Shown: positions 1-36,454 of the stretch, piece by piece
How the letters are laid out: each line of letters opens with the position of its first letter
How positions within the stretch are numbered: position 1 is the first letter of the stretch
Origin: Kordia jejudonensis
GTDB taxonomy: Bacteria > Bacteroidota > Bacteroidia > Flavobacteriales > Flavobacteriaceae
Direction: 5' to 3'
NCBI RefSeq assembly: GCF_001005315.1
Contig: NZ_LBMG01000053.1
Location: forward strand, 1-36,454
DNA: 36,454 nucleotides
Made by a program: the position numbers and the translations under genes
The notes under the pieces: model-generated
The model's input: the letters and a program-made list of their open reading frames with translations, nothing else
Database searches by the model: none
What the model was told of the DNA's origin: nothing

Positions 1-6
1 CCTTTA

Positions 7-31
7 CAACATCGAGCGCAGTCGAGATGCA
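7..31. repeat. GAGCG-AGTCGA type short hairpin repeat
   Basis: The core ATCGAGCGCAGTCGAGAT is a near-palindrome with TCGA/TCGA and CATC/GATG arms. The same GAGCGnAGTCGA core recurs at 32547-32559 behind dnaK, and a decayed form lies at 13880-13920. Such elements are scattered between genes in many Flavobacteriaceae. Here it is the first of a cluster of hairpins filling the gene-free first 300 bases. Confidence 0.5.
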
Positions 32-63
32 GATATAAAGGAATCAATTGAAAAGTTAAGTGG

Positions 64-88
64 ATTCCGCAATACATGCGGAATGACA
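64..88. repeat. Hairpin repeat ending in GAATGACA
   Basis: Perfect 7-bp stem, ATTCCGC at 64-70 and GCGGAAT at 78-84, with a 7-base loop, then GACA. Read on the minus strand it begins TGTCATTCCGC, so it belongs to the same GTCATTCC family as the elements at 138-160 and 204-227, in opposite orientation. Confidence 0.55.
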
Positions 89-137
89 GATTAGCGATTT
101 AGTTGAATTAAATCCTTTTGTAGAACGGGATTACATT

Positions 138-160
138 GTCATTCCTGCGAAGGCAGGAAT
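138..160. repeat. GTCATTCC hairpin repeat
   Basis: GTC followed by a perfect 8-bp stem, ATTCCTGC at 141-148 and GCAGGAAT at 153-160, with loop GAAG. This is a classic dispersed intergenic element found in many bacteria. A degraded relative lies at 28304-28329. Confidence 0.6.
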
Positions 161-203
161 CTATTTATTAGATTGAATGATTAAACGTTTAAAGTTTCTT
201 AAC

Positions 204-227
204 GTCATTCTGAACTTGATTCAGAAT
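204..227. repeat. GTCATTCT hairpin repeat
   Basis: GTC followed by a perfect 8-bp stem, ATTCTGAA at 207-214 and TTCAGAAT at 220-227, with loop CTTGA. Same architecture as the element at 138-160 but with a different stem, as if the stem had diverged by compensated changes. Confidence 0.55.
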
Positions 228-266
228 CTCATTACAGTGATTTCTTAGGATTATGTGAAACAGAAT

Positions 267-302
267 CAAACTGAATCAAGTTTAGCACAAGAGTTCAGTT
301 TG
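267..302. repeat. Inverted repeat CAAACTGAA / TTCAGTTTG
   Basis: A 9-bp perfect inverted repeat, 267-275 and 294-302, separated by 18 bases. It is the fifth palindromic element in 300 gene-free bases. No T-run follows, so it is not an obvious terminator. Confidence 0.4.
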
Positions 303-490
303 ACGAAAGTTGCGATTCTTCAAATCAACAAAGTTATCAATCAAACCCAAAGTCGTCTCTTCGAGTGATTTTCTTAATAGAATGAAGAAAATTGTATCGA
401 GAAGTGTTAATACAATAATCCATTTTTACATAAAACGATATTTAAAAAAATTATTGGTACGAATTACAAATTCGCACCAGCGAAGGTTTG

Positions 491-578
491 CATTCTCAAA
501 ACCCAATACCCAAAACCCAAAACCCAATACTCAATACTAACACCCCAATACTAACAACCCAATACTAACATCCCAAAA
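491..578 (-). repeat. C/A-rich heptamer tract (G-rich on minus strand), downstream of tsaD
   Basis: The tract starts directly after the tsaD stop codon on the minus strand. Four CCC triplets at 502-504, 509-511, 516-518 and 523-525 are each separated by exactly 4 bases. The minus strand therefore reads G3N4G3N4G3N4G3, which meets the standard G-quadruplex pattern. Further on, the 14-base unit CCCAATACTAACA plus one base is repeated about three times (543-572). Related tracts follow guaC and panB, also directly behind their stop codons. Confidence 0.6.
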
Positions 579-1601
579 CTATATCTTGATTCTAGAATTT
601 GCCGTAACAGCTTCATCCGTAAAATCTTCCTGTAAATATTTCAAATAACCAACAATTCCAATCATTGCGGCATTGTCTGTCGTGTATTCAAACTTTGGAA
701 TATGTGATGTCCAACCGAATTTAAACTCGCCATCTTTCAACGCTTTCCGAATGGCAGAATTTGCAGAAACGCCACCGCCAATTGCAATCGTTTTAATGCC
801 TGTTTGCTTGGACGCTTTTTTCAATTTATCCAAAATAATATTCACAATCGTATATTGAATAGAAGCACAAATATCTTTCAAATTCTCTTCAATAAAGTTT
901 GGATTTTCCTTTGTTTGCTTCTGAATGAAATATAAAATTGCTGTTTTCAATCCTGAAAAACTAAAATTTAACCCTTCAACTTTCGGTTTCGGAAATGGAA
1001 ACGCTTTCGGATTTCCTTCTTTTGCCAAGGTATCAATAATTGGTCCCGCAGGATAGGTTAATCCTAAAATTTTACCACTTTTATCATAGGCTTCTCCAAC
1101 AGCATCATCAATAGTTTCGCCAATCACTTCCATCTCAAAATGATGTTTTACCACTACAATTTGCGTATGTCCACCAGAAATGGTCATTGCCAAAAATGGA
1201 AACTCAGGAATCTTCTGCGCATCATCTTCAATAAAATGTGCTAAAATGTGCGCTTGCATATGATTGACTTCAATCAGTGGAATAGCCAATCCAAGTGCCA
1301 ACGACTTTGCAAAGGAAGTTCCTACCAATAACGAACCCATTAATCCAGGTCCGCGCGTAAAAGCTATGGCAGTTAGCTGTTTTTTATCGATATTTGCGTT
1401 AGCTAATGCTTGATGTACGACAGGAACAATATTTTGTTGATGTGCACGCGACGCCAATTCAGGAACAACACCACCGTATGCTTCATGAATTTTTTGATTT
1501 GCGACAACATTTGATAACACTTTCGCGTTCTTTAATACCGCAGCAGAAGTATCGTCACACGAGGATTCAATAGCTAAAATATATACATCTTTGGTGCTCA
1601 T
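579..1601 (-). CDS. tsaD: tRNA N6-adenosine threonylcarbamoyltransferase TsaD
   Basis: About 340 residues, the usual length for TsaD (Kae1/Qri7 family), the subunit that transfers the threonylcarbamoyl group to A37 of ANN-decoding tRNAs. The N-terminus carries the ASKHA signature ILAIESSCDDTSAAV. The metal-binding motif NHMQAHILAH and the later TTDNAAMIG segment supply the family's His, His and Asp ligands, and GGHTQIV and GGGVSANSAIR form the nucleotide-binding region. Two in-frame ATGs lie 9 bases apart (1610 and 1601). I chose 1601 because homologues usually begin close to MSTK; 1610 remains possible. It is transcribed divergently from tamB. The product is expected to be cytoplasmic and to act with TsaB and TsaE, whose genes are not in this window. 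Confidence 0.95.
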   Translation of the reverse strand: MSTKDVYILAIESSCDDTSAAVLKNAKVLSNVVANQKIHEAYGGVVPELASRAHQQNIVPVVHQALANANIDKKQLTAIAFTRGPGLMGSLLVGTSFAKSLALGLAIPLIEVNHMQAHILAHFIEDDAQKIPEFPFLAMTISGGHTQIVVVKHHFEMEVIGETIDDAVGEAYDKSGKILGLTYPAGPIIDTLAKEGNPKAFPFPKPKVEGLNFSFSGLKTAILYFIQKQTKENPNFIEENLKDICASIQYTIVNIILDKLKKASKQTGIKTIAIGGGVSANSAIRKALKDGEFKFGWTSHIPKFEYTTDNAAMIGIVGYLKYLQEDFTDEAVTANSRIKI

Positions 1602-1637
1602 AAATTTCAAAAGGCATGAAAATTGATAATAAGTTCA

Positions 1638-1645
1638 CAAAGATA
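1638..1645 (-). promoter_or_regulatory. Candidate -7 element for tsaD (TATCTTTG)
   Basis: On the minus strand TATCTTTG matches the Bacteroidota -7 consensus TAnnTTTG perfectly and lies about 37 bases before the tsaD ATG. No matching TTG/TTTG -33 element was found at 17-23 bases upstream, so support is partial. Confidence 0.35.
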
Positions 1646-1772
1646 TGCTAAACATCGTGTTTTGTATGAATTTTTTTGTGAATTTGCAGTGTCAATCATG
1701 AAGCCTAACCTTTAATCCTGAAACGTCATCAAAAGAGTCTGGAAAATAATAAAGCGTATCGTAGTAGCAATT

Positions 1773-4700
1773 GTGCTACTATTTATGTTTTTGATACTTT
1801 TCTTTTCAATTCCTGCTGTGCAAACGGCCGTTGGACAAAAAGCGACAAATTGGTTAAATGATAGATACAAAACCAATATCAATATTGATCGTATTGGATT
1901 AAAGTGGAATGGCGATATTTCTTTGAAAGATATTTACATAGAAGACTATTTGCAAGATACGCTAATTCATGTGCAAACGCTAGAAGCTTCTATGTTGAGC
2001 TTCCAAAATGCAATCAATAGTAAACTGGAATTTGGTGGTGTAAAAGTAGATGGATTAACCTTAAACATCAACACTGAAAAAGATTCTGTTGATACTACGT
2101 TAGATGTTTTTATTGCCAAACTCGATTCCGAGCCTTCCGATGGAACGCCTTCAAACTTCTTGTTGACGACTTCAAAACTAACACTCTCAAACAGTAAATT
2201 TAGATACAAAGATCAAAATAATCAAGCGACGAATATTCTTGACTTTCAAGAACTTTCAGGAGTTGTAAATGACTTCAAAGTGCAAGGTCCAAATGTATAT
2301 GGAGATGTCACAGGATTAACCTTTTTGGATCATAGAGGATTGCGTGTAGATGAAATGAATTCCAAGTTTCAGTATACACTGACGCAAATGCGTTTTGAAG
2401 AATTATTGATCAAAACAAAAGGTTCTACATTGGATGGAATTGTTGTGTTTGATTACAATCGAGAAGATTTTGCTAACTTTTTAGACAAAGTAAAAGTCAC
2501 CGCAAGCTTTGTAGATTCTGAAATTGATTTTACCGAAGTCAACTATTTTTACGACGAATTTGGAAATAGAAAAGGGAAGTTTTCAGCAGATATTACGGGT
2601 GTTTTAAATGATTTTACGACAGAAAATTTTACGTTCAATTCGCCAGGCACGGTGATTAAGGGCGATGTGCGTTATCAAAACGTATTTACGTCAACACGAC
2701 CTTTTTATATGAAAGGCGACTTTGATCGCTTGTCTTCAAACTACTTTCAATTGCGTACGTTTTTACCAAATTTATTAGGTAGAACATTGCCATCATCTTT
2801 TCAAAAGTTTGGACAATTTAACATTCGTGGAATAACAGAAATTACAGAAAAAACAATTGACGCAAACTTAATTATTGACACAGAAATTGGAAGTTCTGTT
2901 TCGGATTTAAAACTCACTGAAATTGATGACATTGATAATGCTTCCTACAAAGGGAAAGTTACATTTGAAAATTTCGATTTGGGTATATTGGTTGATGATC
3001 CATTGATTGGAGAAGTAACACTGGATGCAGATGTTGACGGAAAAGGATTTACACAAGAAAAACTAAATACAGAAATTGTCGGACGTATTTTTAAATTACA
3101 ATACAATAATTACGAATACAAAAATCTGAACGTTTCAGGAGTTTTAAAGGATCAACTATTTGATGGAAACCTAGTTTCAAACGATCCAAATGCAAAGTTC
3201 AACTTTCAAGGATTGGCAGATTTATCAGGTGTTGAAAATGAATTTAGATTCAAAGCATCCATCGACGTATTGGATTTACACAAGCTAAATTTTATCAAGA
3301 GAGATCGAATTTCGGTACTAAAAGGAGATGTCGTGTTGGATGTGGTTGGAAACAATATTGACAATATGGCTGGTGATATTTTCTTCAAGAAAATTGCCTA
3401 CACCAATCAAAATGCAACCTATTCTTTTCAGAATTTTAAGGTAACTTCGGAGTTCGACAAAGACATTCGAAAAATAAGTATCAACTCACCAGATATCATT
3501 GAAGGAACGCTTACAGGACGTTTTCACTTTGATGAAGTTATTGATTTAGTGCAAAACTCTGTGGGTAGTATTTATACCAATTACAGACCTATTAAAGTAC
3601 TTCCGAATCAATACTTGACCTTCAATTTTAAAATTTACAATAAAATTGTAGATGTATTTCTACCAGATGTCGAATTGTCTAAAAACACATCATTACGTGG
3701 AAGTATCATTGGCGATGAAAACAAATTTAAACTCACCTTTAAAACACCACAAATTATTGTTGATGAAAATGTAGTGGACAATGTAGAATTGCAAATAGAC
3801 AACAAAAACCCAGTATTCAACACCTATTTGGAAGTTGCAGGAATTACCACAAAATGGTATGATGCGAGTGAATTTAACCTCATCAACAAAACCATCAACG
3901 ACACGCTGTTTTTTAGAACGGAATTCAAAGGCGGAAAAAATCTAAATGATATTTACAACCTAAGTTTTTATCACACAATTGATAGTACAAACAAGTCGGT
4001 TGTTGGACTCAAAAAATCGGATGTTTCATTTAGAGGAAACAAATGGTTTGTCAACAATGAAAATGATCGTAAAAATAGATTCATCTTTAACAAAACGCTC
4101 GATTCTATCTTCATTGAAAAAATTGTCATGAATCATGAAAATGAAGAAATTGACTTAGAAGGGCAATTATTTGGCAAAAACAATAAAAGCATCAAGCTAC
4201 AATTTAAAAATGTTGGCTTAGAAAAAATAACACCTTCTATTGATAGTATTCGCTTGGGCGGAACGGTCAATGGAAAGTTAGACATCAAACAAATAAATGG
4301 CGGATATGTGCCAAAATCCAAGCTTGATATCGCAAATTTATTAGTCAATGATAAACTGCTAGGCGATTTAAATATTGATATTGAAGGAGGCGAAAATCTT
4401 GAAAAATTTGATGTCAATGCAAAGCTAGTCAATGAAACCATTGAATCATTGGTTGCTGTTGGAAAAATTGATATTTCGGGTAGTATCAATAAAATTGATA
4501 TTGATGCAAAAATAGACAAGTTTGATATTTCTCCGTTTAGTGCATTAGGAGAAGACGTTATTACAGATATTCGCGGGTTAATTTCTGGAGAAGCCAACGT
4601 TATTGGAAACTTAAACAATCCGGCTATCAATGGAGAACTTAGTATTTTAGCGGGCGGATTGTACATTCCGTACCTCAATGTCGATTTGGATATGGCAAAC

Positions 4701-6269
4701 AGTTCCATTGTAAAACTCTATGATCAAACGTTCGAATTTGACAATGTTACCATCTTAGATACACAAGATTATACCAAAGGACAACTCAACGGAACCATTT
4801 CGCATACTTCATTTGACGATTGGCGTTTGGGACTCAACCTGAACACAGATCGTTTATTAGTACTAAATACCGACTTCGATGACGACGAAGAAACACTGTA
4901 TTACGGAACAGGATATATCAGTGGCGAAGCTTGGATAGAAGGTCCAACAGATGAACTCTTAATTCGTGTAGAAGGAACGACGGAAAAAGGAACTTCTCTA
5001 AAAATTCCGATCAGTGATGTTGCTTCCATTGGAGATGCTTCTTTCATAAAATTTGTAAACAAAGAAGAATTCTTTGATCCTGAAAAACAAGCCGAAAATG
5101 CCCTAAATGATTTCAAAGGATTGGAATTAAAATTTGATTTGGATGTAACGCCAGATGCAGAAATAGAAATTGTTGTAGACAAAAATACGGGAAGCACCAT
5201 CAAAGGAAGTGGAGTAGGAAGTTTGTTGATGGAAATTAATACCAATGGTAAATTTAACATGTGGGGAGATTTTATTACCTACAAAGGCGAATACAATTTT
5301 AAATATCGTGGAATCATCAATAAAAAATTTACGGTAAAGCCTGAAGGAACTATCAACTGGGAAGGCGATCCTTTCAAAGCACAATTAAATGTAGAAGCTG
5401 TATACAATTTGGAAGCCAATCCAGATGTACTGTTAGACAGTCCAACATTCAACAAAAAAATTCCAGTAGAAGTTGGCATTCGTCTCAGAGGAGATTTACT
5501 AAAACCAGATCCTGTATTCAATATCACATTCCCAACAACACGTGGCGTTGCACAATCAGAACTGACAGATTTCTTGTTAAACGATGATGACAAACGAAGA
5601 TTACAGGCACTTTCATTACTATCGCAAGGACGATTTGTAAACCAAGTCAACATCAATCAAAATGCAATCACAGGAAATCTTATCGAAACTGCTACGGGCA
5701 TCATTAACGATGCACTTACAGGCGAAGGAAATGGTAAACTAAATGTATCGCTAAATTACAGTCAGGCTGATCGTTCTAATCAGTTAAACTTTGAAACATC
5801 CGATCAGTTAGGATTTCGAGTTTCGAGTCAAATAAGTGATAAAGTTACGTTCAATGGACAATTAGGAGTTCCTGTTGGCGGAGTCACACAAACGGCAATT
5901 GTTGGAGATGCGGAAGTAGAAATTTCGTTAAACGAAGATCGATCGCTGACGGCTAAAATATTCAATCGCCAAAATCAAATTCAATACGTAGGGGAAATTC
6001 AAGGTTTCACACAGGGAATAGGTTTGTCATACCAAGTAGACTTTGACACTTTAAAAGAATTGGTAGATAAAGTTTTTAAGGGGAAAAAGAAAATGGCGGA
6101 AGAAAAGAAAAAACAAGAAGAAGCAGAAGCCAAAGCTGGTGGCGGATTTATTCAATTTGAAGATAAAAAGGATACAAAAAAAGAAACCAAAAAACCGACA
6201 ACTGCTAAAAAAGAAGAAAAAGAAGAAGAATCTGAAAAAACTGAAGCTAAAAAAGCAGGAGAAAAATAA
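1773..6269 (+). CDS. tamB: Translocation/assembly module TamB (DUF490/AsmA-like)
   Basis: A protein of about 1,498 residues with an N-terminal hydrophobic anchor followed by a very long beta-rich region. The segment around residues 1040-1400 matches the TamB C-terminal domain style, for example GSGVGSLLMEINTNGKFNMWG. TamB spans the periplasm and works with a BamA-like partner in moving lipids or outer-membrane proteins. The last 60 residues or so are a Lys/Glu-rich low-complexity tail. The tsaD-tamB divergent pair is, as far as I recall, common in Flavobacteriia. The start is odd: the only standard start codon before the conserved region is GTG at 1773, inside the hydrophobic segment. In-frame codons upstream, back to a TGA at 1719-1721, encode the basic stretch IKRVWKIIKRIVVAI expected in front of a membrane anchor but contain no ATG, GTG or TTG. 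The true N-terminus is therefore probably longer. Confidence 0.88.
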   Translation: MLLFMFLILFFSIPAVQTAVGQKATNWLNDRYKTNINIDRIGLKWNGDISLKDIYIEDYLQDTLIHVQTLEASMLSFQNAINSKLEFGGVKVDGLTLNINTEKDSVDTTLDVFIAKLDSEPSDGTPSNFLLTTSKLTLSNSKFRYKDQNNQATNILDFQELSGVVNDFKVQGPNVYGDVTGLTFLDHRGLRVDEMNSKFQYTLTQMRFEELLIKTKGSTLDGIVVFDYNREDFANFLDKVKVTASFVDSEIDFTEVNYFYDEFGNRKGKFSADITGVLNDFTTENFTFNSPGTVIKGDVRYQNVFTSTRPFYMKGDFDRLSSNYFQLRTFLPNLLGRTLPSSFQKFGQFNIRGITEITEKTIDANLIIDTEIGSSVSDLKLTEIDDIDNASYKGKVTFENFDLGILVDDPLIGEVTLDADVDGKGFTQEKLNTEIVGRIFKLQYNNYEYKNLNVSGVLKDQLFDGNLVSNDPNAKFNFQGLADLSGVENEFRFKASIDVLDLHKLNFIKRDRISVLKGDVVLDVVGNNIDNMAGDIFFKKIAYTNQNATYSFQNFKVTSEFDKDIRKISINSPDIIEGTLTGRFHFDEVIDLVQNSVGSIYTNYRPIKVLPNQYLTFNFKIYNKIVDVFLPDVELSKNTSLRGSIIGDENKFKLTFKTPQIIVDENVVDNVELQIDNKNPVFNTYLEVAGITTKWYDASEFNLINKTINDTLFFRTEFKGGKNLNDIYNLSFYHTIDSTNKSVVGLKKSDVSFRGNKWFVNNENDRKNRFIFNKTLDSIFIEKIVMNHENEEIDLEGQLFGKNNKSIKLQFKNVGLEKITPSIDSIRLGGTVNGKLDIKQINGGYVPKSKLDIANLLVNDKLLGDLNIDIEGGENLEKFDVNAKLVNETIESLVAVGKIDISGSINKIDIDAKIDKFDISPFSALGEDVITDIRGLISGEANVIGNLNNPAINGELSILAGGLYIPYLNVDLDMANSSIVKLYDQTFEFDNVTILDTQDYTKGQLNGTISHTSFDDWRLGLNLNTDRLLVLNTDFDDDEETLYYGTGYISGEAWIEGPTDELLIRVEGTTEKGTSLKIPISDVASIGDASFIKFVNKEEFFDPEKQAENALNDFKGLELKFDLDVTPDAEIEIVVDKNTGSTIKGSGVGSLLMEINTNGKFNMWGDFITYKGEYNFKYRGIINKKFTVKPEGTINWEGDPFKAQLNVEAVYNLEANPDVLLDSPTFNKKIPVEVGIRLRGDLLKPDPVFNITFPTTRGVAQSELTDFLLNDDDKRRLQALSLLSQGRFVNQVNINQNAITGNLIETATGIINDALTGEGNGKLNVSLNYSQADRSNQLNFETSDQLGFRVSSQISDKVTFNGQLGVPVGGVTQTAIVGDAEVEISLNEDRSLTAKIFNRQNQIQYVGEIQGFTQGIGLSYQVDFDTLKELVDKVFKGKKKMAEEKKKQEEAEAKAGGGFIQFEDKKDTKKETKKPTTAKKEEKEEESEKTEAKKAGEK

Positions 6270-6318
6270 TAGTATCTAAAATCAGTTGCATCTTCAAAAG
6301 CCTATATTCCTATTACTT

Positions 6319-6634
6319 ACTATTTAAATACGGTTGCATACTATTTCATTTCGGTTCAGGAATGGGCGTGACCCCTTTTGGAACCCTTTTGAAGCGGTTC
6401 TTAACCATTTTTATTAGGTTCTTTAGTGGGTACAACCCCTGCAAGAACCTATTATATTCGGTTGCGAACCGAATTTATCCCTTACAGAACCGCATCAAAC
6501 CTGTGTGGAACCGAAAAATATCCTTCATACAACCGCTATGTACCACTACACAACTCAAAATAACCCGTAATCAACGGTATTTAAGGTATACACTACCTTT
6601 TTTAGTGCACAAACGACCTTAATTGTAGCAATCA
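6319..6634. repeat. Degenerate 21-bp array with AACC/GGTT half-sites phased at about 10.5 bp
   Basis: About fifteen 21-base units. AACC or a one-base variant begins at 6382, 6403, 6434, 6446, 6467, 6488, 6498, 6509, 6531, 6541, 6552, 6562, 6573, 6594 and 6615. All intervals are close to multiples of 10.6 bases. The opposite-strand motif GGTT lies at 6332, 6353, 6396, 6417 and 6460, with spacings 21, 43, 21 and 43. GGTT precedes AACC by 7 bases at 6396/6403 and 6460/6467, giving a palindrome CGGTT-GCG-AACCG at 6459-6471. Adjacent units 6382-6402 and 6403-6423 agree at about 16 of 21 positions, so the bases between the motifs drift more than the motifs do. The array sits in the gap before the secreted-protein operon and fills most of 6270-6640. 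Confidence 0.65.
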
Positions 6635-6722
6635 TATATAGGTAAAAACTAGGTTGGTATAGTAAAACAATATTCACTTAATATTTTTTTGTTCCCTTGT
6701 TAGGTTCAACAAACAAGAATAT

Positions 6723-6740
6723 TCCCCTGTAAAAAGGGGA
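6723..6740. repeat. Short hairpin TCCCCT / AGGGGA
   Basis: A 6-bp GC-rich stem with a 6-base A-rich loop, flanked by ATT before and GGATTCC after. It could be another dispersed repeat or a weak structural element. No T-run follows, so it is not called a terminator. Confidence 0.3.
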
Positions 6741-6776
6741 GGATTCCACTTACAAAACGCATTTATTCTAAGTTTA

Positions 6777-6806
6777 TTTGTAGTGAAGTAACGTATCGTA
6801 CATTTC
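6777..6806 (+). promoter_or_regulatory. Candidate promoter of the secreted-protein operon
   Basis: TTTG at 6777-6780, an 18-base spacer, then TACATTTC at 6799-6806, which is 7 of 8 against the Bacteroidota -7 consensus TAnnTTTG. The predicted start near 6813 leaves a leader of about 46 bases before the ATG at 6859. The 21-bp array ends about 140 bases upstream, so it could act as an upstream regulatory region. Confidence 0.45.
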
Positions 6807-6858
6807 CCTTTCCCCTAAAACTGAATTGCTTTTAAAAATAACCCTTAAAAACAATTTT

Positions 6859-8763
6859 ATGAGAAATCATTTATTACCCCTTTTTAGACTCGCATTGGTG
6901 GTGTTGTTGTCTTTTATTTTTTCTAATTGTGAACAAGATGAAGTTAGTTCTGATACTGACGAAATCACAAAACAACATAATAGAGTACAGATAAATACTA
7001 ATAACGAAGTTTCAAAGTCTGCTATTGATTTTATCAAAACAAAAACAAACAATTCGTTTGCAGTAACACATTACAAAGGAAAAGTATTCCTTTCAGAAGC
7101 CACAAGCAACGCCAAAAATACAAATTTGGGAACTGTTGATACCAGCAAAGAAATCGTAGTGCTCAACGAAACCAATACTAAACACACCTTTAAAGTTATT
7201 GACAACGATAATGATAGTAATACCTATACCAATCTTATTGTGGTTGAAACGGAAACAACAACCTATGAATATTTTATAAAATACACTGTAAACGAAGGTG
7301 TTACGATACACGATGAAGAAGGAAATCTTGATTTTTCACAATTTCGTGGACGTATAGAAACTTTTAATAGTGAAGGCGATCTCATTGGCGATGTACTCAT
7401 AGAAGATGGAAGTATCAGTACACAGACAGGACAGTTTGCACCTTGTCCTGATGAACCTATAGACGATACAACAACCCCTAACGATCCGCCAAGTAATGAC
7501 GGTGCTACAAGTAGTTCTAGCAATAGCGCAGGAATTGATGGAAGCGATACAGGAAGTACAAGTTCGCCAATAGATAATACCGAAAATGGCGGTTGGTTTG
7601 CAAGCTCAGACAGTGATGATTGTGGTTTACAATGGAGTTATGCACAATGCGGTTGTGGCGGTACGGCAAACGGACATGCTCCAAGTGGACCAGATTGTTG
7701 TCAAGGGAGTCCACTAACCATAACAGATTGCAACGGAAACCTTGTAACACAAGGAAGAGACAGCAATACCAACACAATGTTTAAGCGTGATCCTACCGAT
7801 CCGTGTGATGATGGTGCTGTTGGCGTGATTCTTGATGAAACGATTATAAGATCAATTTTAAATTGTATTAACGGATTATCACTAAGTATGAATGATAACA
7901 CTACCATAGATCCAGAAATTGCACAACAAAACAATTTAACGGCAACTGATTGGATGGAAATTAGTAACTTTCTTGATGAGAATTATTGTAGTGAAGATGC
8001 ACAACAGGAAGTTATTGATAATTTAATTAATGAATATGATGATTATAAGATTTTAAATGAACTAGAAGGAAAAGCTCTTTGTGTATATAATAAGTTAAAG
8101 TCTACAAGTTCAGGTTTTAAAAATGCTATTAAAAAGTTTGATGGGGATTTTCCTGTCGCGCATTTGAAGTTAGAAAGTACAATTTTAGGTGGCACTGCAA
8201 AAGGGTTGACTGTACCTCCTGCAAATTGTACGTTAGAAATAAATTCTCCTGATTATGTTATAACAGTCCAAGTAAATAGTTCAAATAATCAATATGGGCA
8301 TCCTCAAAGACCAAATTTATTAATTGCCAAAACTATTATACATGAAGTTATACATGCTGAAATGTTTAGAAAATTATTATCACTAGCCAAGCAAGGGCAT
8401 TTAGATTTTTCAGGTCAATCAGCGGAACAACAGACAAACTATATGATTAGTATTAGAGGAAATTTTCCAGGTGTGTATGACTATATGAGAAGATATAACA
8501 ATTGGCAACATCAACAAATGGCAACACATTACAGAGAAACTATTGCTAGAATACTACAAGAGTTTAGTACTGGAAATAAAGTTCCTGATAATGAGCAACC
8601 ACTTCAATTATATATGGATTTATCATGGGAAGGACTAATTTACGAGAACGGAACTAATGCTATTCAAAGTTGGATGCAGTTGACTCAGGTTGAAAGAGAT
8701 AGGATAGAATCTGTAATTTCAAACTATATAACTAATAATATTAATGAAACATGTACAGAATGA
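6859..8763 (+). CDS. Putative lipoprotein with HExxH metalloprotease-like motif
   Basis: 634 residues, not matched by me to a named family. The start at 6859 gives a lipoprotein signal: basic MRNH, a hydrophobic stretch, then FSNC with the lipidated Cys around residue 21. An in-frame ATG at 6826 would add 11 residues and spoil the signal. The middle (about residues 190-290) is a Ser/Asp/Thr-rich linker followed by a Cys-rich patch containing CGCGG and CC pairs. Near the C-terminus, IIHEVIHAEMF places HExxH at residues 495-499, the zinc-binding helix of gluzincin-type peptidases. Glu560 in HYRETIAR is a reasonable candidate for the third ligand. It heads five closely spaced genes for exported proteins. 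Its stop overlaps the next start as ATGA, implying translational coupling. A zinc peptidase is likely but not proven. Confidence 0.8.
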   Translation: MRNHLLPLFRLALVVLLSFIFSNCEQDEVSSDTDEITKQHNRVQINTNNEVSKSAIDFIKTKTNNSFAVTHYKGKVFLSEATSNAKNTNLGTVDTSKEIVVLNETNTKHTFKVIDNDNDSNTYTNLIVVETETTTYEYFIKYTVNEGVTIHDEEGNLDFSQFRGRIETFNSEGDLIGDVLIEDGSISTQTGQFAPCPDEPIDDTTTPNDPPSNDGATSSSSNSAGIDGSDTGSTSSPIDNTENGGWFASSDSDDCGLQWSYAQCGCGGTANGHAPSGPDCCQGSPLTITDCNGNLVTQGRDSNTNTMFKRDPTDPCDDGAVGVILDETIIRSILNCINGLSLSMNDNTTIDPEIAQQNNLTATDWMEISNFLDENYCSEDAQQEVIDNLINEYDDYKILNELEGKALCVYNKLKSTSSGFKNAIKKFDGDFPVAHLKLESTILGGTAKGLTVPPANCTLEINSPDYVITVQVNSSNNQYGHPQRPNLLIAKTIIHEVIHAEMFRKLLSLAKQGHLDFSGQSAEQQTNYMISIRGNFPGVYDYMRRYNNWQHQQMATHYRETIARILQEFSTGNKVPDNEQPLQLYMDLSWEGLIYENGTNAIQSWMQLTQVERDRIESVISNYITNNINETCTE

Positions 8764-9188
8764 AAAATTTAACACTACTACTATTACTATCCACATTTTT
8801 CTGTTTTGCTCAAAAGCAAGAAAAAGAAACAGTTTATTTATTATTTGATAATATGAATGAAGATAAATGTAACGTAGAAGATGGTTCTGGTAATTCAGAA
8901 AAACTAAACAAATATAGAAAACTAAACGATACTAAAATCTCTTATCTTATTATATGCAACGAATATTTCGCTTATGACTATAAAAAAAGTAAGGTAGATA
9001 CATGTTCTATTAATATATTAGCTAATTTAAAGATTGTTGATTTAGCATATATTGAGAAAAAAAAATCTGAAAATGTCATGCGTTATAATCCTTTTAAAAA
9101 AATATATATAATCGAAAAAATTTCAGATACAAAAGTGATTAAATACGATGTAACTTGGATTGGTGACTGGAATATGATTAGAGATTAA
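8760..9188 (+). CDS. Small secreted protein, paralogue family member 1
   Basis: 142 residues from the ATG at 8760, which overlaps the upstream TGA. A signal peptide (MKNLTLLLLLSTFFCFA) is followed by a mature part of about 125 residues. No known family recognised. It shares a pattern with the next protein: YLLFDN near the mature N-terminus, DTC-hydrophobic-L-N-LK in the middle, and YIIEKISDTKVIKYDVTW at the end. An in-frame ATG at 8751 would add MYR; the later start gives the better signal peptide. Confidence 0.75.
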   Translation: MKNLTLLLLLSTFFCFAQKQEKETVYLLFDNMNEDKCNVEDGSGNSEKLNKYRKLNDTKISYLIICNEYFAYDYKKSKVDTCSINILANLKIVDLAYIEKKKSENVMRYNPFKKIYIIEKISDTKVIKYDVTWIGDWNMIRD

Positions 9189-9219
9189 AAAAATAAAATC
9201 TCAGTCAAACTTGTACACC

Positions 9220-9642
9220 ATGAAAAATCTTGTTTTACACCTTAGCCTATTTTTGATTTCACAAAATGTGTTGTCACAAACAAATGAAAAAAACACGTAT
9301 CTAATTTTCGATAACTTATCTAATCAGACTTACAGTTTTGAAATTGGTAATGGTAAAATTGGAACAGAAAAAATTTTCAGGAAAGAAAAGAAAAAAGAGG
9401 GAAATATTAAGTTTTACATTAAAAAAGAAATGTTTCTATCAAATAAAAAACAATCTGATACTTGTACAATAGATAATTTGAAAAATATTAAAGTATCAAA
9501 AATCGAAGATCTTAAAAAAGATGTCAATAAAATCAATCCATTATATCCTTATGAGGTTTTTCCTAATTTATACTTAGTTGAAAAAATTAATGATTCAACT
9601 ATTGTTAAATATAAAGTCAAATGGCAATATTATATTGAATAA
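9220..9642 (+). CDS. Small secreted protein, paralogue family member 2
   Basis: 140 residues from the ATG at 9220 (an earlier in-frame ATG at 9211 gives MYT before MKN). Signal peptide to about residue 19 (VLSQ). It aligns with the preceding product through YLIFDN, SDTCTIDNLKNIK and LYLVEKINDSTIVKYKVKW, so the two are probably an old tandem duplication. Function unknown. The gap to the preceding gene is about 30 bases and to the next start about 10, consistent with one operon. Confidence 0.75.
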   Translation: MKNLVLHLSLFLISQNVLSQTNEKNTYLIFDNLSNQTYSFEIGNGKIGTEKIFRKEKKKEGNIKFYIKKEMFLSNKKQSDTCTIDNLKNIKVSKIEDLKKDVNKINPLYPYEVFPNLYLVEKINDSTIVKYKVKWQYYIE

Positions 9643-9652
9643 ACTGCTAATC

Positions 9653-10639
9653 GTGAAAAACATATATATATTCATACTTTTATTTGGCTGTACTATACAA
9701 GCACAAACATTAGACGAACTAAAAAAGTTGGATACACTTTATTTTTATTTTTCAGAAAGTGAGTATCAAAAGAAAGATAGTTATAATGATATGAATGTAA
9801 ATGATAGTTTAATCATATATGCTTATTACAAAAATAACAAAGAGTTAATCAGGTTAAAATATTCAAAATTTGAGGATTTCGATGCTCAATTTGCAGATAT
9901 TTCCACATACAAAAAGTATCATAAAAAACGCTTTTTAAAGAAAAATAAGGAAAGACTTATAACTATTGATTTTCTTGACAATTTAAATTTAGAAGAACGT
10001 AATGAATTCTTAGATTCTAGGCGATGGAAAAAAAACTTTATCATTGATGAAGAAGAAATAAAAGGAAGGAAAATATTAATAAGAAGGGCTTTTGTAAATT
10101 CTCCCTTCAGCACTGATGACAATGAAGAAGTTTATCAATTGTATCCCAAAAGATATCTAAATCCCTTCTATGAAGAATCAGGTCTAAATGATGACTTTTT
10201 TACGTTTATCATTCCAAAGAAAAAATTAACTTCCGCTACAGAAGATTTATATATTTTATTTGAACCTTCTGAACTTGCTGTAAAAGAAGATACCTGTAAA
10301 CATTTTGTACAGCAGGGAAATACATATTCAGCTCCTAGAGTGCAAGAGCAATATACATTTAAGTTAAATATAAATAATCAAACTGTATTTTTTCAGTTGA
10401 CGCACAAGCGAAAGGAAAGCCAAAAACTAGAAAAGAAATACGATCTATTTTCCAAACAACATGAAACAGTTTCGTTTCAAGATTTAGACAGTTTTTCTGA
10501 AAAGCAACTAGAAGATTTGTTTGCACGAACACGTAACATTTACATCGTTGAAAATTTTACAGAAAAAGAATATGTAATACCGCTTTTGGTTACCCCAACT
10601 TCTTATTGGGTAGATTTTGTGAAAAACAATAACGATTGA
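9653..10639 (+). CDS. Secreted protein with two copies of the same domain family
   Basis: 328 residues from GTG at 9653, chosen because it starts a clean signal (MKNIYIFILLFGCTIQAQ) 10 bases after the upstream stop. Earlier in-frame starts, for example 9578, would run through the upstream gene. The signal may be type I (AQA) or a lipobox-like LLFGC. The two halves look alike. Residues 104-150 (ITIDFLDNLNLEERNEFLD, then NFIIDEEEI, then ILIRRAFV) match the pattern of the second half (VSFQDLDSFSEKQLEDLF, then NIYIVENFTE, then YVIPLLV). The second half (from about residue 197, DLYILFE) also resembles the two small proteins encoded upstream. I infer a duplicated domain. No function assigned. Confidence 0.72.
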   Translation: MKNIYIFILLFGCTIQAQTLDELKKLDTLYFYFSESEYQKKDSYNDMNVNDSLIIYAYYKNNKELIRLKYSKFEDFDAQFADISTYKKYHKKRFLKKNKERLITIDFLDNLNLEERNEFLDSRRWKKNFIIDEEEIKGRKILIRRAFVNSPFSTDDNEEVYQLYPKRYLNPFYEESGLNDDFFTFIIPKKKLTSATEDLYILFEPSELAVKEDTCKHFVQQGNTYSAPRVQEQYTFKLNINNQTVFFQLTHKRKESQKLEKKYDLFSKQHETVSFQDLDSFSEKQLEDLFARTRNIYIVENFTEKEYVIPLLVTPTSYWVDFVKNNND

Positions 10640-10644
10640 TTTTA

Positions 10645-11469
10645 ATGAAAAACCATTTTCTAATATTATTCCTTTTTACATGCTCAATTTCATTTGCTTG
10701 CAGTTGTAGTCCACCAAAATCTATACTAGAATTTTACAATGCTACGTATGTTTTTGAAGGAGAAATCGTGTCAAAAGTCTATGCAGAAGATGCACAAACG
10801 TATACTGTACGGTTTGCAATTACAGAACATTACAAAAATGGAGAACAACCAAAAGAACTTAGTTTTGTGCTAAAATCAGAAGAATTCTATACTAACGAGT
10901 CAACATCTTGTGATTGGAGTGCAAATAAAGGAGAAAAATGGTTGGTTTATGCACACTTAAACGATATCGATTTATTAAGTTTTGACGGAATGTGCTCAAA
11001 CTCCAAACGAATTGATTACCATGGAATAAGCGATGATGAACAGAAAGTCTTGGATAATGGTAATAGTTTTGTTATCGGAAATTATGCATATCAGAATGAA
11101 TCAGGTTTCAACTATACTACTCCTGTAACCAATATTGACTCAATACTAAAAGGTGCAAAAAAGGGAAACTATAAACACACATTTACAAGTATAAAAATTC
11201 ATATTGACAAAAAAGGAAATTTGCAAAATGTAGCTAGTGAAAATCATTATCCTATTGAATATGATTCAAATTTTGGTCTTGCTAAAGGATTCATAAATAC
11301 AGTACATGAGCCATCAAGTGATTTTGAAAAAGAAGCCATCCGAATAGCTAAGAATATAAAGAAGTGGGAAATAAAATATCATAAGAAAACTAAGATTCCC
11401 GTTTCACAGATTTATAATATTATTTTCACATATGACAAAAAAACAAATACTTGGAGTTATGAGTTGTAA
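10645..11469 (+). CDS. TIMP/NTR-like CxC protein with TonB-C-like tail
   Basis: 274 residues from ATG 10645, 5 bases after the upstream stop. An upstream in-frame TTG at 10636 is unlikely. A signal peptide ends SFA, so the predicted mature protein begins Cys-Ser-Cys-Ser-Pro-Pro. This is the layout of TIMP-like netrin (NTR) domains, in which an N-terminal CxC can coordinate the zinc of a target metalloprotease. About residues 20-140 have the OB-fold style (VFEGEIVS, then TVRFAITEHYKNG, a conserved Cys in TSCDW, and WLVYAH). The C-terminal 100 residues are different: DFEKEAIRIAKNIKKWEI followed by IIFTYD resembles a TonB C-terminal domain. It is the last gene of the operon before a strong terminator. 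The TIMP resemblance is good; inhibition of a protease is inference. Confidence 0.7.
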   Translation: MKNHFLILFLFTCSISFACSCSPPKSILEFYNATYVFEGEIVSKVYAEDAQTYTVRFAITEHYKNGEQPKELSFVLKSEEFYTNESTSCDWSANKGEKWLVYAHLNDIDLLSFDGMCSNSKRIDYHGISDDEQKVLDNGNSFVIGNYAYQNESGFNYTTPVTNIDSILKGAKKGNYKHTFTSIKIHIDKKGNLQNVASENHYPIEYDSNFGLAKGFINTVHEPSSDFEKEAIRIAKNIKKWEIKYHKKTKIPVSQIYNIIFTYDKKTNTWSYEL

Positions 11470-11527
11470 AACAACATAATTTACCCAAGAAAACCCTTAT
11501 ATCGTAAAACGAAGTTATTCTACTATA

Positions 11528-11564
11528 AAAGTCTCAATTGTAATGATTGAGACTTTCTTTTTTT
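11528..11564 (+). terminator. Rho-independent terminator of the secreted-protein operon
   Basis: Perfect 11-bp stem, AAAGTCTCAAT at 11528-11538 and ATTGAGACTTT at 11546-11556, loop of 7, then C and seven T. It lies 59 bases after the last stop codon of the operon. Confidence 0.88.
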
Positions 11565-11577
11565 AAAAGTATCTTTG
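11547..11577 (+). promoter_or_regulatory. Candidate promoter for pfkA
   Basis: TTG at 11547-11549, a 20-base spacer, and TATCTTTG at 11570-11577, a perfect match to TAnnTTTG. The -33 part sits in the descending arm of the preceding terminator. A start near 11584 would leave an unusually long leader of about 265 bases in front of pfkA. Confidence 0.5.
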
Positions 11578-11583
11578 TTAGTC

Positions 11584-11850
11584 TGGGACTGTAAAAATAT
11601 AGGAACCTATTTTCTATATAAATTGTGAAAATATTTGATACTAAAAACAACCCAATCTCTACTTCCAATAACCACATCCACACTTAAGAAAACATTACTA
11701 AAAGTGAAAAAATAGGATGCTAAAACGTTAAAATTCTGAGAACTTATTAACGAAAACGTTTGAAATTTTCGAACACTACAAAATTAGTCTAAAGCGTACT
11801 ATAAAATCAAAATAAGTTTACTAGCTTTACTATTCAAAATATAAAATTGC
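11584..11850 (+). other. Long AT-rich leader before pfkA
   Basis: No coding sequence seen. It contains a near-palindrome ATAGGAACCTAT at 11599-11610, and two AACC motifs exactly 21 bases apart (11649, 11670) with similar flanks, reminiscent of the 6319-6634 array. It also has a direct repeat AAAACGTT and a CGAAAA/TTTTCG inverted repeat near 11753-11780. These may be operators or leader structure; none is proven. Confidence 0.3.
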
Positions 11851-13864
<2,014 letters not shown>

Positions 13865-13874
13865 CAACATAAAT

Positions 13875-13920
13875 GTCACACTGAGCGTAATTAATATATT
13901 TTAGTAATTGATTGCGCTCA
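13875..13920. repeat. Decayed GTCACACTGAGCG-type hairpin
   Basis: GTCACACTGAGCG at 13875-13887 is the first half of the common flavobacterial element GTCACACTGAGCGnAGTCGAAGTGTGAC. Here TGAGCG (13882-13887) pairs with CGCTCA (13915-13920) across an AT-rich 27-base insert instead of the usual second half. It may act as a weak transcription attenuator between gapA and the kinase gene. Confidence 0.4.
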
Positions 13921-13974
13921 AAACTGACGAAATTTCCCTTTCCTAGCAAAGAGAAATTATATTATACGCATCCT

Positions 13975-14844
13975 ATGATTTTAGTAGTAGACAGTGGTTC
14001 CACCAAGTGCGATTGGATTGCAGTGGACAAAGATGGGAATCAATTATTAGATAAGCTTCGTACAAAAGGATTAAATCCAGCCATACTGGCAGAAAAAAAG
14101 CTTAAAAAAACCATCAAGAAAAGCAAAGAACTCTCGGCACATCGTCATACCGTAACACACATTTTTTTCTATGGAGCTGGCTGTGGAACGGAAAATCCAC
14201 GTTTATTGCTAAAAGGTGTATTAGAAAATTTCTTCCCAAATGCACAAGTTTTTGTAAATGAAGATACTTTAGCCGCTGTATATGCAACGATAAATGATAT
14301 CTCAGAAGCAGCTGTAGTTTGTATACAAGGAACAGGTTCAAACTGTAGTTACTATGATGGTTCAATATTGCACCAACGCGTAAATTCCTTGGGCTATACC
14401 TTAATGGATGATGCAAGTGGAAACTACTATGGGAAACAACTAATTCGTGATTACTACTTCAATAAAATGCCAACCGCAATTCGTGTAGCTTTTGAAGAAA
14501 AGTACAATCTTGATAGTGATTATATCAAATACAACTTGTACAAACAACCGAATCCGAATGCATATTTGGCTAATTTTGCCGAGTTTATGTTTCTCAACAA
14601 AGATTCAGATTACATTGTAGAATTAATCAAAAGTGGCTTCCGCGTATTTGCTGAAAATATGATTATGCAATTCAAAGAAGAATTAAAAACAGTTCCTGTT
14701 CACTTTGCAGGTTCTATAGCATTTTTCTCAGAAGCAGAAATCAGAGAAGTAGCAAAAGAACTTGGCTTTACGGTTGGAAACATTGTCAGAAGACCTATAG
14801 AAGGTTTGGTGTCATTTCATACTAAAGCACTAAAAAATAGCTAA
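13975..14844 (+). CDS. BadF/BadG/BcrA-type N-acetylglucosamine kinase
   Basis: 289 residues from ATG 13975. An earlier in-frame ATG (13912) would add 21 residues before the conserved start MILVVDSGSTKCDWIAV, which is the phosphate-1 loop of the ASKHA fold. Later motifs: FYGAGCGTENPR, VCIQGTGSNCSYYDG (phosphate-2), and GYTLMDDASGNYYGKQLIRDYY. The family phosphorylates N-acetylglucosamine or related amino sugars, feeding recovered cell-wall or chitin sugars towards glycolysis. It lies 110 bases behind gapA on the same strand and ends at a strong terminator, so it may be a distal member of the pfkA-gapA unit. Exact substrate not proven. Confidence 0.85.
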   Translation: MILVVDSGSTKCDWIAVDKDGNQLLDKLRTKGLNPAILAEKKLKKTIKKSKELSAHRHTVTHIFFYGAGCGTENPRLLLKGVLENFFPNAQVFVNEDTLAAVYATINDISEAAVVCIQGTGSNCSYYDGSILHQRVNSLGYTLMDDASGNYYGKQLIRDYYFNKMPTAIRVAFEEKYNLDSDYIKYNLYKQPNPNAYLANFAEFMFLNKDSDYIVELIKSGFRVFAENMIMQFKEELKTVPVHFAGSIAFFSEAEIREVAKELGFTVGNIVRRPIEGLVSFHTKALKNS

Positions 14845-14880
14845 CAGCTCATTTGCTGTATGACGAATATATTTGATACT

Positions 14881-14922
14881 AATTCTGAATTCAGCATTTC
14901 TGAATTCAGAATTATTTTTTTT
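14881..14922 (+). terminator. Rho-independent terminator after the kinase gene
   Basis: Perfect 14-bp stem, AATTCTGAATTCAG (14881-14894) and CTGAATTCAGAATT (14900-14913), loop CATTT, then A and eight T. It separates the plus-strand sugar block from the convergent peptide gene at 14926. Confidence 0.85.
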
Positions 14923-14925
14923 AAA

Positions 14926-15090
14926 TCATGGACAAAGCGAATCACAATACGTTTCACAATGACTTACCCAGCAACTAAAAGATGCGCAAGGCGGATTAAA
15001 TGATCTTCTTCCACCAGATATTTCTTGTTGATCTAATGTCGAAATAGATTCTTTTGAAAGTTGTAGTGACTTTACATTTCTTTTCTTCAT
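14926..15090 (-). CDS. Orphan double-glycine RiPP precursor (class I lanthipeptide-like)
   Basis: A 54-residue ORF. It begins MKKRNVKSLQLSKESISTL and runs through DQQEISGG, with the double glycine at residues 26-27. The leader fits the Bacteroidota natural-product-precursor pattern: Lys-rich start, KSLxLxKxSIxxL, acidic stretch, GG. The 27-residue core after GG has five Cys, several Ser and one Thr (for example CASFSCW, then SHCETYCDSLCP), as expected for thioether-bridged or disulfide-rich peptides. No LanB/LanC-type enzyme, radical SAM enzyme or peptidase-containing exporter lies in this window, so the partners must be encoded elsewhere. It stands alone between a convergent terminator and the 3' end of guaC, with a candidate promoter 29 bases upstream. 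Class of modification is an inference. Confidence 0.72.
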   Translation of the reverse strand: MKKRNVKSLQLSKESISTLDQQEISGGRRSFNPPCASFSCWVSHCETYCDSLCP

Positions 15091-15118
15091 GGTATAAAAT
15101 TTTGGTTTATAAAGAAAA

Positions 15119-15146
15119 CAAAATATAAAAAGTAAAAAACAGTCAA
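15119..15146 (-). promoter_or_regulatory. Candidate promoter of the RiPP precursor gene
   Basis: On the minus strand, TTG (15144-15146), an 18-base spacer, then TATTTTG (15119-15125), a 7 of 8 fit to TAnnTTTG when the next base is included. Predicted start near 15112, leaving a leader of about 22 bases. Confidence 0.4.
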
Positions 15147-15202
15147 TTACGGTAGTACCTTATTTAACATCAAAATTCATACTTTTCAGATCAGTTATCA
15201 TT

Positions 15203-15271
15203 CCAAAAACCCAAAACCCAACCCCAAAAATCCAATACCAAAGACCCAACACCAAAAGACCCAAAACCCAA
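15203..15271 (-). repeat. C/A-rich tract (G-rich on minus strand) downstream of guaC
   Basis: CCC or CCCC triplets at 15210-15212, 15217-15219, 15222-15225, 15245-15247, 15260-15262 and 15267-15269 in an A-rich background, directly after the guaC stop codon. The first three and the last two are tightly spaced, but a 19-base gap breaks a four-tract quadruplex pattern. Same style and same position relative to the gene as the tracts behind tsaD and panB. Confidence 0.5.
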
Positions 15272-16309
15272 CTAAGAATACACCTTATTCTCCTGCTCAG
15301 ATACACGAATAAACGTAGTGCGTTTGGTCAGTTCTTTCAGTCGTGGAGCGCCAACATACGTGCACGTACTTCGAATGCCGCCTAAAATATCCTGAATCGT
15401 GTCAGACACATCTCCTTTAAAAGGAATCTCAACAGTTTTTCCTTCAGAAGCTCTATAATTTGCAACGCCACCAACGTATTTTTCCATGGCCGTTTTAGAA
15501 CTCATTCCATAAAATTGCTTAAACTTTTCTCCATTGCGTTCAATCAGTTCGCCACCACTTTCCTGATGTCCAGACAACATACCGCCAAGCATTACAAAAT
15601 CGGCTCCAGCGCCAAAAGCTTTTGACAAATCTCCAGGAATGGAACAACCACCATCCGAAATAATCTGCCCGCCCAATCCGTGCGCAGCATCAGCACATTC
15701 AATAATTGCAGAAAGTTGCGGATAACCAACACCCGTTTTTACACGTGTAGTACACACCGAACCAGGTCCAATACCAACTTTTACAATATCAGCTCCAGAC
15801 AAAATTAGCTCTTCTACCATTTCGCCAGTTACAACATTTCCAGCAATAATTACCTTGTCGGGAAATTGTGCACGTGCATTTTTTACAAAATCTACAAAAT
15901 GTTGCGAATATCCGTTGGCAACATCAATACAAATAAATCGCAACTGCGGATGTATCGTAAAAATAGTTCTCAACTTTTCATTATCCTGTTCACTGGTTCC
16001 TGTACTCACAGCAAAATACGGAATATAATCTTGCGGAATAGAGGTCATAAAAGCATTCCATTCGTCAATGCTGTAATGTTTGTGAATTGCTGTAAACATT
16101 TTATGAGCAGCCAATGCTTTTGCCATTTCAAACGTTCCGACAGTATCCATATTTGCTGCCATAATAGGAATTCCGTTCCATACATACGAACTGTGTAAAA
16201 ACTTAAAAGTACGTTCGAGGGAAACTTGTGAACGACTTTTCAAAGTAGAACGTTTAGGTCTAATCATTACATCTTTAAAGCCTAATTTTATATCATTCTC
16301 TATGCGCAT
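15272..16309 (-). CDS. guaC: GMP reductase
   Basis: 345 residues from the ATG at 16309. It reduces GMP to IMP with NADPH, balancing purine pools. The sequence resembles E. coli GuaC throughout: [20 protein letters not shown] at the start, [29 protein letters not shown] with the catalytic cysteine at residue 186 as in E. coli, [25 protein letters not shown], and [15 protein letters not shown] at the end. In-frame ATGs further upstream (16357, 16378) would add a non-conserved hydrophobic stretch, so they are unlikely starts. It is divergent from the MORN-repeat gene. Confidence 0.95.
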
Positions 16310-16591
16310 GCGATCAAGATTTTTTAAGGTTGTGATTAAAAGTAAAAAGTTTCGCATAAAACCTCTTTTTTTTAACAATTAACTTTTTAAAAGGTTATCA
16401 ACAATGCCACTACCAAAAGCAGAAAAAGTCGATAAAAAGTTACTTTCATGAAAAAATGATAGCATCATCCACATTTCTTAGTTTTTAAGAGCATAGAAGC
16501 GATATTTAGATTATTATTTTACAGAAAAAAATGTATTTTTATAGCAACAACCGAATAATCATATACATTAACACTCTTTTTTAATCAATAC

Positions 16592-19500
16592 ATGAAAAAA
16601 TTCCCGTACTTCTATTTATTTTTACTTCTCCCTTTTGTAAGCATATCTCAAGAAAAACTCCCACTAATTGATCCTGCAATAATAATTGATCAAATTCAAG
16701 AAGCAGATGAACAAGGAGATAACGAAAAAGCATTAGCGCTCATAGATAAAATTAGCAAAAATGATTCTACCTATTGCTCGTTAATTACTTCCAAAGCCTA
16801 TTACCTGATCAACCTAGAAAAATATGATGAGGTTATCAAAGTACTCGATGAAAGTGAATCGTATGATTGGGGCGACGCAAAAGCATATCTTTATATCAAC
16901 AAAGGTGTTGCGTACTCTGCAAAAGAAGAATACGAAAAAGCACTCGAAGTATATGAAGAAGGGTTAAAACACTATCCAAAATTCTACAAAATTTGGAATA
17001 ACAAAGGTTCCGTTTTAGAAAACATGGGACGTATTGAAGAAGCGGCAGCCGTATACCAAAAAGTAATTACGATCAATCCTTTTTCTAGAGATGCGTACCT
17101 TCAATTAGGAAACATTTGTTACAAGCAAGGAAAAATTACACAAGCATTAATGTGTTACAACATGTATGTATTGCTCAATCCTGATGGAGAAGGAGCTTTT
17201 GATACATTGGTGTCACTAAATGATATTGTATCAAACAAAAACGAAAATGAAGCTGATCCAGAAGTAGAAATCTCTGAAGATGACGAATACTTTGAAGACA
17301 TTGATTTAGTAATTGACAATAAAATTGCACTAAATAACGATTACAAAATTGATCATAAAATTGATGTTGCGCTAGTGCGACAAAATCATGCGATGTTAGC
17401 ACAATTGGAAAACTATGAAGGTACTGATGGTTTTTGGAGTAAAAAATTCGTGCCTTTCTATCAATGGATTCAAAACGAAGGACTATTTGATGATTATGGA
17501 TATACGTTAATGGCGTCTATTGAAAACAAAAAATACAAAAAATACGTTCAGCGAAAAGAAAAAGACATTGTTGCGTTTCTAAAAAGAGCCTTAGACAAAT
17601 GGACCACAATTCTTAGTAAAAATACCGTAGTTGTTGACGGAGAAGAAAAAGAACTTACCTATTTCTATCAACAAGGAAGATATGTGGAAGGCATTGGCGA
17701 AATAAAAAATGAAACGCCAGTGGGAAAATGGAAATTTTATAACAGTTATGGACGTTTAACAGGCGAAGGCGCATTCGGAGAAGACGGCGAACGCGATGGT
17801 TTTTGGCAATGGTACAATGAAAAAGGAAGAGTAAGAGAAACGGTGAGCTATGAAAACGGAAAATTATCAGGTAAAAACTTAGTATACTATGAAGATGGGA
17901 GTCTATATGTAGAAACAACCTATAAAGATGGCGAACCTAACGGGAAGTACGAATACTACAATGAAAAAGGCGCGTTAATGCAACGTAAATACTATGAAAA
18001 CGGAAAACTTAACGGAAAATATATTTCATATTTCAGTGTCGGCGAAATCTTGCCAGAATATAATGTTGATTATGTAGATGATTATCCTGATGGTAAAATC
18101 TTAGAATATTACGCTGACGGAAAGGTGTACAGAGAGATGCAATACGCAAATCAAAAAGCGGAAGGTGTAGAAAAACGATTCAACATAAAAGGCGAAGTAG
18201 TTTCGATAACAAACTACAAAAACAATGAACTAAATGGCGAGTACATCGCATATCATTCCAACGGGAAAATTCAAGAAAAAGGAAACTATGTAAACGGAAA
18301 ACCAAATGGAACTTGGTTCACGTACTACGATGATGAAACGGTCGAAAACGAATACAATTACGTAAAAGAAAAACTCAATGGAGTGTACAAGCACTATGAT
18401 ACGGATGGAAAAATTCATTACGAATACATCTATCGCAAAGGCGAAATCATCTCATACAAATTTTATGACAAAGCTGGTAAAGTCATAAAAGAAGCCAGAA
18501 AAAAAGGAGGCGAATTTTTGTATAAAGGCTATTCTCCTTACGGAAACCTTACTTCGGAAGGTGTATATGACATTGAAGGCGGCAAAAAAGGCGATTGGAA
18601 ATTCTACACAGATCATGGTGTACTAAGCGGAACAGGTTCTTACAAAGATGGAAATGCTATTGGAGAACATGTACTATACTATAAAAATGGACAAATAGAA
18701 TCGGTTACCAACTTCAATAATGAAGGCGAAAAAGACGGTTATCATGCTACCTATTACAAAAATGGTCAATTGAAACATCAATGTTGGTTCAAAGATGGAA
18801 AAGAATTTGGCGAATTTCGTGACTATTACATTGACGGAACTTTGGAAAATATCTACTTTCATCACAAAGGAGAATTCCATGGTACACAACAAGAATTTAC
18901 CAATACAGGAAAATTAGAACGAAAAATAGTGTATAAATACGGTGTATTGATTTCAGATGAATTCTTTGACAACAATGAAAAATCGTTCCAAACGATCAAT
19001 TACAAGAAAGATGGAAAAGATGGTGTGCTTACCTATAATTATGTAAATGGCAAGCCTAATATTTCAACTTCATACGTAAATGGTGTCAAAAACGGTACAT
19101 CCAAGGGATATTACTTTGAAGGGAACAAAAAAAGCGAAGGAAACTACCTAAATGGTAATGAACACGGCAAATGGACTTGGTACAGCGAAGATGGTACACC
19201 AAAAATTGTACATAACTACTATCAAGGAAATTTACACGGAGAAATCATGTTTTATTTCAAAGACGGAACCGTTTCGGGCAAATCGCAATATTACAGAGGT
19301 CAAGAAGAAGGATTAGACATTGACTACTATGAAAATGGTCAAATAGAAATTTCTACACCTTACAAAAATGGCGAAGAACACGGACGTAAAGAATTCTTTG
19401 GACCTAAAGGAAATCTACAACTTGTGCGTTTTTACGATCACGGAAGACTTATTGGTTACAGTTATTTAGGAACTGATGGAAAAGAAAAAGAAATGATTCC

Positions 19501-19894
19501 AATAACCAATGAAACAGGAAAAATAAAAGCATTCTATGACAACGGAAAAGTTTCCAGAGAAATGGAAGTAAAATATGGAGACTTTGTCGGCACATACAAT
19601 GCATACTATTATTCAGGAAAGCTAGAAAATGAAATCACGTATAAAGACAATGAATACGATGGTATCATTAAAGAATACTACCAAAATGGGAACCTAAAAA
19701 CAGAAAAAGAATACAAATATGGAATGCTTCATGGTAATATGAAAAAATACTATGAAAATGGAAAACTTGAAAAAGAAGGAACCTATATCAATGATGAAAT
19801 CTCAGGAGAAGTAAAGTACTATAATGAAGCAGGAAAACAGACAAAAACAGAATACTATTTCAATGGAGAAATATACCAAACAAAAATACTATAA
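16592..19894 (+). CDS. Large exported TPR + MORN-type repeat protein
   Basis: 1,100 residues. A signal peptide (MKKFPYFYLFLLLPFVSISQ) is followed by about five TPR-like helical repeats (residues 30-215, for example AKAYLYINKGVAYSAKEEYEKALEVY in overlapping form) and an acidic linker near 225-245. From about residue 355 to the end there is a long run of MORN-type (YwqK-style) beta-hairpin repeats with the pattern GxxxxYYxNGxLxxExxYKxG, roughly thirty copies by eye. In this style of protein the repeats are thought to be scaffolds or surface-binding modules. Automatic names such as YwqK family antitoxin rest only on the repeat and should not be read as toxin-antitoxin function. The C-terminus overlaps the next gene by 32 bases, so it is probably translationally coupled with the transglutaminase pair. 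Confidence 0.85.
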   Translation: MKKFPYFYLFLLLPFVSISQEKLPLIDPAIIIDQIQEADEQGDNEKALALIDKISKNDSTYCSLITSKAYYLINLEKYDEVIKVLDESESYDWGDAKAYLYINKGVAYSAKEEYEKALEVYEEGLKHYPKFYKIWNNKGSVLENMGRIEEAAAVYQKVITINPFSRDAYLQLGNICYKQGKITQALMCYNMYVLLNPDGEGAFDTLVSLNDIVSNKNENEADPEVEISEDDEYFEDIDLVIDNKIALNNDYKIDHKIDVALVRQNHAMLAQLENYEGTDGFWSKKFVPFYQWIQNEGLFDDYGYTLMASIENKKYKKYVQRKEKDIVAFLKRALDKWTTILSKNTVVVDGEEKELTYFYQQGRYVEGIGEIKNETPVGKWKFYNSYGRLTGEGAFGEDGERDGFWQWYNEKGRVRETVSYENGKLSGKNLVYYEDGSLYVETTYKDGEPNGKYEYYNEKGALMQRKYYENGKLNGKYISYFSVGEILPEYNVDYVDDYPDGKILEYYADGKVYREMQYANQKAEGVEKRFNIKGEVVSITNYKNNELNGEYIAYHSNGKIQEKGNYVNGKPNGTWFTYYDDETVENEYNYVKEKLNGVYKHYDTDGKIHYEYIYRKGEIISYKFYDKAGKVIKEARKKGGEFLYKGYSPYGNLTSEGVYDIEGGKKGDWKFYTDHGVLSGTGSYKDGNAIGEHVLYYKNGQIESVTNFNNEGEKDGYHATYYKNGQLKHQCWFKDGKEFGEFRDYYIDGTLENIYFHHKGEFHGTQQEFTNTGKLERKIVYKYGVLISDEFFDNNEKSFQTINYKKDGKDGVLTYNYVNGKPNISTSYVNGVKNGTSKGYYFEGNKKSEGNYLNGNEHGKWTWYSEDGTPKIVHNYYQGNLHGEIMFYFKDGTVSGKSQYYRGQEEGLDIDYYENGQIEISTPYKNGEEHGRKEFFGPKGNLQLVRFYDHGRLIGYSYLGTDGKEKEMIPITNETGKIKAFYDNGKVSREMEVKYGDFVGTYNAYYYSGKLENEITYKDNEYDGIIKEYYQNGNLKTEKEYKYGMLHGNMKKYYENGKLEKEGTYINDEISGEVKYYNEAGKQTKTEYYFNGEIYQTKIL

Positions 19895-21818
19895 AAGTTT
19901 ACAAATACTAATTGTAATACTCTTATCGACAACGGTATTATTTGGACAAAAATCTTCTGAATATACCAATTTGAAGCAAAAATATCCAAATGCGGATCAA
20001 GTTACATTACAAGAAGAAACGATCATAGAAATCAAACTCAAAAAAGGAAATCTTGACATTACACAACGATTTCTAGAGGAAGATATCTACCTAAACGAAA
20101 GCGCAACATACAAATCCAAACGCTCATTAAACTTCTCTTCATTTTTCGAATTGACAGAAATAGAAGCGTCTGCATTTAACTATAAAAATGGAAGATATCG
20201 TGAAACGGAAGTGAAAGAATTCAAAGAAAAAGACGAACTTGATAACTCGTTTCATGACGATACAAAATCACTAAACTTTATCTATCCAAACCTAAAAGAA
20301 GGTTCAAAAACAAAATTAGCGTATACTGAAAAAGTGAAAAATCCACGATTTCTGAGTCCGTTTTACTTTGGAGGATTTTCGCCAGTAGCGCACAGAAAAG
20401 TAACGATTATTGCGGACAAAGACGTTTCGTTACAATTCAAAGAATTCAATACGGAAAACACACCTATCAACTTTACAAAAAAAGAAAAAAGAGGAAACAT
20501 CGTATATACGTGGGAAATTCAAAACGTAGACAAAGTAGAGTATGAATCTAATGTAACAACCTATAAAAGCATTTTGCCGCACATTGTGCCCATCATCACA
20601 TCATACAAAAATGAACAAGATGAAAATGTAAAACTATTAGGCGAAGTTTCCGATTTATACAACTGGTATTATTCGCTGGTAAAAGATGTAAATACGGAGG
20701 CTTGCGATGTGGAATTGGTCAATATTGTCAACGAACTCACGGCAGACAAGGAAAACGATTTGGAAAAAGTACGCGCCATTTACTATTGGGTACAAAAAAA
20801 CATAAAATACATTGCATTTGAATACGCTTTAGGTGGTTTTGTGCCACGAGAAGCCAATGATGTATACAAAAAGAAATATGGCGATTGTAAAGACAATTCT
20901 AGCATCTTAGCAACCATGTTAGATGTTGCAGGACTCAAAGGAAACCTCACGTGGATTGGAACGCGAAAAATTCCGTATTCGTACGAAGAAGTGCCAACGC
21001 CAATTGTAGACAATCACATGATTCTGTCATACGAATACGAAGGAAAAACGTATTTCTTAGATGCTACAGGAAGATATTTGCCCATCGATTTTCCATCGTC
21101 ATTCATACAAGGAAAAGAAGCCTTAATTGGAAATGGAGAAGGAAATTTCAGGATTGAAAAAGTTCCTGTAATAGAAGCCAAACGCAATGCTACCATTGAT
21201 ACAACGTATATTTCATTAGAAGGAGAAAATATTGTAGGGAAAGGTAAAATAGAACTTTCAGGATATGAAAAAAACTATTATTTTAATTACTTAGAAAGTA
21301 TAAAAACCGACGAAAAACGCACTTCGTTTTACAACAGTATCTTGCGAAAAGGTAGCAACAGCTTTTTAGTCGATAAGTTTGAAGAAAAAAATCTATATGC
21401 GTACGATCAAAATTTCATCATAGAATATGACTTTAACATTTCAAACTATGTAAAAAGTATTGACGATGAAATCTATATCAATCTGAATTTAAACAAAGAT
21501 TTATCTTCATTCAAAACAAAAAAAGATAGAAAGCACGAAATCAAAAATACATACAAAGTTCACTACAACTATCAAACAGTATTTGACATTCCTGAAGGAT
21601 ATGAAGTGTCGTATATGCCAGAAAATATAGAAGTGAAAAACGAATCCATTCGGTCGTCTATAACGTACACGCAACAAGGAAATCAAATTCTGTACAATCA
21701 TCAAGGTGAGTTAAATTACTTGACATTATCTGTTGAACAACAGAAAAAAGTAAACAAGCTCATCAAAAAAATAGAAAAAAACTTTAAAGAAATTATCATC
21801 CTAAAAAAGAAAGCATAA
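19863..21818 (+). CDS. DUF3857 and transglutaminase-like exported protein
   Basis: 651 residues from ATG 19863, which lies inside the end of the upstream gene. An earlier in-frame ATG at 19824 would only add residues before the signal. The hydrophobic segment around residues 12-30 ends LFGQ and is an export signal. The N-terminal half fits DUF3857, a beta-rich domain. The second half contains the transglutaminase core with an intact triad: Cys342 in YGDCKDNSS, His385 in VDNHMI, and Asp400 in YFLDATG. The protein is expected in the periplasm or anchored there. Family members are common in Bacteroidota and their substrates are mostly unknown. It is the middle gene of a three-gene operon. Confidence 0.85.
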   Translation: MEKYTKQKYYKSLQILIVILLSTTVLFGQKSSEYTNLKQKYPNADQVTLQEETIIEIKLKKGNLDITQRFLEEDIYLNESATYKSKRSLNFSSFFELTEIEASAFNYKNGRYRETEVKEFKEKDELDNSFHDDTKSLNFIYPNLKEGSKTKLAYTEKVKNPRFLSPFYFGGFSPVAHRKVTIIADKDVSLQFKEFNTENTPINFTKKEKRGNIVYTWEIQNVDKVEYESNVTTYKSILPHIVPIITSYKNEQDENVKLLGEVSDLYNWYYSLVKDVNTEACDVELVNIVNELTADKENDLEKVRAIYYWVQKNIKYIAFEYALGGFVPREANDVYKKKYGDCKDNSSILATMLDVAGLKGNLTWIGTRKIPYSYEEVPTPIVDNHMILSYEYEGKTYFLDATGRYLPIDFPSSFIQGKEALIGNGEGNFRIEKVPVIEAKRNATIDTTYISLEGENIVGKGKIELSGYEKNYYFNYLESIKTDEKRTSFYNSILRKGSNSFLVDKFEEKNLYAYDQNFIIEYDFNISNYVKSIDDEIYINLNLNKDLSSFKTKKDRKHEIKNTYKVHYNYQTVFDIPEGYEVSYMPENIEVKNESIRSSITYTQQGNQILYNHQGELNYLTLSVEQQKKVNKLIKKIEKNFKEIIILKKKA

Positions 21819-21854
21819 CACACTTTTTTAGCCATCATATTTAGCATACATCAC

Positions 21855-23819
21855 ATGAAAAAAATACTTTTAAGCGTATGTGCAATTTTATTCATACATA
21901 CTATAATTGCTCAAAACATTCCTGAATTTCAAAACTACGATTGGGAAGAAACACCAATATATTCTATAGAAGAAAGTGAAAAAGAGGAACAAATTATCAC
22001 CCTAAAAGAACATGTGATGACCGAATTTTTCTTTGAAGATTCTGGCGGATTAACGGAATATTTTCTAGAACACAGAATCGTTTGGTTAAACTCAGATGAA
22101 AAAATTGAAGATTATAACAAAATCTACATTCCATATGCAACAAGCTCTAACTTAGAAGTGAGCAAAGCACGTGTGATCAATAAAAAGGGCGAAATTTTAG
22201 AGCTAGACAAGTCAAAACTTCTATCCGCTGTTGATGAAGAAACAGGAAGCAAATACACCTATTTTGCACTCGAAGGTATTGAAAAAGGAAGCTTTATTGA
22301 ATATTTTTACGTAGTCAAAAAACGTCCAGCTTACAAAGGAAGAAAAATTGCCTTGCAATCAACAAATCCTAAAAAAGTAGTTGATTTTGATCTGTACGCG
22401 CCAAAAAACTTACTCTTTGCTTTTAAAAGTTACAACGGAATTCCAGAAGCTACGCGCGACACAATAATCGCGAACAAAAAGCATTGGAACATTCACATGG
22501 AAAATGTGCAACCTTTAGAACGTGAAGCACAATCTGCATACAATGCACAAAGAGGTTTTGTCGTATACAAACTGGATAAAAACCTAGCAACTGGCGTAAA
22601 TGGAATATCTTCCTACGGAGAAGTTTCACAAAATATTTACAGCTATTACTATCCAGAATATACCAAAAAACAGAAAAAACTGCTTAAAAAGTTTATCGCT
22701 GAAGCGGGAATTGACAAGCTAACGGATCAAGAAGAAATCATCCGAAAACTCGAAATGTTTATCAAAACAAATGTGTTCAGCTCGGAAGGTGTTGATTACG
22801 ATTTAGAAGAAACGTTAGAGAAAAAAGTTGCAGACGAATCTGGATTCATCAGCCTGTACACAGCAGTTTTTAATACCTTAGGAATTAAAAGTCAGTTGGT
22901 CATTACAACCGATAGAACCGAAATAAAATTTGACAAAAAGTTTGAAGCAAACAACTTTCTGCGTGATTTCTTAATCTACATTCCAAAATATAAAAAATAC
23001 CTTTCTCCAACCGAAGTAGAAAGTCGTTACGGTTTTCCTCCTGCAAATATGACGGACAATTACGGCTTATTCATAAAAGAAGTAAAAGTTGGCGATTACA
23101 AATCGGCCGTTGGAAAAATAAAATACATAAAGCCTATAAAAGCAGACAAAACTGTTGACAAAATGGACTTTGAAGTTTCCTTCGATGTGGACGACTTCAC
23201 AATTATAAATGTCGATTTCAAAAACGAATTAACAGGCTATTATGCAATGTATCTTCAAGCTTTCGCGAATTTGTTCAATGAAGAACAAAAAACCGAATTA
23301 ATGGAAGAATTTGGAAAACGAATTCACGCTGATGCAGAAATCATCAAAAAAGACATGCAAAATGCTTCGCCTGACGTATTCGGAATAAAGCCATTGGTTT
23401 TTGATGTAACTGTAGAAACAGATGCATTGGTAGAAAAAGCTGGAAACAAATATCTTTTCAAAGTGGGCGATCTCATTGGGCAACAAATGCAATTATACCA
23501 AGAAAAAAAGCGTGTTATGCCTGTTGAAAATGAATTTCAGCGTAGTTATGTCCGAACAATCAAAATTAACATTCCTGAAGGATACCAAGTTAAAAACTTA
23601 GACGATATCAAAATTGAAAATGCTTACTTACGAAAAGGGAAAAAGGCACTTTCATTCCTATCAGATTATGAATTAAATGGCAATGTATTAACCATCATCG
23701 CGAACGAATATTACAAAATGAACATTGTTGCTGCTTCCGAATATGAAGAATATAGAAAAGTCATTAACAGTGCAGCAGATTTCAATAAAATTACGTTAGT
23801 TTTAGAGCCGAAGAGTTAA
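21855..23819 (+). CDS. DUF3857-type transglutaminase homologue lacking the catalytic triad
   Basis: 654 residues. Signal peptide MKKILLSVCAILFIHTIIAQ, then a DUF3857-like region (residues 40-250) and a transglutaminase-like fold. At the position of the GDCKD motif the sequence is ADESGFISLYTAVFNTLGI, so the catalytic Cys is replaced by Gly330. The usual FNH segment reads NNFLRDF without His, and LDPT reads LSPTE with Ser384 in place of Asp. All three catalytic residues are therefore missing, and the protein should be a pseudoenzyme that may bind or regulate a partner. It starts 36 bases after the active paralogue. The stop overlaps the convergent pseudouridine synthase gene by four bases. Confidence 0.83.
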   Translation: MKKILLSVCAILFIHTIIAQNIPEFQNYDWEETPIYSIEESEKEEQIITLKEHVMTEFFFEDSGGLTEYFLEHRIVWLNSDEKIEDYNKIYIPYATSSNLEVSKARVINKKGEILELDKSKLLSAVDEETGSKYTYFALEGIEKGSFIEYFYVVKKRPAYKGRKIALQSTNPKKVVDFDLYAPKNLLFAFKSYNGIPEATRDTIIANKKHWNIHMENVQPLEREAQSAYNAQRGFVVYKLDKNLATGVNGISSYGEVSQNIYSYYYPEYTKKQKKLLKKFIAEAGIDKLTDQEEIIRKLEMFIKTNVFSSEGVDYDLEETLEKKVADESGFISLYTAVFNTLGIKSQLVITTDRTEIKFDKKFEANNFLRDFLIYIPKYKKYLSPTEVESRYGFPPANMTDNYGLFIKEVKVGDYKSAVGKIKYIKPIKADKTVDKMDFEVSFDVDDFTIINVDFKNELTGYYAMYLQAFANLFNEEQKTELMEEFGKRIHADAEIIKKDMQNASPDVFGIKPLVFDVTVETDALVEKAGNKYLFKVGDLIGQQMQLYQEKKRVMPVENEFQRSYVRTIKINIPEGYQVKNLDDIKIENAYLRKGKKALSFLSDYELNGNVLTIIANEYYKMNIVAASEYEEYRKVINSAADFNKITLVLEPKS

Positions 23820-24511
23820 GTATGACACGCATCCCAAACAGGATCTTTGGGCAACGGCGCAATAATCTCTAGAATTTCTTTCTTTACAGGATGCGTAAAA
23901 ACGAGTTTTCGAGCGTGTAAATGTATGCTTGCATCTTTATTAGAACGATCAAATCCGTATTTCAAATCGCCTTTAATGGCGCAACCTATCGTAGCCAATT
24001 GTGCTCTAATTTGATGGTGTCGTCCTGTATGTAACGCAATTTCAAGTAATACGTAGCGATCAAGCTTTTTTTTGATGGAATAGTCTAAAATCGCTTTCTT
24101 ACTTCCTGTAATTTCCTTTACAAACGCTGTCGATTTATTATTTTTTGGATTCTTGCGAAGCCAATGTGTTAACGTATCGTGTGACTTTGGCGGTGTATTT
24201 TTTACAACGGCCCAATATGTTTTCTTTGCTTTCTTCTCTGCAAACTGAAGATTTAATCGTGGCAAAGCTTTGGAAGTTCGTGCAAAAACTACAATGCCAG
24301 TTGTGGGTCTATCCAAACGATGTACAACGCCCAAAAACACCTTTCCAGGTTTATTGTACTTCTCTGCAATATATTCCTTAACCACATCGCTCAACGGTTT
24401 ATCGCCTGTTTTATCGCCTTGTACAATATCTCCAGCACGTTTATTCACTACAATCACATGATTATCTTCATAAAGTACTTGCAGGTTGTCTTTTGTGGAA
24501 ATTATTTTCAT
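23816..24511 (-). CDS. RluA-family pseudouridine synthase
   Basis: 231 residues. It isomerises uridine to pseudouridine in rRNA or tRNA. The catalytic Asp67 lies in the family motif GVVHRLDRPTTG. Other typical segments are the N-terminal YEDNHVIVVNKRAG, KTYWAVV, and HTGRHHQIRAQLATIGCAIKGDLKYG. There is no S4 domain at the N-terminus, so it is closer to the short RluA/RluC-like catalytic form. The exact target base cannot be read from the sequence. Its 3' end overlaps the convergent transglutaminase homologue by four bases. Confidence 0.93.
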   Translation of the reverse strand: MKIISTKDNLQVLYEDNHVIVVNKRAGDIVQGDKTGDKPLSDVVKEYIAEKYNKPGKVFLGVVHRLDRPTTGIVVFARTSKALPRLNLQFAEKKAKKTYWAVVKNTPPKSHDTLTHWLRKNPKNNKSTAFVKEITGSKKAILDYSIKKKLDRYVLLEIALHTGRHHQIRAQLATIGCAIKGDLKYGFDRSNKDASIHLHARKLVFTHPVKKEILEIIAPLPKDPVWDACHT

Positions 24512-24605
24512 ATTGAGATTGATGGATTATTAGACTTCTGGATGGTTAGACGTATGCATTTTTAGCCGAGTTTTAAATTTAGAAAATATCACAAAAATGC
24601 TAAGT

Positions 24606-24649
24606 ATTTCTCGATACAAATTTGTTTTACAAATTCACTCGAAATGACG
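24606..24649. repeat. TCGAAATGACG hairpin repeat
   Basis: ATTTCTCGATACAAATTTG pairs imperfectly with CAAATTCACTCGAAAT across a five-base loop, and the element ends ATGACG. On the minus strand it starts CGTCATTTCGAG, placing it in the same dispersed GTCATT family as the elements at 64-227. It lies between panB and the pseudouridine synthase gene. Confidence 0.5.
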
Positions 24650-24670
24650 TTTATGTTAACTAAAATAAGT

Positions 24671-24715
24671 ACTAACACCCAACACCTAATGCTTAATGCC
24701 TAATACCCAAAACCC
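24671..24715 (-). repeat. C/A-rich tract (G-rich on minus strand) downstream of panB
   Basis: A degenerate heptamer-like series (ACACCCA, ACACCTA, ATGCTTA, ATGCCTA, ATACCCA, AAACCCC) running right up to the panB stop. It is more decayed than the tracts behind tsaD and guaC but occupies the same position relative to the gene. Confidence 0.45.
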
Positions 24716-25534
24716 CTAATATTGCTCCGATTCATTCGGAAAATCAACCGATTTCACATCAGCGGCATACTGTTTAAAAGCATTTGTCATTTCTTCATAC
24801 ATATTTAAATAACGACGTAAAAAACGAGGATTAAATTCGTGTGTCATTCCCAACATGTCATGTGTAACCAATACTTGTCCGTCGACACCATTTCCAGCGC
24901 CAATTCCAATTACAGGAATCGTAAGACTTTCGGCGACTTCTTTTGCCAATGTAGCAGGAACTTTTTCCAAAACAATAGCAAAACAACCTGCTTTTTCAAG
25001 CATTTTTGCGTCTTCTTTCAGTTGTTGTGCTTCTGCTTCTTCCTTTGCACGTACTGTATACGTTCCAAACTTATAAATAGATTGTGGCGTCAATCCTAAA
25101 TGTCCCATCACAGGAATTCCAGCATTCAAAATACGTTTGATAGATTCTTTGATCTCTTTTCCACCTTCCACCTTTACGGCATGTCCACCAGATTCTTTCA
25201 TAATTCGAATTGCAGAACGCAAGGCTTCTTTCGGATCCGATTGATACGTTCCAAAAGGCAAATCGACCACAACCAAAGCTCTGTCAATAGCTCTAATCAC
25301 AGAAGAAGCATGATAAATCATTTGGTCTAACGTAATTGGAAGTGTCGTTTCGTGACCAGCCATTACATTACTTGCAGAATCGCCAACAAGAATCACATCA
25401 ATTCCTGCGCCATCCACAATTTTCGCCATGGTATAATCATATGCGGTCAACATGGAAATTTTTTCTCCGTTACTCTTCATTTCCACGAGCGACTTTACTG
25501 TGACTCTTTTGTACTGTTTTTTTGCTACTGACAT
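24716..25534 (-). CDS. panB: 3-methyl-2-oxobutanoate hydroxymethyltransferase
   Basis: 272 residues, the usual PanB length. It transfers a hydroxymethyl group from 5,10-methylenetetrahydrofolate to alpha-ketoisovalerate, the first committed step of pantothenate and coenzyme A synthesis. Motifs seen: [38 protein letters not shown] (metal-binding Asp), [26 protein letters not shown] and [18 protein letters not shown]. PanC and PanD are not in this window, so it stands alone. Confidence 0.96.
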
Positions 25535-25715
25535 ATATATAATTTTGTAAGGCTATAAAAATAATATAAAAATGCTAGTGTTTACAGATGTTACGATAAA
25601 TATTTATAAATCAGATGATAACCTCAGATGATAAATTTCTCAATAAGAAAGACTTAATTACAGTTTTGCCGTAACTAAAAGAATGTTTTTGTGCAGAATT
25701 TTAAAGAATAAATCG

Positions 25716-25723
25716 TATATTTG
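25716..25723 (+). promoter_or_regulatory. Candidate -7 element (TATATTTG) in the panB upstream gap
   Basis: A perfect TAnnTTTG match on the plus strand. The nearest TTG upstream is 24 bases away, slightly long. An inverted repeat TGTTTAATG (25722-25730) / CATTAAACA (25743-25751), perfect over 9 bp, overlaps the expected start site and could be an operator or a 5' hairpin. Confidence 0.35.
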
Positions 25724-25729
25724 TTTAAT

Positions 25730-25919
25730 GATAAATAAAAAACATTAAACAGATTGGTGTTTGTTTACTGATATTATTTATAAAAGTGTAAAAATGTATA
25801 AAATACTTAAACTTTATACACAGTTTAGTTTAAGATATTAGAGTGACATCGAAACACACGTTAGTTTAGTTAGTCCTAGGAATCTTATGGTGCGATTAGT
25901 AAGATTTCTAGGATTTTTT
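25730..25919 (+). ncRNA. Possible small RNA ending at a strong terminator
   Basis: The 383-base gap 25535-25917 has no convincing protein gene but holds, in order on the plus strand, a TAnnTTTG element, a 9-bp hairpin, an 8-bp hairpin (TGTATAAA/TTTATACA near 25795-25820) and a 14-bp terminator with a T-run. Both flanking genes are on the minus strand, so a plus-strand terminator here has no obvious gene to serve. A transcript of about 190 bases is inferred. No known RNA family recognised. Confidence 0.3.
25874..25919 (+). terminator. Plus-strand rho-independent terminator without an upstream gene
   Basis: A 14-bp stem, TCCTAGGAATCTTA (25874-25887) and TAAGATTTCTAGGA (25900-25913), with one G-U pair, loop of 12, then six T. 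The T-run touches the stop codon of the minus-strand YciI-like gene. On the minus strand no T-run follows the hairpin. Confidence 0.65.
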
Positions 25920-26217
25920 AATGTACAATATTTTCCTGTAAAAAAGAAAAATCTTCTGAGGTTTTACTTGGAATGAACTCAATAACTTCATACGAAGCCA
26001 AATTATGTATTTTAAAAGGATCTTTCTCTAAAATTTCCATCAATACTTGTTTGTTTTTTACTGTTGATAAAATGACGCCGCCAGTTCTTGGAACTTTTCT
26101 GCCTGAAGCTTGAAAATTGCCCAATTTGTATTGTTCATTCAAATAATCAATATGATCGTTTAAGTGTTGATTAACAACCTCTAAAGAAACTTTATAAGTA
26201 AGTGAAACTATAAACAT
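25918..26217 (-). CDS. YciI-like (YCII family) small protein
   Basis: 99 residues, typical for this ferredoxin-like dimeric family. It keeps the central His (NDHIDYL, His22), GNFQASGRKVPRTGGVIL and DPFKIHNLASYEVIEF. In classic members an Asp in a GPxxxxDG segment pairs with the His. Here that position reads RTGG, so the Asp appears to be missing. Role unknown. It is the last gene of a three-gene minus-strand operon with the GyrI-like and symporter-family genes. Confidence 0.82.
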   Translation of the reverse strand: MFIVSLTYKVSLEVVNQHLNDHIDYLNEQYKLGNFQASGRKVPRTGGVILSTVKNKQVLMEILEKDPFKIHNLASYEVIEFIPSKTSEDFSFLQENIVH

Positions 26218-26234
26218 ATGCTGTTTTTTTTAAA

Positions 26235-26717
26235 TTATTTAATAGGAATCCAAACTTCTTCTTGCGAATTTTTACTTGTCGGATTGTAATATTCTCCCAA
26301 AACTTCAAAATGTGGTCTGTTGTCTAATTCATATTCAGAATTTGGCAACCATTCTCCAAAAATATAATTGGCAAATGCTGGAAAATCCTGTGGCAAACCA
26401 CTGTAGATAAAAACTGCATACAAGCCAGATTCGATAATTAAAGATTCCATTTCATCAGGAATTTCTTCAAAATCGGTAACTTCAATCATGGCAAATTTAG
26501 TAAACTCAGTATGAGGATTGAAATTTTTAAAATAGGAAAGATCATCATATATCTGAATCGAATATAAGTCTGTACCAATTGTGTTTTTAACACTTTTCCG
26601 ATTTTGCATAAAACGTTTCCAAAGTACAGGAGTTGTATTTTGAATTATAGACATTCGAGCTGATTTCCCAATGAGTTTTTTCTGCGGAAGCGTTTGTATT
26701 GTTGGTGTCATTCGCAT
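26235..26717 (-). CDS. GyrI-like small-molecule-binding domain protein
   Basis: 160 residues (or 158 if the second ATG at 26711 is used). Segments such as IGKSARMS, the YSIQIYDDLSYFKNF region, KFAMIEVTDFEEIP, YAVFIYSG and the C-terminal FEVLGEYYNP with EEVWIPIK match the GyrI-like/AraC effector-binding (SOUL-like) fold. No DNA-binding domain is attached, so it is a stand-alone ligand-binding or hydrolase-like module. It starts 5 bases after the symporter-family stop and lies 17 bases ahead of the YciI-like gene, so all three are almost certainly cotranscribed. Confidence 0.82.
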   Translation of the reverse strand: MRMTPTIQTLPQKKLIGKSARMSIIQNTTPVLWKRFMQNRKSVKNTIGTDLYSIQIYDDLSYFKNFNPHTEFTKFAMIEVTDFEEIPDEMESLIIESGLYAVFIYSGLPQDFPAFANYIFGEWLPNSEYELDNRPHFEVLGEYYNPTSKNSQEEVWIPIK

Positions 26718-26722
26718 AAAAT

Positions 26723-27592
26723 TTAGTTAGTTTCTCTCCGTTTGCTAAAATACCACATTAAAATACTTCCAGTTACAAACATCCAAATAGAATAGGCTAC
26801 AATAGGAATTGTCATTTCCAAATTGTTCAAAATACTAGTGGCAATTACAATGGCAAGTGTTCCGTTTTGAATGCCACTTTCGACCGTAATAGATATAGCA
26901 TCTTTTAGGTTTAACTTGAACAAGCGCGCAGTAGCATAGCCAAGTCCCATAGTTGCAATATTAAGGGCTAAAGTGACCAATCCGACTTGTTTCATGGCGT
27001 TTCCTAAAAACTTCAAATTGGCAGCAACAACCGCAATAAAAATCAAAATAAAAATGATTGTAGAAGCGCGTCGCATGGGTTTTTCCATTCGGTTAGCAAA
27101 ATCGGGTTTTGCACGCCTGACGAGCATTCCAATCGTGATCGGAACCACTATAATGACTAAAATTTGCAGGATTGTGTCAAGTATAGGTAACTCAATAACA
27201 ACAGCAGTATTGCTTCCAAAATACTCCAAAGAATAGGATAAAATAGTCGGAATTGTCAAAATTGTAGCAAAACTAACAACAGCTGTCAACGTAACTGACA
27301 AGGCGATATTTCCTTTACAAATTTGTGTAATCAAATTGCTAGTAGGTCCACCTGGTGCAGCAGCCAAAATCATTAGTCCGATTGCCATTGTGGCGTCTAA
27401 ATCAAACGCAACGGCTAATGAAAATCCAATAATTGGTAAAAATATAAGCTGGTTTACAATTCCAATCAAGGCAGCTTTTGGATATTTTGTAATTCGTGTA
27501 AAATCTTTTGGAACCAACGTCATTCCCATGCCAAACATAATAATAGCAAGCGATAACGGAAGTAATACTTTGGTTAAAATAGTGGTAATCAT
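26723..27592 (-). CDS. Bile acid:sodium symporter (BASS) family transporter
   Basis: 289 residues with about nine hydrophobic segments. Conserved features: FGMGMTLVPKDF near the first membrane segment, AAPGGPTSNLITQICKGN, a family signature, and VESGIQNGTLAIVIATS near the C-terminus with the residues that form the sodium sites and crossover. In bacteria such proteins carry organic anions other than bile acids; the substrate is not readable from the sequence. It is the first gene of the minus-strand operon with GyrI-like and YciI-like genes. Upstream a weak TTG-N17-TACATTGT promoter can be drawn on the minus strand. Confidence 0.92.
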   Translation of the reverse strand: MITTILTKVLLPLSLAIIMFGMGMTLVPKDFTRITKYPKAALIGIVNQLIFLPIIGFSLAVAFDLDATMAIGLMILAAAPGGPTSNLITQICKGNIALSVTLTAVVSFATILTIPTILSYSLEYFGSNTAVVIELPILDTILQILVIIVVPITIGMLVRRAKPDFANRMEKPMRRASTIIFILIFIAVVAANLKFLGNAMKQVGLVTLALNIATMGLGYATARLFKLNLKDAISITVESGIQNGTLAIVIATSILNNLEMTIPIVAYSIWMFVTGSILMWYFSKRRETN

Positions 27593-27712
27593 TGGTTGAT
27601 TGTTTTATACAAACAATGTACTCATAAAAAATGAAATCAACTTTTGTGGAGTATTATTTTTTAATAACTTGAGAATGTAATCTGTTAAAAATCTTAAAAC
27701 TATGATAAAACC

Positions 27713-27730
27713 AAACTAGTTGTCTAGTTT
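27713..27730. other. Hairpin AAACTAG-TTGT-CTAGTTT before the NTF2-like gene
   Basis: A 7-bp perfect stem with a 4-base loop, 28 bases before the ATG at 27759. It could be an operator or a leader hairpin; nothing distinguishes the two. Confidence 0.25.
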
Positions 27731-27758
27731 TTACATTATTTTCCAAAAAATTAAACGA

Positions 27759-28217
27759 ATGAAAACCTATATCCTTTTATTATTTTGTGTAATTAGCTTT
27801 AGCATGCATGCACAAACCGATGATGAAAAAGCGGCAAAACAAGCCGTGATTCAATTCTTTGAAGGATTTCACAAAAAGGATGCTGCTATGATGCAGGCAG
27901 TTGTGCATGAAGATATCATATTGCAAACAACCTTTATCAATAAAGACGGAGAAGCTGTTTTACGAAATCAAAAAGCTGATGGTTTTATAAAAGCTGTCGT
28001 AAATAGAGCAGAAAGTCCAACGTGGAATGAAAAGATTCTTTCCTATAACGTACAAGTTGATGGTACTATGGCAAATGTGTGGACACCGTACGAATTTTGG
28101 TTAGACGGTAAATTTCTGCATTGTGGCGTCAATTCGTTTCAACTCTTTAAAGACAACGGCAACTGGAAAATCATTTACTTAATTGATACGCGACGTAAAA
28201 AAGGATGTCGGGAATAA
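27759..28217 (+). CDS. Exported NTF2-like (SnoaL/DUF4440-type) protein
   Basis: 152 residues from ATG 27759, chosen because it begins a clean signal peptide (MKTYILLLFCVISFSMHAQ). An in-frame start at 27720 would precede it with unrelated residues. The mature part has the NTF2-fold pattern: DDEKAAKQAVIQFFEGFHKKDAAMM, then HEDIILQTTF, and WTPYEFWLDGKFLHCGVNSFQLFKDNGNWKIIYLIDTRRK in overlapping form. Members bind small ligands or act as polyketide-type isomerases; here the role is unknown. The last codons and stop are duplicated 114 bases downstream. Confidence 0.85.
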   Translation: MKTYILLLFCVISFSMHAQTDDEKAAKQAVIQFFEGFHKKDAAMMQAVVHEDIILQTTFINKDGEAVLRNQKADGFIKAVVNRAESPTWNEKILSYNVQVDGTMANVWTPYEFWLDGKFLHCGVNSFQLFKDNGNWKIIYLIDTRRKKGCRE

Positions 28218-28348
28218 TTTTAGAATGCTTCGCTTTTGGGTCGCTTTGCTTTTGGGTCACTTTGCTTTTTGGTCGTTTCGCTGGAGTTGTTAGCAACTGA
28301 ACTGTCATTCCTGTGAAGGTATCGGGAATAATTTTTGGATAGCTTCGC
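28208..28348. repeat. Duplicated gene end flanking 16-bp tandem repeats
   Basis: TCGGGAATAATTTT followed by a GCTTCGC block occurs at 28208-28233, where it contains the end and stop of the NTF2-like gene, and again at 28322-28348 with about 24 of 27 positions equal. Between the copies lie three 16-base tandem units (28228-28243, 28244-28259, 28260-28275; pattern CTTTGCTTTTGGGTCR) and a decayed fourth, then a small AGTTG/CAACT hairpin. The rest of the 311-base gap to sdaA (28349-28528) shows no gene. Confidence 0.55.
28304..28329. repeat. Degenerate GTCATTCC repeat
   Basis: GTCATTCCTGTGAAGG is the left half of the element seen at 138-160. The right arm is altered to TATCGGGAAT, keeping only ATTCC/GGAAT pairing. 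It overlaps the second copy of the duplicated gene end at 28322. Confidence 0.4.
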
Positions 28349-28528
28349 CAGTTGGTTATATCAGTATTGCTTTACTTTTGACATTATGAAGTTTAATTGT
28401 CATTACGATTTTTTTTAAAAAAACTTGAGACAATCTATTTTTTACATGAATCCATTGTACTTTCAAATCTAGTTACACTAGTAGAAAAACCTTAAATCAT
28501 TGAATCTTTTAATCAAATAAATCGAACC

Positions 28529-29947
28529 CTAACAATCTGCTAAATTTACGCCAACTGCCAATCCGCCTTCGGAAGTTTCTTTATACTTCGAATTCATATC
28601 TTTTGCAGTTTCCCACATGGTGCTAATCACTTTATCAAGTGGCACTTTTACATCTTTAGGATTGGTTTCCATCGCGAGTTCTGCTGCATTAATGGCTTTA
28701 ATGGCACCCATCGAATTTCGTTCAATACACGGTACTTGTACCAAACCACCAATAGGATCACAAGTCATTCCCAAGTGATGTTCCATGGCAATTTCGGCAG
28801 CAACCATTACTTGTTCAGGTGTTCCGCCGTACAATTCAGTCAACGCACCAGCTGCCATTGCAGACGAAACGCCAATTTCAGCTTGACAACCGCCCATAGC
28901 CGCAGAAATAGTAGCACCTTTCTTAAAAATACTTCCAATTTCGCCAGCAACTAATAAAAATCGTTTGATATGTTTAAAATCTGCTTTATGATTTTCAATA
29001 ACCATATAATACATTAAAACGGCCGGAATAACGCCAGCACTTCCGTTGGTCGGCGCTGTAACAACTCTTCCCAAAGAAGCATTCACTTCATTTACTGCCA
29101 ACGCAAAACAACTTACCCATTTAAAAATCTGGCGAAATTTCACTTCAGTCTTTCGAATTTTTTGCAACCAATCTTCGGGAGAATCATACGGTAAATCTCC
29201 TTTTAATTTTTGATGAATATCGTATGCTCTTCGTCTGACATTCAATCCGCCAGGTAAAAAACCTGTGGTATGACAGCCCAAATACATACATTCTAACATG
29301 GTTTTCCAAATTCTACGTAATTCGGCGTCAATTTCTTCAGGAAAGCGCAGTAAGGTTTCGTTTAATAAAACAATTTCAGAAATTTTCTTTTGTTCCGTTT
29401 CACAAAAATTTAATAAATCAGTTGCTTTATTTATTGGAAACGGGAAAATCCGAATTGGATGATCGGTATCTGCGTGTGTTTCATGCTCTTTAACTACAAA
29501 TCCGCCACCAATAGAATAAAAAGTAGACGAATGTATTTTGTGATCTACAATGGCATGAAACGTAATCCCATTTGGGTGAAAAGGTAAAAAATTAGTGTTG
29601 AAAATAATATCTCTACTTGGTAAAAAAGGAACCGATTTTTCTTGATTAAATGGTAAAATTTGCTGTCCATCAATCAATTTTACAATTTCTGGAATACGTT
29701 CGGTAGGAATTGTTTCAGGATCGGCGCCATACAAACCTAGTAAAACTGCCAAATCTGTAGCGTGTCCTTTTCCAGTTAATGATAACGAACCGAACAAATC
29801 TACTTTAATAGAAGTCACAGCGTCAAAAAGTGCTGCTTCTTTGAGTTCTTTAATCCAGCTTTCGGCTGCACGCCATGGTCCTAAAGTGTGCGAACTTGAA
29901 GGGCCAATGCCAATTTTTAGCATATCAAAAACACTGATATATTCCAT
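28529..29947 (-). CDS. sdaA: L-serine ammonia-lyase, iron-sulfur-dependent, single chain
   Basis: 472 residues with the beta and alpha parts fused. It converts L-serine to pyruvate and ammonia using a 4Fe-4S cluster. Motifs: [18 protein letters not shown] near the N-terminus, [17 protein letters not shown], and [13 protein letters not shown] and VPCIERN supplying Cys354, Cys396 and Cys407. Their spacing (42 and 11) is the same as in the Legionella enzyme. The chain ends GVNLADC with Cys472 as the very last residue, matching the known tail-in-mouth arrangement in which the C-terminal Cys occupies the fourth iron position until serine displaces it. Confidence 0.96.
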
Positions 29948-30378
29948 AATTAGTATAATTACTTCTGTGCGGTAAATATACTTTTATTGTTTGAAATTTG
30001 CGAAGATTTATTCTTTTTTCAAACGTTTTCGTAAAAAAGTCAATAGTCTTCTAAATTACTAGCGTTTTCAATGGAATCACAAATAGACACGCGTAAGTTC
30101 CGTATAAAACAAAGTGTCTAAGACTTCCAGTTCATTTCATATCTTCATGCGTTTCATTACCCACGTATGTGGTGCCGTGACAGCAAATAAAATAAAAGAA
30201 CTAAGTTTTGAATACTAAGAAAAGTACAAATATTTACAATAACTCTCTAAAATAATTACATCTCATCTTTATTTTTTTAAAATACACATGCATAGAAAGT
30301 TGCAACAGGAAAACAAATACCATAAGTAAAACATATTGAATCAGCGCTAAAGAAATCTTAATACCATTACACTAAGTG

Positions 30379-30416
30379 AAACCTGAAATTTTAACGTAGA
30401 AATTCGAGGTTTTTTT
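30379..30416 (+). terminator. Terminator-like hairpin in the sdaA-dnaK gap
   Basis: AAACCT (30379-30384) pairs with AGGTTT (30407-30412), with further pairing of GAA(A)TTT and AAATTC inside, followed by a T-run to 30416. It faces the plus strand, yet no plus-strand gene precedes it in the 683-base gap 29948-30630. Apart from this and the promoter-like site at 30536 I see no gene in that gap. A GACAC/GTGTC inverted repeat lies near 30088-30113. Confidence 0.4.
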
Positions 30417-30535
30417 ATGTGTTCAATTCAGAAAGCAATACGTTTTGCAATAACACACAGCGACTATTTATGACAACCTGTCATTTTTTTTGCCATAATT
30501 TCAAACAAATCTGACAAAACTTTATCATTTTGGAG

Positions 30536-30552
30536 TTGGCACAGTCATTGAC
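30536..30552 (+). promoter_or_regulatory. Sigma-54-like site upstream of dnaK
   Basis: TTGGCACAGTCATTGAC has GG and the downstream G of TTG twelve bases apart, the spacing of the -24/-12 promoter consensus TGGCAC-N5-TTGC. The -24 half is perfect, but the -12 GC is GA. A start near 30562 would leave a leader of about 70 bases. No TAnnTTTG match was found closer to dnaK. Confidence 0.3.
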
Positions 30553-30630
30553 TTATACAACTCGAATTAGAAAATTTCACAGTAAAAATAAAGTATAACA
30601 CAACACAATAGATAAAAGTTTAAATAAGTT

Positions 30631-32538
30631 ATGAGTAAAATTATTGGAATCGATTTAGGAACTACCAACTCATGTGTTTCTGTAATGGAAGGAAACGAGC
30701 CAGTAGTAATTGCAAATGCTGAGGGAAAAAGAACAACTCCTTCTGTTATTGCTTTTGTTGAAGGTGGAGAAATCAAAGTTGGAGATCCTGCAAAAAGACA
30801 ATCTGTAACAAACCCAACAAAAACGGTATATTCTATCAAGCGTTTTATGGGGAATAAATTCTCAGATTCTTCTAAAGAAGCAGGACGTGTTCCATATAAA
30901 GTAGTAAAAGGAGACAATGATACGCCACGAGTTGATATCGACGGACGTTTATATTCTCCACAAGAATTATCAGCAATGATTCTTCAAAAAATGAAGAAAA
31001 CTGCCGAAGAATTCTTAGGACAAGATGTTTCAGAAGCTGTAATTACAGTTCCTGCATATTTTAATGATGCACAACGTCAGGCAACGAAAGAAGCAGGAGA
31101 AATTGCAGGATTAAAAGTAAGAAGAATTATCAATGAGCCAACTGCTGCGGCATTAGCTTATGGAATGGATAAAAAAGGTACAGATCAAAAAATCGTTGTC
31201 TTTGACTTTGGAGGTGGAACACATGATGTTTCTATCTTAGAATTAGGAGACGGAGTTTTTGAAGTATTATCTACTGACGGAGATACACATTTAGGTGGAG
31301 ATGATGTTGATGAGAAAATCATTAACTGGTTGGCAGATGAGTTCAACAATGAAGAAGGAATGGATTTACGTAAAGATCCAATGGCTTTACAACGTTTAAA
31401 AGAAGCGTCTGAAAAAGCTAAAATTGAATTATCAAGTACCACTTCGACAGAAATTAACTTGCCATACATTACGGCAACAGCTAGTGGACCAAAACACTTG
31501 GTACGTACATTATCTAGAGCAAAATTTGAGCAATTAATTGACGATTTAGTAAAAAGAACAATCGAACCTTGCCAAACAGCATTAAAAAATGCAAGTTTAT
31601 CTACAGGAGATATTGACGAAATCATCTTAGTTGGAGGTTCTACACGTATTCCTGCAGTACAAGAAGCAGTAGAAAAGTTCTTTGGTAAAAAACCAAGTAA
31701 AGGTGTAAACCCTGATGAAGTTGTAGCAATTGGAGCAGCAATTCAAGGTGGAGTATTAACAGGAGATGTAAAAGACGTATTATTATTAGACGTAACACCA
31801 CTTTCTCTTGGAATTGAGACGATGGGGAATGTAATGACGAAGCTAATTGAAGCAAACACTACAATTCCAACAAAGAAATCTCAAGTATTCTCTACGGCAG
31901 CAGACAATCAGCCATCTGTGGAAATTCACGTATTACAAGGTGAACGTCCAATGGCAGCAAACAACAAAACAATTGGTCGTTTCCATTTAGATGGAATTCC
32001 ACCAGCACAACGAGGCGTTCCTCAAATTGAAGTAACGTTTGATATTGATGCAAACGGAATTATCAATGTTTCTGCGAAAGATAAAGGAACAAACAAAGAG
32101 CAAAACATTCGTATTGAAGCTTCTTCAGGATTAACAGAAGAAGAAATCGAAAGAATGAAGCAAGAAGCAGAAGCAAATGCTGAAGCTGATAAAAAAGCAA
32201 AAGAAACTGTTGATAAATTGAACGAAGCAGATTCAATGATTTTCCAAACAGAAAAGCAATTAAAAGAATTTGGTGATAAATTATCGGATGATAAGAAAAA
32301 GCCAATTGAAGATGCTTTGGAAGAGTTGAAAAAGGCGTATGAAACAAAAGATATCGCAGTAATTGATCCAGCTTTAGAGAAAATCAACGAAGCTTGGAAA
32401 GTTGCAAGTGAAGAAATGTACAAAGCGCAAGCAGAAGCACAACAAGGCGGTGCAGCAGGACCAGAAGCGTCAGCTCCAACAGGAGATGATAAAGACGGAG
32501 AAGATGTACAAGACGTAGACTTCGAAGAAGTCAAGTAG
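30631..32538 (+). CDS. dnaK: Molecular chaperone DnaK (Hsp70)
   Basis: 635 residues. The ATP-binding domain starts [17 protein letters not shown]; phosphate-2 motif [15 protein letters not shown]; adenosine motif [15 protein letters not shown]; interdomain linker [18 protein letters not shown]; substrate-binding domain to about residue 600; Gly/Ala-rich tail ending QDVDFEEVK, close to the usual EEVK/EEVD-like end. His replaces the usual Phe in GGGTFDVS, a change I would not expect to stop activity. It folds and refolds cytoplasmic proteins with DnaJ and GrpE, whose genes are not here. The last eight codons are duplicated just downstream with a repeat element between the copies. Confidence 0.98.
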
Positions 32539-32584
32539 CCTGTCTTGAGCGGAGTCGAAAGGTAGACTTCGAAGAAGTGAAGTA
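32515..32584. repeat. Duplicated dnaK 3' end around a GAGCGGAGTCGA element
   Basis: A 23-base block starting GTAGACTTCGAAGAAGT occurs at 32515-32537, where it is the end of dnaK including the first bases of the stop, and at 32562-32584, with one difference (C32532 against G). The 24 bases between the copies contain TGTCTTGAGCGGAGTCGAAAG, the common flavobacterial intergenic repeat. The second copy would encode the same VDFEEVK ending followed by TAA but is no longer in frame or translated. Confidence 0.8.
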
Positions 32585-32608
32585 ATCTCACTTTTATATA
32601 TAAAGTAG

Positions 32609-32638
32609 AAAACCAGCTCAATTGAGCTGGTTTTTTTA
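32609..32638. terminator. Terminator after dnaK, possibly bidirectional
   Basis: Stem AAAACCAGCTC (32609-32619) and GAGCTGGTTTT (32624-32634), loop AATT, with a run of T continuing to about 32637. It serves dnaK and, read in reverse, lies 29 bases after the stop of the convergent T9SS gene, where the stem also ends in T. Confidence 0.87.
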
Positions 32639-32666
32639 TTGATAATTTTAAAATTTTAATTATTCT

Positions 32667-35600
32667 TTATTTGACAATTATTTGATGACTTTCTACTGTT
32701 TTATCCATGTAAATCTTTAAAACATAAATTCCAGTAGTTAAACGATTTGTAATTACCTTAGCTTCATAGTTAGATATGATAACTTTTTCTTTAAATCGAC
32801 CATAAATGTCATATAATTCTCCTTGTATTTCTTGTTGATTTTGAGGAGTTTTAGAAGTATCTTTTAGCTGTATATTTATAATGCCGTTTGATGGATTTGG
32901 TGATACAGTAAAAAATCTTGGATAAAATTGGGCATTACCACCTTCGTTGACATGAAATTCCTTATCAACTGGAATAAAACCGCAAGTATTAGTTATACGA
33001 GCTTGAACTATGTAATCTCCCTCAGGAACATTACTATTAGCAGTGACAACAATCGTTTTTCCGTTTCCTGTTGGTTGTATAGTGAAATATTGAATTGCAT
33101 TAGGGAATGAGTAGCTAAATATTGTCCAGTTTATTGAGCTAAAAGAACTTACACTGTTAGTGTTTACTGAAAATACAGCACTATCCGTTGGACCAGGATT
33201 CAAATCATTATCTCCACTAATAGTTGGGCTACCTGTAGGAACTCCTAAATAAATTCGTTTTGTTCTAACAACAAAACCACATCTAGGTGAGTTAATTTGA
33301 GCCGTAAGCGTAACAAATCCATTAAACCCAGGTGCTTTTGTTAAAGTAATTTGTGCATTATTATTTCCAGTAATAATTGCCGAATTTGGATTGTCTAAAG
33401 TCCAAGTAACTGTAGTGAAATTATCTAAACCATTTATTATATAAATAGCCGAATTACATACCAAACCAGGTCCTGATATCAAATCTTCATCACAAAACAT
33501 AGAACAATTTGTAAATATTGGGTTTTGATTATCATTTAATTCTGCAAATAACCAATCACCGTTTCTTCTATTAAAAGAAATATGTGCGCTATTATTATTG
33601 GCGATATTGAAAGGATCAAAATGGGTTACAAAATTTTCAAAAGGACTATTTTTTGGTGCAGCTGGTGGCGTTTCACCTACATAATCTCTTCGGTAGTCAA
33701 AATCATCAAGATTTGTAGTCCCTGAACCTGCATCAAGCGAACTTGCAGTAGGAATAAAACCGTAGGCTTGTGTTTGAATGTCTCCTAAGAAATTAGAAAT
33801 GGCACTAGGTAATTCATTTAATACGCTTTCAGGATTAAACCATCCACCACCATAAGTGTCATATGGAAGGATTCCATTTGGTTGATGTTGCGTAACTTTA
33901 GTGAAATTCACATTCACAGGAATAAACCATAATACCTTCTTTTTATATCGAATACGGCCATAATAGATTTCTTTGTTTTGGTTGAGTTGTACCATAGGTC
34001 TCATATAAAAATCGATGTCATATGATGAACTTCCTGGAACTATTGCTAGTGTAGTAAGCCAAACGGCATCAAGAAAATCTCCTCCAATTACCAGTGCTGC
34101 GGCAACACCTAAATCTGTAATACCAATTACAGCATTCAGAACTGTTTTATCTGCAGCATCTTTTGATATTCCAGTAATATCACCTTGTATTGCTTGTGTG
34201 ACACCACATTCGCTACCGTTAGAAATGGCAATATTCCGTATAGGAACATTAGGATCTCCTTGTGGGTAGCCCATATTGCTCAACTCTAGTTGCCAAACAT
34301 CATGAACACCATTGAAAATAGTATAATTTGGCGCAACCCAATTGTAAAGCATTTGTCGAGAAGCTGGGAAATCTGCAACGCCCAAATACTCACTTGGAGC
34401 TACATATTGATCTACGCTTAAATTTGTTCCATAAATATCATTTAATGAATCTGCAAAAATAGCTGCACCGTCATAGGCTAGTGGAATTAATACATCAGCA
34501 AACGCATATGCGATCGGCAATCTTTGATATAAGCCTTTGATATGACGATTAAAATGTTGCAATGATATCGGTGTATTGGCACCTAAGTGTGGCGCATCGT
34601 GACTTATATAGAGAGTAGTGTCATGGTTAAAATTTTGATTTTGTTCAATATCTGCCAACGCATAACGCGCTACCAAACCACCCATACTTTGTCCAATTAC
34701 AGTATTTGGTGTGTTCGTAGTTTTAGTATCATTTACCCAACGAATTGCTTCCTGAAAGGCAAATGCGTTCCGCTGTATGAAGTCAACGCCATTATCCCAA
34801 TCAACATAAATGATATCATAGGTGTCTAGTTCGTTTTGTAATAATGCAGATCGTGATTGGTTAAAAAGATAACTTTCGATAAAATCTTCAATATTACTAT
34901 CGCCAGCTTCCTGTTCAGGGTTTAAAACGGCGCCTGTATCAAATCCTTCGGCAACAATCAGCGGATTGGTAATTTGATTGTCACCATCTGCATCTCTAAT
35001 ATACAATGTAGCAGTTGCGTTTTTTCCATAATAGGGAACTGTTGCAGTAACAGTAGTCTTGAAATAGACATCCAAATTTGGATTTTCCTGAAAAGTATTT
35101 CCAGTTTGGCTGCGTGGTTGTAATGTTGTCAGGTTCTGAGCAGATTGTGTTTGTAACCCTTTTTTAATAACCACTTCGGAGTGACTATATAGAATGGTAC
35201 CATTTGTTAAGTTTAATTTATACTTCCAAACATAAGTGCCAGTTTGTGTATAACTTACATTGAGTATTTGGTTGTAAGCAATAGTTCTGTAGCCTAAACC
35301 ATCTTGAAAATCGACGGCTACACTTTGTATCTGAGAAGGATAGTTGGATAGAAAAATGTTTTGTGGCAATTTTACTTGTACATTTAGTCCTTTGTACTGA
35401 TTTACAGAAGGCGCCAGTACAAACATACTTTTTTCTTCATACGGATTTTGCCACGTACCACGATTGTAAACATCGTATACTTGATTATTAATCACTGTTA
35501 CTTTGCCAGAAGTCCGTGCATCGTCTTTAAATTTACTATATTTAAAATAAAGCCCTCCAAGTGTTATAATTCCTTGTGTTCGTTGATTGTGCCAAAGTTT

Positions 35601-35942
35601 TTCAAAATCTACGGGTTGCATAAACCCTGTATTTACCTCCCGAATACGTGATGAAATTAGAGTATAAAAAGATTCGTGGACAGTAGCTCGGCTGGTATGA
35701 TTTTCGTTGGTCAAATTACCGTCATATGCTGTTAAATCTACATATTCTAGTCCAAAATCGGTTAAAATACCATGTGGGACTCGGTTCTTTTCTAGGTGTT
35801 CAAAAATGGTGCTAATTTGTGTAGCATACGGAACATAGACTTCATCATCATCAATTGTTGGTCCGATAGGACCTAATTGAGCAAACACTCCTTGCATACA
35901 GCACAGAAATAATAATGGTACTAAAAGATACTTTTTTTTCAT
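32667..35942 (-). CDS. T9SS-exported lipase-like protein with C-terminal sorting domain
   Basis: 1,091 residues from ATG 35942, which starts a signal peptide MKKKYLLVPLLFLCCMQ ending VFAQ. The in-frame ATG at 35987 would precede it. Around residues 340-480 an alpha/beta-hydrolase pattern is seen: PLIVAEGFDTGAV, then YDIIYVDWDNGVDFIQRNA, then the nucleophile elbow GQSMGGLVARYAL with Ser419, and HDAPHLGAN. This looks like the PGAP1/triacylglycerol-lipase group. The later half has Ig/PKD-like beta domains (for example GPGLVCNSAIYII and GDNDLNPGPTDSAVFSV). The last 80 residues (FTVSPNPSNGIINIQL to the end) are a type A T9SS sorting domain, so it should be secreted or fixed on the cell surface. 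Substrate unknown. Confidence 0.88.
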   Translation of the reverse strand: MKKKYLLVPLLFLCCMQGVFAQLGPIGPTIDDDEVYVPYATQISTIFEHLEKNRVPHGILTDFGLEYVDLTAYDGNLTNENHTSRATVHESFYTLISSRIREVNTGFMQPVDFEKLWHNQRTQGIITLGGLYFKYSKFKDDARTSGKVTVINNQVYDVYNRGTWQNPYEEKSMFVLAPSVNQYKGLNVQVKLPQNIFLSNYPSQIQSVAVDFQDGLGYRTIAYNQILNVSYTQTGTYVWKYKLNLTNGTILYSHSEVVIKKGLQTQSAQNLTTLQPRSQTGNTFQENPNLDVYFKTTVTATVPYYGKNATATLYIRDADGDNQITNPLIVAEGFDTGAVLNPEQEAGDSNIEDFIESYLFNQSRSALLQNELDTYDIIYVDWDNGVDFIQRNAFAFQEAIRWVNDTKTTNTPNTVIGQSMGGLVARYALADIEQNQNFNHDTTLYISHDAPHLGANTPISLQHFNRHIKGLYQRLPIAYAFADVLIPLAYDGAAIFADSLNDIYGTNLSVDQYVAPSEYLGVADFPASRQMLYNWVAPNYTIFNGVHDVWQLELSNMGYPQGDPNVPIRNIAISNGSECGVTQAIQGDITGISKDAADKTVLNAVIGITDLGVAAALVIGGDFLDAVWLTTLAIVPGSSSYDIDFYMRPMVQLNQNKEIYYGRIRYKKKVLWFIPVNVNFTKVTQHQPNGILPYDTYGGGWFNPESVLNELPSAISNFLGDIQTQAYGFIPTASSLDAGSGTTNLDDFDYRRDYVGETPPAAPKNSPFENFVTHFDPFNIANNNSAHISFNRRNGDWLFAELNDNQNPIFTNCSMFCDEDLISGPGLVCNSAIYIINGLDNFTTVTWTLDNPNSAIITGNNNAQITLTKAPGFNGFVTLTAQINSPRCGFVVRTKRIYLGVPTGSPTISGDNDLNPGPTDSAVFSVNTNSVSSFSSINWTIFSYSFPNAIQYFTIQPTGNGKTIVVTANSNVPEGDYIVQARITNTCGFIPVDKEFHVNEGGNAQFYPRFFTVSPNPSNGIINIQLKDTSKTPQNQQEIQGELYDIYGRFKEKVIISNYEAKVITNRLTTGIYVLKIYMDKTVESHQIIVK

Positions 35943-36038
35943 GAATATATTTGTTTGGTTAAAATTTACTATTGATTTCCCTCTCAAACTATTACACCGT
36001 ATTACTTGTGTTTAGTTTGAAAATTATAGTTGAAGATT

Positions 36039-36059
36039 AAAAATGGCTAGATTTCTAGC
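36039..36059 (-). terminator. Weak terminator-like hairpin behind the DUF6252-like gene
   Basis: GCTAG (36046-36050) and CTAGC (36055-36059) with a 4-base loop. On the minus strand the stem is followed by CCA and five T. It lies 34 bases after the stop at 36093. The short stem makes it a modest call. Confidence 0.3.
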
Positions 36060-36092
36060 GCTAAAGATATTTTGATTGTTGCTGCTATAAAA

Positions 36093-36454
36093 TTAGTATT
36101 GATAATCAAAGCGTCCATCTCGGATTTCTACGATTTCTCCATCGGTATTAACTGCATCAAACCAAAAGATACCAGAGATAATGGAGTTGGAAAGATCGAT
36201 TCTTGTGATGGTTAGTTCGCCCGTGATTGAACTATTAGTTTTATAGAGATTCAATACTGAGGTAGAATATGTTCCTCCTCCTCCAGTATAGTCCCCATCA
36301 TCATCAAAATTTTTATTCAAGATATAGGTTTGATTTGCTTGTAATTCAATGAAACCAGTACCAATATTTACAGTTTTGTTATTTATACCTTCTTGGTCTT
36401 TAAAGGTTAGTCCAAAAAAGAATTCTCCATTCACAAATTCATAATTTACCACTA
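36093..36454 (-). CDS. DUF6252-like protein, C-terminal part (runs off the window)
   Basis: About 120 residues are visible and the reading frame is still open at the window edge, so the true start lies beyond 36454. The GTG at 36450-36452 is an edge artefact, not a chosen start. The ending, GIFWFDAVNTDGEIVEIRDGRFDYQY, here in overlapping form, matches the FDAVNxxGExVExxxGRFD ending typical of DUF6252 proteins, usually small exported lipoproteins in Flavobacteriia with no assigned role. It is on the same strand as the T9SS gene, 150 bases upstream of that gene's start. Confidence 0.7.
   Translation of the reverse strand, partial: VVNYEFVNGEFFFGLTFKDQEGINNKTVNIGTGFIELQANQTYILNKNFDDDGDYTGGGGTYSTSVLNLYKTNSSITGELTITRIDLSNSIISGIFWFDAVNTDGEIVEIRDGRFDYQY

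Follow-up and report, generated by a model that had tools for sequence, protein, structure and literature searches.

Dispersed two-turn DNA arrays in Kordia and their linkage to an uncharacterized protein gene in Bacteroidia

Plasmid iterons, such as those of P1 incA downstream of repA, are tandem sites spaced about two helical turns apart that bind a Rep initiator. The passages of PMC4596501 on BrickBuilt, a MITE/minisatellite of Porphyromonas gingivalis, give it 23-nt units, 19 copies in one genome, a leader and a tail with small inverted-repeat ends, and no BLASTn match outside P. gingivalis. BldC, in the relevant passages of PMC5859096, is a small protein that multimerizes head to tail on phased 9-bp direct repeats in promoters, and H-NS, an abundant general protein with an AT-rich motif, nucleates at spatially arranged sites (PMC5418058).

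The array described here lies in a 36,454-nucleotide stretch of Kordia jejudonensis DNA (contig NZ_LBMG01000053.1), which at its full length we call the window (table 1). The nearest described element that we found, judged from the passages of PMC4596501, is BrickBuilt, also a tandem array between genes and also from the Bacteroidota. We posit, with a probability of roughly 0.5, that the array is a double-stranded DNA platform of phased predicted sites to which a protein would bind cooperatively and sequence-specifically along one face of the helix.

The array in the window and its copies within Kordia

An earlier note on this DNA had reported about 15 degenerate 21-base units that carry AACC or GGTT in phase with the helix. 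The array holds 15 such words against 5.05 expected, a count that none of 1,000 dinucleotide shuffles reaches, and its phasing score, best at 10.45 bp (R ~0.70; R 0.60 at 10.6 bp), is likewise equaled by 0 of 1,000 shuffles. Autocorrelation, which the note had proposed for the AACC/GGTT words, peaks at lags of 64, 21, 85, 43, 106, 42, 75, and 32 when computed base by base, with a multi-lag score above that of all 1,000 shuffles. At a threshold of seven words in 150 bp, this is the sole AACC/GGTT cluster in the window. Simple arrays of AAAACCC-like 7-bp units, distinct from the 21-bp lattice, occur at 497–581 and 15206–15271, and a 16-bp tandem repeat, GCTTCGCTTTTGGGTC, is present in 3.5 copies between two open reading frames (ORFs) at 28227–28282.

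The helix phasing described in the note thus stands, but the note overlooked a dyad symmetry: from a center at ~6433, GGTT extends mainly to the left and AACC mainly to the right in 21-bp steps. Relative to this center, GGTT is found at offsets of −14.5, −35.5, −78.5, and −99.5, and additionally at +28.5, and AACC at +14.5, +35.5, +56.5, +77.5, and +99.5, with further AACC words at −49.5, −28.5, +2.5, +66.5, and +130.5. The central sequence, TTTAGTGGGTACAACCCCTGCAA, resembles the centers of several other array copies, which are TTAGGGGGTACACCCC-like. The palindrome CGGTTGCGAACCG is present where the note had placed it, and its GGTT-N3-AACC pattern is found in 11 of the 13 array copies compared. 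A predicted ORF of 86 aa inside the array (6362–6622) shows the 21-bp rhythm.

Table 1. Features of the array locus, in positions of the window
Feature	Position	Strand	Basis
tamB (TamB domain, PF04357), left neighbor	1773..6269	+	Pfam
Segment between tamB and pfkA absent from 10/10 congeners: array plus lipoprotein operon	6270..11706 (edges approximate)		Congener comparison
Helically phased, dyad-symmetric array of ~14 degenerate 21-bp units (GGTT/AACC lattice)	6319..6634		Word count, shuffles, dyad map
Dyad center TTTAGTGGGTACAACCCCTGCAA, between GGTT 6417–6420 and AACC 6446–6449	6422..6444		Sequence, dyad map
CGGTTGCGAACCG, full palindromic GGTT-N3-AACC lattice site, 13 bp	6459..6471		Sequence
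5' region of lipoprotein gene; 89% identity with the 5' region of a paralog on contig C184	6700..6860	+	Alignment
Secreted lipoprotein gene, putative signal peptide with terminal SNC (judged by eye)	6859..8763	+	ORF map
Four more same-direction ORFs (145, 143, 353, and 277 aa), no Pfam match	8751..11469	+	ORF map, Pfam
pfkA (phosphofructokinase, PF00365), right neighbor of insertion	11851..12837	+	Pfam

The window array belongs to a dispersed family. Similar arrays are present in the same genome on contigs C143, C19, and C213, and in the aligned parts they are 70–80% identical either among themselves or with the window copy. A sequence-only model of the array (R1) matches 10 of the 11 Kordia genomes when E values up to 0.1 are allowed, G001 being the genome without a match at that limit. 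The match in G005, which lies inside gapA, and that in G009 (E 0.086) were not counted as arrays, and by our reading of model matches and loci, arrays are real in 8 of the 11 genomes. Among 397 genomes of the bacterial family, 17 match R1 at E up to 1e-3, mostly weakly. The array set excludes gapA-coding rows (L179, L215), weak matches without a motif cluster (L205, L206, L216), and weak matches in other genera (L212–L214); L192, where the word scan shows no cluster, was retained by its model score of 3e-8.

The dyad polarity recurs in these copies. Over 27 Kordia arrays, a count that includes orthologous pairs and near-twins and that, like all our polarity figures, concerns Kordia only, GGTT accounts for 139 of the 191 motifs that lie left of the dyad versus 44 of the 186 to its right. 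Adjacent same-strand motifs in 22 copies are spaced by 21 bp 115 times and by 22 bp 14 times, and lattice positions are common to 13 copies, 12 of which have a raw lattice score of at least 5. The pooled motif distances of the 27 arrays (930 pairs) fit best at 10.62 bp, which is no independent measure of helical pitch, since an extra base at the dyad center (29 rather than 28 from GGTT to AACC) contributes to it.

The sites themselves are conserved. In three orthologous array pairs of G002 and G010, which hold their positions between the two genomes, differences counted in both directions affect 6 of 284 motif sites versus 148 of 1,214 sites elsewhere (Fisher p 9e-5 after halving the counts). 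In these aligned copies from related genomes, a comparison that the note had suggested, motifs are kept while the bases between them drift, as it had described for the window copy.

A new general association with the gene of a ~165-residue protein

In related bacteria, the array family usually sits directly after the gene of an uncharacterized protein of ~165 amino acids. A search of 395 Bacteroidia genomes for this gene returned 57 matches in 32 genomes, and we examined 50 loci from 30 genomes, which are not independent of one another. In the 800 bases downstream of the gene, 44 of the 50 loci have a best period of 21 (39 loci) or 22 (5 loci) at z >5, a threshold fixed after earlier runs on these loci. 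No other period passed it downstream; upstream, three segments passed with periods of 27, 33, and 35. A downstream array is absent at six loci (L321, L322, L334, L341, L343, and L364), and a 21-bp array lies upstream of the gene at two of the 50 (L321 and L343). As controls, we used the 3' regions of lipA, mutS2, and tamB (29/33 loci tested), for which those without a known array are at z ≤4.6 in 24 of 24 cases, though one of these, L237, had a best period of 21 (z21 7.1); the known array L228 scored only 3.2.

Within Kordia, all eight tested loci with DNA past the gene have a best period of 21 there (z 3.0 to 14.2). The gene is found in seven of the eight array-bearing genomes of the genus (cut by contig ends in G002), G007 having arrays and no such gene found, and an intact close homolog in none of the three array-free genomes (Fisher p 0.024 for 11 genomes in classes drawn post hoc). 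The distant homolog in G009 (L090) has no 21-bp array.

The same pairing was reached from the motif side. A scan by motif pattern alone gave 79 matches, against ~0.5 expected by a uniform-base estimate, many of which are 7-bp arrays (in other phyla too) or coding repeats. We chose and read 16 of the 79 and mapped genes for 13, and two of the arrays, in Flavobacterium hydrocarbonoxydans (L305) and Phocaeicola abscessus (L317), are preceded by a homolog of the 165-residue protein. The linkage of array and gene is a new general association. In one genome (G699, L320/L349), two of these genes lie in tandem with apparently one array after the second.

A period of 21 is a multiple of 3 and would fit a coding heptad repeat of seven residues per 21 bp; one of the pattern matches read, L251, is in fact a coding coiled coil. 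This explanation is nonetheless close to negligible: 22-bp arrays exist, at 5 of the 44 positive loci, where the units cannot be codon driven, and 22-bp steps occur inside Kordia copies.

The units mostly differ from locus to locus, even between paralogs of one genome, while the two-turn period stays constant. Close orthologs can share units, as at L324 and L327 (proteins 86% identical, unit similarity 0.91) and L325 and L326 (63%, 0.68), yet L328 and L351, whose 165-residue proteins are 78% identical, have different units (similarity 0.43). Coevolution of unit and protein was rejected as weak, with r of 0.23 between unit similarity, a raw measure, and protein identity over 820 pairs. The unit is palindromic at z >2 against a column-permuted null in 26 of 41 arrays and falls below that in 15; in the gene-linked array of the window's own genome (L318), the unit is not palindromic (z −0.5).

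A neutral minisatellite, spread by slippage or gene conversion and with 21 bp as merely the usual length, would account for the difference of units between loci and for the near-identical adjacent units of some arrays (L339 and L337). It would leave unexplained why the period is 21 or 22 at all 44 positive loci despite differing units, why motif sites are constrained, and why the Kordia copies are degenerate yet phased, and we consider it quite improbable.

A search for solo arrays outside the genus, covering G610 and G484, found one in G610 and none in G484. This second G610 array has its unit in common with the gene-linked one, and no gene like that of the 165-residue protein is evident in the surrounding ORF list. 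A hairpin sequence from the 3' end of the G610 array (L337) recurs in inverted pairs, mostly 115–145 bp apart, at ~10 places in that genome (L337, L373–L378) and may be likened to a MITE or REP element.

Small proteins, variable neighbors, and alternative readings

Searches of Pfam, NCBIfam, and PHROGs gave no convincing match for the 165-residue family, only a few weak ones for one to three members (best E 8.5e-4). An AlphaFold2 (AF2) model of the protein (pLDDT 88) is all helical, includes one helix of 55 residues, and has no significant PDB match. Most of these proteins are acidic (median pI 5.2; 3 of 50 above 8), which makes this protein more likely a partner than the binder of the array. 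A 90-residue protein of Kordia is basic (pI 9.6), with a four-helix model (pLDDT 91) whose fold matches include many POU or other helix–turn–helix (HTH) DNA-binding domains, none of them significant. Its family is present in all 11 genomes of the genus, array-free ones included, and an array of the 21-bp family adjoins 5 of 30 fetched gene copies, so it is no specific partner of the array. Past the 165-residue gene, one gene family of ~120 codons recurs at 8 of the 50 loci and another of ~81–95 codons at 4; the former appears XRE-like by our own reading of the sequences. No Pfam HTH domain was detected in the small array-linked proteins tested, including two of the ~120-residue family.

Arrays were placed relative to their neighbors from ORF maps for 24 nonorthologous Kordia copies with both neighbors, leaving out orthologous copies (L196, L198, and L207) and those that lack a neighbor (C143, C19, C213, L177, and L181). 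Seventeen of them lie between co-directional genes, six between convergent genes, and one between divergent genes (binomial p 0.009 if 25% is assumed). This avoidance of divergent regions would be expected if the dyad were transcribed and formed a long hairpin with a role at transcript 3' ends as terminator, stabilizer, or protein sponge, and three copies do fold better than their shuffles (z −4.73, −5.48, and −4.14). Complementarity across the dyad, however, is 0.398 within a copy versus 0.409 between copies, a value that 1,385 of 2,000 shuffles reach (20 centered copies); 15 of 41 homologous arrays have no palindromic unit at z >2, and the window has no Rfam match at the gathering score. The lack of covariation across the dyad despite good folds argues that the dyad reflects shared DNA sites and not an RNA stem, and we hold an RNA element to be improbable.

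The neighbors of Kordia arrays include LRR-Roc-TIR, NACHT, NB-ARC-TPR, and HNH-TPR proteins, MutS2, and secreted lipoproteins; those at 10 of the 24 copies are immune-like by domain or similarity (raw count). A recurrent order consists of a divergent TPR-AraC regulator gene (AraC domain checked in one), the 165-residue gene, the 90-residue gene, the array, and a lipoprotein gene. At three loci (L184, L191, and L197, in G003, G006, and G010), an LRR-Roc-TIR gene neighbors lipA; its orientation varies, and an array lies between the two. Neither array nor Roco-like gene was seen at the lipA locus of G000, G002, and G007; at that of G004, a Roco-like gene occurs with no array, and the G001 locus shows similarity to the start of that gene.

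In the window, the array is followed by a lipoprotein operon. The frame of pfkA starts 183–515 bases past tamB in all 10 congeners, so ~5.4 kb comprising array and operon are extra here. The lipoprotein ORF, taken from 6826, has no match in Pfam or NCBIfam. The 5' regions of this gene and its paralog (window 6700–6860 and L060 5210–5369; 160 bp) share the identity given in table 1, and their proteins match weakly (39% over the first 146 residues), a pattern that looks as if ends had been exchanged between variable surface genes. The earlier note had placed the array upstream of a secreted-protein operon, which is correct for this locus but is not supported as a specific link: the paralog has no AACC/GGTT cluster nearby (within the first 20 kb of contig C184), and other array copies adjoin other genes. 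A promoter operator for the lipoprotein operon was rejected, as the association is not general.

The main rival to protein binding along one face is that the array forms the edge of mobile gene cassettes (carrying the 165-residue gene, Roco-TIR, NACHT, or lipoprotein genes) and serves as a boundary used in recombination, where the phased sites would assemble a recombinase or accessory proteins. The window insertion, the joint occurrence or joint absence of Roco-TIR gene and array at lipA in six of the genomes just described, and the variable nature of the neighboring genes are all in keeping with this. Against it, neither a recombinase nor a relaxase is found among the neighbors run through Pfam, the two edges of the 5.4-kb insertion share no repeat of at least 14 nt, and the arrays are unmoved between G002 and G010 at three loci. 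The lipA loci of G004 and G001 also count against it, as does the result that the Kordia 165-residue protein, as a single query, found no relative in phage, plasmid, and viral-contig collections. We regard this explanation as unlikely.

A possible binding platform and its nearest described counterparts

We favor the binding of protein to phased DNA sites: the period is two turns, sites are constrained while spacers drift, and palindromic units are frequent, all of which suggests proteins placed side by side on one helix face. Left and right of the dyad, each unit of two turns would be bound by a sequence-specific protein, whose subunits, aligned on one face, could then polymerize, wrap, or bridge the DNA. 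The earlier note had likewise favored same-face sites and cooperative binding or wrapping over coding sequence or a recent tandem repeat. At the DNA level, its same-face sites are borne out by conserved sites, drifting spacers, 22-bp units, and the lack of hairpin covariation; we infer the binding itself, as we do the identity of the binder, its polymerization, and a regulatory purpose.

The best candidate for the binder, though a weakly supported one that draws on structural models, may be a small protein, basic and HTH-like, whose gene adjoins some arrays (the 90-residue protein in Kordia and other small proteins elsewhere), with the 165-residue protein as a putative partner or effector. The window copy is a solo array, the usual form of the family being the gene of the ~165-residue all-helical protein followed by the array. 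Most likely, the platform would mark or control the adjacent variable gene, such as those of surface lipoproteins and NLR-like immune proteins.

A bolder and rather doubtful extension is a Bacteroidia-wide two-part system, composed of the ~165-residue gene and the array that follows it, with a constant two-turn period and a locus-specific unit. Because the unit changes between loci while the period is kept, each locus would carry its own DNA address, and solo arrays with the same address beside surface lipoprotein or NLR-like immune genes would be targets in trans.

Repeat arrays are usually recognized by their sequence; here the sequence varies, and the two-turn spacing and the position after one gene family persist. 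Constant spacing with changing sequence is what would be expected of a nucleoprotein structure of changeable specificity. If this is correct, a protein family undescribed in the family libraries used would gain a role, and the way in which Bacteroidia mark variable surface and immune-like genes would become open to testing.

The earlier note knew of no named element with this layout, which agrees with our searches of the open-access literature: in papers represented mostly by their titles and the starts of their abstracts, we saw no gene family described with arrays of this kind, and the passages of a Kordia comparative-genome paper (PMC7477175) mention no intergenic repeats. A CRISPR array was rejected given that the units are contiguous and degenerate, not identical repeats with unique spacers, and that no cas domain occurs among the neighbors run through Pfam.

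The arrays do not show the defining features of any known family tested. Iterons resemble the window and other Kordia arrays in their spacing of about two turns beside a gene, but the linked 165-residue family has no Rep match, its all-helical model has no PDB match, and the array copies are dispersed. BrickBuilt differs in its 23-nt units, compared with 21 or 22 bp here, and may also differ in its flanks, and the passages of its description name no linked gene family such as that of the 165-residue protein (PMC4596501). BldC would work in a similar manner, as a small protein on phased repeats (the binding here being predicted); its 9-bp repeats are those of promoters and, in the passages of PMC5859096, form no dyad array. 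H-NS would also be comparable in action, with sites that seed a cooperative nucleoprotein structure (PMC5418058), although its motif is AT-rich and the protein itself is abundant and general.
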